Shown here piece by piece: positions 1 to 64,000 of a stretch of DNA of 64,000 nt (position 1 is the stretch's first letter; every line of letters starts with the position of its first letter). The position numbers and the translations under genes were made by a program. The DNA is from Oscillatoria salina IIICB1 (lineage in GTDB: Bacteria; Cyanobacteriota; Cyanobacteriia; Cyanobacteriales; SIO1D9). Under the pieces are notes generated by a model that ran no database searches, was not told the DNA's origin, and was given only the letters and a program-made list of their open reading frames with translations. The DNA is taken from assembly GCF_020144665.1 (NCBI RefSeq), contig NZ_JAAHBQ010000005.1, forward strand, positions 1 through 64,000, given 5' to 3'.

Positions 1-19
1 GTATGATTGCTTATTTACT

Positions 20-46
20 ACAAGCGGGCTTTTTTCGCCCGGTTGT
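20..46. terminator. GC-rich hairpin at the left edge
   Basis: An inverted repeat with a 10-bp stem and one mismatch (ACAAGCGGGC against GCCCGGTTGT) encloses a T-rich loop. It lies downstream of the minus-strand HIT gene and of whatever lies left of the window. There is no clean U-tract, so termination is only a possibility. Confidence 0.35.
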
Positions 47-109
47 TTCTATATTAAACACAATGTTGTGTTTTGTAAAGTGTTTTCAGAAACTTTTTTA
101 CCAAGATTG

Positions 110-472
<363 letters not shown>

Positions 473-590
473 CTAGTTGATGTTGCAATTGTATGCAATT
501 CTAAACCTAGAAACCTAAGAGTCAAACAAGCTAGGAAGTAACAGTTGCGAGAGTTTACTATATTGGCTAACAGTTTTCAGGGTAATTAAT

Positions 591-2120
591 ATGCTTGCAA
601 GGGTTTGGAGTGCATCTATTGTCGGCATTAATGCTGTTCAAGTGGGAGTGGAAGTAGATGTCTCTGGGGGACTGCCGAAAACGACTGTGGTTGGTTTACC
701 CGATACCGCAGTACAAGAATCTCGCGAAAGGGTTAAGGCGGCTTTGAAAAATTCTGGTTTTGCCTTCCCTCTGCGGAATATTATCATTAATTTAACTCCG
801 GCGGATTTGCGCAAGGAAGGTCCCAGCTTTGATTTGCCGATCGCTGTGGGTATTTTAGCGGCTTCGGAACAAGCAGATGCTCAGTTATTGGGAGATTATC
901 TATTTTTGGGAGAGGTTTCCCTGGATGGAAGTTTGCGCGCGATCGCTGGTGTCTTACCCATTGCGGCTGCGGCTCAACGCTTTGGTATTGTTGGGTTAGT
1001 CGTTCCCGCTAGTAATGCCAAAGAAGCAGCCGTTGTTGATAACATTTCTGTCTATGGTTTTCAACATCTATCTGAAGTAGTAGATTTTCTCGATCGCCCA
1101 GAAAATTTTTCACCAATCAGATTAGATGCAAAAGCAGAATTAGAGAAATCTCCTCTTAATGTACCCGATCTCAAAGATGTGAAAGGACAAGCACACGCCC
1201 GTCGCGCTTTGGAAATTGCTGCGGCTGGAGGACACAATTTAATCTTTGTCGGACCTCCGGGTAGCGGCAAAACTATGTTAGCTCAACGTTTACCAGGAAT
1301 TTTACCACCTTTGAATTTTTCAGAATCTTTAGAAGTTTCTCAAATTCATTCAGTTGCCGGTTATTTAAAGGATAAAGGTACGCTGATCAAAGAACGACCT
1401 TTTCGCAGTCCTCATCATTCTGCATCGGGTCCCGCTTTGGTTGGTGGTGGTAGTATTCCTCAGCCTGGAGAAATTTCTTTAGCTCATCGAGGGGTATTAT
1501 TTTTAGATGAATTAACTGAGTTTAAACGCAGTGTTTTAGAATTCTTGCGCCAACCTTTAGAAGATGGTTTTGTCAGCATTTCTCGTACTCGTCAATCAGT
1601 AGTTTTCCCCGCTCAATTTACTTTAGTTGCCAGTACCAATCCTTGTCCTTGTGGTTACTATGGCGACCCCATTCAAGCTTGTACTTGTTCGCCTCGCCAA
1701 AGAGAACAATATTGGGCAAAACTTTCTGGTCCTTTGATGGATCGGATTGATTTACAAGTAGCAGTTAATCGTCTCAAGCCGGAAGAGATGATTAAACAAA
1801 GTACCGGAGAAGAGTCCCAACCAATTCGAGAGCGAGTAAGTCAAGCAAGAGCCAAAGCTTACCAACGCTTTCAAAATGAAAAGAATCTAGTTTGTAATGC
1901 TCAAATGAGAACTAAACATTTGCGGCATTTCTGTCAATTAAATGAAGCTTCGAGTAAGTTGTTAGAAAATGCAATTCGTCGCTTAGGACTTTCCGCAAGA
2001 GCAATGGATCGCATTTTGAAAGTATCCCGCACAATTGCCGATCTCGCTGGTGATGAAAATTTGCAAACTAATCATGTCGCTGAGGCAATTCAATATCGGA
2101 CAATTGATAGAATGCAGTAG
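591..2120 (+). CDS. YifB/ComM family Mg-chelatase-like AAA ATPase
   Basis: This 509-residue protein has the full length of the ComM/YifB family. An N-terminal ChlI-like domain covers about residues 20-140. The AAA core has Walker A GPPGSGKT near residue 221 and Walker B VLFLDELTEF near 300. A Cys-rich NPCPCGYYGDPIQACTC segment follows near 350, and a C-terminal Mg-chelatase helical domain ends the protein. ComM in Haemophilus and Vibrio is a helicase that promotes branch migration during natural transformation. It is not a magnesium chelatase despite the similarity. A short hypothetical gene follows 18 bp downstream and may be co-transcribed. A role in DNA uptake here is inference from the family. 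Confidence 0.93.
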   Translation: MLARVWSASIVGINAVQVGVEVDVSGGLPKTTVVGLPDTAVQESRERVKAALKNSGFAFPLRNIIINLTPADLRKEGPSFDLPIAVGILAASEQADAQLLGDYLFLGEVSLDGSLRAIAGVLPIAAAAQRFGIVGLVVPASNAKEAAVVDNISVYGFQHLSEVVDFLDRPENFSPIRLDAKAELEKSPLNVPDLKDVKGQAHARRALEIAAAGGHNLIFVGPPGSGKTMLAQRLPGILPPLNFSESLEVSQIHSVAGYLKDKGTLIKERPFRSPHHSASGPALVGGGSIPQPGEISLAHRGVLFLDELTEFKRSVLEFLRQPLEDGFVSISRTRQSVVFPAQFTLVASTNPCPCGYYGDPIQACTCSPRQREQYWAKLSGPLMDRIDLQVAVNRLKPEEMIKQSTGEESQPIRERVSQARAKAYQRFQNEKNLVCNAQMRTKHLRHFCQLNEASSKLLENAIRRLGLSARAMDRILKVSRTIADLAGDENLQTNHVAEAIQYRTIDRMQ

Positions 2121-2138
2121 AGGTTAAGTAAAAAAACT

Positions 2139-2393
2139 ATGAAAATTATCAATGGCAATGGAAGCAACAAATTTTCCCCAGAAGGTTGGGATAGCGTTCA
2201 GTCTGTAGCTGCCAGTTTTGGCTTGTCTGGATGGGAACTTTTAGATAAGTTACAATCTCAGCAATTAACATTGATAGAGTTAGAGGAATTAGAAGATTTG
2301 TTAGATACTATTGCTGGACTTGAAGGGCTTTTATCAGCGAAGGAAGAGGGTACAATTACTTGGGAAAAAGTAAAAAATGAATTAAATCGTTAA
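2139..2393 (+). CDS. Small hypothetical protein, acidic, 84 aa
   Basis: I do not recognise this family. The 84-residue protein is acidic and leucine-rich. Its middle segment (about residues 28-65) looks helical, with LIELEELEDLLDTIAGLEGL. It ends in GTITWEKVKNELNR, a tail reminiscent of small antitoxin-like proteins, but no partner toxin is adjacent. It starts 18 bp after the ComM-like gene on the same strand, so it probably belongs to that transcript. No signal peptide or membrane segment is visible. It is called as a real gene because of its tight spacing, plain codon use and clean start and stop. Confidence 0.6.
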   Translation: MKIINGNGSNKFSPEGWDSVQSVAASFGLSGWELLDKLQSQQLTLIELEELEDLLDTIAGLEGLLSAKEEGTITWEKVKNELNR

Positions 2394-2580
2394 TTGACTG
2401 TGTATACTGTAGAGTTAACTAAAAATTAATTAATCTATCGACCGATCGCTTCTATAAATTTAATTCATTGTTGCCATAAAATAAGAGTAAACTTGGGATT
2501 TAACCAAGAATTTGTGGCATCAGAGACTTTCTGTTACCAGAAGCGGTACAATATGACGGTTGTATTCTCCGACACCAGCC

Positions 2581-3876
2581 GTGATTGAACGTTATACTTT
2601 GCCCGAAATGGGCGATTTTTGGACTGATAACTATAAATTCAAAACTTGGTTACAAGTAGAAATCGCTGTTTGTGAAGCCCAAGCGGAATTAGGCTATATT
2701 CCTAGTGAGGCGGTTGAGGAAATTAAAGCGAAGGCTAATTTTGACCCGCAAAGGATTTTAGAAATTGAGGCGGAAGTTCGCCATGATGTAATCGCTTTCT
2801 TGACAAATGTCAATGAGTATGTAGGCGAATCCGGTAGATATATTCACTTGGGATTGACAAGTTCTGATGTGCTGGATACAGCTTTAGCACTGCAATTGGT
2901 GGCTAGTTTAGATATTATCTTGTCGAAGGTAGAAGAGTTGTCTCAGGCGATACGTTACCAAGCGCAACAGCATCGTTATACAGTAATGGTTGGGCGATCG
3001 CATGGAATTCATGCTGAACCAATTACGTTTGGGTTTAAGTTAGCGGGTTGGTTAGCAGAAGTTTTGCGTCATCGGGAACGTTTAATTAATCTCCGTCGCC
3101 AAATTGCAGTTGGTAAAATATCTGGTGCGGTGGGAACTTATGCTAATGTTGACCCGAAGGTAGAAGCCTTAGCTTGTGAAAAATTGGGGTTACAACCAGA
3201 TACAGCTTCGACACAAGTAATTTCGCGCGATCGCCATGCCGAATATGTCCAACAATTAGCACTTTTAGCTGCTTCAATTGAGCGTTTTGCTGTAGAAATT
3301 CGTAACCTACAACGCACTGATGTTTTAGAAGTAGAAGAATACTTTTCTAAGAAGCAAAAAGGTTCTTCGGCTATGCCTCATAAACGTAACCCAATTCGTT
3401 CGGAAAGGTTAACAGGTATGGCAAGAATTATTCGTGGCAATGCTGTTGCTGCTTTAGAAAATGTTGCCCTTTGGCACGAAAGAGATATTTCTCATAGTTC
3501 TGTCGAAAGAGTTATTTTTCCTGACTCTTGCATTTTAACACATTTTATGCTTCAGGAAAGTATTAATTTAGTGAAAAATTTATTAGTTTATCCAGAAAAC
3601 ATGAAGCGGAATATGAATGTTTACGGCGGCGTTATTTTTAGTCAGAGAGTGCTACTTTCCTTAGTAGAAAAAGGCATGACTAGAGAAGATGCTTATCGTC
3701 TTGTTCAAGGTTGCGCCCACGAAGCTTGGAATCAAGCAGATGGAGATTTTCATCAATTGATTAGTAAAAATGAGACTGTTAATAAATATCTCTCTTCTGA
3801 AGAGATAAAAGCTTGTTTCGATCCCCAACATCATTTGGAAAATTTAGATGAAATTTATCAACGTTTGGGTATCTAA
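2581..3876 (+). CDS. purB: Adenylosuccinate lyase
   Basis: PurB cleaves SAICAR to AICAR and adenylosuccinate to AMP, each releasing fumarate, in de novo purine synthesis. The fumarase/aspartase superfamily signature SSAMPHKRNP is present near residue 262. Family blocks GLTSSDVLDTA and GRSHGIHAEP are also intact. I place the start at the GTG at 2581, which gives the usual N-terminus IERYTLPEMG and 431 residues. An in-frame TTG at 2560 would add seven unconserved residues. The gene is followed 34 bp later by a membrane protein gene on the same strand. The identification is firm; the start codon is the only uncertainty. Confidence 0.96.
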   Translation: MIERYTLPEMGDFWTDNYKFKTWLQVEIAVCEAQAELGYIPSEAVEEIKAKANFDPQRILEIEAEVRHDVIAFLTNVNEYVGESGRYIHLGLTSSDVLDTALALQLVASLDIILSKVEELSQAIRYQAQQHRYTVMVGRSHGIHAEPITFGFKLAGWLAEVLRHRERLINLRRQIAVGKISGAVGTYANVDPKVEALACEKLGLQPDTASTQVISRDRHAEYVQQLALLAASIERFAVEIRNLQRTDVLEVEEYFSKKQKGSSAMPHKRNPIRSERLTGMARIIRGNAVAALENVALWHERDISHSSVERVIFPDSCILTHFMLQESINLVKNLLVYPENMKRNMNVYGGVIFSQRVLLSLVEKGMTREDAYRLVQGCAHEAWNQADGDFHQLISKNETVNKYLSSEEIKACFDPQHHLENLDEIYQRLGI

Positions 3877-3910
3877 AAAAGAACAATTTTAGCCGGATAA
3901 GTTAATTTCT

Positions 3911-4633
3911 ATGCGACTACTAAAACCTCGACCTCCTTACCAACCTCTCCTCCTACGTTTAGGACATGGACTAACCAGTTTTTTTGTCATTGCAGCTATT
4001 TTAACTGCTTTTTGGACTTACAATACTTATGACGGACGATGGGGAAGAATTCCGTTACCTAAGTGGAATGCTATTGAGGGAATTCATGGCACATTTGGCT
4101 TATTTTCGTTGCTGATATTTCCTTTATTTTTTCTGTATGCAGTGCATCGGGGACATAAGCGGCTGATTCAAGCCAATTCGCTGAAGAAACTAACCCAAGT
4201 TGGTAAACCTGTTTGGTGGTATACCCTGCATCGGCTGACTAATACACTCACAATTTTGGCGCTGACTTTTGCCTTATTTAGTGGTAAAATGATGGATGAA
4301 ACTTGGTTGCCCAAAGGTGAGCTAGATCGTGGTTGGTATTATGCACATCTTATTTCCTGGGTAGTGCTAGTAATTTGTATTAGTCTCCACGTTTTGATGG
4401 GTGCGAAAGTGGGAGGTACTCCCCTGTTAATGTCGATGTTTCATTGGCGTTTTCGTGCTAAAGATAGCCCGGTTTTATGGCGAGAAAATATCCGGAGAAT
4501 GTTAGGAAGGTCGAGAATTTCCTCTAGTTTAGTGCAAGAGTGGTCGCAATTATCTTTTCCCCTGAAAGTGTTAGAAGTTATTGTTTTTGTTAGCTTGGTA
4601 GGGGCGTTTATCTTGCCACTTTTTAAGGGGTAA
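3911..4633 (+). CDS. Cytochrome b561-like (DUF4079-type) membrane protein
   Basis: This 240-residue integral membrane protein has about five hydrophobic segments, near residues 18-37, 62-80, 105-125, 145-165 and 218-238. Histidines sit inside or at the edges of the helices in patterns typical of cytochrome b561-like domains: RLGHGL, EGIHGTFG, YTLHRLTN, YYAHLISW and SLHVLMG. These could coordinate two haems, which suggests a membrane electron carrier or ferric or ascorbate-type reductase. The direct basis is the histidine spacing; haem binding is inference. The gene lies 34 bp downstream of purB on the same strand, probably by chance of gene packing. A strong hairpin follows. Confidence 0.72.
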   Translation: MRLLKPRPPYQPLLLRLGHGLTSFFVIAAILTAFWTYNTYDGRWGRIPLPKWNAIEGIHGTFGLFSLLIFPLFFLYAVHRGHKRLIQANSLKKLTQVGKPVWWYTLHRLTNTLTILALTFALFSGKMMDETWLPKGELDRGWYYAHLISWVVLVICISLHVLMGAKVGGTPLLMSMFHWRFRAKDSPVLWRENIRRMLGRSRISSSLVQEWSQLSFPLKVLEVIVFVSLVGAFILPLFKG

Positions 4634-4665
4634 ATGAGCGTGGATGACTGGAAATTAATCGCTGG

Positions 4666-4712
4666 GGAATTATGAATAATTAGTCAAAATTTCATTATTC
4701 ATAATTCCTTTT
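4666..4712. terminator. Perfect 15-bp inverted repeat between convergent genes
   Basis: GGAATTATGAATAAT and its exact complement flank a 13-nt loop, followed on the plus strand by CTTTTGC. It sits between the end of the cytochrome b561-like gene (+) and the end of a small lipoprotein gene (-). It could terminate transcription from either side. The AT-rich stem is also typical of dispersed cyanobacterial palindromes. Confidence 0.6.
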
Positions 4713-4731
4713 GCTTAAATTGATGAAGTCT

Positions 4732-4926
4732 CTACTCTTGATTTTCCGGTAGTTGTTCTTGTTCTTTGTTATGCTGTTCGATAGTATCTTTTGCGTCATT
4801 AGCTTTGTCAATATGCTGTTGTCCTGGTAAAGTGGTATCTTCGGGTTCGCTTTGGGAGGAACAACTAGCGACAAACAGGAGTAAACTAAGAGATGCGATC
4901 GCGATCGCACACTTCGATTTAAACAT
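4732..4926 (-). CDS. Small putative lipoprotein, 64 aa
   Basis: The 64-residue product has a short positively charged N-terminus, a hydrophobic stretch and a lipobox (FVASC) with the acylated cysteine at residue 22. It would therefore be anchored in a membrane as a lipoprotein with only about 42 mature residues. The mature part is hydrophilic, Glu/Gln-rich and probably unstructured or helical. I know no function for it. A competing overlapping frame on the same strand (4695-4910) lacks any such signal and was set aside. Its neighbour downstream, across the strong hairpin, is convergent. Confidence 0.6.
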   Translation of the reverse strand: MFKSKCAIAIASLSLLLFVASCSSQSEPEDTTLPGQQHIDKANDAKDTIEQHNKEQEQLPENQE

Positions 4927-5050
4927 CTATCTCACCTCGTCTCTATCGTGATATATTCATTTTAGTCTGGCGGGAGGATTCGGTGACGCGATCGCGCTTA
5001 CTAAATTAAGTTTGATTAAGAAAAAATCTCTGGAAAACCTAGTTATTAAT

Positions 5051-5431
5051 TTACTTCATAAAAGCGGCGATCGCCAAACATCCCCAACCAATCAGAAACG
5101 CGACACCACCAAAAGGTGTAACGGCTCCTAACCAGCGTACACCACTTAAGGAAAGTGCATATAAACTTCCCGAAAAGATCGCGATTCCCGCAATAAAAGC
5201 ATAACCTGCAACGGAGAGATAGGTTTGAGATAATTCAGCGCGACTGAGCAACAATGCTACTAAAATCAGTGCTAAAGCATGATACATTTGATATTTAGCA
5301 CCAGTCTCAAAGATTTCCAAAGCGCGATCGCTAATTCTATCTTTGAGTGCGTGAGTTGCAAATGCACCACCAGCAACGGATACACCTGCAAGAATTGCTG
5401 CGATCGCTAAAAAAATTCTACTCATAATCAT
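5051..5431 (-). CDS. DUF423 family small membrane protein
   Basis: This 126-residue protein matches DUF423 (YgdD-type) proteins in length and organisation. An N-terminal transmembrane helix contains the family motif GAFATHALKDR near residue 24. Three further hydrophobic helices follow (about residues 48-66, 74-92 and 100-122), with KYQMYHALALI as the second conserved block. The molecular function of the family is unknown. Start codons at 5431 and 5425 are both possible and differ by two residues. The start-less frame at 5441-5725 lies immediately upstream on the same strand and ends 9 bp before it, so the two were probably one transcript. Confidence 0.85.
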   Translation of the reverse strand: MIMSRIFLAIAAILAGVSVAGGAFATHALKDRISDRALEIFETGAKYQMYHALALILVALLLSRAELSQTYLSVAGYAFIAGIAIFSGSLYALSLSGVRWLGAVTPFGGVAFLIGWGCLAIAAFMK

Positions 5432-5440
5432 CTTTGCTAC

Positions 5441-5725
5441 CTACATCAAAAACTTATAAGAAATCTTACCTGATTCGCTTACTTCAAAATCAGCATCAAA
5501 TTCTTTTGCTTTGCTATCTAAATATTCTTTAGCTACAGCAGCAGATAGATTTGCTTTTCTTGCTAAATCCATAACTGTAATTTTACCATGATTTTCTGCT
5601 AACAAACAATCAAAAATAGTTTGGATAAATTCATGAGTTTGTTGTTGCTTTTCGCGAGGTAAACTCCAAATTAACCATCCTCCAGCAGTTGCTTTTAGTT
5701 TATTAGCTAATAATGATGAGGTAAT
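5441..5725 (-). pseudogene. Start-less conserved-looking frame, possible decayed HTH-like gene
   Basis: An open frame of about 95 codons ends in TAG at 5441, but it has no ATG, GTG or TTG near its 5' end. An upstream in-frame stop lies near 5750, and the first plausible codon is ATT at 5725. The translation looks like real protein, with blocks GGWLIWSLPREKQQQTHEF, HGKITVMDLARKANLSAA and SESGKISYKFL. The middle resembles a helix-turn-helix in which residues are followed by a short beta region. It could be a gene that lost its start, or one using a rare ATT start. I do not know the family's function. It ends 9 bp before the DUF423 gene. Confidence 0.5.
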
Positions 5726-5827
5726 TCTAGCTAGTTTTTGAAAGTTACTCTACCTTATGAAGGTATGAAGATAACGGATATTTACTATAATAAAAAAGAC
5801 AGTTTATCTCATATTTGCTTAATTGCT

Positions 5828-6592
5828 ATGCAACTAACATACTTAGACAGTAATTCCTGGTTAATTGAAATAGCTGGAAAAAGAATCCTTATCGATCCTT
5901 GGTTAGTGGATAATTTAGTTTTTGGCAATCAAACTTGGTTATTTAAAGGAGAAAAGCTTACTCAGCGTGAAATTCCGCAAAATATAGACCTAATTTTACT
6001 ATCTCAAGGTTTGGAAGACCATGCTCATCCACCAACATTAAAAAAATTAGACCATAATCTTCCTGTGGTTGGTTCTCCAAATGCAGCGAAAGTTACTAAA
6101 AATTTAGGATATTCTCAAGTAACAGCCTTAAAACATGGAGAAAGTTTTAACTTAGCAAATACAGTAGAAATCAAAGCGGTTCCTGGTTCTCCTATTGGTC
6201 CCACTTTAATCGAAAATGGTTACTTGATTAAAGATTTGGCAACGAAGCAAACGATTTACTACGAACCTCATGGCGAACATTCTCCAAGTATAAAAGAAGT
6301 TGCGCCTGTGGATGTAGTAATTACACCGATCGCTAATTTATCTCTTCCTTTAATTGGACCAATTATCAAAGGACAAAAAACTGCTTTAGAAATTTGTCAA
6401 TGGCTACAACCACAAGTAATTTTGCCGACTGCGGCTGGTGGAGATGTGAAGTTTGAAGGTTTATTACTTGGTTTGCTGCGGACTGAAGGAAGTGCGGCAG
6501 AATTTAGGGAAATGCTAGCTCAAAATAACTTGAATACGCGAGTTATTGACCCGAAACCAGGAGAAACTTTGGCTTTGGAATTAGTTAATTGA
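5828..6592 (+). CDS. MBL-fold metallo-hydrolase-like protein
   Basis: This 254-residue protein belongs to the metallo-beta-lactamase fold (UlaG-like branch). It opens with MQLTYLDSNSWLIEIAGKRI and the early DPWL block seen in that family. The metal motif region reads LLSQGLEDHAHPPTLK near residue 60, so the canonical HxHxDH is altered to a form with one D and two H. Metal binding may therefore be partial. I start it at ATG 5828; a TTG 30 codons upstream would add an unrelated extension overlapping the decayed gene on the other strand. The substrate is unknown. It is followed 53 bp later by a Uma2 gene. Confidence 0.8.
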   Translation: MQLTYLDSNSWLIEIAGKRILIDPWLVDNLVFGNQTWLFKGEKLTQREIPQNIDLILLSQGLEDHAHPPTLKKLDHNLPVVGSPNAAKVTKNLGYSQVTALKHGESFNLANTVEIKAVPGSPIGPTLIENGYLIKDLATKQTIYYEPHGEHSPSIKEVAPVDVVITPIANLSLPLIGPIIKGQKTALEICQWLQPQVILPTAAGGDVKFEGLLLGLLRTEGSAAEFREMLAQNNLNTRVIDPKPGETLALELVN

Positions 6593-6645
6593 TGTAATTT
6601 TACGGTACACCTAAAATCAAGTTGTCAGTCTACAAGGAAAATCCT

Positions 6646-7431
6646 ATGTCCGAGACTGTTCCGGCTCAATATAATCTTAAACTGCCGCCAACTCAAAAAG
6701 AACTTCCTTGCGATGATGGTATACCAATGGAAACAGCCCGTCACAAAGCGCAAATGGATCTGCTGATGGAAACTTTATCAACTTGGCTGGATGCTAGGGA
6801 TGATGGGTTTGTGGGTGGGAATATGTTTATTTACTTTAGTCTTGCCCAAGTGCGAAATCAAGACTTTCGCGGTCCAGATTTTTTTGCTGTTTTGGATGTA
6901 CCGAAAGGTGAACGTCTGAGTTGGGTGGTTTGGGAGGAAGGTAAAGCCCCCGATGTGGTGATTGAACTAATTTCGGAAACGACGAAAGAACGAGATAAAA
7001 ATGAGAAAAAACGGATTTACCAAAATCAGATGCGAGTTCCTGAGTATTTCTGGTACGATCCGTTTAATCCTGATGATTGGGCGGGATTTGCGCTCCAAAA
7101 CCGCGTTTATCGACCGATCGCCCCAAATCATCAAAATCAACTGATTAGTGAGTCTCTCGGCTTAGTTTTGCTGCGCTGGGAGGGCAGATATCACGGGATT
7201 GAGGCGACTTGGCTGCGTTGGGCGACTTTAGAGGGAGAATTGTTGTTAACTGATGGGGAAATGCGCGATCGCGAACGGTCTGCTAAAGAACTTGCCGAAC
7301 AACGCGCTGCACAACTGGAATCTCAACTACAACAAGTTGTCCGCAACTTACGCCAACAAGGAATGACTGTTACTCAAATAGCCAGTATCACGGGATTATC
7401 AGATACCCAAATCGAAGCAATCAACCCCTAA
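6646..7431 (+). CDS. Uma2 family (DUF820) endonuclease-like protein with C-terminal HTH-like tail
   Basis: This 261-residue protein carries the PD-(D/E)XK-type Uma2 core at about residues 40-195. Key blocks are GPDFFAVLD, APDVVIELISETT and a following KxxxY segment, ending with VPEYFWYDP. Beyond the core is a charged coiled-coil stretch (about 205-235) and a tail VTQIASITGLSDTQIEAI that resembles a helix-turn-helix. The family is hugely expanded in cyanobacteria and has no settled function; nuclease activity is inferred from the fold. The start is ATG 6646, preceded by the ribosome-binding sequence AAGGAAA. An upstream in-frame TTG would put that site inside the gene. A bidirectional terminator follows. 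Confidence 0.85.
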   Translation: MSETVPAQYNLKLPPTQKELPCDDGIPMETARHKAQMDLLMETLSTWLDARDDGFVGGNMFIYFSLAQVRNQDFRGPDFFAVLDVPKGERLSWVVWEEGKAPDVVIELISETTKERDKNEKKRIYQNQMRVPEYFWYDPFNPDDWAGFALQNRVYRPIAPNHQNQLISESLGLVLLRWEGRYHGIEATWLRWATLEGELLLTDGEMRDRERSAKELAEQRAAQLESQLQQVVRNLRQQGMTVTQIASITGLSDTQIEAINP

Positions 7432-7449
7432 TCACCTTTTCGCGCCACC

Positions 7450-7491
7450 AAAAAAACGGTAGAGAATCCAATCTTCTCTACCATTTTTTTG
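7450..7491. terminator. Bidirectional intrinsic terminator
   Basis: A perfect 9-bp stem (GGTAGAGAA, 7-nt loop, TTCTCTACC) at 7458-7482 is flanked by A7 on the left and T7 on the right. It therefore reads as hairpin plus U-tract on both strands. It serves the Uma2 gene (+) and clpC (-), which converge here. Confidence 0.85.
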
Positions 7492-7510
7492 CTATTTTGT
7501 CAAGAGTTAA

Positions 7511-9976
7511 TTATTCAGCTTTAGTTAAAATTGGTTGCTTATCAGAGGGACGAACCACAACCTTACCTTCCTCATCGATATCAACTTTCGCCGTATCGCC
7601 TTCGCCAACGCGACCGGAAAGAATTTCCTCAGCTAGCACATCCTCCAACAAGCGCATAATCGCACGACGTAACGGACGAGCGCCGTAGCTAGGGTTGTAA
7701 CCTTCTTCGACCAAGCGTTCTTTGAACTTCTCGGTAACTTCCAAGATAATATCTTGTTCAGTTAGTCGCTTGAAGACTTCGCGGAGCATGATTTCGGCAA
7801 TTTCCTTGACCTCTTCTTTGCTCAACTGACGGAAGACAATAATCTCATCGAGACGGTTGAGGAACTCTGGACGGAAGTAATTCTTCAGTTCTTCATTGAC
7901 CAAAGAGCGAATGCGGTTGTATTGTGATTCGGTACGGTCTTCGCTGAACTCGAAACCAAGTCCACCGCCACCTTTTTCAATTACCTTAGAACCAATGTTC
8001 GAGGTCATAATCAACAAGGTATTCTTGAAGTCTACCGTGCGACCTTTAGCATCAGTCAAGCGACCATCTTCTAAGATTTGTAGCAGCATATTAAATACAT
8101 CCGGGTGTGCTTTTTCGATTTCGTCGAATAGCACCACGGTGTAGGGACGACGACGCACTGCTTCAGTTAGTTGACCGCCTTCGTTGTAACCTACATATCC
8201 CGGAGGCGAACCAATCAACTTAGAAACAGTATGACGTTCCATGTATTCGGACATATCCAAGCGAATCATCGCTTCTTCCGAACCAAAGAAATAAGCTGCT
8301 AAAGCTTTAGTCAACTCAGTTTTACCAACACCAGTGGGACCGGAGAAGATAAAACTAGCAATTGGGCGGTTGGGATTCTTCAAACCAACACGGGCGCGAC
8401 GAATAGCACGAGAAACAGCCTTAACCGCATCTTCTTGACCGATGAGACGTTGGTGCAAAGTATCTTCCATGTGCAACAACTTCTCAGATTCGGATTCAGT
8501 AAGCTTATTCACTGGTACGCCAGTCCAAGAAGCGACAATGTGAGCGATTTCCTCAGCATCAACCGAAGGACCTTCTTCATCATTGTCAGATTCAGTTTTC
8601 TTCGCATTAGCGATCGCCCGAATCTCCGCCTTAATTTCCATTTCGCGATCGCGTAATTCTCCCGCCCGGTCAAAGTCTTGCGATCGCACCGCATCGTCTT
8701 TTTCCTTCAACACCTGACGCAGTTCTTTATCAAGTTCTTTGGCTGCGGGAGGCAATTGGGAATTAATCAAACGTACCCGCGAACCCGCCTCATCAATCAA
8801 ATCAATCGCCTTATCCGGCAAATAGCGGTCAGAAATATAGCGATCGGACAATTTCGCCGCCGCTTCCAGGGCTTCATCTAAAATTTTCAGTTTGTGGTGT
8901 TGCTCGTAACGTTCGCGCAAACCGTATAAAATTTCAATTGTCTCATCTACCGAAGGTTCGCCCACCATTACAGGTTGAAAACGACGTTCGAGGGCAGCAT
9001 CTCGTTCAATGTGCTTGCGATACTCATCAAGAGTAGTTGCGCCGATACATTGCAGTTCACCTCTTGCCAAAGCCGGCTTCAAGATATTCGCCGCATCGAT
9101 CGCCCCTTCAGCCGCACCAGCACCGATCAAAGTATGAACCTCATCAATCACCAGAATCACATTTCCAGCTTGACGAATTTCGTCCATAATCTTCTTCAGG
9201 CGTTCCTCAAACTCACCCCGATACTTCGTACCAGCGACAAGCAAACCGATATCGAGAGTAACCACCCGTTTTTCTTCAAGGATATCAGGAACATCATTAT
9301 TCGCGATACGCTGCGCCAAACCTTCAGCGATCGCCGTTTTTCCGACCCCTGGTTCCCCAATCAAAACCGGATTATTCTTCGTCCGCCGACCAAGAATTTG
9401 AATTACCCTTTCAATCTCCTTAATTCTGCCTACCACCGGATCGAGCTTGCCTTCGGCTGCCATTTGAGTTAAATTAGCACCAAACTCATCCAAAGTCGGC
9501 GTTTTCGTGCGACCTTGATTCGGTCCGACTGCCACTTCCGCCGTTTCGCCCAACATCCGGATCACCTGCGTGCGAACCTTCGAGAGATCCACACCCAAAT
9601 TTTCCAAGACTCTAGCTGCCACACCCTCACCTTCTCTGATCAAACCGAGAAGTAAGTGTTCGGTACCGATATAATTGTGTCCTAACTGTCGAGCTTCTTC
9701 TAAAGATAATTCAAGAACGCGCTTCGCTCTAGGAGTGAAAGGAATTTCCACTGCCACAAAACCCGAACCGCGACCGATAATTTTTTCTACTTCTATGCGA
9801 GCATCTTTAAGATTGACACCCATAGATTTCAAGACTTTAGCTGCAACACCCGTTCCTTCTCCGATTAAACCGAGAAGAATTTGTTCAGTGCCGACAAAGT
9901 TGTGTCCCAGGCGACGTGCCTCCTCCTGAGCCAGCATAATTACTTTAATTGCTTTTTCTGTGAAGCGTTCAAACAT
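7511..9976 (-). CDS. clpC: ATP-dependent Clp protease ATP-binding subunit ClpC
   Basis: ClpC is the Hsp100 unfoldase that feeds substrates to ClpP-type proteases and is essential in many cyanobacteria. The 821-residue protein has the ClpN double repeat (1-150), then AAA1 with GEPGVGKT near 207. An inserted middle domain with the UVR motif ([16 protein letters not shown] near 430) separates ClpC from ClpB. AAA2 follows with GPTGVGKT near 545 and the [11 protein letters not shown]-type pore region, and a D2-small domain closes it. Length and order are normal. No clpP or mcsB lies nearby, as is usual for cyanobacteria. The gene is monocistronic by appearance, ending at the bidirectional terminator. 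Confidence 0.98.
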
Positions 9977-10150
9977 GGTCTATTTCCATAACCTGCTGCG
10001 TGCCCGTGTAAGCTGATTTTAGCACAGGGTTCTAGGGAGACTGTTGTTTTTTAGACAGTCACCAGACAATATTTATGACGTAAATCCCGATCCTGATGGT
10101 GAGGATTGGCGATCGCGATAATTTTGTTAACCTTTGTCTGCCCTATTTTT

Positions 10151-10729
10151 TCAAGCCTGATAATGCCAGTTATTGCTTTTCAAGTAATCCTCTATTTCTT
10201 GCTGCCATTGAGCTAACTCCACGGCAAATTCTGGGTAAGCCAAACCACCCCGCCAAAGAATCAAAGCATCTTCATTGGTACTTTGGTAGTAACCTCGTCT
10301 TCGTCCTGCTTCTCGAAAGCCAAACTTTTTGTATAAAGACAAAGCCACAGTATTACTAGCTTTCACTTCCAAAGTCGCACGTTCGAGACCTCGTTTAACC
10401 GCATCTGCTAGCAAGGCACGCAGCAGCATTTTCCCGAAACCTTGACCTTGATAATCTGGATGAACTGCCAAGATTGTCAGATGTGCTTCCTCCAGAATTT
10501 GCCAGTAACAACCAATGCCGACAATTTGTTCGCCTTGGTCGTGAGTTGCTTGGGCGATCGCGGGTATGGAAATAACCAACAACTCACTATTAGGACTTGC
10601 TAATTCACGCTCATAACCAGCTAATGTCCACAATCCACCTAAACATAATTTGTCCAGTTCGACAACCGCAGGCAATCTTTCTGGTGTTAAATGTAATAAT
10701 TTTAGTTTTGCTAAAGTCACAGCACTCAA
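10151..10729 (-). CDS. rimI: Ribosomal protein S18-alanine N-acetyltransferase-type GNAT enzyme
   Basis: This 192-residue GNAT protein contains the acetyl-CoA pyrophosphate-binding loop QGQGFGKMLL near residue 97. The RimI-type C-terminal block EVKASNTVALSLYKKFGFREAGRRRGYY follows near 123-150. RimI acetylates the N-terminal alanine of S18, but many cyanobacterial relatives have uncharacterised substrates. A 40-residue tail after the GNAT core is longer than in E. coli RimI. It is divergent from lysA with about 120 bp between the starts. The GNAT call is firm and the S18 specificity is inference from motif similarity. Confidence 0.82.
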   Translation of the reverse strand: MSAVTLAKLKLLHLTPERLPAVVELDKLCLGGLWTLAGYERELASPNSELLVISIPAIAQATHDQGEQIVGIGCYWQILEEAHLTILAVHPDYQGQGFGKMLLRALLADAVKRGLERATLEVKASNTVALSLYKKFGFREAGRRRGYYQSTNEDALILWRGGLAYPEFAVELAQWQQEIEDYLKSNNWHYQA

Positions 10730-10853
10730 TTGTACACTGAAACATGGGCGTGTTTGCGCTTTGTTTGTCCTTGGTCATCGGTCCTTAACCAGCTTAACCT
10801 ACCGACTAACGACAAATGACTGAAGACAAATGACTAAAATTAAGAATTTGACC

Positions 10854-12266
10854 ATGTTATCGACGGAAAAGAAAGTACCAAATTCAGCGATCGAGTATCT
10901 ACCGCCGACAGGTGAAACTTCACCTAACCAGCAACTGCTACCTTTAACAGCCAAAGTCAATGAGAACGACTGTCTTGAAATTGGCGGTTGCGACGTAACT
11001 AGATTAGTGCAACAGTTTGGTTCTCCTCTTTACATTTTGGATGAGGAGACTTTGCGGGCGGCTTGCAGGCAATATCGAGATAATCTCACCAAGTATTACC
11101 CAGGGGAAACGTTAGCCATTTATGCTTCTAAAGCCTGGAACTGTCTGGCTGTCAATGCGATCGTCCAAAGTGAAGGCTTAGGTTTGGATGTAGTCTCTGG
11201 TGGCGAACTATATACGGCACTTCAAGCCAACGTCAACCCCGAAAAAATTTATTTTCACGGCAATAATAAGTCTGTTGATGAGTTAGAACTAGCGATTGAC
11301 TGTGGATGCACGATTGTAGTCGATAATTGGCTAGAATTAACGCTACTGCGGGATTTAATTAGCGATCGCGCCAATGAACCAGTGCAAGTAATGCTCAGGT
11401 TAACGCCGGGGATCGAATGTCATACCCATGAGTATATTCGCACGGGTCACTTAGACAGTAAATTTGGCTTCGATCCCAATCAAATCGATCGAGTTTTTGC
11501 TTTTGTTAAGGCTCAGCCCAATCTCAACTGTATTGGGCTTCACGCTCATATTGGCTCGCAAATTTTTGAGCGTCAACCCCATCAAGACTTAGCTGCGGTA
11601 TTAGTTAAGTGGCTCAAACAAGCTAATGAAATGGGTTTGTCAGTCAAAGAATTAAACGTCGGTGGTGGTTTAGGAATTCGTTACACCGAAACTGACGATC
11701 CCCCCAGTATTGAAGAATGGGTAAAAGCAGTTTCTCAAGCCACAGTCACAGCTTGTAAAAGCGAAAATGTACCCTTACCCAAACTAATTTGCGAACCAGG
11801 GCGATCGCTAATTGGGACAGCTTGCATCACTGCTTACACGATCGGTAGCCGCAAACAAGTTCCCGAAATTCGGACTTATATTGCTGTAGATGGGGGAATG
11901 TCCGACAATCCCCGTCCCATTACCTATCAATCAGTTTATCGAGCCGCGATCGCCAACCGTATGTTAGCTCCGGCACAAGAAACGGTAACAATTGCGGGAA
12001 AGCACTGTGAATCTGGCGATATCGTCCTTAAAGATGCTCAATTACCCGTTACCAAACCAGGAGATATTCTCGTAGTCATGGGGACAGGAGCATATAACTA
12101 TAGCATGGCATCTAACTACAATCGCTTGCCCCGCCCGGCAGCAGTTGTCGTCTGTAATGGAGAAGCTAACCTGATTTTACGGCGCGAAACCTACGCCGAC
12201 CTCATCAAACAAGACCGCTTGCCAGAAAGATTACTTCAACAAAATCAAAGTGACTTAGACCGTTAA
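10854..12266 (+). CDS. lysA: Diaminopimelate decarboxylase
   Basis: LysA decarboxylates meso-diaminopimelate to L-lysine using PLP. The PLP lysine lies in YASKAWN near residue 92. The phosphate-binding glycine loop NVGGGLGI is near 271, the catalytic Cys region is NGEANL-like, and the substrate block CEPGRSL is near 317. Length (470) fits the family. I use ATG 10854, because the preferred cyanobacterial N-terminus begins MLSTEKK. An upstream in-frame ATG at 10830 lies inside a tandem GACAAATGACT repeat and is less likely. A broken gene and then cdaA follow. No other lysine pathway gene is in the window. Confidence 0.96.
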   Translation: MLSTEKKVPNSAIEYLPPTGETSPNQQLLPLTAKVNENDCLEIGGCDVTRLVQQFGSPLYILDEETLRAACRQYRDNLTKYYPGETLAIYASKAWNCLAVNAIVQSEGLGLDVVSGGELYTALQANVNPEKIYFHGNNKSVDELELAIDCGCTIVVDNWLELTLLRDLISDRANEPVQVMLRLTPGIECHTHEYIRTGHLDSKFGFDPNQIDRVFAFVKAQPNLNCIGLHAHIGSQIFERQPHQDLAAVLVKWLKQANEMGLSVKELNVGGGLGIRYTETDDPPSIEEWVKAVSQATVTACKSENVPLPKLICEPGRSLIGTACITAYTIGSRKQVPEIRTYIAVDGGMSDNPRPITYQSVYRAAIANRMLAPAQETVTIAGKHCESGDIVLKDAQLPVTKPGDILVVMGTGAYNYSMASNYNRLPRPAAVVVCNGEANLILRRETYADLIKQDRLPERLLQQNQSDLDR

Positions 12267-12278
12267 AATCTAGCCAGA

Positions 12279-12310
12279 GGGCAGTTTTTTTGACCTCAAA
12301 AAACTTGCCC
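12279..12310 (+). terminator. T-rich stem-loop after lysA
   Basis: GGGCAGTTTTTTTG and CAAAAAACTTGCCC form a near-perfect 14-bp stem with a 4-nt loop, starting 13 bp after the lysA stop. There is no U-tract after the stem, so it may act as an mRNA 3'-end stabiliser rather than a strict terminator. Confidence 0.45.
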
Positions 12311-12318
12311 CCGCCTTC

Positions 12319-12608
12319 ATGGGAACCAAAACCAGAAGTTCGTTAATCGCAGACAGTGTTTTTCGGAGAGATTTTCCCAATCAATCTTGAAGCCAGATCG
12401 AGCTTTCCGCACTTGGGCTATTCACAAATTATTGAAAAACGCTATACAGTTACACTGAACAATGCTTGGAGGAAAATCGATTTGAGGATTTGCCAAGCCA
12501 GGAACGGCGGATCGTTCAAAACTTCGTCCGGTAGTTCATCTGTTGTGCCAAGCCAATTTATCGATTCAGGAAAATTACCAAGCAGCAAATATTAGCACAT
12601 TAAGCTAA
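12319..12608 (+). pseudogene. Multiply frameshifted remnant of a small protein gene
   Basis: No single frame is open, but successive frames join into one plausible protein of about 95 residues. ATG 12319 starts MGTKTRSSLIADSVFRRDF and stops at a TGA after NQS. The next frame gives LKPDRAFRTWAIHKLLKNAI to a TGA, and the next gives EQCLEENRFEDLPSQERRIV to a TAG. The last gives LCQANLSIQENYQAANISTL and ends at TAA 12608. The pieces abut almost exactly and each looks like real, charged, helical protein. This indicates at least three small indels. I do not recognise the family. It lies between lysA and cdaA on the plus strand. Confidence 0.6.
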
Positions 12609-12628
12609 AACATGGAGAACTAATTTTC

Positions 12629-13546
12629 ATGCCTCCGTCGGGTTCCACCCCAAACCTAGGCTGGATTCAGTCTTGGCTACTATACGCCCTTGATATTGGA
12701 TTGGTTCTAGCCCTTACCTATTTAGTGCTTCTCATTATTGGGGAGCGCCGGACGCTTTGGATGGTTCGAGGGCTAATTATTTTGATGTTAGCGGCGGTGG
12801 TAAGTAACCGAATCGGATTGATCCTGTTAAGCTTTGTATTGGAAAAGCTGGTAGTTGGTTCGGCGGTGGCAATGGCGGTAATTTTCCAGTCGGATTTTCG
12901 CCGCTTCCTCGAACAACTCGGACGTGGTGAAATTAAGCAGTTGTTTCAGCCGTCGCTCCGCTCGATCCCCAGACCTGATAGTGTAATTGATGAAATTGTC
13001 GATGCGGTGAAAGAATTGTCCCAAAATCGTACTGGTGCGCTGATTGTAATTGAAACTAGTGGTCCTTTAGACGAACGAGATGTTTCTGTACCAGGGGTTA
13101 TACTTGATGCGGAAATTTCTAAAGAACTGCTACAAACAATTTTTCAAACTTCTACACTTTTACATGATGGTGCTGTAGTGGTGCGTGGTTCTCGAATTTT
13201 TGCTGCTGGAGTGATTTTGCCTCTTTCGGAGCGCACTGCATCCAGACAGTTAGGAACTCGCCACCGCGCTGCAATGGGAATTACGGAACGAGTGGAAAAT
13301 TGTTTGTGTATCGTTGTATCAGAAGAAACGGGTTCAATTTCTCTTGCGGAGAAAAGAAACCTGAATCGACCTTTAACGAGCTCTAAACTAAAAGAGCTAT
13401 TAGAGGAAAGATTCTCTCCTTCTGTTGAGCGTGAGGCTGTAGCACCTGGTTTGAGTCGTTTGAGTCGTCAAATTGGCTCTCAGGGACAGATACTGCTCAA
13501 ACGTTTCTTTCGTCTTCCGTCATCGACCTCTGAAGAAAAGAAATGA
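12629..13546 (+). CDS. cdaA: Diadenylate cyclase (c-di-AMP synthase), CdaA type
   Basis: The enzyme condenses two ATP into cyclic di-AMP, a second messenger linked to osmotic and potassium homeostasis and, in cyanobacteria, night survival. Three hydrophobic segments occupy residues 12-90. The DAC domain follows, with active-site motifs LLHDGA near residue 178 and GTRHRAA near 211. The N-terminal membrane segments and total length of 305 match CdaA rather than DisA. A roughly 45-residue charged tail ends the protein. The stop overlaps the uppS start (ATGA, 4 bp), so the two are translationally coupled. No CdaR regulator gene is adjacent, consistent with cyanobacteria. Confidence 0.95.
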
Positions 13547-14292
13547 CTGCCAAGCAAAGTTTATTATCAAAGTTACCGCCAGATCTCGACCGTCACCGCT
13601 TGCCTAAGCACGTAGCGGTGATTATGGATGGAAATGGTCGCTGGGCTAATCGCCAGGGACTAGCTAGAATTATGGGTCATGGGCAAGGAGCGGATTCGCT
13701 GAAGGATTTGCTGCGCTGTTGCCAAGATTGGGGCATTCCGGCTCTGACAGCTTATGCTTTTTCTACAGAAAATTGGCAACGCCCTCTGGAGGAAGTTGAG
13801 TTTTTGATGACTTTGATTGAAAGAGTTTTGCGGCGAGAGTTAGCCCAAATGCAGGAAGAAAATGTGAAAATTCGCTTTGTTGGCGATCTAAGTCAATTGC
13901 CACTCTCACTGCAAGAGGAAATTGAACGCTCGATGCGCGAAACTCAAGATAATCGGGGCGTTCAATTTACTGTGGCGACTAATTATGGTGGGCGACAGGA
14001 AATTTTACAAGCTTGTCGGGCGATCGCTGCTCAGGTTAAGCAAGGTAAAATTGATGTTGATGGCATCGATGAGCAGTTGTTTGAAAAGCAGCTTTATACT
14101 GCGGGAATTCCTCATCCGGATCTTTTAATTCGTACTAGTGGTGAAATGCGTATTTCTAATTTCTTGCTTTGGCAAATGGCTTATGCGGAAATTTACGTGA
14201 CTAATACTACTTGGCCTGATTTTACCAGAGAGGATTTTCATCAAGCTTTAATTGCTTATCAACAGCGCGATCGCCGTTTCGGTAAAATCTAA
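13543..14292 (+). CDS. uppS: Isoprenyl (undecaprenyl) diphosphate synthase, cis-prenyltransferase
   Basis: UppS extends farnesyl diphosphate with isopentenyl units to the undecaprenyl carrier used for peptidoglycan and polysaccharide export. The family hallmarks are intact: [13 protein letters not shown] near residue 22 with the catalytic Asp, the FSTENWQRP block near 75, and [19 protein letters not shown] near 196. The length of 249 is standard. It overlaps cdaA by 4 bp, an arrangement that places cell-wall lipid carrier synthesis under the same transcript as c-di-AMP synthesis. It ends only 4 bp before the convergent DUF3143 gene. Confidence 0.96.
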
Positions 14293-14296
14293 TTCT

Positions 14297-14569
14297 TTAA
14301 GGTCCGCTAAATACTGCTGCTTCAATATCTTCTCTACTTAGAGAGTATTTGAAGGAGCGGGTAAGATCTTCATTCCTACTGTCGATGTTAAAATAACGGA
14401 CGGTTAGTTCTTCGATTTCTAAGCAAATTTCTGCTTGCCATTCTGGTTTTTCTATCCACCAACAGTGAACTTGTTTTGGGTCTTGTTCGCATCCTTGTTG
14501 GATTAGCCACTGTTCGATTTCGGGTAAAGGATGATTGTATAAGGGGGTATCGCTATTTGGTAAAGACAT
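14297..14569 (-). CDS. DUF3143 family protein
   Basis: This is a 90-residue protein of the cyanobacterial DUF3143 family, recognised by LYNHPLPEIEQWLIQQGCEQD near the N-terminus and the WWIEKPEWQAEICLEIEELTVRY core. The function is unknown. I start it at ATG 14569, giving MSLPNSD; an upstream in-frame start at 14587 would add six unconserved residues. It follows a J-domain gene on the same strand, with about 90 bp between them. In my recollection that pairing is common in cyanobacteria, which suggests the protein works with a DnaK-type chaperone system. This is inference. Confidence 0.82.
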   Translation of the reverse strand: MSLPNSDTPLYNHPLPEIEQWLIQQGCEQDPKQVHCWWIEKPEWQAEICLEIEELTVRYFNIDSRNEDLTRSFKYSLSREDIEAAVFSGP

Positions 14570-14658
14570 ATTTCTATCTAGTAACAAATTCCGCTCGTTG
14601 ACTATGATTAAAAATTAGCGAATGTACTACAATATTAAACCATTTCGCTAGTGATAAT

Positions 14659-15297
14659 TTAACTATAAATTTGCGAGCAGTCAAAGTTATTGGTGATGGG
14701 TTTGGGGTTGTTAAATTTATCTTTTTTTCTATTGACAAATGGCAGATATTGTGGTGTAAATAAGCTTACTTGATTGTGAATTAAGTTACGGTTAGTAGAG
14801 TGAGGAATTCTCAATGCAGCTTCTCCTCGAGTCAAGCCGATCGCGATTACTAATAATAAGCAAGCGATAAAAGTTAGCCCCAGAATAAATAAAGCAAAAA
14901 TTTCGCCTTCGGATAAAGGGCGATCGCTATTATCGAGATAAGCTGAGTTAGATAGATGGCGATCGCGTGCATCAGGATCTCGATTTAAGTCTTGAGGTGG
15001 TTGAATTACTTGAAAGCGAGAATAACCGATTTTAAGATCGTAAAGCGATCGCCGTTCGGGATTGCTTAAAGTAGCGTAAGCTTCATTTAGTTGTTGGAAT
15101 TTCGCTGTTGCTAAATCCGTGGGTAAGTCGGTAGTATCGGGGTGATAGCGTTTGCTCAATTCGCGATAAGAGCGGCGAATTTCAATTGCGGATGCAGAAG
15201 GATGTAACCCCAAAAGAGCATAGTAACTGTTAGCCAGCTTGGTATGAGCTGGTATCTTCCGACTTGTTGACTGTTCGGTGGCTCTATCTGTCGTCAC
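14659..15297 (-). CDS. Membrane-anchored J-domain protein
   Basis: This 212-residue protein has an N-terminal J-domain at about residues 24-90. It includes YYALLGL, the diagnostic HPD (KRYHPDTTD near residue 50) and the helix NEAYATLSNPERRSLYDL. It should therefore stimulate a DnaK/Hsp70 ATPase. After a polar linker, a single hydrophobic segment near residues 133-155 anchors it to a membrane, leaving about 55 residues on the far side. There is no Gly/Phe or zinc-finger region, so it is a class III J-protein. The DUF3143 gene lies downstream on the same strand and may be co-expressed. Confidence 0.87.
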   Translation of the reverse strand: MTTDRATEQSTSRKIPAHTKLANSYYALLGLHPSASAIEIRRSYRELSKRYHPDTTDLPTDLATAKFQQLNEAYATLSNPERRSLYDLKIGYSRFQVIQPPQDLNRDPDARDRHLSNSAYLDNSDRPLSEGEIFALFILGLTFIACLLLVIAIGLTRGEAALRIPHSTNRNLIHNQVSLFTPQYLPFVNRKKDKFNNPKPITNNFDCSQIYS

Positions 15298-15379
15298 GCT
15301 CTGTATTCTACTATGTATTTGCTTATTTTACCTTTTTTTTCCTCAATTTTGATATTTAAATTAGTAAATAATTTTACAC

Positions 15380-16762
15380 TCATTTGCTTAACTTGAAGCG
15401 AAAATCTGCTTCAGGGCGATAATAATTAGTTACGCCCCAAAGGGCTGATAATAGTATCCAGCTTAAAGTATTTACTCGCAGATCGAAGATACTGACATCG
15501 AGTAAATTAAACAAAATACAGCTACTAAAAGCTACTAAATAAGAGAAAATAATTAACTTGTCGGAAAATTCTTCTTTCTCCAATGTTTTTAAGGAGGTTT
15601 GCGGGATATCCGAGAAACCGGATCTCGCCTTTAGATCTTTTTCCGTTACTACAGACCAATTTTGCCAGAAAATTATTGCTTGAGCCAGGATCCAAGCAAC
15701 GATCGCCGATAAAAAAAATGTTGTGGGAATACCCGTTTCTGCGGCTAACATCAACCACAAATTGTGAGGATGACCGAGCCAAACATCCATTTCTTGTTCG
15801 TAAAGTAAGGTAAAATTACGCAAGCCCCAACCCAGCCAAGGACGAGATTTGCTCATTTTGATCGTAAATTGCCATTGAGTAGCACGTAAAGTCTCGATTG
15901 GGCGATCGCTAAACATTCGATCGGAAAGCCGCAGCCAAAAGTAAGCAGGAACAACTTTACGCAGCGCTCCCTGTCCCCATTTTGGTCCAAAAGATGCCCA
16001 AGCGATCGCTCCTGCTGCCGTTGCTACCCCTAACACTAACAAATACCAACCGAGATCGAGCGCAAAAGCTACCCCAATCAAGATTGTGATTCCCCAAGCA
16101 CTACGGGAGCTGGTTAATAATAGCGCGATCGCGTCGGCAAGCAAAGTTATACTTAAAAATAACCACAACCAGCCTGTTTTTTTCTGCGGATCGTGTCGCC
16201 AACTTTGCCAAACATCGAGCCACAAACCAATTCCCAAACTAAGGATAATTAACTCATAAACTGCCAAAATATTTGCATACATAAACACCGAAGCCATTCT
16301 TCCCGAAGGATTTCCTTCTGGTGCTAAAATCCAACCCAAAATGGGTAATAATAATTCTCCACCACTCCAACCTAAATATAACTGTCCTAAACCAAGAATT
16401 GCGACAATTAACGAAGGAGAAACTAACAGCCAAGCAATTCTTCGCAACTGATTCGTCGTGCAAATCATCTTACTCATGGCGGCAAAAATCACCATAAACG
16501 GTAAGAAATTTGCCAAGCCTAAAAAAGCTTCACTAGGTCGAGCGGCAAAACTACAACTAATAATTAACCAAAGACTTAAAACAGCTAACGCCCAATTAAT
16601 TCGGCTATGAATAATTTCGCGATAATTTTGCTGAAAAATTGCTCCAGTAACGACAAGAATTCCGATTCCGCCCCAAGTAGGTAACAAAGGAAAAATCAAC
16701 AAAGAAATTTGAGTAAATTTCCACACCCATTGTCGATTTTTTGATGGAAAATTGTTAGTCAT
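15380..16762 (-). CDS. O-antigen ligase-like / IctB-like polytopic membrane protein
   Basis: This 460-residue protein has about 11 hydrophobic segments. The Wzy_C/O-antigen ligase signature region contains the family histidine in LGHPHNLWLMLAAETGI near residue 330, preceded by SRSAWGITI and PWLGWGLRNF. Cyanobacterial members are often labelled IctB, first reported as a bicarbonate transporter. The fold instead suggests transfer or polymerisation of lipid-linked glycans, and I regard that as more likely. No other polysaccharide gene is adjacent. The region between this gene and the YaaW-family gene contains a duplicated palindromic repeat. Confidence 0.8.
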   Translation of the reverse strand: MTNNFPSKNRQWVWKFTQISLLIFPLLPTWGGIGILVVTGAIFQQNYREIIHSRINWALAVLSLWLIISCSFAARPSEAFLGLANFLPFMVIFAAMSKMICTTNQLRRIAWLLVSPSLIVAILGLGQLYLGWSGGELLLPILGWILAPEGNPSGRMASVFMYANILAVYELIILSLGIGLWLDVWQSWRHDPQKKTGWLWLFLSITLLADAIALLLTSSRSAWGITILIGVAFALDLGWYLLVLGVATAAGAIAWASFGPKWGQGALRKVVPAYFWLRLSDRMFSDRPIETLRATQWQFTIKMSKSRPWLGWGLRNFTLLYEQEMDVWLGHPHNLWLMLAAETGIPTTFFLSAIVAWILAQAIIFWQNWSVVTEKDLKARSGFSDIPQTSLKTLEKEEFSDKLIIFSYLVAFSSCILFNLLDVSIFDLRVNTLSWILLSALWGVTNYYRPEADFRFKLSK

Positions 16763-16772
16763 TTGCGAGCAA

Positions 16773-16827
16773 GAAAGGGCTTAAGCCTTAACTACAAACT
16801 TGAAAGGGCTAAAGCCCTGACTGCCAA
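16773..16827. repeat. Two tandem copies of an AAGGGCT..AGCCCT palindrome
   Basis: Two imperfect 26-bp copies, starting at 16773 and 16802, each hold the palindromic core AAGGGCT(A)AAGCCCT followed by GACTAC-like sequence. The first copy has drifted to AAGGGCTTAAGCCTT. They sit between two minus-strand genes and look like a dispersed intergenic repeat rather than coding sequence. Confidence 0.65.
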
Positions 16828-16831
16828 ATTA

Positions 16832-17716
16832 TTAAGCTAATTCCCAACATTCTGCACGAGTAAGACGAATTTGGGCTAGGGCAAAAATAGTGGGAATAAT
16901 GCGACCATAATTAGTAGCGATCGCGCGCCATCCAAGATCGGCAAATAAACTTGCCCATAAAACAGGTCCGAGAAAGGCAAAAATACTTTTAACTGCGGTT
17001 TGCCGCGCCGTTGCTACTGCCATTCCTCGTTTTGCTGTTTGTAAAGCCATATAATTTTGAAATTCCGCCATTGCGGCGGCACTACCGCGCACGATCGCGC
17101 CTTTAGCAACTTGATAGCGGGCGAAGTGAAAAGCAAACTGACGCGCTAACTGTTTCATCAGGATATTTTTGAGAATGGAACTAATAGCTAGCGCGCTACC
17201 ACCCTTAAGTAATAAATTAATCGGATCGTGTTGTAATTGTACGGGCAAAGGTTCCGCTAAATTTGATTCAGCCAGCGATCGCTGTACTCTTACGGTTAAA
17301 GATTTCTTCTCCGAAGTTGGTAAGCGTTTCCATGCTTTCCCAATCAAATGGAGAAACACCTCGGCTTCAATGTCGGTGGTAGACATCTTTTTCGAGTAAG
17401 GAATTTTCAAGTAATGACAAACTTTAATTAGTGCTTCTCTGTAGGTAACTCCACCAGTTTGTCCCCGTAAAACTGTCATTCCATCTGCTGCGAGATAACG
17501 AAACCTAGCTTCGATCGCATCTAACCAAGTATCTTTATCTTCACTCTGAATTTCCATTGGATCTGGTGTCTGTAAATAGTCTAACGGATTAAACCTGCGG
17601 CAAAACAGAATTTGCGTTAATTGCTGCAACTCTTCTTCTGTCGCTAATTCCAGCGCCACCCTCAACTCGTCCAAAATTCTTCCCTCCAAAACCCCTATCT
17701 CGCTATTTGCACTCAA
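16832..17716 (-). CDS. YaaW family (UPF0174) protein
   Basis: This 294-residue protein aligns in layout with E. coli YaaW. An N-terminal helical part contains DELRVALELATEEELQQL. A middle block reads YREALIKVCHYLKIPYSKKMSTTDIEAEVFLHLIGKAW, where MST(T/F)(D/E)IE is the family motif. A C-terminal hydrophobic, Ala-rich half (about 175-290) could be membrane-associated. The function is unknown. The N-terminal residues are more acidic and longer than in YaaW. It is preceded by a decayed gene region and followed by the O-antigen ligase-like gene on the same strand. Confidence 0.75.
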   Translation of the reverse strand: MSANSEIGVLEGRILDELRVALELATEEELQQLTQILFCRRFNPLDYLQTPDPMEIQSEDKDTWLDAIEARFRYLAADGMTVLRGQTGGVTYREALIKVCHYLKIPYSKKMSTTDIEAEVFLHLIGKAWKRLPTSEKKSLTVRVQRSLAESNLAEPLPVQLQHDPINLLLKGGSALAISSILKNILMKQLARQFAFHFARYQVAKGAIVRGSAAAMAEFQNYMALQTAKRGMAVATARQTAVKSIFAFLGPVLWASLFADLGWRAIATNYGRIIPTIFALAQIRLTRAECWELA

Positions 17717-17868
17717 CTATTTTACTATTTACGATCGAGTCACGACAGTTACCTTAGCTTTGTTCTACCTAAATTAACTTTAGTTCCTATTCTGGAAATT
17801 AACAGCAATTAGCCATTAATCGGTGTTATCTGCGATTCTGATTTATTTTTAGCGGAGATTAGTTAGTT

Positions 17869-18047
17869 TTGTTCGATCTTGGTATTGTTGGTGCTGGCTA
17901 GTTGTTTTGGCAATATCTCGCGCTGTGGGAGGAAGATTGGCTACGCGCGGACTACCTTATCTAGAAATTCCCGGAAATTTTACTACTCAGTTGGGCGATC
18001 GCTCTTGGGAGCGAAAATCTTTACGAATTATTACAAAAGCCCACTAG
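17869..18047 (+). pseudogene. N-terminal remnant of an NAD(P)/FAD-dependent oxidoreductase
   Basis: A TTG start at 17869 gives MFDLGIVGAG, the first strand and glycine loop of a Rossmann FAD-binding domain, and then hits TAG. In another frame from 17901 the sequence continues VLAISRAVGGRLATRGLPYL followed by EIPGNFTTQLGDRS, ending at TAG 18047. GGRLATR is the second conserved block of renalase-like amine oxidases, normally about 25 residues further along. The remnant therefore shows an internal deletion plus a frameshift, and the rest of the gene (some 250 residues) is gone. It sits in an otherwise empty 590-bp gap. Confidence 0.65.
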
Positions 18048-18170
18048 CGAAGTGTTAGGTGCGAGGGAGTGCAAGATTGCTTGATTCGTAATTGAGGATT
18101 AGTAGCCTCAAAATGCTTGGGGAGAGGTTGTTTCGGAATCGAACTTTGCTTGGCTAAATAAGTGTCTGTG

Positions 18171-18210
18171 AATTAAGAATACCACGTGCTTCTAGCTGTG
18201 GGAGTGTCAA
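18171..18210 (+). mobile_element. IS200/IS605-like right-end relic
   Basis: The string AAGAATA is followed by an imperfect hairpin (CCACGTGCT, TCT loop, AGCTGTGG) and then GAGTGTCAA. This is the architecture I know for right ends of cyanobacterial IS200/IS605 elements: GAAT, a subterminal hairpin, and a terminal GTGTCAA. No tnpA or tnpB is present. A broken frame just upstream reads NAWGEVVSESNFAWLN, which could be the tail of a TnpB. A second copy of this architecture lies near 52.7 kb. Confidence 0.45.
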
Positions 18211-18307
18211 TTTGATGCTACAGTTTAGGCTTTTGGTTTGCTTATTTTATAATAAATTTGAGCTTTGACTCAAACCTAATGTTCCTAATTTTTTCTAACT
18301 CTTGAAA

Positions 18308-19126
18308 ATGGGTAATTCTTTGATTGTCGATAACAGTAATTTTCAGGCTGAAGTTTGGGAAAAGTCTTATGAAAAGCCAGTAATTGTGGATTTTTATGCG
18401 ACTTGGTGCGGTCCTTGTCAAATACTTGCACCAATTTTGTCAAAGTTGGTGCAAGAGTATGATTTTGTCTTAGCAAAAGTCGATATTGACAAAAATCAGG
18501 AGTTGGCTTCTCGTTTTCAGGTTGAAGGTGTCCCGGATGTGAGAGTTGCTAAGAAAGGCGAGATCTTTCCTGGTTTTGTTGGGGCTTTGTCAGAAAAAGA
18601 TTTACGCGAGTTTTTGGCAAATTTGGGTTTAAAATCTGATTTGGAAATGAGTTTAGCTGCGGCGCAAAATGCTATAACTGGAGGAGATGTCAAGCTGGCG
18701 AAAAAACTCTTCGATGATTTGTTTGTCAAGTATCCAGAGAATAAACTTGTCGCGATTGAAGCGGCTAAGTTTTTAGTGAAATGCAATCAGTTGGAAGCTG
18801 CTAAGAAGATATTAGCAACGGTTGGGGAAGATGAACGTGAATTTTATTCCCAGGCTCAATCTGTGTTAACTTTAGTTGAGTTTAAAGAAGCGATTCTTAA
18901 TCCTGGGGAAAGTGAGTTGGATCGAAAGTACGCTCAAGCTGCTAAGTTAACTTTAGCGGAGGATTATGAACGAGCTTTACAGTTATTTTTGGAGATTGTC
19001 GAAACAAGTCGTAAATATCGCGATGATGGCGCTAGAAAGGCGATGTTGGCTGTGTTTAAATTGTTGGGGGAAAATGATAGTTTGACGCAGAAATATCAGC
19101 AAGAATTGATGATGACTCTGTATTGA
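18308..19126 (+). CDS. Thioredoxin-domain protein with TPR-like C-terminus (YbbN/CnoX type)
   Basis: This 272-residue protein has a thioredoxin fold at residues 1-110 with an intact redox motif ATWCGPCQ (Cys near 33 and 36). The cis-proline block GVPDVRV follows. Residues 115-272 form helical TPR-like repeats, as in E. coli YbbN/CnoX. CnoX proteins protect substrates from overoxidation and hand them to GroEL or DnaK. E. coli YbbN has lost the standard motif, whereas here both cysteines are present, so redox activity is likely. The start is ATG 18308; an in-frame TTG two codons earlier is less likely. The gene stands alone. Confidence 0.85.
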   Translation: MGNSLIVDNSNFQAEVWEKSYEKPVIVDFYATWCGPCQILAPILSKLVQEYDFVLAKVDIDKNQELASRFQVEGVPDVRVAKKGEIFPGFVGALSEKDLREFLANLGLKSDLEMSLAAAQNAITGGDVKLAKKLFDDLFVKYPENKLVAIEAAKFLVKCNQLEAAKKILATVGEDEREFYSQAQSVLTLVEFKEAILNPGESELDRKYAQAAKLTLAEDYERALQLFLEIVETSRKYRDDGARKAMLAVFKLLGENDSLTQKYQQELMMTLY

Positions 19127-19370
19127 TGGGAATTGGTGACTGGGGATTGGGGATTGGGAAGTAAATTTAATCCAGAAGCTAAAATTTGGCGATCGCCTCT
19201 GCTCAGAAAATTTTATTTTACAAATTTGGGGCTGAATGGCGATCGCACGGCGGGAAACAGTTCAATCCATAAAATTGCTCATTTGTCAATAACCAATTTT
19301 GTGAGCAATTCTCGATGAAGTTGCGCCGATCTCTGCTCAAAAAGCTGTTATGCACAAAATAGAAAATTTG

Positions 19371-20099
19371 TCAAGAGCTAAATTTCACTAAAATTCCTGG
19401 TTCAGTTTGGATGGGTAAAACGTCGAGAATGTCAGTTTTAGCACAATATTCTAAATCTTCGCGACAGTCTAAACCAAGCAGGCGTTTACCGTGGCTAGCT
19501 AACTCAAACATTTGTACCAGTTGACTTTGCCATTGTTGGTAAAGAGCGATCGCGCCGATAATTTCATCATTACCGACAACGGCGGGATCGGCTTGGAAGA
19601 AAGATAAGGCGATCGCGCCCGCACAAACACTATCCTCAAGAGAATAAGCACCTTGCCAGCCAGAACCCACTAACCACAAGGTTTCCGGCTGTTTTTCCTG
19701 TAAATAATCAACCACAGTTTGGCGATTTACCATTGCCCCTGTAATCACCACAGGCGACTTTTCCACCCGTTGTAAAGCGCGAGTGCCATTCGTAGTAGTG
19801 AGAAACAAGCGCTTACCCTGCACCACATCCTGAGTACAATCCAGGGGAGAATTACCCAAATCGCAGCCTTCAACCTTAGCACCGCCTCTTTCCCCAGCAC
19901 GCAGCACTTTTTCCGGTGGTAAACTAGCGCTCACTTGCATTAACTTATCAATATCGCTAAAAGCTTGTACCGCTTCCGCACCAGCATTCAACGCCGTAGC
20001 GATTGTCGTCGTTGCTCGCAAAACATCAATTACAACGGCACAATCAGGTAAACTATCCGTCGGAGTAAGTTCAGGAGTGTGATAGTGAAATATTTTCAT
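19371..20099 (-). CDS. comB: ComB-like 2-phosphosulfolactate phosphatase family protein
   Basis: This 242-residue protein belongs to the ComB family, with [19 protein letters not shown] near residue 25, GERGG near 68 and the [19 protein letters not shown] block near 145. ComB removes phosphate from 2-phosphosulfolactate in coenzyme M biosynthesis of methanogens. Cyanobacteria do not make coenzyme M, so the substrate here is probably different; the family is nonetheless widespread in cyanobacteria. Length is normal. It is divergent from the beta-helix gene. The family is secure and the reaction is not. Confidence 0.85.
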
Positions 20100-20249
20100 T
20101 AGCGATCGGTAATTTCCTTGGGAAAAAACGATGAAACTGATTGAGGTAATAACTGTTATTCAGCAGTTACCTTACACAGCTTACCATTGTAATAATCGTA
20201 AATATAAATAATTTGTAAACAAAACCTGGTTGAAGTGAGGAGGGGAGCT

Positions 20250-21863
20250 TTGAGTTACAGATTTTCAGATTATGCCAATCGTCAAACTAGAGCTAAAACT
20301 TGCTCGTCAAGTGTAGTTTTGCCTTTAGCAGTAGCGATCGCCGTACCATTTTTTGTGTCTCCTGCGGCAGGAGCATCTTCTTCCCCAGAAGCACATATAA
20401 TTGTGCAAAATAGGATTGATTTCCAAAATTTATATGTCGATCCGCGATCGGGTAGCGATTTACAAGGAGATGGCACTCAACAACGTCCTTTTCAAACGAT
20501 TACCAAAGCTTTAGAAGTTGCTCAACCAGGCGGTGCGATTAACTTACTACCGGGAAGATACACGGCGGAAACAGGCGAAAGTTTTCCTTTAATTTTGCCA
20601 GCAGGAGTAACAATTAAAGGTAACTCTCGCAACCAAGGCGCAAATTTAATTATCGAGGGTGGTGGCAGTTTCAACAGCAATTTTGCGGGCAGACAAAATG
20701 CAACTCTTGTCGTCCAAGAAAAAGGAACTATTAGCGGTATAACTGTTAGTAATCCTAGTAGTCAAGGACACGGAATCTGGATCGAAACCAGCAATTTTGT
20801 TTTGGAAAATAGTTCTTTTGTTAATAATGGTAGTTCGGGCATTTACATTGCTGGCAACAACTCACCAACTATTAGTAACAATTATTTTCGCGAAAATAGC
20901 GGTAGCGGGATAATAATTTCAGGGAACTCAAAGCCTCAAGTGCGAGATAATGTTATTACTAATTCAAGTAATGGAATCAGAGTCATCGAAACAGCCGCAC
21001 CAATTTTAATTGGCAATCGCTTACTGAATAATAAAATTGGCGTATTACTTGAAGATAGCGCCCAACCAATGTTGCGGGACAATCAGATCGAGAATTCACA
21101 ACAAGATGGATTGCTAGCGAAAGCGCGATCGCGTCCGGATCTGGGAACTAATGGTCAACCAGGACGAAATACTTTTAGTAACAATAATCAATTTGATATC
21201 AACAACCAAACCGATAATCAAACAATTTCCGCTTTTGGTTCTCGCCTTACCGGAAGAGTACAAGGAAAAATTAATGGTGTAGAAAATGCCAATAATGTTT
21301 CACTTTCAGATATAATTGAATCAGGGACAAATCCGACTCTTCAACCGATATCTAATATCCAAATCAACTCTAGACCTCGATCTAATCCAGTTCAAATTCA
21401 AGCAGAAGCAGCAGAAGAAAATGTAATTCCGATTCCCGTATACCCAGCACCGAATAATACTCCTCCCTCAGAAACATTTAACACACCCCGTCGGGAACTA
21501 CGAGATTTATTAATTCTTGAACCGAGTCCATTACCAAATGTACGCGGCGATGATATTTCCTTAAACGATTTTCCCGCCCTACCAACAATTGAAACCTCGG
21601 TTTTCTCACCACCAAGTAGTAATTCTCCTAATATTACCGACCCAAATATTACCCCAGAGACATCCCAATATAAAGTTATCGTCGAAACCAGAAATTCCAG
21701 TCAAGAAGCAATAGTGCGATCGCTAGTTCCTGCTGCTTTCCGCATCACTTACAACGGACGCTCGATGATGCAAGTAGGTCTATTTGACAATATTGAAAAT
21801 GCTGAAGAAATTGTCCGCACTCTCAATCGGAGGGGTTTACAAGGAATTATTGTTCCTTTGTAA
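20250..21863 (+). CDS. Secreted right-handed beta-helix (DUF1565-type) protein with SPOR-like C-terminus
   Basis: This is a 537-residue exported protein. A hydrophobic signal segment near residues 24-44 ends at an Ala-rich cleavage region. DUF1565 follows, starting with NLYVDPRSGSDLQGDGT near 62. Parallel beta-helix repeats (about 145-300) contain Asn/Gly/Ser-rich turns such as NSSFVNNGSSGIYIAGNNS. A Pro/Asn-rich linker leads to a C-terminal roughly 65-residue domain (VQVGLFDNIENAEEIVRTL-like) resembling SPOR, which binds peptidoglycan glycans. Beta-helix folds often cleave or bind polysaccharides, but no catalytic residues are evident. The TTG at 20250 has a good Shine-Dalgarno (GAGGAGGGG) upstream; GTG 20235 would include that site in the gene. 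Confidence 0.8.
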   Translation: MSYRFSDYANRQTRAKTCSSSVVLPLAVAIAVPFFVSPAAGASSSPEAHIIVQNRIDFQNLYVDPRSGSDLQGDGTQQRPFQTITKALEVAQPGGAINLLPGRYTAETGESFPLILPAGVTIKGNSRNQGANLIIEGGGSFNSNFAGRQNATLVVQEKGTISGITVSNPSSQGHGIWIETSNFVLENSSFVNNGSSGIYIAGNNSPTISNNYFRENSGSGIIISGNSKPQVRDNVITNSSNGIRVIETAAPILIGNRLLNNKIGVLLEDSAQPMLRDNQIENSQQDGLLAKARSRPDLGTNGQPGRNTFSNNNQFDINNQTDNQTISAFGSRLTGRVQGKINGVENANNVSLSDIIESGTNPTLQPISNIQINSRPRSNPVQIQAEAAEENVIPIPVYPAPNNTPPSETFNTPRRELRDLLILEPSPLPNVRGDDISLNDFPALPTIETSVFSPPSSNSPNITDPNITPETSQYKVIVETRNSSQEAIVRSLVPAAFRITYNGRSMMQVGLFDNIENAEEIVRTLNRRGLQGIIVPL

Positions 21864-21879
21864 TCGCCCTGTTTGGCGA

Positions 21880-22545
21880 TTATCCTGGGCTTAATTGTCG
21901 AAGAAAAGTTGCGTGTTCTGTTGTCGCCAAACCAATTTCCAAAACTCGTCGAACTTCGACTAAATCGCCATTTAAAAGTGCCTCTACCGACAACCATAAA
22001 CCTGGAAAAACCTGAGAGCGAATTATGCCTTCTGGATCGGGTGATAAAGTAAGATATTCTCCAGCCTGCCATTGAAACCAATCAAAACGGCGATCTGCTA
22101 CTTGCCAAACTAAATACTCACAACAGCGATTGCGACGATAGACTTGTAACTTATCTCGCAAATCATAAGAAGCGCTACTGGTAGCAATTTCGACAATTAA
22201 TTCTGGCGCACCTTCAAGATAGCCATCTTCACTAATAGTTGATTGTCCCTCTCGTGCAATTCTTAATAAAGCATCCGGTTGCGGTTCATTGTCAAAATCG
22301 AGGCGCACAGTCGTATTATCAGCTACTTGAACTCCCGGCGTAGCCGTCCAGTAAGCCCCCAGCCATGCCATAATTTGAGCATGAGGTGTACCGTGAGCGA
22401 TCCGAACCGGAGAACCCATATAAACTATTCCTTCAATCAGTTCAGCTTTTTTTAAGTGAGGCATAGCCTGATAGCGACGTTCAAATTCTTGACGAGTGAG
22501 GCGATCGCCATTTTCTAAGGGTAAAATTTTCTCTGTAGTTCGCAT
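21880..22545 (-). CDS. Uma2 family endonuclease-like protein, copy A of a tandem pair
   Basis: This is a 221-residue Uma2 (DUF820) protein. The core motif is APELIVEIATSSASYDLRDK followed by QVYRRNRCCEYLVWQVADR, corresponding to the PD-(D/E)XK acidic strand and a helix Lys. The N-terminal block PLENGDRLTRQEFERRYQAM begins near residue 9. I start it at ATG 22545, which has GAGGAG just upstream and gives the same length as copy B. In copy A the upstream ATG seen in copy B is replaced, so only a GTG at 22569 would allow an extension. Residues around 75-95 (AHGTPHAQIMAWLGAYWTAT) differ sharply from copy B. Confidence 0.82.
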   Translation of the reverse strand: MRTTEKILPLENGDRLTRQEFERRYQAMPHLKKAELIEGIVYMGSPVRIAHGTPHAQIMAWLGAYWTATPGVQVADNTTVRLDFDNEPQPDALLRIAREGQSTISEDGYLEGAPELIVEIATSSASYDLRDKLQVYRRNRCCEYLVWQVADRRFDWFQWQAGEYLTLSPDPEGIIRSQVFPGLWLSVEALLNGDLVEVRRVLEIGLATTEHATFLRQLSPG

Positions 22546-22588
22546 CTGGGCTTGTCTCTCCTCTTGCACTATGTTCCTTGTTTGGCGA

Positions 22589-23254
22589 TTATCCTGGGCT
22601 TAATTGTCGAAGAAAAGTTGCGTGTTCTGTTGTCGCCAAACCAATTTCCAAAACTCGTCGAACTTCGACTAAATCGCCATTTAAAAGTGCCTCTACCGAC
22701 AACCATAAACCTGGAAAAACCTGAGAGCGAATTATGCCTTCTGGATCGGGTGATAAAGTAAGATATTCTCCAGCCTGCCATTGAAACCAATCAAAACGGC
22801 GATCTGCTACTTGCCAAACTAAATACTCACAACAGCGATTGCGACGATAGACTTGTAACTTATCTCGCAAATCATAAGAAGCGCTACTGGTAGCAATTTC
22901 GACAATTAATTCTGGCGCACCTTCAAGATAGCCATCCTCACTAATAGTTGATTGTCCCTCTCGTGCAATTCTTAATAAAGCATCCGGTTGCGGTTCATTG
23001 TCAAAATCGAGCCGCACAGTCGTATTATCAGCTACTTGAACTCCGGGCGTAGCTAGAGAATAATTAAATAACCAGCCCATAATGTGAGCGTGAGGATTGC
23101 CGTGAGTAATCCGAACCGGAGAACCCATATAAACTACTCCTTCAATCAGTTCAGCTTTTTTTAAGTGAGGCATAGCCTGATAGCGACGCTCAAATTCTTG
23201 ACGAGTGAGGCGATCGCCATTTTCTAAGGGTAAAATTTTCTCTGTGGTTCGCAT
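22589..23254 (-). CDS. Uma2 family endonuclease-like protein, copy B of a tandem pair
   Basis: This is the 221-residue twin of the preceding gene, identical except for a few residues and one patch near residues 75-95 (THGNPHAHIMGWLFNYSLAT). Catalytic-core motifs are the same. ATG 23254 is preceded by GAGGAG. An in-frame ATG 11 codons further upstream (23287) is possible but its extension lies within the start region of the divergent Uma2 gene. The equal lengths of both copies argue for the shorter start. Both copies look intact, so both could be expressed. Confidence 0.82.
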   Translation of the reverse strand: MRTTEKILPLENGDRLTRQEFERRYQAMPHLKKAELIEGVVYMGSPVRITHGNPHAHIMGWLFNYSLATPGVQVADNTTVRLDFDNEPQPDALLRIAREGQSTISEDGYLEGAPELIVEIATSSASYDLRDKLQVYRRNRCCEYLVWQVADRRFDWFQWQAGEYLTLSPDPEGIIRSQVFPGLWLSVEALLNGDLVEVRRVLEIGLATTEHATFLRQLSPG

Positions 23255-23372
23255 CTGGGCTTGTCTCTCCTCTTGCACTATGTTCATTTTAGGCTTAGGA
23301 AAACAGCATCGAGAATCGGTTAGTTTAGGAGTAGAAATTATTGAGCAAACCCTCAGTTTCCCAAGAGGTCAA

Positions 23373-23987
23373 GTGACATTAACACCTACCAGCCCAGAAA
23401 CTAAAACTTTCTTGCTTGAGTTACCCCAGAATCTCGCCCTGTACGTCACTCAAGAACAGTTTGCCACCCTAGCAGCCGCTAACCGTGACTTAAGACTCGA
23501 AAGAACTGCACCAGGAGAGTTAATTGTGAATCCACCCACAGGCTGGGAAACAGGTGAACGCAATTGCAATATTTCTGGAGAATTATACTTGTGGTGGCGT
23601 AATTCCGACGAAACTGGTAAAGCTTTTGACTCTTCTACAGGCTTTACGTTACCCAATGGTGCGATTCGTTCCCCGGATGCTTCTTGGATAAGTCGAGAAC
23701 GCTGGGAAGCGCTGACTGCCGAAGAAAAAGGAACATTTGCAAATATTTGCCCGGATTTTGTCGTGGAGTTACGGTCTAGCTCAGATCGCCTGGCAACTCT
23801 GCAAGCTAAGATGAGAGAATACCTTGATAATGGCGCAAGACTAGGCTGGTTAATCGATCCACAGCAACGACAGGTAGAAATTTATCGCTTGGGATTAGCT
23901 GTAGAAGTGTTAGAAAATCCTGCCGAGTTGTCCGGTGAAGATGTCTTACCTGGTTTTGTCCTCAATTTGCGCCGGGTATGGAGTTAA
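23373..23987 (+). CDS. Uma2 family endonuclease-like protein
   Basis: This 204-residue Uma2 protein is of a different subfamily from the tandem pair. Key blocks are LRLERTAPGELIVNPPTG, the GAIRSPDASWISRERWE strand and CPDFVVELRSSSDRLATLQAKM. Then YLDNGARLGWLIDPQQRQVEIYR and SGEDVLPGFVLNL complete the fold. I start at GTG 23373, which has AAGAGGT just upstream and gives MTLTPTSPETKT, a usual N-terminus in this subfamily. An ATG at 23280 in the same frame overlaps the 5' end of the divergent duplicated gene and would add 31 odd residues. The closest relative in the window is the Uma2 gene at 26.5 kb. Confidence 0.83.
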   Translation: MTLTPTSPETKTFLLELPQNLALYVTQEQFATLAAANRDLRLERTAPGELIVNPPTGWETGERNCNISGELYLWWRNSDETGKAFDSSTGFTLPNGAIRSPDASWISRERWEALTAEEKGTFANICPDFVVELRSSSDRLATLQAKMREYLDNGARLGWLIDPQQRQVEIYRLGLAVEVLENPAELSGEDVLPGFVLNLRRVWS

Positions 23988-24198
23988 AAAACGTTTTCTA
24001 GTTATCACCAAAATTACTATTTGTAGATAGTCAAATTTTTTATCTCGCGTTACCATCTTTTTTCATTAATTTTGTCGATCGAGTCACCTCTGTAGTTAAT
24101 TTTCACTGGAAAATCCTCCTTTTGGGTGAAGACAAAACAAAGATAAAAAATATAATAAAACTGGGAAGATTGGAAATTAAAAAGTCGGGAACTGAAAG

Positions 24199-24242
24199 CA
24201 AGGATTAGACCGTCTAGTTGTTTAGGTTAGCTACCTAATCCT
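24199..24242 (+). promoter_or_regulatory. Inverted repeat in the leader of the repeat-protein gene
   Basis: AAGGATTAG at 24199-24207 and its exact complement CTAATCCTT at 24234-24242 lie 30-75 bp upstream of the start codon of the Cys-repeat protein. It could be an operator or an mRNA hairpin. No supporting promoter elements could be assigned. Confidence 0.35.
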
Positions 24243-24272
24243 TAGTAAGATTTGATTTCCAATTAGCAAAAT

Positions 24273-26450
24273 ATGCACAACTCTACCTATAAATCACTTT
24301 CAATATTACTTTTGACTGGTATTTTATCGGCGGGAGCAACTTTGACCTTACCCGATCTTGCGGCGGGATTTGTAAGTTCTAGTCAAGCAAGTGAATATCT
24401 CGCCCAAAATTCAGTTGGTTCGGAATTACCCAGATTAGTTGGTTCGAGAGTTTTACGCCAAGCTAGTCAAGATTTAGGCGTTTCTGTCGATAGGTTAGAG
24501 ATCGCTAATGCCGAAAAACGTACCTGGAGTAATGGTTGTTTGGGATTGGCTAAACCCAATGAACTTTGTACTCAAGCTTTAGTAGAAGGTTGGCGAGTAA
24601 CAGTTACTAATGGAGAACAAAAGTTTATTTATCGTACTAATAGCGAAGGTAGCAATATTCGCTTAGAAACTGGCAATTCACCTATTAGTAATTTACCTCG
24701 TTCAGTGGCTCAGGCAGTATTAGAAAATGCGGCTAGGAAGTGGAATGTTTCTAGTTCGGCTTTACGCATTGTTGAGGCGGAAAAACAAACTTGGAATAAT
24801 GGTTGCTTGGGACTAGCACAACCCGGTGAAGGTTGTACTGAAGCATTGGTTGAAGGTTGGCGAGTTACTGTTGCTCGCGGGGAACAAAAGTTAGTTTATC
24901 GGACTAATGATGACGGTAGTAATATTCGCTTAGAAACTGCCAATTCTCCGGTTAGTAATTTACCTCGTTCCGTGGAAAGAGCAGTATTAGCGAATGCAGC
25001 ACGCCAGTGGAATGTTCCTAGTTCGGCTTTACGCATTGTTGAGGCGGAAAAACAAACTTGGAGCGATAGTTGTTTGGGATTGGGACGAGCTAATGAGTCT
25101 TGTCTGCAAGTATTAGTAGAAGGTTGGCGAGTTACTGTTGCTCGCGGGGAACAAAAGTTAGTTTATCGGACTAATGATGACGGTAGTAATATTCGCTTAG
25201 AAACTGCCAATTCTCCGGTTAGTAATTTACCTCGTTCCGTGGAAAGAGCAGTATTAGCGAATGCAGCACGCCAGTGGAATGTTCCTAGTTCGGCTTTACG
25301 CATTGTTGAGGCGGAAAAACAAACTTGGAGTGATAGTTGTTTAGGATTGGGACGAGCAAATGAGTCTTGTCTGCAAGTATTAGTAGAAGGTTGGCGAGTT
25401 ACTGTTGCTCGCGGGGAACAAAAGTTAGTTTATCGGACTAATGATGACGGTAGTAATATTCGCTTAGAGACAGAAAATACTCCTATTAGTAATGCACCCC
25501 GTCGAGTTATTAATACCGTGTTAGAAGATGCGGCAGAAAAATTAGAAGTTCCGACAAGTTACTTGCGTATTGTGAGCGCGGAAAAACGAACTTGGGGCGA
25601 TCGCTGTTTGGGAATACCCAATCCTTTAGCTTTGTGCGCTCCGGCTATTGTCGAAGGTTGGCAAGTTACAGTTGATGTAGGCGATCAAATTTGGGTTTAT
25701 CGTACCGATGAAAGAGCCGATCTAGTTAAGGTAGAAAACCCTTATGCTTCTGAAGATATATTTTCGCGATCGCTAGCTGAGGCGGTTTTGCGTCAAGCTT
25801 CCCAAAAGTCGGGTTTACCAATGAGTCAACTGCGGATTGTCGAAAGTTCCCGCCACACCTGGGATGGTTGTTATGGTATTTATATCGATCGCCGCGCTTG
25901 TCCGGAAATTGGTATTCCTGGCTGGCGAGTTATTATTGCCAGCGAAAATGGACAAAAACTGGTTTATCATACCGATCTCAACGGTTCAGAAATTCGTTTT
26001 AATCCAATTGATAGCGAATTGGGATCGGTAAATGAAGTCAAACCTGTTCGTATTCCTACATCTGAACTCCCAGAAAGTTTACCCAGAAATGTAATTTTCC
26101 GCACTGTTTCCTCTGGTGGATTTGCTGGACGCACTTCGGAAACAATTTTGTACACCAACGGGCGCTTAGTTCGCAATCAGTTAGGTGGGAATGGGACAAT
26201 TTTGTCAACGGAAGCTGATAGTATTTCTCGTCAGCAAATTCGCGAATTTCAACGCCTACTTCAACAGCAAAATTTTGCTCAATTCAACCGTCTCAGTTAT
26301 CCTGCACCGAGGGGTTCTGCTGATTTTATTACAGTGACTTTAATTGGTCGTGACAGTGTAACCAGCTACGTTGATTTTAATCAAGATCGGCTACCCTTGT
26401 CTTTGCAAAATGTAGTTAAATCTTGGAATGAGTTAAGCGGCGGTATCTAA
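24273..26450 (+). CDS. Secreted protein with six Cys-paired roughly 89-residue repeats
   Basis: The 725-residue protein starts with a signal peptide (about 1-30). It is then built from six repeats of about 85-90 residues. Each repeat begins with a helix such as ERAVLANAARQWNVPSSALR, then EKQTW, CLGL, a second Cys, LVEGWRVTV and YRTNDDGSNIRLE. Two Cys per repeat suggest one disulfide each. Repeats three and four are nearly identical at DNA level (267-bp unit). Repeats five and six are diverged. A C-terminal domain of about 125 residues (from PRNVIFRTV) differs. Single-copy relatives are known in cyanobacteria without a function. A terminator follows. The role is unknown; the export and repeat structure are seen directly. 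Confidence 0.85.
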   Translation: MHNSTYKSLSILLLTGILSAGATLTLPDLAAGFVSSSQASEYLAQNSVGSELPRLVGSRVLRQASQDLGVSVDRLEIANAEKRTWSNGCLGLAKPNELCTQALVEGWRVTVTNGEQKFIYRTNSEGSNIRLETGNSPISNLPRSVAQAVLENAARKWNVSSSALRIVEAEKQTWNNGCLGLAQPGEGCTEALVEGWRVTVARGEQKLVYRTNDDGSNIRLETANSPVSNLPRSVERAVLANAARQWNVPSSALRIVEAEKQTWSDSCLGLGRANESCLQVLVEGWRVTVARGEQKLVYRTNDDGSNIRLETANSPVSNLPRSVERAVLANAARQWNVPSSALRIVEAEKQTWSDSCLGLGRANESCLQVLVEGWRVTVARGEQKLVYRTNDDGSNIRLETENTPISNAPRRVINTVLEDAAEKLEVPTSYLRIVSAEKRTWGDRCLGIPNPLALCAPAIVEGWQVTVDVGDQIWVYRTDERADLVKVENPYASEDIFSRSLAEAVLRQASQKSGLPMSQLRIVESSRHTWDGCYGIYIDRRACPEIGIPGWRVIIASENGQKLVYHTDLNGSEIRFNPIDSELGSVNEVKPVRIPTSELPESLPRNVIFRTVSSGGFAGRTSETILYTNGRLVRNQLGGNGTILSTEADSISRQQIREFQRLLQQQNFAQFNRLSYPAPRGSADFITVTLIGRDSVTSYVDFNQDRLPLSLQNVVKSWNELSGGI
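24868..25468 (+). repeat. In-frame 267-bp tandem repeat inside a coding region
   Basis: The unit spacing of 267 bp is seen from GGACTAATGATGACGG at 24901, 25168 and 25435. The copies spanning 25009-25275 and 25276-25468 differ at only about three positions. The repeat is a multiple of three, so copy number can change without a frameshift. Confidence 0.85.
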
Positions 26451-26460
26451 GCAAGTGTAG

Positions 26461-26494
26461 ATTGGGTTGGACAAAAAGTTCAACCCAATTTTTA
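26461..26494 (+). terminator. Intrinsic terminator of the Cys-repeat gene
   Basis: ATTGGGTTGGAC and GTTCAACCCAAT form a 12-bp stem with one G-U pair around an A5 loop, followed by TTTTTAGC. It lies 11 bp after the stop codon. Confidence 0.8.
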
Positions 26495-26511
26495 GCTAAA
26501 AAAATACTTCT

Positions 26512-27069
26512 CTACAATAACAATTTGAGGGCTAATTGAAAGCCCGGTACAACTTCTTCACCACTTAAATTTGCTGTAGCTGGATATTGGGTAATTGTGC
26601 CGTCGGCACGGTAAACTAAAGCTTGTTGATTTTGACGATCGATTAACCATCCTAACTTTACGCCATTAGCAATATACTCTTGCATTTTTGCTTTCAGCGT
26701 CTCTAAATTATCAGTTTTCGAGCGAATTTCAATCGCGAAATCTGGAGCCAAATTAATAAATTCATCTTCTCCCCGATCCCAGTTTACAGGTAAGCGTCCC
26801 TTAGCGACAAAAGCAGCATCTGGCGATCGCACTGCTCCATTTTTTAGTTTAAAACCAGTAGAAGAACTAAAAACATGACCCAGGTCATTATTTTCTACCC
26901 AAATTAGTAAATAAGCGCCTGCTTTTAGTTCCCTATTTCCAGAAATTCCTCCAGTTGGTGGCATAGTTACTAATGTACCATCAGCATTACGTTCAAAGCG
27001 CAGTTCGCTATTTTGAGAACTAAGCTGCATTAGTTCTTCATCTGTTACTGTATAAAAAGACTTTACCAT
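26512..27069 (-). CDS. Uma2 family endonuclease-like protein
   Basis: This 185-residue Uma2 protein opens with FYTVTDEELMQLSSQNSELR and LRFERNADGTLVTMPPTG. Then come GAVRSPDAAFVAKGRLP, APDFAIEIRSKTDNLETLK, YIANGVKLGWLIDRQNQ and LSGEEVVPGFQL. It is the same subfamily as the gene at 23.4 kb (same block order, similar length). Nuclease activity is inferred from the family's PD-(D/E)XK fold. It is convergent with the Cys-repeat gene and followed upstream, on the same strand, by the ABC permeases, 57 bp away. Confidence 0.85.
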   Translation of the reverse strand: MVKSFYTVTDEELMQLSSQNSELRFERNADGTLVTMPPTGGISGNRELKAGAYLLIWVENNDLGHVFSSSTGFKLKNGAVRSPDAAFVAKGRLPVNWDRGEDEFINLAPDFAIEIRSKTDNLETLKAKMQEYIANGVKLGWLIDRQNQQALVYRADGTITQYPATANLSGEEVVPGFQLALKLLL

Positions 27070-27126
27070 GTTTCAGCTATTAATTATTAGTTGATATTGA
27101 GGATAATTTTGTACCTTGTTTTAATT

Positions 27127-28008
27127 TTAACTGCGGGGGTCGAGAGCATCTCGGAAACCGTCGCCAAGAAGGTTAAAAGCGAGGACAATTAAAGTAATAA
27201 ATAAACCAGGAAAAATGGTTGTCCAAGGTGCAGAAAGAGAATAACCCCCTTTAAAAGCATCTGCAATCATTGTCCCTAATTCTGGCGTCGGTGGTTGTGC
27301 ACCTAAACCCAAAAAACCCAAACCTGCGGCTTCGAGAGTAGCAGTAGCGATCGCCAGTGTTCCTTGAACTACAATTGGACTTAAACTAGCAGGTAAAATA
27401 TGCCGCAAAATAATCCTTTGGGGGGATGCGCCTAAAGCTTTTGCAGCTTGGACAAATTCTTGCTCTCGCAGAGAGAGTACCATACTGCGAGTCAGACGGA
27501 TAAAAATTGGAATTTGCACGATCCCCACCGCTAGCATAACACCCGACAAACTCGGTCCGACAACAGTGACAATGGCGATCGCTAAAAGTATCGACGGAAA
27601 TGCTAACAATATATCCGTCAGCCAATTAATAAAAGTTTCCGCTAGCCCCCGAAAATAGCCAGCCACTAACCCAAAAAACGTCCCAATTACTAATCCTAAC
27701 CCTACAGAAATAGGTCCCACAATTAAAGAAGTGCGAACCCCATACCAACACAAAGTTAACACATCTCTACCTAAACTATCAGTGCCAAACCAATGTTCCC
27801 AACTCGGCATTTTTAGTCTTGCTGCATAGTCACGGGCAGTAGTAGGATCGTAAGGACGCAATACAGGAGCTAAAATTGCTAAAACTATAATCAAAACTGT
27901 CAAAATTAAACCTATTTTACCAGCAGGTGACTGCCAAATTTTCAGAAAAATATCAACCCAATATAACTTATCATTAGTTACCCTTTTCTCCCTACTAATT
28001 ACTTGCAT
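27127..28008 (-). CDS. Peptide/nickel-type ABC transporter permease, DppC-like
   Basis: This 293-residue permease has the DppC/OppC layout. An N-terminal helix (residues 26-47) is followed by the OppC-type block MPSWEHWFGTDSLGRDVLTLCWYG. A BPD_transp_1 core follows with the EAA loop VQAAKALGASPQRIILRHILP near 195, where it contacts the ATPase. It forms the inner-membrane pore together with the DppB-like subunit encoded upstream. The substrate may be a peptide, nickel or another small solute. No ATPase gene is in the window. Confidence 0.9.
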   Translation of the reverse strand: MQVISREKRVTNDKLYWVDIFLKIWQSPAGKIGLILTVLIIVLAILAPVLRPYDPTTARDYAARLKMPSWEHWFGTDSLGRDVLTLCWYGVRTSLIVGPISVGLGLVIGTFFGLVAGYFRGLAETFINWLTDILLAFPSILLAIAIVTVVGPSLSGVMLAVGIVQIPIFIRLTRSMVLSLREQEFVQAAKALGASPQRIILRHILPASLSPIVVQGTLAIATATLEAAGLGFLGLGAQPPTPELGTMIADAFKGGYSLSAPWTTIFPGLFITLIVLAFNLLGDGFRDALDPRS

Positions 28009-28076
28009 AACTATTTACTATAAATCCTGCCAATCCATCTGCGTTTATCTGTGTATATCTGTGGTTACAAAACTAT

Positions 28077-29084
28077 TCAAAATCTAATTCTGGGATCGAT
28101 AAAAGCATAAAAAAGATCGACCAATAAATTAACCAACACAAACACCAACGCTACAAACATTACTCCCCCTTGAACAACCGGATAATCTCGCGCCAAAATC
28201 CCTTCATAAATCCAAGTACCAACTCCGGGCCAAGAAAAAATAGTTTCCGTCAAAATTGCCCCACCTAAAAGCGTACCAAATTGTAAGCCAATAATCGTAC
28301 TAACGGGTAAAAGAGCATTTTTAAAAGCGTGTACTAACAGAATATAAATTTCTTTTAATCCCTTCGCTTTTGCCGTGCGAATATAATCTTGAGATAACAC
28401 TTCTAACATTGCCGATCGCGTAATTCGTGCGACAATTGCTAAAGGTATTGTCCCTAAAGCTAAAGCTGGTAAAATTAAATGAGCTAAAACATCTAAAAAA
28501 GCAGAAAAGTTCAATTCCAGCAACGAATCTAAAATGTAAAATCCTGTAATTGGTTCAAAATTTAAACTATTTTCAACACTTATTCTTCCCGAAGGAGGAA
28601 GCCAATTTAAGTTAATAGCAAACAAATAAATTAGTAGTAAACCCAACCAATATACAGGCATCGAAACACCAATTAATGATCCACTCATTGCCAAATTATC
28701 TATCCAAGTATTTTTCCGTACAGCAGCCAACATACCCGCAGGTATGCCAATAATAATTGCAACGAAGATCGCAGCTAGAGATAATTCAAAAGTTGCCGGA
28801 AAACGATTGCTAATTTCTAAACTGATGGGAATCCCACTAATAATACTTTTGCCCAAATCAAAGGTTAATAACTGACCTAAAAATGCGGCATACTGTAGCG
28901 GTAAAGGTTGATTTAAACCTAATTTTTCTCGGAGAATTGCTATTTGTTCGGGCGTTGCTCTTTCTCCTAACAATACTGTTGCCGGATCGCCAGGAATTAA
29001 ATGTAAAAGGAGAAAGACTAGCAAGGTAATTCCGAGGATAACGGGAAGCAAACTTAGAAGTCGTTTGAAAATGTATTGTAGCAT
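28077..29084 (-). CDS. Peptide/nickel-type ABC transporter permease, DppB-like
   Basis: This 335-residue inner-membrane permease begins with the classical DppB N-terminus MLQYIFKRLLSLLPVILGIT and the LIPGDPATVLLGERAT block. It has about six membrane helices. The EAA loop near residues 235-260 reads IRTAKAKGLKEIYILLVHAF. It is co-oriented with the DppC-like gene (68 bp gap) and with the binding protein upstream (55 bp), consistent with one operon that starts at the binding protein. It is a typical family 5 importer pair. Confidence 0.92.
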   Translation of the reverse strand: MLQYIFKRLLSLLPVILGITLLVFLLLHLIPGDPATVLLGERATPEQIAILREKLGLNQPLPLQYAAFLGQLLTFDLGKSIISGIPISLEISNRFPATFELSLAAIFVAIIIGIPAGMLAAVRKNTWIDNLAMSGSLIGVSMPVYWLGLLLIYLFAINLNWLPPSGRISVENSLNFEPITGFYILDSLLELNFSAFLDVLAHLILPALALGTIPLAIVARITRSAMLEVLSQDYIRTAKAKGLKEIYILLVHAFKNALLPVSTIIGLQFGTLLGGAILTETIFSWPGVGTWIYEGILARDYPVVQGGVMFVALVFVLVNLLVDLFYAFIDPRIRF

Positions 29085-29139
29085 TGTAATTGAGTTGGTA
29101 GCTCATTTTATCAGCACTATAGATACGCAAACTTGCGAA

Positions 29140-30795
29140 CTAATTTTTATCTATTGCTTCAAAAGGTTCCGAACCCAGGGGACTTGGTAGCCAACCTTCA
29201 ATATTGGCTCGTTTTCCTAATAAAGGTTGCGAATGAACAATAGGAATTCTTACAGCTTCGTTGAATAAAATTCGATCGACTGCGGCGTAGATTTTTGCTC
29301 TTTCTTCAACATTTTGCGTTTGACGACCTTGTTCTAAAAGTTGCACAACTTGTGTGTTTTTCCAACCACCTAAATCGTCGGTAGCGGCGGGACCAAAATG
29401 TGAGTAATAAAAGTTATCTGGATCGCCGTAGTCACCAGTCCAACCAAGCATAAAAGCTTGAAATCCTGGCTCTTTTCGGCGATCTTCGAGATAGGCTGCC
29501 CAGTCTTTTGTTTGGAGATTAACATTAATTCCAATGGCACTTAATTCGGCGGCAAATGCTTCAGCAATCGGTTTTGGTGTAGGAAAATAAGGACGAGAAA
29601 CAGGCATATACCATAAGTCTAAATCAAAGCCATTGGAATAGCCTGCGGCTGCTAATAATTCTTTGGCTTTTTCCGGATTATATTCATATTCGCCGAGATT
29701 TTTTGCTTGCGCCCAAGCTAAAGATGGGGGTGTAAAATGAGCATCAGTTTGACCTAATTCGCCCCAAAATGCTTGGACTATTTCAAGACGGTTGATAGCT
29801 AAGGCGATCGCGCGGCGAACTTGGGGATCGGATAATGGTTCGTAGCTAGGATTTAAAGCTAAGTAACCGACGTTGAATGAAGGACGAAATACTTCTGTAA
29901 GGTTGGGATCGTCTTTAATTTCTGTTAGTTGATCTGGGGCGAGATCGGTGGTAAAGTCAATAGAACCTGCGCGTAATTCTGCTAATCTGGCTGCGGGATC
30001 GCTAATAAAACGAAAGACTAATTGTTCTTCTTTGGGTAAGTCTGGTTTCCAATAATTAGGATTTTTTTCGAGGATAATTCTATCTCCTGTGCGCCATTCT
30101 TGAAAAGTAAAAGGTCCGGTTCCTACAGCGACAGAAGCTGGTGTCCCGTATGCGGCACCTGCTTCTTGGATTGCAGTGGGACTAGCTATCCCAAAATAGC
30201 CCGAGGCGATCGCGGCAGGAAAGGCGGCGAAGGGTTGTTGTAAAATAAACTTAATTGTCTGGTTATCGACAACAACAATATCTTGAACTAATGAGTTAGA
30301 ATCTCCTTGATATCCGCCAAATAAATAGCCCCAAATTTCATAATTTTTTCCCGCATCGCGATACCCATAAGGATGTTCTGGATTCCACCAACGCTCAAAG
30401 TTGAATTTAACTGCTTCGGCATTAAAATCAGTATTATCGTGAAATTTTACGTTTTCTCGTAAAGTAAATGTCCATTCTTGACCATTGTCAGAAACAGACC
30501 ATTCTGTTGCTAAACCTGGTTCTAATTCAGTAGTTCCCGGCTTAAATTCTAGCAGGCGATTATAAATTTGGTGATGCACAATAATGGAATTGCCATCAGT
30601 AATATTACCCGGTTCTAAGTTTACTGGTTGTCCCCCAGAACCATAAACTAATACTCCTGGTTCGGTGGTAGTAGAAGTAACTGTTTCCGGCGTGTTTACT
30701 TGGTTGCGATCGCAGTTAGTTATCGCGATCGCTAAAGCAAATGTTATCGCTAATAAAAGTAAGCGTAATATTTTACTTCGCTTGACGATCGTCAT
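29140..30795 (-). CDS. Peptide-type ABC transporter substrate-binding lipoprotein
   Basis: This 551-residue family 5 solute-binding protein has a signal peptide and lipobox (AITNC, Cys near residue 28; Asn at -1 is atypical). The mature part has the SBP_bac_5 order: LATEWSVSDNGQEWTFTLRENVKFHD near residue 85, FAAFPAAIASGYFGIASP, then LAPDQLTEI and the C-terminal lobe. It captures oligopeptides, nickel or related solutes in the periplasm. I start it at ATG 30795 because the TTG three codons earlier is poorer. It is the first gene of the ABC operon and is divergent from an RND adaptor. Without ATPases the substrate cannot be inferred. Confidence 0.92.
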   Translation of the reverse strand: MTIVKRSKILRLLLLAITFALAIAITNCDRNQVNTPETVTSTTTEPGVLVYGSGGQPVNLEPGNITDGNSIIVHHQIYNRLLEFKPGTTELEPGLATEWSVSDNGQEWTFTLRENVKFHDNTDFNAEAVKFNFERWWNPEHPYGYRDAGKNYEIWGYLFGGYQGDSNSLVQDIVVVDNQTIKFILQQPFAAFPAAIASGYFGIASPTAIQEAGAAYGTPASVAVGTGPFTFQEWRTGDRIILEKNPNYWKPDLPKEEQLVFRFISDPAARLAELRAGSIDFTTDLAPDQLTEIKDDPNLTEVFRPSFNVGYLALNPSYEPLSDPQVRRAIALAINRLEIVQAFWGELGQTDAHFTPPSLAWAQAKNLGEYEYNPEKAKELLAAAGYSNGFDLDLWYMPVSRPYFPTPKPIAEAFAAELSAIGINVNLQTKDWAAYLEDRRKEPGFQAFMLGWTGDYGDPDNFYYSHFGPAATDDLGGWKNTQVVQLLEQGRQTQNVEERAKIYAAVDRILFNEAVRIPIVHSQPLLGKRANIEGWLPSPLGSEPFEAIDKN

Positions 30796-30877
30796 TTTTA
30801 TCAAAAATCAAGTGTAAATTAACAGGTGGCGAGGGCAGCCTACTCTTACGATAAGCCGCTACGCATCTAAGTTAGTA

Positions 30878-30903
30878 TAGCCGCGACTTCAGTCGTTCGG
30901 CTA
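30878..30903. repeat. Cruciform-like palindrome in the divergent intergenic region
   Basis: TAGCCG then CGACT, a TC loop, AGTCG, a TT bulge and CGGCTA form a stem of six plus five base pairs. It resembles a dispersed cyanobacterial palindrome and lies between the ABC binding protein (-) and the RND adaptor (+). Confidence 0.55.
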
Positions 30904-31022
30904 AGATAATTACCGTCTCTATGTGTCCGAGATTTTTATTTTTTGTTAAAATTACTTAAATCTTCGTTAAAATAAATCCAAGTAATATTATTTCACGATC
31001 GGGAAAAATCAAGGGTGAAAGT

Positions 31023-32267
31023 ATGATTAAGAGCAAAATTGTTCCCCTTGTCTGGATTTTAGCAGCATTGCTTTTGCCAAGTCTAGCTAGCTGCAATTTA
31101 CTAGAGAAAGACGAAGCCGATGCCCAGTCAGGAGCGCAAGAGCAAGGAAATAGCATTACGGCGGTAGATGTGGCGATCGCTAGTCCGGGTGTAGTTGAAG
31201 AAGCAATCGAATATGTGGGGACAACCAAACCCAGTCGAGAAGTGTCGCTGCGATCGCAAGTTGAGGGAAGATTATTAAGCTTAAGTGTCGATGTGGGATC
31301 TCGTGTCTCTCAAGCTCAAGTTATCGCCCGTTTGGATGACTCACTTTTAGTGGCTAATGTTAATGAAGCCAAAGCAGAATTAGCTGCTTTAGAGTCAGAA
31401 ATAGCTCAAACTAAAGCCAGAGTTAGTAACTCGCGAACCCAGTTAGAAAGAGCAAAAGCCGAACTTCAAGAAGCAGTAAATAACGCCCAAAGATATACTA
31501 ATCTCGCTCAACAAGGAGCCGTTACGCAACAACAAGCAGAGTCTTTTCAAACTGCCGCTAAAGTAGCCGAACAAGCAGTTTTATCCGCACAAGAACAAAT
31601 TCGCAGCGAAGAAGAAGCAGTCGCCGCCGCGATCGGTAGAGTAGCAGCCCAAAAAGCAGTTCTCGCCCAAGAAGAACAGCGTCAAGCTTACTCTCAATTA
31701 AATTCTCCAATTACTGGTGTAGTAACGGAAAAAGTTAGCGAACCAGGAGACTTAATTACGGCTGGTGGCGAAGTTTTGAAACTCGGAGATTTTCGCAGCG
31801 TTAAGGTAGAAGTACCTGTGTCTGAATTGGATTTAGCTAACATTGAAATCGGACAATTAGTAACAGTTAAACTAGATTCAATAGCTAATGAAACCTTTAC
31901 CGGAACTGTTACCCAAATTGCTCCTGTTGCTGGAGATGCACGTCAAGTTCCTATCGAAGTAACCATTCCCAATCCTGATGGGAGAATCGGTGGCGGATTG
32001 TTAGCCAGAGTCAATTTTCAGCCGCAAAGTAACCAAAATGTTGTCATCCCAGAAACAGCATTACAAGAAGGAAAAATCTTTGTCGTTGCTAATGCTCAAG
32101 AAAACCAGCAAGCAACCGTAGCAGCAAGAGAAGTAGCATTAGGAAATCGGGCTAACGGTAAAGTCGAAATTGTTTCGGGATTGAAAGATGGCGAAAGATT
32201 TGTCGTTAAAAGCGGTCAACCTTTAAAAGATGGCGAAACCGTGCGTTTGAGTATTTTATCAAAGTAA
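31023..32267 (+). CDS. RND efflux periplasmic adaptor (MFP family) lipoprotein
   Basis: This 414-residue membrane fusion protein has a signal peptide and lipobox (SLASC, Cys at residue 24). After a short linker it has a barrel-sandwich half (VSLRSQVEGRLLSLSVDVGSRV near 75). A long alpha hairpin with Ala/Gln/Glu heptads follows (about 105-230), then the second lipoyl half, a beta-barrel (VKVEVPVSELDLANIEIGQ) and the membrane-proximal domain. It would join the RND pump encoded next to an outer-membrane channel. The pump gene follows 157 bp downstream on the same strand, probably as an operon. Confidence 0.92.
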   Translation: MIKSKIVPLVWILAALLLPSLASCNLLEKDEADAQSGAQEQGNSITAVDVAIASPGVVEEAIEYVGTTKPSREVSLRSQVEGRLLSLSVDVGSRVSQAQVIARLDDSLLVANVNEAKAELAALESEIAQTKARVSNSRTQLERAKAELQEAVNNAQRYTNLAQQGAVTQQQAESFQTAAKVAEQAVLSAQEQIRSEEEAVAAAIGRVAAQKAVLAQEEQRQAYSQLNSPITGVVTEKVSEPGDLITAGGEVLKLGDFRSVKVEVPVSELDLANIEIGQLVTVKLDSIANETFTGTVTQIAPVAGDARQVPIEVTIPNPDGRIGGGLLARVNFQPQSNQNVVIPETALQEGKIFVVANAQENQQATVAAREVALGNRANGKVEIVSGLKDGERFVVKSGQPLKDGETVRLSILSK

Positions 32268-32424
32268 AAATTGCTAGTTGAGCCAAGATTGTAATTTGAG
32301 GAATAAATCACGATCGCCAACTTATTTCTTAAACTTAATTATTAGTAATTACACTTTAACTTGTCATTGATAGCGCTACGTGTATTAATATTTATTAAAT
32401 TGTTCTCTTCTTCACGCCAACCCT

Positions 32425-35400
32425 ATGCTGCAACAACCACCTTCAACCAATAGTTCATCTATCTTAGGTAAGAAAAAAGCCACTAAACCCAAAAACTCGA
32501 TCGCCAGCGTCGCAATTCGCCGGCACATCGGGACACTGATGCTCACTTTAGCAGTAATTGTTGTCGGTGTCTTCTTTTTATTTCGCTTACAAGTAGATTT
32601 ATTACCATCAATTACCTATCCTCGCATTGGTTTGCGAATGGACGCACCGGGAGTTTCCCCCGAAGTAGCGGTAGAGGAAATTACTAAACCTCTCGAACAA
32701 GGTTTAAGTGCTACCGAAGGTGCAGTTCAAGTATTTTCTCAAACTCGCGAAGGACGCATTAGTTTAGACTTATTTTTTCAGCCCGGAGGAGATATTGACC
32801 AAGCTTTAAATGATGCAACTGCTGCATTTAATCGGGTTCGAGGTAACTTACCAGATGTAGTCGAAAATAGTCGTTTATTTAAGTTCGATCCTTCTCAACT
32901 TCCAGTCTATGAATTTGCTGTTAAATCTACTTCTTTAGAACCTGTAGCTTTGCGAGTATTTGCTGACGAAGAATTAAGTCGGGAATTACTTGTTGTTCCT
33001 GGGGTAGCTTCGGTAAATGTTTCTGGTGGCGTTACCGAAGAAGTACGAATTAATTTGGATTTGAAACGTTTGCAAGCATTAGGAGTTAGTTTACAAGACG
33101 TTTTAGACGCATTAGAAGAACGCAATTTAGATGTAGCTGGCGGCAGATTAGAAGGAGAAGATGCAGAACCTTTAACCCGTACTATTGGACGTTTTCAATC
33201 GGTTGAGGAAATAAATAATTTAACTTTAGAAGTTCCGAATTCGCCTTTAGGAAGGATTTATTTACGGGATGTTGCTGAGATAGTTGATGGGACAGAAGAC
33301 CAACGTATATATGTGTTTCTCAACAGTGAACCAGCAGTAAAAGTTAGCGTTCAAAAACAACCCGATGCAAATACGATCGCGGTTGTGGATGGCGTGAAAA
33401 AACGCATCGAGGAGTTGCAAGAATCAGGGTTAATTCCTAGCGATATGGAATTGCTGGTAACTCTGGACGAATCTCGCTTTATTGAAAATTCAGTGGCTAA
33501 TGTAACTACTTCTGGTGTGGTTGGGACAGCTTTAGCAGCTTTTGCGGTGTTATTATTTTTGGGTTCTCTACGTCAAACTTTTATTATTGTCACCGCTATT
33601 CCTCTCGCTACCTTAATGGCGATCGTTTTAATGCAATTGTTTGGTTTATCAATTAATGTTTTTAGTTTAGGTGGTTTGGCGCTGGGTGTGGGAATTGTGG
33701 TCGATAATTCGATCGTGATGTTAGAAAATATTTCGGCGGGAATTGGGAATGCAAATAATAAATTGCCGTCTTCTTTATCATCACTGAATCAAGAAGAGCG
33801 TTCTCCCAGAAAAAGAGGGAAAGAAGAAGTAATTTCTGCGGCGATCGCTAGCGGATCGGAGGTAGAATCGGCTTTAGTTGCTTCCACCGCGACTAACTTG
33901 GTTGCAGTGTTACCTTTTTTACTCATTGGTGGCTTTATGTCACTGCTGTTTAACGAACTAATTCTGACAATTAGTTTTGCTGTTGCTGCTTCTTTATTAA
34001 TCGCTTTAACAGTTGTCCCGATGATGGCTTCGCAACTGCTAGGAATTCGGCAAGGTAGTGGTTTGAGTCGCTTTTGGGTACTCAGAGAATTTAATCGTCG
34101 CTTTGAGTGGATGACGAAAAACTATCAACGTTTATTAACTGGAGTAGTTCATTATCGACTAGTGGCGATCGCGCTTTCTTTTCTCATTCTCGGTGGTGGT
34201 AGTCTCTGGATGGTAGACCAAATTCCCCAAGAAATTTTACCTTCAATTAATACAGGTCAAGCTAATTTATTCGCTCAATTTCCTCCCGGTACTACCTTAG
34301 AAACCAACCGCCAAGTAATGGAAGAGGTAGACAACATTATTACTCAACAACCAGAAACTGAATATGCTTTTACCTCAGTAGGCGGTTTTCTTTTTGCTAG
34401 CATTACCAGCGAAAATGTTTTGCGAAGTTCTAGTACAATTAGCCTCAAACCCGGCACAGATGTTGAGGCTTTTGTCGAACGAGTTACGAAAGAATTAGAC
34501 AAGCTAAATTTAGTCGATATTCGCTTGCGTTTATCTCCCGGTGAAGTACGCGGAATTATCCTAACCAACTCGCCAATTCGTGGTGCAGATGTTGATATAA
34601 TGCTCCAAGGAGATAAGACCGAAACACTTCAGCAAGCAGGTCGTCAAATCCTCGCTGCTTTAGACGAAAAAGCTACTCTCGCCCGCTTTCGACCCGATGC
34701 TGACCCGAAACAACCAGAAGTACAAATTCTTCCCAACTGGGAACGTTTAGCCGAATATAATTTAACCGCAGAAGACATTGGCGATACCTTACAAACGGCG
34801 ATTTTAGGGACAGTTCCCACCGAATTACAACGCGGAACTCGACTTGTAGACATTCGCGTTCAACTCGATCGAACCGCAATGCAACGAGTCTCGCAACTCG
34901 AACAATTACCTTTATTTACCGATAATAACCGTCTGATTCGTTTAGGGGAAGTCGCTAAAATTGCCAAAGGCGCAGCTCCTGGTGAAATTCAAAGAATTAA
35001 CCAAAAAGAAGTATTTTTAATCGCAGGTAGTTTAGCCGAAGGTGCCAGTTTAAGCGAAGCGATCGCGGAAACTAACGCCATCTTAGCGGAAATAGAATTA
35101 CCTCCCGGAGTCAGAATTTTACCTAGTACCGCCGCCGAAAGTAATCAACAAGTTCAAGATTCTTTAAAAGTCTTAGGTGGTTTAGCCGCATTTCTCGTTT
35201 TTATCGTTATGGCGGTACAGTATAACTCCTTAATCGACCCGTTAGTAATCATGTTTACCGTTCCTCTCGCACTTGCAGGGGGAATTTTCGGATTGTACAT
35301 CACCCAAACCGCGATCGGTGCAACAGTTTTAGTCGGCGCAGTCTTGTTAGTCGGGATCGTCGTTAATAACGCGATCGTCATGGTAGAATTAGCCAACCAA

Positions 35401-35682
35401 ATTCGCGACCAATACGGAGTCAGTTGTCAAACAGCAATTTTACAAGCTGCACCCCAACGTTTGCGACCAATTTTAATGACTACAATTACCACAGTTTTAG
35501 GTTTATTTCCTCTCGCATTAGGTATCGGTGAAGGTTCGGAATTTCTCCAACCTTTAGGTGTAGTTGTCTTTTCTGGTTTGTCCCTAGCAACGTTTTTAAC
35601 TTTGTTTATTATTCCCTGTTTCTACGTTTTGCTACACGGCTTATTTGGAAGTAGCAAAGTTAGTTATAGCACTACCAGATAG
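32425..35682 (+). CDS. RND efflux pump permease, AcrB/HAE1-like
   Basis: The 1085-residue protein has the RND layout: a helix at 35-55, a periplasmic porter domain, helices 2-6, a second porter domain and helices 8-12. The proton-relay region in helix 4 reads GIVVDNSIVMLENIS, with only one of the two AcrB aspartates. A further oddity is a roughly 30-residue low-complexity insertion (NNKLPSSLSSLNQEE and ERSPRKRGKEEV) after helix 4, on the cytoplasmic side. The N-terminus is Gln/Ser/Lys-rich and cytoplasmic. It pairs with the adaptor upstream. The substrate is unknown. A terminator follows. Confidence 0.93.
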   Translation: MLQQPPSTNSSSILGKKKATKPKNSIASVAIRRHIGTLMLTLAVIVVGVFFLFRLQVDLLPSITYPRIGLRMDAPGVSPEVAVEEITKPLEQGLSATEGAVQVFSQTREGRISLDLFFQPGGDIDQALNDATAAFNRVRGNLPDVVENSRLFKFDPSQLPVYEFAVKSTSLEPVALRVFADEELSRELLVVPGVASVNVSGGVTEEVRINLDLKRLQALGVSLQDVLDALEERNLDVAGGRLEGEDAEPLTRTIGRFQSVEEINNLTLEVPNSPLGRIYLRDVAEIVDGTEDQRIYVFLNSEPAVKVSVQKQPDANTIAVVDGVKKRIEELQESGLIPSDMELLVTLDESRFIENSVANVTTSGVVGTALAAFAVLLFLGSLRQTFIIVTAIPLATLMAIVLMQLFGLSINVFSLGGLALGVGIVVDNSIVMLENISAGIGNANNKLPSSLSSLNQEERSPRKRGKEEVISAAIASGSEVESALVASTATNLVAVLPFLLIGGFMSLLFNELILTISFAVAASLLIALTVVPMMASQLLGIRQGSGLSRFWVLREFNRRFEWMTKNYQRLLTGVVHYRLVAIALSFLILGGGSLWMVDQIPQEILPSINTGQANLFAQFPPGTTLETNRQVMEEVDNIITQQPETEYAFTSVGGFLFASITSENVLRSSSTISLKPGTDVEAFVERVTKELDKLNLVDIRLRLSPGEVRGIILTNSPIRGADVDIMLQGDKTETLQQAGRQILAALDEKATLARFRPDADPKQPEVQILPNWERLAEYNLTAEDIGDTLQTAILGTVPTELQRGTRLVDIRVQLDRTAMQRVSQLEQLPLFTDNNRLIRLGEVAKIAKGAAPGEIQRINQKEVFLIAGSLAEGASLSEAIAETNAILAEIELPPGVRILPSTAAESNQQVQDSLKVLGGLAAFLVFIVMAVQYNSLIDPLVIMFTVPLALAGGIFGLYITQTAIGATVLVGAVLLVGIVVNNAIVMVELANQIRDQYGVSCQTAILQAAPQRLRPILMTTITTVLGLFPLALGIGEGSEFLQPLGVVVFSGLSLATFLTLFIIPCFYVLLHGLFGSSKVSYSTTR

Positions 35683-35706
35683 AGTTAGAACATTGTTGAA
35701 TCCTGT

Positions 35707-35733
35707 AGAGCGACTAAGATGGTCGCTCTTTTT
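35707..35733 (+). terminator. Intrinsic terminator of the first RND operon
   Basis: AGAGCGAC and GTCGCTCT form an 8-bp stem with a 7-nt loop, followed by TTTTT. It lies 24 bp after the pump gene stop. Confidence 0.8.
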
Positions 35734-35779
35734 AACTATGGTTAATTATGAGGATCTGATATAATACCCATTCTCATCG

Positions 35780-35805
35780 TAGAAACGTTCCGCACAACGT
35801 CTCTA
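35780..35805. repeat. TAGAAACGTT..AACGTCTCTA palindrome
   Basis: A 10-bp stem with one mismatch, TAGAAACGTT and AACGTCTCTA around a 6-nt loop, lies between the two convergent RND pump genes. This sequence is of the dispersed TAGAGACGTT type known from cyanobacterial intergenic regions. It may also act as a barrier between the convergent transcripts. Confidence 0.6.
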
Positions 35806-35815
35806 TACTCGACTA

Positions 35816-38800
35816 TCAATGCTCGCTAGGAACCAATTTTCTTTGCAATTTCTCAGCCAGAACATAAAACACTGGAACGATAAATAAACTCAAAAAAGTC
35901 GAAACAATCATCCCACCAACAACCGCAGTTCCTAAAGATACCCGACTAGCTGCACCAGCCCCCGATGCTAATACCAAAGGTAGCAAACCGAAAATAGTTG
36001 AAAAAGCGGTCATCAAAATCGGACGAAAGCGGACTTGTCCCGCTTGAATTGCGGCTTTAGTTGCTGACATTCCCTCATCGCGTCTTTGGTTAGCAAACTC
36101 AACAATTAAAATTGAATTTTTCGTAACTAAACCAATCAACATAATCAAGCCAATTTGACTGTAAACATTCAAATTTAAGCCACCTAATAATAAAGCACCA
36201 AAGGCTCCTAACAAAGATAGGGGAACCGCTAAAAGAATCACAATAGGATCGAGATAACTTTCAAATTGTGCCGCTAATACTAGGAAAATAAACGCTAAAG
36301 CTAAACCAAAGACAAATAAAATAGATTGACCTGCTTCTCTAAATTCTAACGACTGACCAGACAAGGTTGTCGAAATACTATCAGGTAAAGTTTCCTCAGC
36401 TAAATTTTCTAAAGCTGTGAGCGCATCTCCCAAACTATAACCAGGTGCGGGACTACCTTCAATTGTTGCCGAACGAGAGCGGCTAAAATGATTAATTTGC
36501 GGCGGTGTTGTCGTACGTTCAACTGTTACTATTGAACTCAAAGGAATAACATCACCGTTGCTAGCTCGAACATAAAATTCGCCGATACTATCAGGTTCGT
36601 TGCGATATCTATCTTCAGCTTGAACTACTACTTCAAAACGACGATTTCCGCGATTAAAATTAGTAATTTCTTGTCCGCCTAAAAGAATTTGTAAAGTACG
36701 AGCTACATCGCGAACAGAAACGCCTAAATTACCCGCTAAAGCCCGATTTACTTCCACAGTTAATTCAGGTTTATTTAACTGAAAATTGGAATTAACATTC
36801 ACTAATTCTGGTAACTGTCGAGCTTGATTTGCTAATCTTCCTGAAGCTTCTGCTAATTCTGATAAATCGTTTCCTTGGAGGACAAATTGTACGGGTTGAC
36901 TGAAACTAGCACCAGGTAGAGAAGAAGGATTAATTGGTAACACTAAAGCATCACTAATTTGTGAAAAACGACCGAATAAACTATTAACAATTGTTTGTTG
37001 AGACTCATTTTCTGCGGTACGTTCTGACCAAGGTTTTAACTTAACAAAAGCAATTCCTTCACTGACGGGATTGCCGCCACTACCACTAAAACCACCAATA
37101 GTAAAATAACTGTTTACTTCGGGAACTTCGCTATAAATTTCCTCAACTTGTTGCATTACTTCGTCGGTGTAGTTAATGCTAACTCCTTCTGGTCCTTGGA
37201 CAATGGTAAATATTGAGCCGCGATCTTCCGTAGGTAGAAATTCTTGGGGAATTTGGTTGTATAAAAAATAGGTGATTACTAGAGAAGCTACAAATAAAAC
37301 AATCGCTACAAATTTAAGCTTCATTAACTGTTTTAAAGACCATTGATAAATAGCATTTAAACGATTTAAACCCCATTCTAAACTATTAAAAAACCAACCA
37401 CCTAGCTTACTATTTCGTCGCAATAATCGGGCTGATAAAGGCGGCGCGAGAGTGAGGGCGACAAAAGAAGAAAGTACCACTGCACCAGCGAGAGTAAGAG
37501 CAAATTCAGTAAATAATTTTCCCGTAGTACCGCCAGAAAATCCCACTGGTGCAAAGACAGCAATTAAAACAATTGTTGTGGCGATGACAGCAAAAACAAC
37601 TTCGGCTACACCCACAGAAGCAGCGCGAAAAGGGGGGTAGTTTTCTTGTTCGATATAACGAACGATATTTTCGAGAACAACAATCGTATCGTCAACGACT
37701 AAACCTGTAGCTAAAGTAAGCGCAAATAAAGTCAATGTATTCACCGAAAAATCCAGAAAATACATAATCGCAAATGCGCCAGTCAAAGCAATCGGAATAG
37801 TAATTGCGGGAATAATTGTCGATCGCCAGTCGTGTAAAAAGAGGAAAATCACCAAAACGACGAGTGCGATCGCCAAAAACAACGACTTCCACACTTCCTC
37901 AATGGCGATCGCGACAAACTCGGAATCGTCGGAAGCTACTTGATATTGCATCCCCGCAGGAAAATTTTCTGACAATTCCTGCATTTTTTCTTTCACACCA
38001 TTAGCAACTGCTAAAGTATTAGCATCGCTGAGTTTAACTACTCCTAAACCAACGGCAGCTTGACCTTTAAACCGGACAAAGCTACGATAATTTTCGGCTC
38101 CAATTTCTGCTCTACCTACGTCTTCTAAGCGAGTTTGGGAACCATCCGGATTGCTTCTAATTACTAAATCTTGATATTCTTCTGGTGCTTGTAATCTTCC
38201 CAAAGTTTGCACCGCATATTCGTTAAACTCTCCCTCAACAATACCGCTAGGAATCTGAACATTTTGGGAACGAAGCGCCTCTTCGACATCTAACACTGTT
38301 AAGTTTCTCGCTGCAAGTTGACGAGCATCGAGCCAAATTCGCATTGCATAACGACGTTCCCCACCAATAATTACACTACTAACACCAGAAACCGATTCCA
38401 AAGCATCGACAATTACGCGATCGGCGTAGTCACTTAATTGCAAAGTTGTTAAATTTTCGCCATACAAAGCAAACCAAATTATCGGTGAAGAAGAACCCGA
38501 TTCTTTACTAACCACTGGCGCTTCGACATTATCTGGTAACTCTCCTCTAACTCGTCCAACCCTATCTCTCACGTCTTGTGCGGCGGTATCGAGGTCGCGA
38601 TCTAGTTCAAATTGAACGGTTATTGTGCTGGTAGATTGACTGCTTTGCGAACTAAGAGTTTTAATGCCGTCAACGCCGTTAATTTCTGCTTCTAAGATTT
38701 CGGTTACTTCTGTTTCTACTACTTCTGGATTTGCCCCAGGATACACGCTGGTAACTGTAACTACTGGTGGATCGATACTCGGATATTCTTGTACGGGCAG

Positions 38801-38890
38801 TCGTGTATAAGCAACTATTCCCAACAGAACAATTAGTAGGGAGCAAACTGAAGCAAAGACAGGTCTTTTTATAAAGAAGTCAGTAAACAT
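35816..38890 (-). CDS. RND efflux pump permease, AcrB/HAE1-like
   Basis: This 1024-residue pump has the canonical HAE1 start MFTDFFIKRPVFASVCSLLI. Helix 4 carries the paired aspartates of the AcrB relay in LVVDDTIVVLENIVRY near residue 407. All twelve helices and both porter domains appear complete, with the second-half helix 10 block LIMLIGLVTKNSILIVEF. It probably exports hydrophobic drugs, bile salt-like amphiphiles or lipids. It is encoded immediately downstream (232 bp) of its adaptor, on the minus strand, and ends facing the other RND pump. No TolC-like gene is present. Confidence 0.94.
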   Translation of the reverse strand: MFTDFFIKRPVFASVCSLLIVLLGIVAYTRLPVQEYPSIDPPVVTVTSVYPGANPEVVETEVTEILEAEINGVDGIKTLSSQSSQSTSTITVQFELDRDLDTAAQDVRDRVGRVRGELPDNVEAPVVSKESGSSSPIIWFALYGENLTTLQLSDYADRVIVDALESVSGVSSVIIGGERRYAMRIWLDARQLAARNLTVLDVEEALRSQNVQIPSGIVEGEFNEYAVQTLGRLQAPEEYQDLVIRSNPDGSQTRLEDVGRAEIGAENYRSFVRFKGQAAVGLGVVKLSDANTLAVANGVKEKMQELSENFPAGMQYQVASDDSEFVAIAIEEVWKSLFLAIALVVLVIFLFLHDWRSTIIPAITIPIALTGAFAIMYFLDFSVNTLTLFALTLATGLVVDDTIVVLENIVRYIEQENYPPFRAASVGVAEVVFAVIATTIVLIAVFAPVGFSGGTTGKLFTEFALTLAGAVVLSSFVALTLAPPLSARLLRRNSKLGGWFFNSLEWGLNRLNAIYQWSLKQLMKLKFVAIVLFVASLVITYFLYNQIPQEFLPTEDRGSIFTIVQGPEGVSINYTDEVMQQVEEIYSEVPEVNSYFTIGGFSGSGGNPVSEGIAFVKLKPWSERTAENESQQTIVNSLFGRFSQISDALVLPINPSSLPGASFSQPVQFVLQGNDLSELAEASGRLANQARQLPELVNVNSNFQLNKPELTVEVNRALAGNLGVSVRDVARTLQILLGGQEITNFNRGNRRFEVVVQAEDRYRNEPDSIGEFYVRASNGDVIPLSSIVTVERTTTPPQINHFSRSRSATIEGSPAPGYSLGDALTALENLAEETLPDSISTTLSGQSLEFREAGQSILFVFGLALAFIFLVLAAQFESYLDPIVILLAVPLSLLGAFGALLLGGLNLNVYSQIGLIMLIGLVTKNSILIVEFANQRRDEGMSATKAAIQAGQVRFRPILMTAFSTIFGLLPLVLASGAGAASRVSLGTAVVGGMIVSTFLSLFIVPVFYVLAEKLQRKLVPSEH

Positions 38891-39122
38891 TTTTTCAGTG
38901 AGCAGTTATCAGTTAGCAGTTATTAGTTGTCAGTGAGCAGTTATCAGTTATTAGTTGTCAGTGAGCAATTCCTAGTCCCTAATCCCCAATCCCCAATCAC
39001 CAATTAGCAGTTACCAGTTACCAGTTACCAATAGATATTGGAGACAAAAAGCAATTAGGGAATAAACTGTTCACTGGTCACTGTTCCCTGTTCACTGAAC
39101 CCAATCCCCTCCTCACCAGTCC
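38891..39122. repeat. STRR-type short tandem repeats
   Basis: The gap contains two copies of CAGTGAGCAGTTATCAGTTA (with following ATTAGTTGT), then the heptamer run CCCCAATCCCCAATC, and three CAGTTAC units. Such AGTTAC and CCCAATC tandems are typical of cyanobacterial intergenic STRRs. It separates the adaptor from the pump in the second RND operon without breaking the gene order. Confidence 0.8.
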
Positions 39123-40487
39123 CTAATCTCCTCCTAAAGGCGAAATTGGCGCACCATCGAACAATTTTTGCATCCCAGAGATAACAATTTGAGTTCCTGG
39201 TTGGAGTCCTTCAGTAACTTCTGTAGTTGTTTCTCGTTCTAAACCGAGTTGAATTGGTTGTTTTTGAGCAATTAACTGTCCTTCTCGATCTACAGGAAGG
39301 TAAACAAACCTTTCTTCGCCTTCGTAAACAATAGCCGTTGTCGGGATTACGACTGCATTTGGACGTTCTTCCCAAATAATTCGCGATCGCACAAATTGTC
39401 CGTCTCGTAATTCTCCATTAGGGTTGGGAAAGGTAGCTTTCGCGGCGATCGCTTGTGACTCGGTATCTACTTGGGGCGCAATAAAACTAATTCTACCCGT
39501 ACCCAGATAATTACCTCGAGAATCTTCAGCCTCAACTGTTAATCCTAAACGTAAGTCCGCAGTACGTTCGATGGGAATTGCCAGGCGTAAATCTAAATCT
39601 TGGTTGGCGGTAATACTGGTGAGATCGTCGCCACTTTGGAGATATTCGCCTTCTTTGACGGGAATGTCCCCAATTACGCCCGCAAACGGTGCCACAATCG
39701 TATTATCTTGCAATTGTTCCTGGAGCAGTTCAACATCTGCTTGACGTTGTTCTAAGGTAGCTTGGGCTTGATTAAATCTTGCTTGAGCGGCGGCAATACG
39801 TTGGTTGGTAGCATTAAGAGCAGCCCTAGCCGCTTCTAAATCTCTGGTTACGCGATCTAGTTCTTGTCTTGCTAAGGCTCCTTGTCCCACTAAACCAGAA
39901 ATTCGCCGATATTGCTCTTGTTGAAGATTAACATCGGCTTGGGCGCTACTGCGTTCGGCGATTAAAGCTTGTAATTCAGCCCTAGCGGTTTCTTGAGCAG
40001 CTTGAGCAGCGTTAACGCTGGATCTCGCTCTTTCTATCTCTGTTTGGGTTTGTTCCGCCGAAATTCTCGCGATCGCGCTTCCGGCTGCTACTTGTTGTCC
40101 TTCGCGAACGTAAATTTCCTCGATTCTTCCTTCGGTTTCGCTTTCAATACTTGAGGTTCTCTCAGCTTCGAGATTCCCCACAAATTCGGAAGTTTCTTCT
40201 ACTGTGGTCGTTTCCGCTACGCCTAACTCCACAGGTGTACCCCTAGGTTGGCTTTGCTCGGTGGTCGTTTCCGAACTAGAATTATATTCTTGCCACCACC
40301 ACCAACCACCAAATCCAAGTCCACCCAAAAGCGCGATCGCTCCCCAAATTTTCCACCAATTACGGCTTTTTTGGCGATGTTTGACTAAAGTTTTCAGTTC
40401 TTCCTCTTGCTCTAAAGAACTATCTTTGTCTACCTCCGGCTGCTTTTCTGGTGCTTCAATTGTTTTTTTACTTGACTGAGGACTCAT
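39123..40487 (-). CDS. RND efflux periplasmic adaptor (MFP family)
   Basis: This 454-residue adaptor has an unusually long cytoplasmic N-terminus (about 42 residues, Glu/Lys/Gln-rich). A single membrane helix (WKIWGAIALLGGLGFGGWWW) follows near residues 45-65. The MFP core then begins with VGNLEAERTSSIESETEGRI, continues through an Ala/Gln/Glu coiled coil (about 165-260) and ends with a beta-barrel. The membrane-helix anchor contrasts with the lipoprotein anchor of the other adaptor. It is the first gene of the operon with the HAE1 pump downstream. Confidence 0.9.
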   Translation of the reverse strand: MSPQSSKKTIEAPEKQPEVDKDSSLEQEEELKTLVKHRQKSRNWWKIWGAIALLGGLGFGGWWWWQEYNSSSETTTEQSQPRGTPVELGVAETTTVEETSEFVGNLEAERTSSIESETEGRIEEIYVREGQQVAAGSAIARISAEQTQTEIERARSSVNAAQAAQETARAELQALIAERSSAQADVNLQQEQYRRISGLVGQGALARQELDRVTRDLEAARAALNATNQRIAAAQARFNQAQATLEQRQADVELLQEQLQDNTIVAPFAGVIGDIPVKEGEYLQSGDDLTSITANQDLDLRLAIPIERTADLRLGLTVEAEDSRGNYLGTGRISFIAPQVDTESQAIAAKATFPNPNGELRDGQFVRSRIIWEERPNAVVIPTTAIVYEGEERFVYLPVDREGQLIAQKQPIQLGLERETTTEVTEGLQPGTQIVISGMQKLFDGAPISPLGGD

Positions 40488-41016
40488 TCTCTCTACTTAG
40501 CTTTTACTTACGCGAGATGCAAACGAGATAAGTTAATTTCTCATCCTGAAAATAGGCAGTGCAGCTACTTGTTACCTGAATATTTACAATTATTCATCTT
40601 TTGGCAGGTATTTTACATCCTTCCAAAGGTTCATTGACTCACGCGTCAGGTTAGGCGCAAAAAAAGCGTCAAATGGCACTAGACGCGAGACAAGTTTCTT
40701 GCCCAAATGAAGCCCAAAGTCTCTTGGTAGGCGGCAAATACGTCTCCATTTTCGGGAGCCAAGCAGAAAAATGAGAAGATATTCAAATAACTGTGCTTGA
40801 CAAGAGAAGAGTTTTGTACTTGAGGTTGGTGCTAGAGGTTGCTGGGACAAACCCTTAATTCAAGTTGTGCCAAAAGGAAGTATTATAGGATACTGAAAAG
40901 TTGAGGATTACTCAGAATGTAGTGCAGTTGGTAACTATGAGTATTAGTCTAAAACCGGAACACGAACAATTTATTAAGTCTCAGGCGGCGAGAAAGTAAT
41001 AATTTGGAGATATCTG
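40488..41016. other. 529-bp gap with no intact gene
   Basis: An 86-codon frame on the minus strand (40590-40850) is open but has no recognisable domain, and the sequence around it looks non-coding; I do not call it. The only gene-like item is the truncated antitoxin remnant at 40937-40999. No promoter could be placed with confidence. Confidence 0.6.
40937..40999 (+). pseudogene. Truncated ParD-like antitoxin remnant
   Basis: ATG 40937 opens MSISLKPEHEQFIKSQ and stops at TAA after 20 codons. This is the N-terminus of the ParD/CopG-like antitoxin family, whose members continue for about 60 more residues. The rest, and any ParE toxin, are missing, and the next gene begins 17 bp later. It therefore looks like the surviving stub of a toxin-antitoxin operon at the edge of the PLP/ligase cassette. 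Confidence 0.6.
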
Positions 41017-42255
41017 ATGTCAACAGCAATCTATCTTAATACCGCTAGATTGGGACTTATGTTACCTAGGGTACAGAGATTATACGGTGATTTTCTCAAG
41101 TTTACAGGTGACGAAGTCAGCTCACTCTATTTTGATAAATTTATCTATTTTGGATTTGAATCTTTACCAAATAAAATACAAAAAATATATCCATTTTTGT
41201 CAGACTGGAAAGGAATTTCAAATTTCAAAAAATCTTTAAAAAGTATACTATCAGTCCCTTTATATGCAACTACAGATGCAAAAATATTATTAGCTAATCG
41301 TTCCTGTCAATTAATGAAACTAGGAGCAAACCTTCTCTTTCTTAAATCCCCAAAAGTCTTAACAACCGATTTAGAATGGCCTCAATATAAAGCAATTCTG
41401 AAACAACAAAAAGAATTTCTAGGAGGCAAAATAAAAACAGTTGACCTCCGTTCATTTATTTTAGAAGATAATTGTACTCGGGAGGATCTAATTTCAAGAG
41501 TTATTTCTGCTTATGACAAATATGATTGTGACGGCTTATTCATTAGTCATATTACCTTTGAAGGATTTCGACTTCCAGTTGAAGACATAGTAAAAATTAT
41601 TACTAGTCAAAAGAAAAAACCATCATTTGTTGTTGTTGATGGCTCGCAATCTTTTTCTCATAGCCCATTAAATATTTTAGAATATAGTGATTTTTACATA
41701 ACAGGTTGTCATAAATGGCTGAGAGCGTGGCATCCAATGGGATTAGCTTTTTGTTCTCAATCCAATTCGGTAGAATTTATAACAACTATTTATCGTCAGA
41801 TGCTGGAAAAGGGCAAATTAGATGACCCTCTTTTAAATTTTACAAACCAACTTGAATTAGGATCTAATTCTGCATTTACAGAAACTGTAAACTTGAATTC
41901 ATTATTTTCAGCAGCAGCAGCAGTAGCAAATATCCTTGAGGGTAATCAATCAATGGAACAAAAATTTAAGAAATTAGTTGAGCAAGTAGAAAAGCTAGAA
42001 GCTGTTTCAATAAATTATCACTGGACACCTTTAGTTAAAAACGATTCCCTCAAATCAGGAATTGGTTTAATCAAAAGCACGAAACCATCAATTAGAGCTT
42101 TGACGCCAAAACAACTTCGAGCTAGTTTTCAGTCACATGGGATTGATTTAACAGCTTATGGAAAAGGTATTATTCGCATCTCGGCACCTATTAAAGAATT
42201 AGATATAAATGATTATAAACTGTTTCATAAAGCTTTAGATTTTTGTCATTCATAA
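41017..42255 (+). CDS. Class V aminotransferase-fold PLP-dependent enzyme
   Basis: This 412-residue enzyme is of the cysteine desulfurase/isopenicillin epimerase-like class V family. The PLP aspartate block is VVDGSQSFSHSPLNI near residue 208. The PLP-binding lysine follows in YITGCHKWLRAWHPMGLAF near 232. The C-terminal small domain ends with GKGIIRISAP. It starts 17 bp after the truncated antitoxin and is followed by a GCS2-type ligase gene 8 bp later, clearly one operon. The two genes are AT-rich, with no HIP1 site in the 2.6 kb. Its reaction (C-S lyase, epimerase, desulfurase or aminotransferase) is not determinable from sequence alone. Confidence 0.82.
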   Translation: MSTAIYLNTARLGLMLPRVQRLYGDFLKFTGDEVSSLYFDKFIYFGFESLPNKIQKIYPFLSDWKGISNFKKSLKSILSVPLYATTDAKILLANRSCQLMKLGANLLFLKSPKVLTTDLEWPQYKAILKQQKEFLGGKIKTVDLRSFILEDNCTREDLISRVISAYDKYDCDGLFISHITFEGFRLPVEDIVKIITSQKKKPSFVVVDGSQSFSHSPLNILEYSDFYITGCHKWLRAWHPMGLAFCSQSNSVEFITTIYRQMLEKGKLDDPLLNFTNQLELGSNSAFTETVNLNSLFSAAAAVANILEGNQSMEQKFKKLVEQVEKLEAVSINYHWTPLVKNDSLKSGIGLIKSTKPSIRALTPKQLRASFQSHGIDLTAYGKGIIRISAPIKELDINDYKLFHKALDFCHS

Positions 42256-42263
42256 GCAGAAAT

Positions 42264-43622
42264 ATGTTAAATAGAAAAATTGGTTTAGAATTTGAATTTC
42301 CAGCAATTAATCTAAGTGATGGTAAAATGATCGACCGCTCCCAAATCAAAAAAGTTTGGGACGAATTAGGAAAAAACTTTGATTATCAAACTTATTACGA
42401 TCCTGCAACTAAGCAGCCTGTAGGAGTTTTATACAAAGATGAAGATGGCAGGATCGTGATTGTCGATACTGACGTCAGTGTTGGTTTAGTTGAGTTTGGC
42501 TTTAATCCCTTTTACACTTTACATGATTGTTATGAAAATATGGTAAAAATACTCAAAAACTTTTTACCATATTTTCATAATAATGGTATTGGGTTACTAT
42601 CTACTACTTTTCATCCCAAAACTCCCAATTTTTATCCCGATCTCAAAACTGAAAAAGTCTGGTATAGAGTGTTACTTAAACATCTAAATCATTATCTGGG
42701 ATCTAATTACGCAGCTCATCAGGTTTGTATCGATGTAAGCTATGAAGAACTTATGCCATTGACTAACTCTCTTCTAGCTCTTTCTAGTATATTTATTGCT
42801 TTGTTTGCTAATAGTTCAGTCGGTGAAAACAAAATTTTTCAAAATCATGATGAAAGAGAATATCGTTGGGATTTTTGGCCTAGCAATCATCCGAACCGCC
42901 TGCAATTACCAAGTCGCAAATTTGCCAGTTTCACAGAATATTTAAAGTATAATTTTGAGGTTCCTTTCGTCGCTGTAAAGCGACCAAATAGTTTCTGTAT
43001 TGTTGAAGATGAAGTTAGTAATTTTGAGTATTTAGTCAAAGATAATTGGAAGGCTTTTGATGTGATCGACACTGAATACAAATTTCTTGAACCTACAATT
43101 AATGATGTTAATGAAATGAATCAGTATATTTTCCTGAAAACCAGGATAAAATACTTTTTTAAAAAGCAATCTTCATTATCAGATTTATTAAAAAACTATA
43201 AGGAGAATACATTTGACGATTTTGCTAAGGTAAATCTTGAAAAATTGTATTTAGAAAATAGAAGTATAGATGCTCAAAATTGGGATGAAATTATGGCTCC
43301 TTCTGCATTTATCCTCGGTCTAATTGAAAACCTGCCTCAGACAAAAAAAGTCGTCGATAGTCAACCTTGGGAATATTGGTTGGAACTGAGAAAAAGAACG
43401 ATAAAAAGTAGTCTAAAAGTAGAAGAAGCTGTTTTAATTAGTCAAGAATTATTAGAAATTTCTAAGCAAGGATTGGTAAAAAGAAATATGGGAGAAGAAG
43501 TATATCTAGATTCCATTGCTAGGAACTTAAAAGACCAAAAATCTCCAGCAATGAAAGCTATTGAAGAATATCAAGATCGCGGCATCGATGGATATATAAA
43601 AAATAGACTAATTAACTTATAA
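42264..43622 (+). CDS. GCS2-type glutamate-cysteine ligase-like carboxylate-amine ligase
   Basis: This 452-residue protein matches the GCS2 fold (EgtA, plant GCL and YbdK-type ligases). The N-terminal strand is IGLEFEF, then TDVSVGLVEFGFNP near residue 76 in the metal/carboxylate region. The blocks AHQVCIDVSYEE near 160, FIALFANSSVGENK near 184 and a following tyrosine-rich W/Y block also match. Such enzymes join a carboxylate, often glutamate, to an amine using ATP. I start at ATG 42264, 8 bp after the PLP gene. An in-frame TTG at 42243 overlaps it. The coupling of a ligase and a PLP enzyme suggests a small pathway, perhaps to a thiol or amide natural product. Confidence 0.78.
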   Translation: MLNRKIGLEFEFPAINLSDGKMIDRSQIKKVWDELGKNFDYQTYYDPATKQPVGVLYKDEDGRIVIVDTDVSVGLVEFGFNPFYTLHDCYENMVKILKNFLPYFHNNGIGLLSTTFHPKTPNFYPDLKTEKVWYRVLLKHLNHYLGSNYAAHQVCIDVSYEELMPLTNSLLALSSIFIALFANSSVGENKIFQNHDEREYRWDFWPSNHPNRLQLPSRKFASFTEYLKYNFEVPFVAVKRPNSFCIVEDEVSNFEYLVKDNWKAFDVIDTEYKFLEPTINDVNEMNQYIFLKTRIKYFFKKQSSLSDLLKNYKENTFDDFAKVNLEKLYLENRSIDAQNWDEIMAPSAFILGLIENLPQTKKVVDSQPWEYWLELRKRTIKSSLKVEEAVLISQELLEISKQGLVKRNMGEEVYLDSIARNLKDQKSPAMKAIEEYQDRGIDGYIKNRLINL

Positions 43623-43673
43623 ATCGATTATTGGGACTTATAACAGCGATCGGACGCTGTTTACTGTTTACTG

Positions 43674-44264
43674 CTAGCTGGTATAAGTCACGCTACCTTC
43701 AAAACTTTCACCTCTAGTCTCTAAAAAAGAACGAGCCAGAAAAAAGCTACAAATAGATTTAGCATCAATAGCTTCCCCTACTAAAATAGCTTCTAAAAAC
43801 TCTTGAGGAGATAGTAAAACCACCTCAATATCTTCATCATCATCTAAATTTAAAGGCTGCTGTAGCTTTTCTAAATCTTGAGCAAGAAAAGAGTAAATAT
43901 ATTCATCAGAATAACCTGGAGCGAGAGGAAATTTACCCAAGGAGATCCACTTCTTAGCACGATAGCCCGTTTCCTCTTCAATTTCCCGTTGAATCGTTTC
44001 TGCGGGATCTTCATTAACTTCAACAGTACCAGCCGGAAATTCCAAAAGTCGTCCTTTTAATGCAAAGCGATACTGACGCACTAAAACCAGTTTACCCTCT
44101 GGTGTAACAGGCACAGCCAAAGCACCGCCAGGGTGACGAATACATTCCCAGTCACCCTCAGCCCCATTCGGTAAGCGCAAACGATGGACATCAAAACTAA
44201 ACTTCCGACCTTGGTAGAATAAGCGTTGTTGAATAATTTCTGGAGGTTCTTGACCGAGTACCAT
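43674..44264 (-). CDS. Nudix hydrolase, ADP-ribose pyrophosphatase-like
   Basis: This 196-residue Nudix enzyme has a complete Nudix box: PAGTVEVNEDPAETIQREIE followed by EETGY, near residues 75-98. The Glu residues that bind Mg are all present. The preceding region PVTPEGKLVLVRQYRFALKG is typical of ADP-ribose or NDP-sugar hydrolases, which clear reactive ADP-ribose. It sits 6 bp from the folK gene on the same strand, folK being upstream, and is probably co-transcribed with it. A role beyond ADP-ribose hydrolysis, for example in dihydroneopterin triphosphate breakdown, is possible given the folate neighbour, but the sequence does not decide. Confidence 0.88.
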   Translation of the reverse strand: MVLGQEPPEIIQQRLFYQGRKFSFDVHRLRLPNGAEGDWECIRHPGGALAVPVTPEGKLVLVRQYRFALKGRLLEFPAGTVEVNEDPAETIQREIEEETGYRAKKWISLGKFPLAPGYSDEYIYSFLAQDLEKLQQPLNLDDDEDIEVVLLSPQEFLEAILVGEAIDAKSICSFFLARSFLETRGESFEGSVTYTS

Positions 44265-44270
44265 AGTAAG

Positions 44271-44759
44271 TTATAAACGACGGACACCAGAACAGTCTAC
44301 CGCTTCTGTGAGTTCAGCGATCGCGCAATTTGTTACTGGATCGATCCAATCGGGAGCAATTTCTGCTAAAGGTACTAACACGAAACCTCTTTCTCTCATC
44401 CGTGGGTGAGGAATTTGCAACTCTGGTGTTTCCAGAATCAAATCTTCGTATAAGATCAGATCGAGGTCGAGCGATCGCGCCCCCCAACGTTCCCGACGCA
44501 CTCTACCAAAATTTTTTTCCACTTTCAGTAACACCTGTAACAATTCTTGGGGACTTAGCTGCACCTCGAGCAACACACAGCCATTAATATAATCTGGTTG
44601 TGGCGGTCCCACTGGTGCAGTTTGATACCAACTGGAAACTGATTTTAAAGCAATACCAGGAGTTTGCGCCAACATCTCCACAGCTTCTCTGACAATTGTA
44701 CGAGACTCACCTAAATTACTACCCAGCGCCACAGCAACTTTTTTCCCCTCTTTTATCAT
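44271..44759 (-). CDS. folK: 2-amino-4-hydroxy-6-hydroxymethyldihydropteridine diphosphokinase
   Basis: HPPK transfers pyrophosphate from ATP to 6-hydroxymethyl-dihydropterin in folate synthesis. The 162-residue protein has the family start VAVALGSNLGES and the P-loop-like region WYQTAPVGPPQPDYINGCV near 48. The signature RRERWGARSLDLDLILYEDL near 95 and the closing HPRMRERGFVLVPLAEIAP block near 120 are intact. I start at ATG 44759, with GAGG positioned upstream. An ATG ten codons further upstream gives an unconserved extension. The Nudix gene follows 6 bp downstream on the same strand. Confidence 0.95.
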   Translation of the reverse strand: MIKEGKKVAVALGSNLGESRTIVREAVEMLAQTPGIALKSVSSWYQTAPVGPPQPDYINGCVLLEVQLSPQELLQVLLKVEKNFGRVRRERWGARSLDLDLILYEDLILETPELQIPHPRMRERGFVLVPLAEIAPDWIDPVTNCAIAELTEAVDCSGVRRL

Positions 44760-44902
44760 TCCATTCCTCACGACAGATGTATTTTGCAACTAACTTAAGT
44801 TATCAGAAAGTTGTCCATGATGAATAATACCAATTCTCAAAAAATATAGCGGTTTTTTTTGAGAAATAAAATTACAACGAACTAATAACAAATAAAAACA
44901 CA

Positions 44903-45778
44903 ATGGAACTCGATCGAACCCTTGGCGTTTGGCTAGCAGGACATAGAGATTACGTTTATTCCTTAGCCATAACCAGCGATGGAAACACTTTAGTTAGCGG
45001 CAGTGCCGACAAAACTATTCACATTTGGAACTTAAATAATGGCGAACAAAAAGCTATTTTAACAGGTCACTCAGACTGGATTCATGCTGTCGCTATTACT
45101 CCAAACGACGAAACAATTGTCAGTGGTAGTTTCGACAAAACAATTAAACTCTGGAACCTCAAAACAGGCGCAGAAATTCGGACAATAACCGGACATCAAG
45201 ACCGAATTTATTCCTTAGCAATTACTCCCGATGGCAAGAAAATTTATAGCGGTAGCCAAGATACAACTATTAAAGTCTGGAACCTCGAAACAGGCGCAGA
45301 AATTCAGACTATTACTAGCCCTTCCGACTGGGTTTACTCAGTAGCAATTAGTCCTGATGGCAAAACTTTAGCAAGTGGCTGTGCCGATGGTAAAATTTAT
45401 CTAATCGATTCAGGAGCGATCGCTGGTCATCGCGGTGCAGTCACTTCTGTCACCATTACTCCAGATAATCAAAGATTGATTAGTAGTAGTATTGACGAAA
45501 CAATAAAAATTTGGAACTTAAAAACAGGTCAAGAAATAAAGACAATCAAGGCGCATTCTGATGGCGTAACTTCTATTGCAATTAGTCATGACGGGCAAAA
45601 AATAATTAGTGGCGGAAACGACAACTCAGTTAAAATTTGGTCGGCAATCACAGGTCAAGAAATTCACAGCTTTACTGGTCATTGGGATGCCGTTTTATCC
45701 GTAGCAATTAGCCCCGATGGAAAGACTATTGTTAGTGGTAGTCGCAACGATGTCATTAAAGTTTGGTTGATGGAATAA
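44903..45778 (+). CDS. Stand-alone seven-bladed WD40 repeat protein
   Basis: The 291-residue protein consists almost entirely of seven WD40 repeats, each starting with a GH- or SD-like element and ending in IK(V/L/I)W. Repeat four ends in IYLI and lacks the WD. Repeats one and seven close the ring (VWLAGHRDYVYS at the start, IKVWLME at the end). No kinase, caspase or NACHT effector is fused or adjacent, unlike many cyanobacterial WD40 proteins. It is a scaffold for protein complexes by family. No signal peptide is seen, so it is cytosolic. No partner is identifiable from context. Confidence 0.9.
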   Translation: MELDRTLGVWLAGHRDYVYSLAITSDGNTLVSGSADKTIHIWNLNNGEQKAILTGHSDWIHAVAITPNDETIVSGSFDKTIKLWNLKTGAEIRTITGHQDRIYSLAITPDGKKIYSGSQDTTIKVWNLETGAEIQTITSPSDWVYSVAISPDGKTLASGCADGKIYLIDSGAIAGHRGAVTSVTITPDNQRLISSSIDETIKIWNLKTGQEIKTIKAHSDGVTSIAISHDGQKIISGGNDNSVKIWSAITGQEIHSFTGHWDAVLSVAISPDGKTIVSGSRNDVIKVWLME

Positions 45779-46150
45779 ACCTAAGTTCGATATAATTCAA
45801 TATATAGCAGAGAACGAATTAGTTAGGACATCCTCATTTTCGGAAAACCTTGCTAGCATAGGCTCTCATCACTGTTTACTGTTCACTGTTTACTGTTTAC
45901 TGCTATAAAAGGTGAGGGGGAAAACTAAGCGAGAGCGAGCTTAGATCGACTAATCAATGATGCTTATTGAGAAGGGGAAAACCCAAAAAAATTAGATTAA
46001 ATGAGTTGAATTACGCTCTTCTTAGAACTGAAAAAAAATTGGATTGCTGTGACGAAAAGTGTTTGGCGATCGCCAAAGACAGGAATAGCAAGTCAAGCAA
46101 AGCCGTTTAGACTGGACAATCATAAGCGACATCACCTACTGACTATTCTT
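45779..46150. other. 372-bp gap dominated by a dispersed repeat
   Basis: The left part (45806-45907) is a copy of the roughly 100-bp dispersed repeat described separately. The rest, 45908-46150, has short palindromes such as AAGCGAGAGCGAGCTT and a HIP1 site but no open frame, RNA gene or clear terminator that I can support. Confidence 0.6.
45806..45907 (+). repeat. Dispersed repeat, forward copy
   Basis: This copy begins AGCAGAGAACGA, contains GACATCCTCATTTTCGGAAA then ACCTTGCTAG, and ends with the tandem ACTGTTTACTGTT motif and CTATA. The reverse complement is found at 55547-55644, about 85-90 percent alike by eye. Its ends are not clear inverted repeats, so a MITE is not proven. Confidence 0.8.
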
Positions 46151-46738
46151 CTATTCTTGCCAATACTGAGGCTGATTCAGCACTCTTGAACATTGAACCT
46201 TTCCTTGAATGCGCTCAATCACTCCTGCCAATAATCCTTGAACCATCCAGGCATTTGTATGTTCTGCCGGAATCGGATAGGGAGCCTCAAAGCCTAGGTT
46301 TCCTGCTGGTACAAAACCAAACCGTGGATAGTACCCTGGATGCCCTAGGACAAACACGAGTTCGACTCCCGATTCTCTTAACTGTTTCAAACCTTCATGA
46401 ATCAATTTTTTGCCAATGCCTCGCTTTTGTAGCCTAGGGATAACTGCCAAAGGTGCAAGAATCCGACTAGACACAGACTCTACCGTGGTCTGGACACCAG
46501 TTGCCACAATTGTTGTTTTACTGAAGAGAATGTGTCCAAACAATTCTCCATTTTCTTCCGCCACTAAAGATAGTAATGGTGCTGCTGTTCGATCGTCGAA
46601 TAATTTAGTTACCAATTCAGCAATTTCTCGACCTTCTGCTTCACCGAATGCTTGGAAATGGATTTGAGTAATTGTCGGTATATCTATCTGTGTTGATTGT
46701 CTAATTTCCAAAGTCTCTAACCTCTGTAGCGGAGCCAA
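46151..46738 (-). CDS. GNAT family N-acetyltransferase
   Basis: This 195-residue protein has the GNAT acetyl-CoA motif A: LAVIPRLQKRGIGKKLIHEG near residue 97. It is followed by FVLGHPGYYPRFGF, the block typical of YhbS-like predicted N-acetyltransferases. The N-terminal strand is IRQSTQIDIPTITQIHFQAF. The substrate is unknown. It has no functional neighbour: the sensor kinase upstream is on the same strand, but 100 bp away and separated by a GC-rich stretch. It is transcribed toward the repeat-rich gap. Confidence 0.88.
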   Translation of the reverse strand: MAPLQRLETLEIRQSTQIDIPTITQIHFQAFGEAEGREIAELVTKLFDDRTAAPLLSLVAEENGELFGHILFSKTTIVATGVQTTVESVSSRILAPLAVIPRLQKRGIGKKLIHEGLKQLRESGVELVFVLGHPGYYPRFGFVPAGNLGFEAPYPIPAEHTNAWMVQGLLAGVIERIQGKVQCSRVLNQPQYWQE

Positions 46739-46851
46739 ATCAAAAAGTATATTATACTTCTTCCCGGCCCACGAAGGCGAGCTACTCTGGAGAAGTCTAT
46801 GTTCGTGTAGCTGCCCGTTTACGGGTTCGGCAGAAAATCAATCTAAACTAC

Positions 46852-49644
46852 TTACTTAATTCCTTGTCTCACCGGAATTTTAATCCAAAACTCCGTACCT
46901 TTACCTAGCTGAGAAACACATTCTAATGAACCACTATGTTTTTCCACTACAATTTGATAACTAATAGACAAACCTAAACCAGTTCCTTTCCCCACGGGTT
47001 TAGTGGTAAAAAATGGATTAAATAATCGCTCTTTAACTGCTTTTGTCATTCCCGGACCATTATCCGCAATTAAAATTACTACTTTTTGAGAATCAACTAA
47101 CTCAGTTTTAATCGTTATCTGACTGGGATTTGCATTTATCTCTTCCTGAGAACGTTGACTATTGTAATCGTCTAAAGCATCGATAGCATTAGTTAAAATA
47201 TTCAAAAAAACTTGATTTAACTGACCAGCATAACATTCAACAACTGGTAATTGACTATAATCTTTGATTACTTTTATTTCCGGGTGACTGGGCTTAGATT
47301 TGAGACGACTTTGAAGAATCAATAAACTATTATCAAGTCCTTCGTGAATATTAACTTCTTTCATTTCAGCTTCGTCAAGGCGAGAAAAATTACGCAATGA
47401 TAGTACAATTTTGCGAATACGATTGGTTCCAACTTTAATCGAGTCAATAATTTTGAGAAAATCTTCAACTAAAAATTCTAAGTCAATTTCTTCTATTAAA
47501 TTGGCAATCTCTGGATGTGGATTAGGATAATATTTTTGATAAAGTTTGACAAGTTTTAGTAAATCATTGGTGTAGTTTTCTGTATGAGTAAGATTGCCAT
47601 AAATAAAGTTAACTGGATTATTTATTTCGTGAGCTACACCCGCAACCAGTTGACCTAAACTAGACATTTTTTCTGCTTGGATTAACTGGTTTTGTGCTTG
47701 ACGAAAGTTTTGCAAAGCGTTTTCTGCTTGCTCTTTTGCTTGTAATAATTCCTCTTCTGCTTGTTTGCGATCGCTGATATCTGTAGAAATTCCACAAATA
47801 GCATAAACATTTCCGCTTGTATCATAAAAAGGAAATTTACTAGAGATATAAGTCTGGAAAGTATCATTAACTTTAACAGTTTCTTCCCATTGCATAGGAA
47901 TCCCTGTTTTGATAACTATCCGATCGTTTTCTCGTAATTTATTAGCAACTTCTTCTGGATGAATATCATAGTCATTTTTGCCTTTTATTTTCTCGTTAAT
48001 TAGGTCAAATAAATGCTCAAATTGGCGATTTATGAGTAAATAACGTCCCTCGATATCTTTAATATAAATTACTTCCGGAGAGTTGTCGAGGATAGCTTGT
48101 AGTCGCTCTTCACTTTCTCTTAATGCTTTTTCTGCTTCTTGTTGTTCGGTAATATCAATTCCGGTGCTAATAATATATTCAATAGTTCCTTCTTCATTAA
48201 GAAGTACCGTATCTGACCAAGCAATTAAACGTTGTTTACCATCCTTAGTTAACCAATAACTTTCATATTTTTTCGGAAAACTACTAACTTGTAAATCCCC
48301 CGATAAAAATTTTTCCGCTTCCACTGTTTCGGAAGACAAAAATAATTGCCAAAAGCATTTACCTTGAACTTCTTGAAAATTATATTTGGTTGTTTTTTCG
48401 CAAGCTTTATTGAAGCGAATAATCCGTCCTTGAGAATCTAAAACTACTACTAAAGCCCCGGCTATTTCTAACGTTGCTGCTGCAAAATTACGTTCTATTT
48501 CTACTTTATGAAATAGTTCCTGTACCTGCGCTGTCATTTGATTAAAGGTTGTTGCTAGAACACTCAATTCATAGGGACTGGTAATGTTGACTTGAGTATC
48601 AAAATTTCCTTCACTAATTTGCGTAGCCGCAGATGTAAAAAATTTGAAAGGTGAAACAATCCGTTGGGAGAGAATAAATCCCGCCGCGATCGCTGCTATA
48701 ATTACAGCAATTAGGGCTTCTACCGTTCTCTTCACCATACTGTGAATAGGAGCATAAGCTTCGGTGAGAGGTAGTTCAACAACTAAATTCCAACCTAAAC
48801 TAGGAATTGGTGCTGTTGCTCCTAATACTTTGACATCTTTTAATCCTCTATAAACATGAGGTTTTTGATAAGATTTATTAGATTTAAGATATCCTAATAA
48901 AGGATTTTGGGAAAGGTTTTGCCTTTGAAAATTATTTTGCGTGCTTCCTTTTTCAGCAATTAAAAAATTTTTTTCATCAACCACATAAACGTGACCTGTT
49001 TTACCTACTTCTGTTTGCGAGACAACAAACCAGAGAAAGCTAAGATTAATTTTAGCAAATAATACGCCATCGACTCGATCTTCGAGATTGCGGATTGGCA
49101 CTGCTAGGGTTATCATTGGTATACCAGTTGTGGGATTAATTTCCACTGGACTGATATATTCTTCTTGCTGTTTGAAGGTACGCGTAAATAAAGAAGAATC
49201 AGCAAGATTTTTGTATTTTACCTGTTCGGAGGGGGAAACTGCGACTACTGGATTACCTTTGCTATCTAAAATGCTTACGAATTCATAAGCATCGTTGTGA
49301 CGAATTAATCCTTCTAGTAAACTTTGCTGAATTTGTGGAGAATAGTTAGTTATTCCTCTAACTCTAGCTAGATAACTTAGTCTACCATGCAAGTCATCCA
49401 AATAATTGTTAATCTGGCTAGCAGTAATTTGGGAAAGCTCTTTTTGCAACTTTCGTGACTGTTGAAAATGATAGTTAAAGCTGAGATAAAGAAGTATTCC
49501 TCCGGTTGACAAAACACTTAAAATGCCCATAATAATAAGACTAAAACCTAGCTGATTGGCAATAGAAAAGAACCTATTCCAAAAGGTTATTTTCCTATTT
49601 CTAGAGTCAGCTAAAAGACGACTAGAGTCTCGATTTTTCATCAA
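46852..49644 (-). CDS. Membrane sensor histidine kinase with extracytoplasmic and PAS sensor domains
   Basis: This 930-residue sensor kinase has a transmembrane helix near residues 34-56. A dCache-like extracytoplasmic domain follows, with a conserved VYVVDEKNFLIAEKG strand near 222. A second helix sits near 305-325, then a HAMP domain (SPFKFFTSAATQISEGNFDT), and two PAS/PAC domains near 390-510 and 515-640. A coiled coil precedes HisKA with the phospho-acceptor in GVAHEINNPVNFIYG near 670. HATPase_c motifs (DNGPGMTKAVKERLFNPFF and GKGTGLGLS) are intact. There is no receiver domain, and no response regulator gene is adjacent. The signal is unknown. Confidence 0.92.
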   Translation of the reverse strand: MMKNRDSSRLLADSRNRKITFWNRFFSIANQLGFSLIIMGILSVLSTGGILLYLSFNYHFQQSRKLQKELSQITASQINNYLDDLHGRLSYLARVRGITNYSPQIQQSLLEGLIRHNDAYEFVSILDSKGNPVVAVSPSEQVKYKNLADSSLFTRTFKQQEEYISPVEINPTTGIPMITLAVPIRNLEDRVDGVLFAKINLSFLWFVVSQTEVGKTGHVYVVDEKNFLIAEKGSTQNNFQRQNLSQNPLLGYLKSNKSYQKPHVYRGLKDVKVLGATAPIPSLGWNLVVELPLTEAYAPIHSMVKRTVEALIAVIIAAIAAGFILSQRIVSPFKFFTSAATQISEGNFDTQVNITSPYELSVLATTFNQMTAQVQELFHKVEIERNFAAATLEIAGALVVVLDSQGRIIRFNKACEKTTKYNFQEVQGKCFWQLFLSSETVEAEKFLSGDLQVSSFPKKYESYWLTKDGKQRLIAWSDTVLLNEEGTIEYIISTGIDITEQQEAEKALRESEERLQAILDNSPEVIYIKDIEGRYLLINRQFEHLFDLINEKIKGKNDYDIHPEEVANKLRENDRIVIKTGIPMQWEETVKVNDTFQTYISSKFPFYDTSGNVYAICGISTDISDRKQAEEELLQAKEQAENALQNFRQAQNQLIQAEKMSSLGQLVAGVAHEINNPVNFIYGNLTHTENYTNDLLKLVKLYQKYYPNPHPEIANLIEEIDLEFLVEDFLKIIDSIKVGTNRIRKIVLSLRNFSRLDEAEMKEVNIHEGLDNSLLILQSRLKSKPSHPEIKVIKDYSQLPVVECYAGQLNQVFLNILTNAIDALDDYNSQRSQEEINANPSQITIKTELVDSQKVVILIADNGPGMTKAVKERLFNPFFTTKPVGKGTGLGLSISYQIVVEKHSGSLECVSQLGKGTEFWIKIPVRQGIK

Positions 49645-49936
49645 CTTTCACTAAATTAATACTTACTATTTTGATTTATTTGCTTCCCGAATTTCGTTTT
49701 TTTATAATATTTTTACTAGCTCAAATATTAGAGAATTGTTTTTTTTAGCTTAGGGAAGCTAAGTTTATTTTTAGGTTACAGAACAAGTATGAAAAACTCG
49801 TGAAAGAGCATTTTGGGTATTCGAGTGATTTGAGCGATCGCCAATCTCCTCCTGTAAATTAGGGATACTACCATCAGTATGCTTCACTTTAAGATATACA
49901 AGCAAGGTGAAAATCTATGTAAATTCTTGCAAGCAA

Positions 49937-50941
49937 TTATGGATAAATCTCAATTTCTCCAGTAATAACTCGGTTGCGAGCAGTGTTAAAAGCTGCTTCT
50001 TCTTCTGGGGTTAGCATTCCCCGAAAGGGAGCAAAATCATAAATCTTCTCTTTGAGACCAAATTTATACAGTTTCCCTTCCCAGCGCCCTTGCTGCATTA
50101 AAGTCGCGGCATTTAAAATTAACTGAGGTATATCTTGCAAAACACTGGTTAAAATGCGATCGGGTGCTAGTTCGTACTGATCTTTTGTCCAACCGATAAC
50201 ATATATTCCCTCTTTTTTGGTTACTGTTTTGATTGCAGCTACACCTGCTTCATCTGCATTGAAGGCGAAAATATCAACTCCCGCAGCTAGCAAATCAAGT
50301 GCAACTTTGGTTGCTTTTTCTTCATCAGTCCAAGTTCCTAAAAATTTAGTAAAAACTTCAATTGATTGGTTAGTTGCTTCTGCTCCGCGTTTAAATAATG
50401 TTGCTTCTTCTTGATAAACTGGATAATTTTCTCCTACTACATAAGCTACTTTATTACTTTTGGTTTTCATCGCTGCTAACAACCCAGTTAAATAGCCGAC
50501 TTCTCCAGAGCGAAAACCTACAGCGCCTAAGTTATGATTGTTTCCTGGATAGGTTGTTATCAAAGCAAATTTTGTCCGCGGAAATTCCTGAGCTACAATC
50601 TCAGCAGAATTAATGTAACCACCACTATGACCGATAATAAAGTCATATCCTTCTCGAGCATATTTTCGCATTACTTCTTCACTGTCAACATTAGATACAT
50701 ACTCTTGATAGGCAATTTGAGCCTGATAGTTTTTTTCAATCGCTCTCAATCCTTCGTAACCAGCTTGACTCCAACTTTCGTCTTCTTTCGAGCCGCTTAA
50801 AAGCATTGCTACTTGGAAGTTGCTGGGAGTTTCCACCTTTGAAGAAGTTTCGGTATCGGAGGGCGATCGCTGGCAACTTACAACCAATAATAATGTTAAA
50901 ATTGCCAGGAAAAAGCTAATTAAAAAATTTTGATGGCGCAT
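49937..50941 (-). CDS. BMP (PnrA-like) family substrate-binding lipoprotein
   Basis: This 334-residue lipoprotein has a signal peptide and lipobox (LVVSC, Cys at residue 23). The mature protein starts FQVAMLLSGSKEDESWSQAG, with the periplasmic-binding fold of the BMP/PnrA family. These are purine nucleoside receptors of ABC importers. The internal blocks YDFIIGHSGGYINSAEIV and AVGFRSGEVGYLTGLLAAM are conserved. No ABC permease or ATPase is adjacent, so it either works with components elsewhere or acts as a sensor ligand-binding subunit. The nearby sensor kinase is on the same strand and 292 bp downstream, but a link is speculative. Confidence 0.88.
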   Translation of the reverse strand: MRHQNFLISFFLAILTLLLVVSCQRSPSDTETSSKVETPSNFQVAMLLSGSKEDESWSQAGYEGLRAIEKNYQAQIAYQEYVSNVDSEEVMRKYAREGYDFIIGHSGGYINSAEIVAQEFPRTKFALITTYPGNNHNLGAVGFRSGEVGYLTGLLAAMKTKSNKVAYVVGENYPVYQEEATLFKRGAEATNQSIEVFTKFLGTWTDEEKATKVALDLLAAGVDIFAFNADEAGVAAIKTVTKKEGIYVIGWTKDQYELAPDRILTSVLQDIPQLILNAATLMQQGRWEGKLYKFGLKEKIYDFAPFRGMLTPEEEAAFNTARNRVITGEIEIYP

Positions 50942-51069
50942 ACGAGTTGGCTACTCTTCTCAGGTAAAATTAATTAAAATTTTAATTAGACGAAGCAAAA
51001 TATACTCAGAGTGATTTTACTCTAATATAGGAAACTGAAGTTAGGGAACAGCTATTTACAATTAGAAAT

Positions 51070-52260
51070 ATGTCTCAACTGCCAATTTATCTTGATTGTC
51101 ATGCCACAACACCCCTAGACGAACGGGTTTTGTTAGCAATGCTACCCTATTTTACAAAACACTTTGGCAACCCTTCCAGCATTACTCATGCTTATGGCTG
51201 GGAAGCGGAAGCGGCGGTGAAGCAAGCCAGAGAAATTTTGGCAGATGCGATTAATTGTACGCCAGAAGAAATTGTTTTTACGAGCGGTGCGACAGAGGCA
51301 AATAATTTAGCAATTAAAGGCGTTGCTGAAGCTTATTTCAACACGGGTCGGCATATTATTACTGTCCAAACTGAACATCGAGCAGTTTTAGATCCTTGTG
51401 CTTATTTAGAAACTCTAGGTTTTGAAGTAACATACTTGACAGTAGAAAAGGATGGTTTGCTCAACTTAAATTTGCTAGAGCAAGCAATTCGCCCGGATAC
51501 GATTTTAGTGTCAGTAATGGCAGCTAATAATGAAATTGGCGTGTTGCAACCAATCGCCGAAATTGGCGCAATTTGTCGGGAACATCAAGTATTGTTTCAT
51601 ACCGATGCCGCACAAGCGATCGCGAAAATTCCTTTGGATGTAGAGGATATGAAGATTGATTTAATGTCCTTGACAGCACATAAAGTTTATGGTCCAAAAG
51701 GTATTGGCGCTCTTTATGTTCGTCGTCGTCAGCCGAGAGTGCGTCTCGCTGCTCAAATTCAAGGTGGCGGACAAGAGCGAGGCAGGCGATCGGGTACGCT
51801 ATATGTACCGCAAATTGTCGGTTTGGCTAAGGCGGTAGAATTAGGCTTAGAGGAAATAGACTCGGAGTCAAAACGCCAAGTTCACTTACGCACCAAATTA
51901 TGGCAGCGAATTAGTCAACTAGAAGGAATTTACCTTAACGGTCATCCAACTAAACGTTTATCTGGTAATCTAAATATTAGCGTCGAGGGTGTAGATGGTT
52001 CGGCACTGTTGTTAGGTTTACAACCAGTAACAGCAGTTTCTTCGGGTTCAGCTTGTTCGTCAACATCAACTGCTCCGTCTCACGTTCTCACAGCACTCGG
52101 ACATCCAGAGTCTCTGGCTTATGCTTCAGTGAGATTCGGCATTGGGAGATTTAATACCGAAGCGGAGATAAATCGAGTAGCACAACAAGCGATCGCTACG
52201 ATCAAATCTCTCCGACAAGCTCAAAGCTTGACCTCGTCCAGTGTAACTAGCAAACTTTAA
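51070..52260 (+). CDS. Cysteine desulfurase, IscS/NifS type
   Basis: This 396-residue PLP enzyme takes sulfur from cysteine to form a persulfide for Fe-S clusters and tRNA thiolation. It starts with the family motif LPIYLDCHATTPLDERV. The PLP lysine is in SLTAHKVYGPKGIGALYVRR near residue 200, and the active-site Cys loop is SSGSACSSTSTAPSHVL near 325, the IscS-type (group I) loop. Length fits. It is not next to an iscU or nifU gene; an IscA-type gene is 11 kb away. It is followed by a long structured intergenic region before rne. Confidence 0.95.
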   Translation: MSQLPIYLDCHATTPLDERVLLAMLPYFTKHFGNPSSITHAYGWEAEAAVKQAREILADAINCTPEEIVFTSGATEANNLAIKGVAEAYFNTGRHIITVQTEHRAVLDPCAYLETLGFEVTYLTVEKDGLLNLNLLEQAIRPDTILVSVMAANNEIGVLQPIAEIGAICREHQVLFHTDAAQAIAKIPLDVEDMKIDLMSLTAHKVYGPKGIGALYVRRRQPRVRLAAQIQGGGQERGRRSGTLYVPQIVGLAKAVELGLEEIDSESKRQVHLRTKLWQRISQLEGIYLNGHPTKRLSGNLNISVEGVDGSALLLGLQPVTAVSSGSACSSTSTAPSHVLTALGHPESLAYASVRFGIGRFNTEAEINRVAQQAIATIKSLRQAQSLTSSSVTSKL

Positions 52261-52942
52261 TTGCACAAAGTTAGCGCGAGTCGGAAACAACTTGTCCGCA
52301 AGCCGAGAATAGCGCGCGACAAGGGATTTTAGCTAGGGTCTAGGCGGTTCATTACAGAAGGGTAGTATAATTATTGTCAGTGGTATGAGCTAATCTCCAC
52401 TCCTTCCACCCAAAAATCCACCTCGACCACCGAAGATCGGAGAGTTTACCAAAGAAAACTTGGGTCTAAAGTCGGTGTCCTTCTAGGGCGGCTTTGGTCT
52501 TACAATGAAGAAAGCTGATACACCACTCAAGGCTCACCCTATGGTCGGAACCTTCTGCGTAAGGGTCAGCACCCCAAGTATTTTTCCAGGTATGTTAGTA
52601 GGGTCGGGCAGACCCGAAAAATGCTCGCTGAGGGTAAAGAATCCGGGGATTGTAATTAGCAAGCTAATCATAATCTAGGTTCTCCCGTTGAAGCGAGAAT
52701 TCTCTCGCCTAAAGGCAGAGGAGTGTCAACTTGGCACAAATGTAGAGACTGCCTGCTGTAGTCTCTTTCAGACAGTGGATAGCTTTTATAGATTAACAGC
52801 ACTTGGGGATAAGTGCAGTAACAACCTGTGTTTTCATCGCTCCGGGTTTGGCGACTCGCTAAAACAGTTTTTTTCACAAGCAAAGTCAAAAGGCAAAATG
52901 CAACAGATGCCTAAATTTGCAATTAAGTTTTGAGGAAATTGA
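52261..52942 (+). other. 682-bp structured intergenic region upstream of rne
   Basis: This gap has no convincing gene. It shows several hairpins: GGGTC with GACCC near 52,596-52,610, ATTAGC with GCTAAT near 52,660, an IS605-like right end near 52,680-52,730, and AGAGACT with AGTCTCT near 52,742-52,765. GC content is higher than in most gaps. It may include a long 5' leader of rne, plausible because RNase E mRNA leaders are known autoregulatory targets. It could also hold a transposon relic. Transcription direction and ends are not determinable by eye. Confidence 0.5.
52678..52730 (+). mobile_element. IS200/IS605-like right-end relic
   Basis: GTTGAAGCGAGAAT precedes a hairpin (CTCTCGCC, TAAA loop, GGCAGAGG) followed by AGTGTCAAC. 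This is the right-end architecture of cyanobacterial IS200/IS605 elements, which in intact elements overlaps the omega-RNA of TnpB. No tnpA/tnpB gene is present. It is the second such end in the window and lies in the gap upstream of rne. Confidence 0.5.
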
Positions 52943-54835
52943 ATGCCGAAACAAATTATTATCGCAGAGCAACATCATATAGCTGCTGTTTTTTGGGAAG
53001 ATCAAATCCAAGAACTTGTCGTCGCTACTGGTAATCAACAAGTCAGCGATATTTATCTCGGTATTGTCGAAAATGTCATACCTGGGATAGATGCCGCTTT
53101 TGTGAACATTGGTGATGCAGAGCGAAATGGCTTTATTCACGTTACAGATTTAGGTCCTTTGCGCTTAAAACGTTCTGCTGATACGATTACAGAACTATTA
53201 ACACCGCAGCAAAAAGTATTAGTACAGGTAATGAAAGAGCCAACGGGCAACAAAGGTCCGAGGCTGACAGGTAATATTACTTTACCAGGACGTTATTTGG
53301 TACTAATGCCTTATAACAAAGGAGTAAACTTATCGCGCCGGATCAAAGATGAAGACGAACGCTCTCGATTGCGAGCATTAGCAATTTTAATCAAACCCGC
53401 CGGGATGGGGTTACTGGTGCGAACAGAAGCCGAGGGTAAAGCAGAAGAAGCGATCGTTGAAGATTTAGAATTTCTGCAAAAACAGTGGGAGTCAATCCAA
53501 GAGCAAGCTAATTACACCAGACCTCCAGCGTTGCTCAACCGAGACGATGACTTTATTCAGCGCGTGTTGCGAGATATCTATACAGCCGATGTAAATCGGA
53601 TCGTCGTAGACTCTCACACCGGATTAAAGCGAGTCAAGCAACAGTTATTCAACTGGAGTGGCGGTCGTCCACCAGAAGGCGTTTTAATCGACCACCATCG
53701 CGATCGCTTATCAATTTTAGAATACTTCCGCGTCAATGCCGCAATTCGAGAAGCTCTCAAACCAAGAGTAGATTTACCTTCTGGTGGCTATATCATTATC
53801 GAGCCAACAGAAGCATTAACCGTTATCGACGTTAACTCGGGTTCCTTTACCCGCTCCGCCACCTCACGAGAAACAGTTTTATGGACAAATTGCGAAGCCG
53901 CAACAGAAATTGCTCGTCAGCTTCGCCTGCGTAACATCGGCGGCGTGATTGTCGTTGATTTTATTGACATGGACTCACGTCGCGACCAACTCAAACTCCT
54001 CGAACACTTTAACAAAACATTAAAAGCGGACAAAGCTAGACCCCAGATAGCTCAACTATCCGAACTTGGTTTAGTCGAACTAACTCGTAAACGTCAAGGA
54101 AAAAACATTTACGAGTTATTTGGGAAAAACTGCCCCACCTGTGAAGGATTAGGGCATTTAGTTCACCTTCCAGGAGAGCCAATAATCGCACCAGTCGCCG
54201 AAAGTCCGATTCCAGCGAACACCAGCACAATGACTTTAAAGCCCTCAGAAAATCGCTCCCAGGAAATTGAGGCACTATTCGATCTGGATGTAGAAGAAGA
54301 TGAACCAGAAATCGATCTGCTCCATCATCCCAGCTATCAAGAGCAACTCGGAGGTACTAACACTCGTCGTCGTCGTCGCCGTCGCGTCAACGAAACGAAT
54401 GTAGAAATCGAACGACCTAATACTCGCAATCTTAGTAGCAACGGAAATGGCTCAGAATTAGATTTCTCGCCAGAACCAGAGCGAGAAAAATTTCCTCCCA
54501 GCCGGATTTCACGACGAGATGATTTAAGGTCAGAGAAAGAAAAGATTACTGTCGAAATGTCTCCTCTCGAACAAGACGTATATGCTTTAATGGGCGTTTC
54601 CCCACTGCTGCGCTTAGATCGAGAAATCAAAGATCCCAGGTCATATATCATCGACGTAAAAACCGCAGGAAAATCAACACCCTCAGAAGTAGAGGTAATG
54701 GAGGAAGAATCTGCTGAGACAGTAATTCCAGCCACAAATACCGATGTCTCAGAATCGGTTGCCACCTCTGAAGAGGATTCAGAACGCAGTCGTCCTGTAG
54801 TCCGTCGCCGTCGCCGTCGCTCTTCGGCAAAATAA
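52943..54835 (+). CDS. rne: Ribonuclease E/G
   Basis: This 630-residue protein carries the RNase E/G catalytic half: an S1 domain (about 35-120), the DNase I-like region with TVIDVNSGSFT near 300 and the metal-binding VVDFIDMDSR near 337. The zinc link CPTCEGLGHLV follows near 397. Catalytic Asp residues are intact. The C-terminal 230 residues are poorly conserved, acidic and arginine-rich. They end in VVRRRRRRSSAK, matching the short Arg-rich peptide that in Anabaena recruits PNPase. It initiates mRNA decay and rRNA/tRNA processing. It is followed 25 bp later by rnhB and preceded by a long structured leader. Confidence 0.96.
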   Translation: MPKQIIIAEQHHIAAVFWEDQIQELVVATGNQQVSDIYLGIVENVIPGIDAAFVNIGDAERNGFIHVTDLGPLRLKRSADTITELLTPQQKVLVQVMKEPTGNKGPRLTGNITLPGRYLVLMPYNKGVNLSRRIKDEDERSRLRALAILIKPAGMGLLVRTEAEGKAEEAIVEDLEFLQKQWESIQEQANYTRPPALLNRDDDFIQRVLRDIYTADVNRIVVDSHTGLKRVKQQLFNWSGGRPPEGVLIDHHRDRLSILEYFRVNAAIREALKPRVDLPSGGYIIIEPTEALTVIDVNSGSFTRSATSRETVLWTNCEAATEIARQLRLRNIGGVIVVDFIDMDSRRDQLKLLEHFNKTLKADKARPQIAQLSELGLVELTRKRQGKNIYELFGKNCPTCEGLGHLVHLPGEPIIAPVAESPIPANTSTMTLKPSENRSQEIEALFDLDVEEDEPEIDLLHHPSYQEQLGGTNTRRRRRRRVNETNVEIERPNTRNLSSNGNGSELDFSPEPEREKFPPSRISRRDDLRSEKEKITVEMSPLEQDVYALMGVSPLLRLDREIKDPRSYIIDVKTAGKSTPSEVEVMEEESAETVIPATNTDVSESVATSEEDSERSRPVVRRRRRRSSAK

Positions 54836-54860
54836 GCCAAAATATTTCCTCATTAATTCA

Positions 54861-55499
54861 ATGCTCGATCGGGTTTCAACTCTAGGATTAGATTGCTCTA
54901 AACCATCTAAATTATTCGGCACTCCAGGACTGATTGCTGGTGTTGATGAAGTGGGACGGGGTGCTTTATTTGGTCCAGTCGTAGCAGCAGCGATAACGAT
55001 TCCCTCAACAAGTTGGGAACAATTGGCGAAAATAGGGGTGAGAGATAGCAAACAGTTGTCAGCAAAACGGCGATCGGAACTTGCCCAAGAGATGCAGAGG
55101 CTATCTTTGAGTTGGAGTATTGCTTGGGCGAGTAGAAAAGAAATAGATCGATTAAATATTTTTCAGGCATCTTTGCTAGCGATGAAGCGGGCTGTAATTA
55201 AGCTCAAGCCGCAACCAGCAATCTGTTTGGTTGACGGTAAGCACCAACTTCCTTCTTTAGGTGTGCCGCAGAAAAATTTGGTTAAAGGAGACGAGCGATC
55301 GCCGATTATTGCGGCAGCTTCAATTATTGCTAAGGTCTGGCGAGACGAGTTGATTTTGCGTTTTGCCCAAAAGTATCCGGATTATGGATTGGCTACCAAT
55401 AAAGGCTATGGAACAAAACAGCATTGCTTGGCTTTACAGCAATATGGTCCGACATCTCAGCATCGGATGTCTTTTAGTCCTTGCCAGGTTTCGCGTTAA
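54861..55499 (+). CDS. rnhB: Ribonuclease HII
   Basis: RNase HII removes ribonucleotides from RNA-DNA hybrids and single misincorporated ribonucleotides. The 212-residue protein has the invariant AGVDEVGRGALFGPVVAAAI near residue 27, where the first two catalytic acidic residues sit. VRDSKQLSAKRR, ICLVDGKHQLPSL and ASIIAKVWRDELI follow, then DYGLATNKGYGT near 168. The DEDD residues are intact. The gene starts 25 bp after rne in the same direction, so the two are probably cotranscribed, as in other cyanobacteria. Homologues often start at this ATG. Confidence 0.95.
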   Translation: MLDRVSTLGLDCSKPSKLFGTPGLIAGVDEVGRGALFGPVVAAAITIPSTSWEQLAKIGVRDSKQLSAKRRSELAQEMQRLSLSWSIAWASRKEIDRLNIFQASLLAMKRAVIKLKPQPAICLVDGKHQLPSLGVPQKNLVKGDERSPIIAAASIIAKVWRDELILRFAQKYPDYGLATNKGYGTKQHCLALQQYGPTSQHRMSFSPCQVSR

Positions 55500-55546
55500 C
55501 TTTTTGTGGGGAACTGAAGACAGAAATTGGTTGTCAAGGAGGGCAC

Positions 55547-55644
55547 TATAGCAGTGAACAGTGAATAGTAAACAGTGAACAGGGATCGGAGCCTAGCAAG
55601 GTTTTCCGCAAATGAGGATGTCTTGAGCTATCTCGTTCTCTGCT
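55547..55644 (-). repeat. Dispersed repeat, reverse copy
   Basis: The reverse complement of this stretch matches the repeat at 45806-45907, with GCAGAGAACGA, GACATCCTCATTTGCGGAAA and CCTTGCTAG in the same order, then a tandem ACTGTTCACTGTTTACT tail. Like the other copy, it lies in an intergenic gap. Confidence 0.8.
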
Positions 55645-55709
55645 CTAGCATCGAATTGTCAGATTGGCTCTCACCACTAACTGCTGATTCAGTCTAGTGG
55701 TGGTATTAG

Positions 55710-56306
55710 TCAACCAGTAGGGTTTTTTGCGGTTGAAAGAGTCTTAGCTGGAGCGATTTTTGTCTCTTCTTGAATGTTGTTATTCGCCCAGAGGTGGTAG
55801 TCTTCGATAAGCTGAGAAACTAACCTTTGTTTAATTCTTAACAGCACGCTCTTGAGTAGTCCGTTACCTGTAGTTTCTAAAATCGGTCTGGGTGTTAGCC
55901 AAAGTGGAGGTGGTAACTCGACTTTTACTTCTAAGTCTGCTTTACCTTGAAGATAGGTCTTGCCATTGTGTTCTTGAGGAAACAATCGTCCTTGAACTTT
56001 CAAAAAAAAGCGATCGTTGATATATTCTACGCCGCGAATTTCGCAGTCTTCGGATTGTAAATATACTGTGCCGTCGGGGGCTGACCAAACTTTCAGCACT
56101 ACAGTTGGTTGAAAATGGTATATATCCAAAAAGTTTAAGGGGCGCATTTTTAAGCGAAAATAAGATTCGGAAAGCTGATCCATCAGTTTCTGATTAGCGA
56201 TCGCCCGCACTAACCGTTGTGGTTGGCGTAAATAGTGTCGAATTGGTACTGACTGTTCTTCGACCGCTATTTTTACGGACTCTGAGGCTGTAAAGCGAAT
56301 ATTCAT
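55710..56306 (-). CDS. DUF1997 family protein
   Basis: This 198-residue protein is a member of DUF1997, widespread in cyanobacteria and plastids, with unknown function. Recognised blocks are FTASESVKIAVEEQSVPI, HYLRQPQRLVRAI, SYFRLKMRPLNFLDIYHFQ, then VYLQSEDCEIRGVEYI and the C-terminal PPPLWLTPRPILE motif. No transmembrane helix is evident; the fold could be lipid-binding-like. I prefer ATG 56306 because homologues start at the MNIRFTASES block. A TTG 15 codons upstream is possible. It is convergent with rnhB across a repeat-rich gap. Confidence 0.83.
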   Translation of the reverse strand: MNIRFTASESVKIAVEEQSVPIRHYLRQPQRLVRAIANQKLMDQLSESYFRLKMRPLNFLDIYHFQPTVVLKVWSAPDGTVYLQSEDCEIRGVEYINDRFFLKVQGRLFPQEHNGKTYLQGKADLEVKVELPPPLWLTPRPILETTGNGLLKSVLLRIKQRLVSQLIEDYHLWANNNIQEETKIAPAKTLSTAKNPTG

Positions 56307-56594
56307 CAAAGGTAAAACTCTTACTGCTGTTTTTTTAATTTTAGTTTGCAATTCTTCACGTTTAGCACAGACAATCTGCTCTTTTTTCGGGAAGATAATC
56401 TTAGATCGTAAACTAATATGTATCTGTCTTCACTTTTGATCGTAAAAGTTTACACAATCTCGGTGCTTCTTTCTCAGGCAATAGAGAACTCAGAGGTTAC
56501 TTGAGAAAAAGAAGGATAAAATTAACTCCACAAGCTGATGACTAGCGATCGAGGAATTTGAAATTAAGATTTTTTTGCTTAATAGTAGGTAATT

Positions 56595-57449
56595 ATGGCG
56601 ATTTCAATTGCATACTTAGGACCGAGTGGTACTTATACCGAGGCAGCCGCCTTAGCCTATAGAAATTGGCTCAAAACCGAAACCGAACAAGAAGGTTTGT
56701 TATGTCCTTATCCGAGTATTGCTCAAACTTTGCGCTCTGTGACTGCTCGACAGGCAGATGTAGCAGTAGTACCTGTAGAAAATTCGATTCAAGGAAATGT
56801 GGCAAGTACCTTGGATACAGTTTGGGAGTTAGATCGACTGCAAATTCAGCACGCCCTGGTTCTCCCGGTGGAACACGCACTTTTATCTCGCGCCAAGTCA
56901 CTTGCGGATTTAGAAACTGTTTATTCCCATCCTCAAGCTTTGGGACAGTGTCAGAAATGGTTAGAACGCTTAGGAGCTAAGGTTCAGTTAATTCCTACTA
57001 ATTCTACGACTGAGGCGTTACGGTATTTAGATAAAGAACCAACTGCTGCGGCGATCGCGTCTATCCGAGCCTCTCAGCTATACAATTTGCCGATTCTCGC
57101 CTCGAATATTAATGATTATCCAGACAATTGTACTCGTTTTTGGGTTTTGGGGCTATCAAGCTCCAGCAATGGTAGTCATATTTCTTTAGCTTTTAGCGTC
57201 CCAGCTAACGTACCAGGAGCGTTGGTCAAACCACTCTCAGTATTTGCTGAAAGAGAAATTAACCTCACGCGGATTGAGTCTCGTCCCACTAAGCGATCGC
57301 TCGGAGAATATCTTTTTTTTATTGACTTAGAAGGCAATGCTGAAGAACCCTCTACTCAAGCCGCTTTAAAGGAATTAACCACTTACACAGAGGTGCTAAA
57401 AATTTTTGGTAATTATGATATTCTACCGATGCGTCTTAGTAAATCTTAA
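56595..57449 (+). CDS. pheA: Prephenate dehydratase
   Basis: Prephenate dehydratase converts prephenate to phenylpyruvate, the precursor of phenylalanine. The 284-residue protein begins AISIAYLGPSGTYTEAAAL. Catalytic blocks are VAVVPVENSIQGNVASTLD near 56-75 and YSHPQALGQCQKWLE near 109. NCTRFWVLG near 180 is the usual closing PDT motif. An ACT regulatory domain follows from about residue 195 with the ESRPTKRSLGEYLFFIDLEG block, so feedback inhibition by phenylalanine is expected. No chorismate mutase domain is fused. It overlaps the convergent LON-domain gene by 4 bp. Confidence 0.95.
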   Translation: MAISIAYLGPSGTYTEAAALAYRNWLKTETEQEGLLCPYPSIAQTLRSVTARQADVAVVPVENSIQGNVASTLDTVWELDRLQIQHALVLPVEHALLSRAKSLADLETVYSHPQALGQCQKWLERLGAKVQLIPTNSTTEALRYLDKEPTAAAIASIRASQLYNLPILASNINDYPDNCTRFWVLGLSSSSNGSHISLAFSVPANVPGALVKPLSVFAEREINLTRIESRPTKRSLGEYLFFIDLEGNAEEPSTQAALKELTTYTEVLKIFGNYDILPMRLSKS

Positions 57450-58087
57450 TCTAAAGCATCTTTAAGAGCCGTGCGAGCGGCTAGATGATTGAGAGTTGAA
57501 GAGAGAATTTCCGCTTCTCTTTGCAAGCGCTCTGCCGTATCCTGCATTTCTAAAAGACTTTGTTGCTCTGAGGCTACTCGATACAGATTGCTAGCAACCC
57601 AGTAGGATAACTCTACGGGTAAAGTCGGAAGGTCTTCTCGAAGATCGATTTGGCGATCGCTTAACTTGGCTGATAGATGTACTACATTCCGTAATAATTG
57701 TTCGACCTCTGTTGCTAGTGGTTGGAGATCTTCGTTAGGAGGTCGATCTTCAATCCACTGTACCAAACCAACTCGATAAGGTTTTTCACGAACATATTCG
57801 AGAACGCGAAAGCGTTGCTGTCCTAGAGTCAACATTTTCATCCGGTCATCTGGCAAACGCTGACAGTGAACTATCTCCGCACAACAGCCGACTTTAGCTA
57901 TTTGACCTTGAATCGGGTCAAACATCAAGACACCAAAACGGCGATCGCTCTCCAGAATCGTGTTCATCATAATTCTGTAACGAAACTCGAAAATGTGCAG
58001 GGGCAGAGGGCGACCTGGAAACAAGACTACGTCTGGTAGGGGAAATAAAGGAAGTTCTCTCACCGCAATTGATGAAGAAGGTGCCAT
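57446..58087 (-). CDS. LON peptidase N-terminal (substrate-binding) domain protein
   Basis: The 213-residue protein consists of a single LON-N (PUA-like) domain with no ATPase or Ser-Lys protease domain. It starts LPLFPLPDVVLFPGRPLPLH and IFEFRYRIMMNTILESDRRF, and later has MKMLTLGQQRFRVLEYVREKP. The C-terminal 70 residues are helical. Function is unknown; in cyanobacteria it may bind unfolded substrates or RNA. It ends overlapping the pheA stop (convergent) and lies just downstream of the str-operon terminator on the same strand. Confidence 0.88.
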   Translation of the reverse strand: MAPSSSIAVRELPLFPLPDVVLFPGRPLPLHIFEFRYRIMMNTILESDRRFGVLMFDPIQGQIAKVGCCAEIVHCQRLPDDRMKMLTLGQQRFRVLEYVREKPYRVGLVQWIEDRPPNEDLQPLATEVEQLLRNVVHLSAKLSDRQIDLREDLPTLPVELSYWVASNLYRVASEQQSLLEMQDTAERLQREAEILSSTLNHLAARTALKDALD

Positions 58088-58167
58088 TAGATACTGGTCT
58101 CAAGACTAACGATTTCTTTCACTTTAACTAATTTAACTAATTTCTCAGGTAATTTTCAGAGCAAAAA

Positions 58168-58190
58168 CCCTTTAGATTAATTCTAAAGGG
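58168..58190 (-). terminator. Intrinsic terminator of the str operon
   Basis: A perfect 9-bp stem (CCCTTTAGA and TCTAAAGGG, 5-nt loop) is followed, on the minus strand, by TTTTTGC. It lies just downstream of rpsJ, the last gene of the operon, and upstream of the LON-domain gene. Confidence 0.88.
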
Positions 58191-58206
58191 CTCAAATAGC
58201 ACTCTT

Positions 58207-58524
58207 TTACAGTTTTACTTCGATATCCACACCTGCGGGTAAGTCTAGTTTCATCAAGGCATCAATTGTTTTTGAAGAAGGTTGGTAAATATCGATGAGC
58301 CGACGGTGGGTACGAGTTTCAAAATGTTCTCTGGAATCTTTATCTACGTGGGGCGATCGCAGTACACAATAAATTTTCCGTTTAGTGGGCAAGGGAATCG
58401 GTCCGATTGCCGTTGCGTTCGTTCTATTAGCTGTATCGACTATTTTCTCACAGGAAGTATCTAGTAAGCGTCGGTCAAATGCTTTGAGACGAATGCGAAT
58501 TTTTTGTTGCTGAATTGTTGCCAT
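58207..58524 (-). CDS. rpsJ: 30S ribosomal protein S10
   Basis: S10 (NusE) is a component of the small subunit head and an antitermination factor. The 105-residue protein contains the family blocks [35 protein letters not shown] and [19 protein letters not shown]. The length is normal. It follows tuf on the same strand with about 170 bp between them, in the cyanobacterial str-operon position. The next downstream element is a strong intrinsic terminator. No anomalies are seen. Confidence 0.97.
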
Positions 58525-58693
58525 TTTTAGTTGTCCAGGTTCAAAGCCAATTTTCTATTATAGCAGTTTAATTTTGCCAATAAAAAGCTATTTTTCGCTT
58601 GACAAATTTACTTAAATGTGATAAATGAATCGAGTCAAAAGCGAGCAAGAAGGCAGCCTGTGCCTTCTGCTCGAATTCAGGGAAGGATCGGAT

Positions 58694-59923
58694 CTACTTG
58701 AGGATCTTCGATACTACTCCCGCACCAATAGTGCGACCGCCTTCACGGATAGCAAAACGCATTCCTTGCTCGATCGCGATCGGGTTAATCAACTCCACAT
58801 TCATTTTGATGCGATCGCCAGGCATAACCATTTCTGCTGGGCTACCATCATCAGCAGTAAAAGCTGTAATTGTTCCCGTCACATCAGTAGTCCGAACATA
58901 GAATTGAGGGCGATAGTTAGGAAAGAAAGGAGTATGACGACCACCTTCTTCTTTTTTCAGCACATAAACCTCAGCTTCAAACTCAGTATGAGGAGTAATC
59001 GAACCAGGTTTAGCAATCACCATACCGCGTTCAATCTGATCTTTTTGGATACCGCGAAGCAATACGCCAACGTTATCGCCAGCCATTCCTTCATCCAAAG
59101 TTTTTTGGAACATCTCCACACCAGTAACGGTAGTGCTTTTAGTATCCTTAATTCCTACTAACTCAACCGTTTCGCCAACCTTAACCTTACCACGTTCAAT
59201 CCGTCCGGTAGCCACAGTTCCCCGCCCAGTAATCGAGAACACGTCTTCTACTGCCATCAAGAAAGGTTTATCCACATCTCGTTCCGGCGTAGGAATATAC
59301 TCATCGACGTTATCCATCAACTCGTAGATTTTATCTACCCATTCATTATCACCTTTCTTAATATTCGGATCTTTCGTTAAAGCTTCTAAAGCCAACAAAG
59401 CCGAACCTGCAACTACAGGAATATCATCACCTGGAAAATCGTAGCTACTCAGCAATTCGCGAACTTCTAGTTCTACTAATTCGAGTAATTCTTCGTCATC
59501 AACTTGGTCTTGTTTGTTCAAAAAGACAACGAGACTCGGAACACCTACCTGTTTTGCCAGCAAGATATGTTCGCGGGTTTGGGGCATCGGACCATCTGCT
59601 GCCGAAACCACAAGAATTCCTCCGTCCATCTGCGCTGCCCCAGTGATCATATTTTTTACATAGTCAGCGTGTCCAGGACAATCCACATGAGCATAGTGCC
59701 GATTATCTGTTTGATATTCCACGTGAGCAGTATTAATCGTGATCCCACGTGCTTTTTCTTCCGGTGCCGCATCGATATCTTCGTATTTCTTTGCGGTTGC
59801 CTTGCCAGAAGCCGCCAACGTCAGCGTAATCGCTGCTGTTAAAGTGGTTTTCCCGTGGTCTACGTGACCGATAGTGCCGATATTAACGTGAGGTTTATTC
59901 CTTTCAAACTTTGCGCGTGCCAT
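58694..59923 (-). CDS. tuf: Elongation factor Tu
   Basis: EF-Tu delivers aminoacyl-tRNA to the ribosome as a ternary complex with GTP. The 409-residue protein begins [20 protein letters not shown] and has the P-loop GHVDHGKT. The switch [10 protein letters not shown] is present, and the NKQD and SALLALE GTP-binding motifs are intact. Domains II and III carry the RTTDVTGTI and GRTIGAGVV blocks. It is an intact, standard-length cyanobacterial EF-Tu. It lies between fusA (168 bp upstream) and rpsJ on the minus strand. Only one tuf gene is in the window. Confidence 0.98.
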
Positions 59924-60091
59924 AACCGATTAGTGAATTTTTGATTGAGTACGATTCAATTTGGGAATTGAAAATTAGCGACTGTTCAGTAACTTGAGCC
60001 TTTTAATTTTAAATGGTTGGTTGACCAAAAAACAGCATTAACTTTTAGCTTTTCCTAGTCAACCCCATTTCCCTTCTCAAGTTTTTAATCT

Positions 60092-62164
60092 TCAGCCACC
60101 TTTAGTTTTAGCGATAATCGCTTCAGCCAATTGACGAGGAACTTCATCGTAGTGGCTAAACTCCATAGAGAAGATACCACGACCTTGAGTTTTCGAGCGG
60201 ATATCAGTAGCATAACCAAACATTTCTGCCAAGGGAACAGTGCTAGATACTTTCGCCAGACCATCTTCAGAGTTCATTCCCTCAATTTGACCTCGACGAG
60301 AATTTAGGTCGCCAATCACATCTCCGAGAAAATCTTCCGGTACTTCTACCTCGACTTTCATTGTTGGCTCTAATAATACTGGATTCGCTTTGTGAACAGC
60401 ATTCTTAATGCCTATCGATCCAGCTATTTTGAAAGCCATTTCCGAAGAGTCTACTTCATGATAAGAACCATCGACCAAAGTCACCTTGAGGTCAATTACG
60501 GGATATCCTGCCAAAATACCCGATTCACAAGCTTCTTTAATCCCTTGCTCTACAGAAGGAATATACTCTTTGGGGATTGAACCACCAACAATTTTGGAGA
60601 CAAACTCTAAGCCTGCACCAGATTCTGCGGGTTCCACTTCCAGAACTACGTGACCGTATTGACCTTTACCACCACTTTGACGAATATGCTTACCTTCTGC
60701 GTTAGTAGCTTTACGAATAGTTTCGCGATAAGCTACTTGCGGTTGACCCACATTTGCCTCTACTTTAAACTCCCGCAACATTCTGTCTACGAGAATTTCT
60801 AAGTGTAATTCGCCCATTCCGGCAATCACCGTTTGATTAGTTTCTGGGTCGAGGCTAACGCGGAAGGTCGGGTCTTCATCTGATAGCGCTTGGAGTGCTT
60901 TGGAGAGCTTCTCCATATCGTTCTTGGTTTTCGGTTCTACTGCTACCGAGATCACTGGCTCTGGAATATAAAGAGATTCCAAAATAATTGGATTATCTTG
61001 ATCGCAGAGGGTGTCTCCGGTAGTAGTCTGCTTCAGCCCGACAGCAGCACCTAAGTCTCCTGCGCGTAACTCGTCTACTTCAATCCGCTCGTTAGATTTC
61101 AGCACGATGAGGCGCGAAACCCTTTCTTTTTGTTGAGTAGTGGAGTTATAGACGTAACTACCTTTTGCCAATACTCCGGAGTATACCCTCATGAACGTTA
61201 AACGTCCGTAGGGATCGGAAGCAATCTTAAAGGCAAGAGCAGAGAATGGTTCATCATCGCTCGCCTTGCGTACTGCTTCTGTATCATCTGGCAACTTACC
61301 TTTAATCGGTGGAACCTCAATCGGAGCAGGTAGATAATCTACAACTGCATCTAATAAAAGCTGTACACCTTTGTTTTTGAAAGCTGAACCGCACAACAAG
61401 GGAACGATCGCGCCTTCGTTAGTTCCTTTACGCAAAGCCAAGCGAACTTCTTCTTCAGTAAATTCTTCTTCCAGAGCGTATTTTTCTAGCAGTGCTTCAT
61501 CGGTTTCGGCGATCGCCTCAAGCAACTTACCTCGATACTCTTGAGCAACTTCTTGAACTTCTGCGGGAATTTCTGTGTCTTCGATTTCTGTTCCCAGGTC
61601 GTTGGTGTACATTTTGGCGCGCATTCGTACCAAGTCAACAATGCCTCGAAACTCGCTTTCGCTGCCAATGGGAATTTGGATGGGAACTGCGTTTGCTCTT
61701 AAACGGTCTTTGATTTGTTCGTAGACTTTAAAGAAGTTTGCCCCAGTTCTATCCATCTTATTGACAAAGGCAATCCGAGGCACTTGGTATCGGTCTGCCT
61801 GTCTCCAGACAGTTTCTGATTGGGGCTGAACACCTCCGACTGAGCAGAATACAGCAATTACACCATCCAAAACCCGCATCGAGCGTTCCACTTCAATCGT
61901 GAAGTCTACGTGACCTGGAGTATCAATAATGTTGATCTTATGGTCGCGCCAGCTTGTGGTAATAGCAGCAGCGGTGATGGTAATCCCTCGCTCTCTCTCC
62001 TGTTCCATCCAGTCCATGATCGCTGTACCTTCATGAACTTCGCCCAATTTGTGAGCGATACCAGAATAAAACAGAATACGTTCAGTCGTTGTTGTCTTGC
62101 CCGCATCTATATGAGCTGCAATTCCGATGTTGCGAACTCTCTCTAGCGGGATATTACGTGCCAC
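60092..62164 (-). CDS. fusA: Elongation factor G
   Basis: EF-G drives tRNA-mRNA translocation and ribosome recycling. The 690-residue protein begins [19 protein letters not shown] and contains [17 protein letters not shown] and NKMD. The domain IV loop block is [13 protein letters not shown], and the C-terminal domain is standard. I start at GTG 62164, because the TTG 18 nt upstream would bury the strong AAAGGAGGT ribosome-binding site within the coding region. It follows rpsG and precedes tuf in the str operon. No duplicated or truncated features are seen. Confidence 0.97.
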
Positions 62165-62380
62165 GGTTACCTCCTTTGTCAAGCAGGAAAAGATTTTTTT
62201 TCGTTGCTTTATATTTACACTATTTACAATTCTATACTTTTTTTTAACTTTTCAGGGTGAAAGCAACCCCATCCCTAACAATTCCATCAGAATGTTGTCG
62301 GCGTACCAGTTTATTATTTAAATGGGCTTTCCTAACCAGCTACGCTGCTAGCAAATCTTTTGGCACTAATTTTTCTGGTT

Positions 62381-62851
62381 TTAGTAGCGATAGTGGGCAA
62401 AAGCTTTATTTGCTTCTGCCATGCGGTGCGTTTCTTCCCGTTTGCGAATTGCAGATCCTGTTTCGTTGGCTGCATCCATAATCTCGTTCGCTAACTTACT
62501 TGCCATTGTTCGCCCAGATCTACTTCGGGAGTATTGCACTAACCATCTTAGCGCTAAGGTGCTGCCACGACCCTGACGTACTTCCATCGGTACTTGATAG
62601 GTTGCACCCCCAACCCGACGAGCTTTTACTTCTACTAATGGTGTCAGATTACGAACTGCTTTTTCAAATACTTCTAGGGGGTCGTTCCCGGTGCGTTCCT
62701 CAACCATTTTCATCGCATCATAGACAATTCTCAAAGCTAATGATTTCTTTCCATGACGCATTATTCTCCGCACTGTCATACTGACCAAGCGGCTATTATA
62801 TACGGGATCTGGAGGAACTGGGCGTTTTTTGATAACAGTTCGACGAGACAT
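62381..62851 (-). CDS. rpsG: 30S ribosomal protein S7
   Basis: S7 nucleates assembly of the 30S head by binding 16S rRNA. The 156-residue protein starts [20 protein letters not shown] and has the [20 protein letters not shown] and LAMRWLV-like blocks. The C-terminal [20 protein letters not shown] and FAHYRY ending are characteristic of bacterial S7. It is the second gene of the str operon: the rpsL stop lies about 225 bp upstream and fusA starts about 217 bp downstream. No anomalies are seen. Confidence 0.97.
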
Positions 62852-63076
62852 AATTATACTTACCTTGTAAATTTATTTCAATTTATTAGAATTCACTTCA
62901 GACAACAGTATTCTTGAGACTAAAATTTACTCTCAACTTCGCTATTTGCTAGTTTAGATGCTTGGAAAATAATTGAGCTTTTTCAGAACTCATTTTCGTC
63001 CTGTAATTTCTCTATTTTCCGAGGATACCTCAAGATCTCAAAATTTCGCTGGTGGCGTTCCCCAAAAATGGAATCT

Positions 63077-63448
63077 TTACTTAGGACGTTTAGTTCCATA
63101 CTTAGAACGCCCCTGTCGTCTGTCTTTTACTCCTGTAGCATCTAGAGTACCGCGAATAATGTGATATCTGACTCCAGGTAAGTCTTTTACCCTACCACCC
63201 CGAATCAAAACTACCGAGTGTTCCTGTAAGTTATGACCAATACCAGGTATATAAGCAGTTACTTCAAAACCAGAAGTTAAGCGAACCCTTGCGACTTTAC
63301 GCAATGCCGAGTTCGGCTTTTTCGGTGTTGTCGTGTATACTCTCGTACAAACCCCCCTTCGCTGAGGACATTGTTTGAGAGCTGGGGACTTAGTTTTCTT
63401 GTTTGCTGTCGATCTTTGTTTACGAATTAATTGCTGAATAGTGGGCAT
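63077..63448 (-). CDS. rpsL: 30S ribosomal protein S12
   Basis: S12 sits at the decoding centre of the small subunit. The 123-residue protein starts [20 protein letters not shown] and contains [20 protein letters not shown] and [18 protein letters not shown]. The lysines known to control streptomycin response in other bacteria are the wild-type K in TPKKPNSA and RVKDLPG, so the sequence predicts a streptomycin-sensitive S12. It is the first gene of the str operon (rpsL-rpsG-fusA-tuf-rpsJ) on the minus strand. The promoter should lie in the 125-bp gap upstream. Confidence 0.97.
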
Positions 63449-63573
63449 GAGTTAAAAAGTCTAGCCAGATTACCTTAAGCCTAAGTAATTCTTTACCTAG
63501 CTAAATGATTGACAATTTCCTATTATAATCTATCTACCTGGGGTGTTGTCAAGGATTATCTATAAGTTTTAGC

Positions 63574-63903
63574 TTAATTTTTTTTAGCAAAGGAGTTGCC
63601 ACAGCTACAAGTGTTAGTAGCATTAGGATTATGAAAACGAAAGCCGCCTCCCATAAGATCTTCTGAATAATCTATATTCAGACCTTCTAGGAATTTATAA
63701 CTTTCTGCATCTACGACTATCGAGATCCCGTTGCTATTGCAGACGATTTCTTTAACAGGGGGGGTTTCGTCAAACTCAAGAAGATAAAACAAACCAGAAC
63801 AGCCTCCTGCTTCTACTTTCAAGCGCAATTGGCTGTCTAGTTTTTGACGAGTAGCCTGTAAACGTCTAATTTCGTTAGCGGCAGCTTTACTAAGATTAAT
63901 CAT
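63574..63903 (-). CDS. IscA/HesB-type iron-sulfur cluster assembly protein
   Basis: A-type carrier proteins bind and transfer Fe-S clusters. The 109-residue protein begins MINLSKAAANEIRRLQ and has the family Cys residues: GGCSGLFY near residue 33 and CSCGNSF near the C-terminus (about 100-105). All three are intact. The preceding LMGGGFRFHNPNAT block matches the HesB/IscA signature. It might be the cyanobacterial SufA or an ErpA homologue; the sequence does not decide. It is not in an operon with a desulfurase here. It is upstream of the str operon, in the same direction. Confidence 0.92.
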   Translation of the reverse strand: MINLSKAAANEIRRLQATRQKLDSQLRLKVEAGGCSGLFYLLEFDETPPVKEIVCNSNGISIVVDAESYKFLEGLNIDYSEDLMGGGFRFHNPNATNTCSCGNSFAKKN

Positions 63904-63954
63904 CGATCGATCGCGATTACTGCTTTCTTGATTGGAGTAAAATTGATTGAGGAT

Positions 63955-64000
63955 TTAGCGACGGGCGTAATCGTCTTGAAAACGAATAATATCATCTTCC
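63955..64000 (-). CDS. Partial gene at the right edge, possibly a cupin / sugar-phosphate enzyme
   Basis: Reading from the window edge, the minus strand encodes EDDIIRFQDDYARR followed by a stop at 63955. Only this C-terminal tail is inside the window. The motif (E/D)DDIIR.QDDYGR is typical for the end of cyanobacterial cupin-type mannose-6-phosphate isomerase/guanylyltransferase proteins, but a 14-residue tail cannot establish this. Confidence 0.45.
   Translation of the reverse strand, partial: EDDIIRFQDDYARR

Follow-up and report, generated by a model that had tools for sequence, protein, structure and literature searches.

A class V PLP-dependent enzyme gene beside a GCS2-type ligase gene in Oscillatoria salina IIICB1: a possible two-gene unit producing a small metabolite from an amino acid

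Two adjacent genes in a 64-kb stretch of the Oscillatoria salina IIICB1 genome, hereafter the window, encode a divergent class V PLP-dependent enzyme (gene 1) and an amide ligase of the GCS2 superfamily (gene 2). We give about even chances to the reading that the two genes together serve to make a small metabolite derived from an amino acid, in a pathway separate from those of glutathione and ergothioneine. In its favour are the adjacency of the genes, their intact motifs, the fold of the ligase, which resembles plant glutamate-cysteine ligase (GCL), and the tailoring enzymes found beside ligase relatives; against it, the sampled cyanobacteria yielded no second example of the pair. A literature search found no paper on this gene pair.

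The gene pair and its products

Both open reading frames are intact and are separated by 8 bp from stop codon to ATG; the listed frame of gene 2 begins further upstream, with a TTG at 42243. The first-pass annotation described two tightly spaced genes with PLP-lysine and GCS2 motifs, and this description holds, key residues included. The pair and its surroundings are as follows.

35816-38890, minus strand: AcrB-like gene of an RND efflux operon, assigned by eye
39123-40487, minus strand: HlyD-like gene of the RND efflux operon, assigned by eye
41006-41009, plus strand: GGAG ahead of gene 1, a possible ribosome-binding site read from the sequence
41017-42255, plus strand: gene 1, divergent class V (fold type I) PLP-dependent enzyme, 412 aa
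42264-43622, plus strand: gene 2, GCS2/plant-type glutamate-cysteine ligase-like amide ligase, 452 aa from the ATG
43642-43661, plus strand: weak terminator-like stem-loop after the pair, from a consensus scan (1 found, 1.6 expected by chance)
43674-44789, minus strand: NUDIX/FolK pair on the other flank

The flanking genes (RND pump, NUDIX and FolK) are thus oriented opposite to the pair, and the two-gene unit itself encodes neither a transporter nor a regulator or tailoring enzyme. A very short open reading frame immediately 5' of gene 1 (40937-40999, MSISLKPEHEQFIKSQAARK) looks, judged by eye, like the beginning of a ParD-type antitoxin; it has no Pfam match and is possibly a remnant.

Gene 1 matches Pfam Aminotran_5 (PF00266) at 23 bits (E 4.5e-5; cut-off 21.5) and carries the PLP motifs DGSQS and GCHKW, with Lys233, which places it in the class V aminotransferase fold. 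In an alignment, the motif Asp, His, Lys and Trp are invariant across its relatives. The nearest of these are cyanobacterial class V proteins, presumably of the cystine C-S lyase (C-DES) type, with about 25-27% identity (23-30% over part of the protein for the best hits), and of the proteins with solved structures the C-S lyase Egt2 matches best by sequence (5.6e-6). Gene 1 shares the class V fold type I and similar DGxQ and HKW motifs with these C-S lyases, but at only about 25-27% identity and with Trp in place of His at the stacking position, where it reads LEWPQ and the relatives AEHPG. This replacement points to a substrate or reaction unlike that of the C-S lyase-type relatives, and both substrate and chemistry probably differ from theirs. 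The Arg of GIIRISAP aligns with the Arg of CIRACVHY in the relatives, a position expected to bind the substrate carboxylate; since this Arg and the PLP-binding residues are kept, gene 1 likely acts on an amino acid. From about residue 247 to residue 409 its translation lacks Cys, and we rejected an IscS/SufS-type cysteine desulfurase because the catalytic Cys of the C-terminal mobile loop is missing. A single-sequence structure model (pLDDT 36) was too poor for use.

Gene 2 matches Pfam GCS2 (PF04107) at 41.4 bits (E 1.5e-10; cut-off 21) and is a member of that superfamily, which comprises ATP-dependent carboxylate-amine ligases with varied partners (Iyer et al., PMC2588565). As a member, gene 2 would be expected to activate a carboxylate by phosphorylation, in most cases the gamma-carboxylate of glutamate, and then to couple an amine to it (PMC2588565). 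The GhExE Mg/ATP signature defined in the same paper appears in gene 2 as GLEFE at residues 7-11, with the G and both E invariant in relatives, and the C-terminal E331/R333 are present; the ATP/metal residues, whose loss would have counted against the proposal of the first-pass annotation, are therefore kept on alignment. In the second new amidoligase family of PMC2588565 the partner is a glutamine amidotransferase-like peptidase or a gamma-glutamyl cyclotransferase, whereas that of gene 2 is a PLP enzyme.

The best sequence and fold match of gene 2, over most of its length, is the plant-type glutamate-cysteine ligase (TIGR01436; PDB 2gwc, 9ufc). The TIGR01436 model gives E 7e-11 and 41.2 bits, far below its cut-off of 463.15, and a fold search with a medium-confidence structure model (pLDDT 61, pTM 0.58) returned plant GCL 2gwc first (E 2.8e-12). 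The E/R near the C-terminal motif is conserved in both, and gene 2 retains plant-GCL-like E, R, D and W positions (YLENRSIDAQNW versus YLEMRGADGGPW); identity is about 19%, however, and GADGGP is replaced by SIDAQN. Elsewhere in the same genome (contig C25) lies a separate, strong GCS2/GshA-like protein (206 bits), so gene 2 is probably dispensable for glutathione.

Distribution and neighbourhoods of ligase relatives

The pairing of gene 1 with gene 2 was not found in several hundred other sampled cyanobacterial genomes, and among these cyanobacteria the same pair is thus not seen in at least two unrelated genomes. The first-pass annotation had called the pairing unfamiliar as a stand-alone unit, which agrees with this outcome; it had also named failure to co-occur elsewhere as a result that would tell against its proposal, and on that point the sampled cyanobacteria go against it. 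Two overlapping samples of about 390 cyanobacterial genomes each held no ortholog of gene 1.

Queried alone, the ligase found no relatives among 99 related genomes and one among 389 other genomes of the class. With a two-sequence profile, four further genomes of the order also gave relatives, of which two are full-length, one is interrupted and one is truncated; a broader profile applied to 320 genomes of the class added none. Distant relatives, at 20-24% identity, occur in about 1% of the searched same-order cyanobacteria: Microcystis aeruginosa LEGE 91341, Okeania, Kamptonema, Calothrix rhizosoleniae and a second genome of the genus Microcystis, where the copy is truncated. A scan of genome contigs with the ligase alone gave no match, and an alignment-based contig scan gave 11 loci, adding Plectonema radiosum, Calothrix sp. 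MO_167.B12 and, beyond cyanobacteria, Clostridia and a Micrarchaeon. The genome searches cover cyanobacterial samples, and those outside cyanobacteria are pattern scans, which are prone to miss divergent orthologs. In two Clostridia loci (L059 7932-11274, L062 3931-6593) the GCS2-like ligase gene lies directly 5' of a GshA-like ligase gene; in L059 the two are followed by a gene resembling a class II glutamine amidotransferase.

The cyanobacterial GCS2-like ligases (Microcystis, Okeania, Calothrix, Plectonema, Kamptonema) are collinear with gene 2, have 450-460 aa and share 42 invariant columns with it, but they are only 20-24% identical and have other partner genes; in the loci examined, no gene-1 homolog lies near them. 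In a tree, gene 2 branches outside or at the base of these ligases, with weak support. Several of the relatives look as though they lie in natural-product clusters. A putative small cluster in M. aeruginosa LEGE 91341 (L003 31-4995) comprises a methyltransferase, the GCS2-like ligase, an extra, canonical SerC and a Lyase_1/ADSL-like lyase. This SerC is a class V enzyme like gene 1, without detectable pairwise similarity to it. As the sole match above the TIGR01364 cut-off in those genomes, which hold one further weak class V match, it looks dedicated to the cluster. In the second Microcystis-genus genome (L049) the ligase copy seems truncated, with in-frame stops.

The Okeania ligase adjoins a TauD oxygenase and an EamA exporter, and that of Plectonema a radical SAM protein and a MATE exporter. 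Two Calothrix loci (L056 3970-9362, L052 8722-14299) share a GNAT-like protein, a C45/AAT acyltransferase, a WelO5-like 2OG oxygenase and the ligase. We do not regard the WelO5-like protein as a halogenase, as its HND motif suggests an ordinary HxD 2OG hydroxylase. The ligase of C. rhizosoleniae SC01 is apparently interrupted near its start. Given the 20-24% identity and the weakly resolved tree position, these contexts may not carry over to gene 2, and we treat function transfer from them as a lead rather than a test.

Proposed function and alternatives

For the substrates, the order of steps and the product, we infer the following scheme from the two enzyme families. An amino acid would bind to the PLP enzyme as an external aldimine and undergo transamination or a reaction of the beta/gamma elimination type. 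The ligase would then phosphorylate a carboxylate with ATP, the donor most likely being the gamma-carboxylate of glutamate, as in characterised relatives, and would couple the activated carboxylate with the amine that the product of the PLP enzyme carries. A gamma-glutamyl ligase is also part of the beta-ethynylserine pathway. More tentatively, the product could be an unusual amino acid in a so far undescribed conjugate of gamma-glutamyl type, and the pair could be one of a scattered set of cyanobacterial clusters that form amides without an NRPS and have a GCS2-type ligase in common.

The order of steps could also be reversed, with the ligase acting first and its conjugate, gamma-glutamyl or other, then serving as substrate of the PLP enzyme, which might for instance split a C-S bond to give a thiol or sulfenate, in a detoxification or sulfur-salvage pair. 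The presumed C-DES-type relatives of gene 1 and Egt2 act on sulfur amino acids, and gene 2 keeps its plant-GCL-like E, R, D and W positions, both of which suit this order; the Trp of LEWPQ in place of the relatives' His, at about 26% identity, does not, and we think it unlikely. Still less probable, in our judgement, is that the two genes are a remnant, or unrelated acquired genes with no joint function. Their pairing is unique in the sampled cyanobacteria, and the ParD-like frame upstream (40937-40999) is what a site of gene turnover might show, but full-length frames, intact motifs and 8-bp spacing would be unlikely in DNA that had long been neutral.

The first-pass annotation also compared the pair with EgtA and EgtE of ergothioneine synthesis, a likeness that the family models do not bear out. 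Gene 2 scores 10.4 bits against the EgtA model TIGR03444 (E 0.21; cut-off 370.8), and gene 1 has no match to the EgtE model TIGR04343 at E 1; across the genome that model matches six other class V loci and passes over gene 1. EgtB- and EgtD-type genes, which the annotation had reported absent, are indeed missing from the window, but the genome has copies on contig C51: an EgtD that passes its cut-off with 434.9 bits, and an EgtB-like protein that at 353 bits falls just short of its cut-off of 360. This shared contig and the Egt2 match of gene 1 would fit a pair that adds EgtA-like and EgtE-like steps to a pathway encoded elsewhere in the genome. On the model scores we reject an ergothioneine role, and we know of no requirement for EgtA in cyanobacterial ergothioneine synthesis; such a contribution is highly improbable. 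A second EgtD-like gene lies on contig C121 (L074 2538-9752), in a candidate biosynthetic cluster with an N-methyltryptophan oxidase-like amine oxidase, an FAD-linked oxidase, a flavin halogenase-like protein and a methyltransferase.

Should amide formation by the ligase of the two-gene unit prove to lie outside glutathione metabolism, this gene pair, like the relatives located in clusters, would point to compact biosynthetic loci, of a kind expected to escape tools that seek large NRPS/PKS or RiPP genes. The pair would then also offer a small system for testing substrate change in GCS2 ligases.

Base composition and origin

The AT-richness noted in the first-pass annotation is confirmed: at 31.9% GC, the pair is the lowest among same-length stretches scanned in the window. 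The next-lowest value elsewhere is 33.9%, at 47151, and a histidine-kinase-like gene (46852-49644) comes close to the pair at 34.5%. Codon use does differ between the pair and its neighbours (z of 6.3 and 4.5), but values of 5-17 are seen for ordinary genes in the window.

The annotation had further taken the lack of HIP1 sites as a sign of horizontal transfer. The pair indeed contains none of the 79 sites in the 64 kb, and the gap around it measures 3984 bp; when 79 sites were placed at random in 64 kb, however, a gap of at least this length arose in 41% of simulations, so we discount it as evidence of transfer. A 2606-base stretch fixed beforehand would lack HIP1 with a chance of 3.6%, but this one was chosen post hoc, and with that choice allowed for the absence is not significant (p about 0.4).

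Horizontal transfer of the pair is plausible. We rejected a defence or phage origin, as the pair has no PADLOC or PHROGs match and no viral contig match. A plasmid search gave no match either, and the DNA upstream of the pair was not found as a mobile-element repeat in its own genome, where it has one 50-base match only. Elsewhere in the window, two neighbouring minus-strand open reading frames at 21880-23287 share an identical N-terminal sequence (VQEERQAQMRTTEKILPLENGDRLTRQEFERRYQAMP) and are a tandem duplication, Uma2-like by eye.
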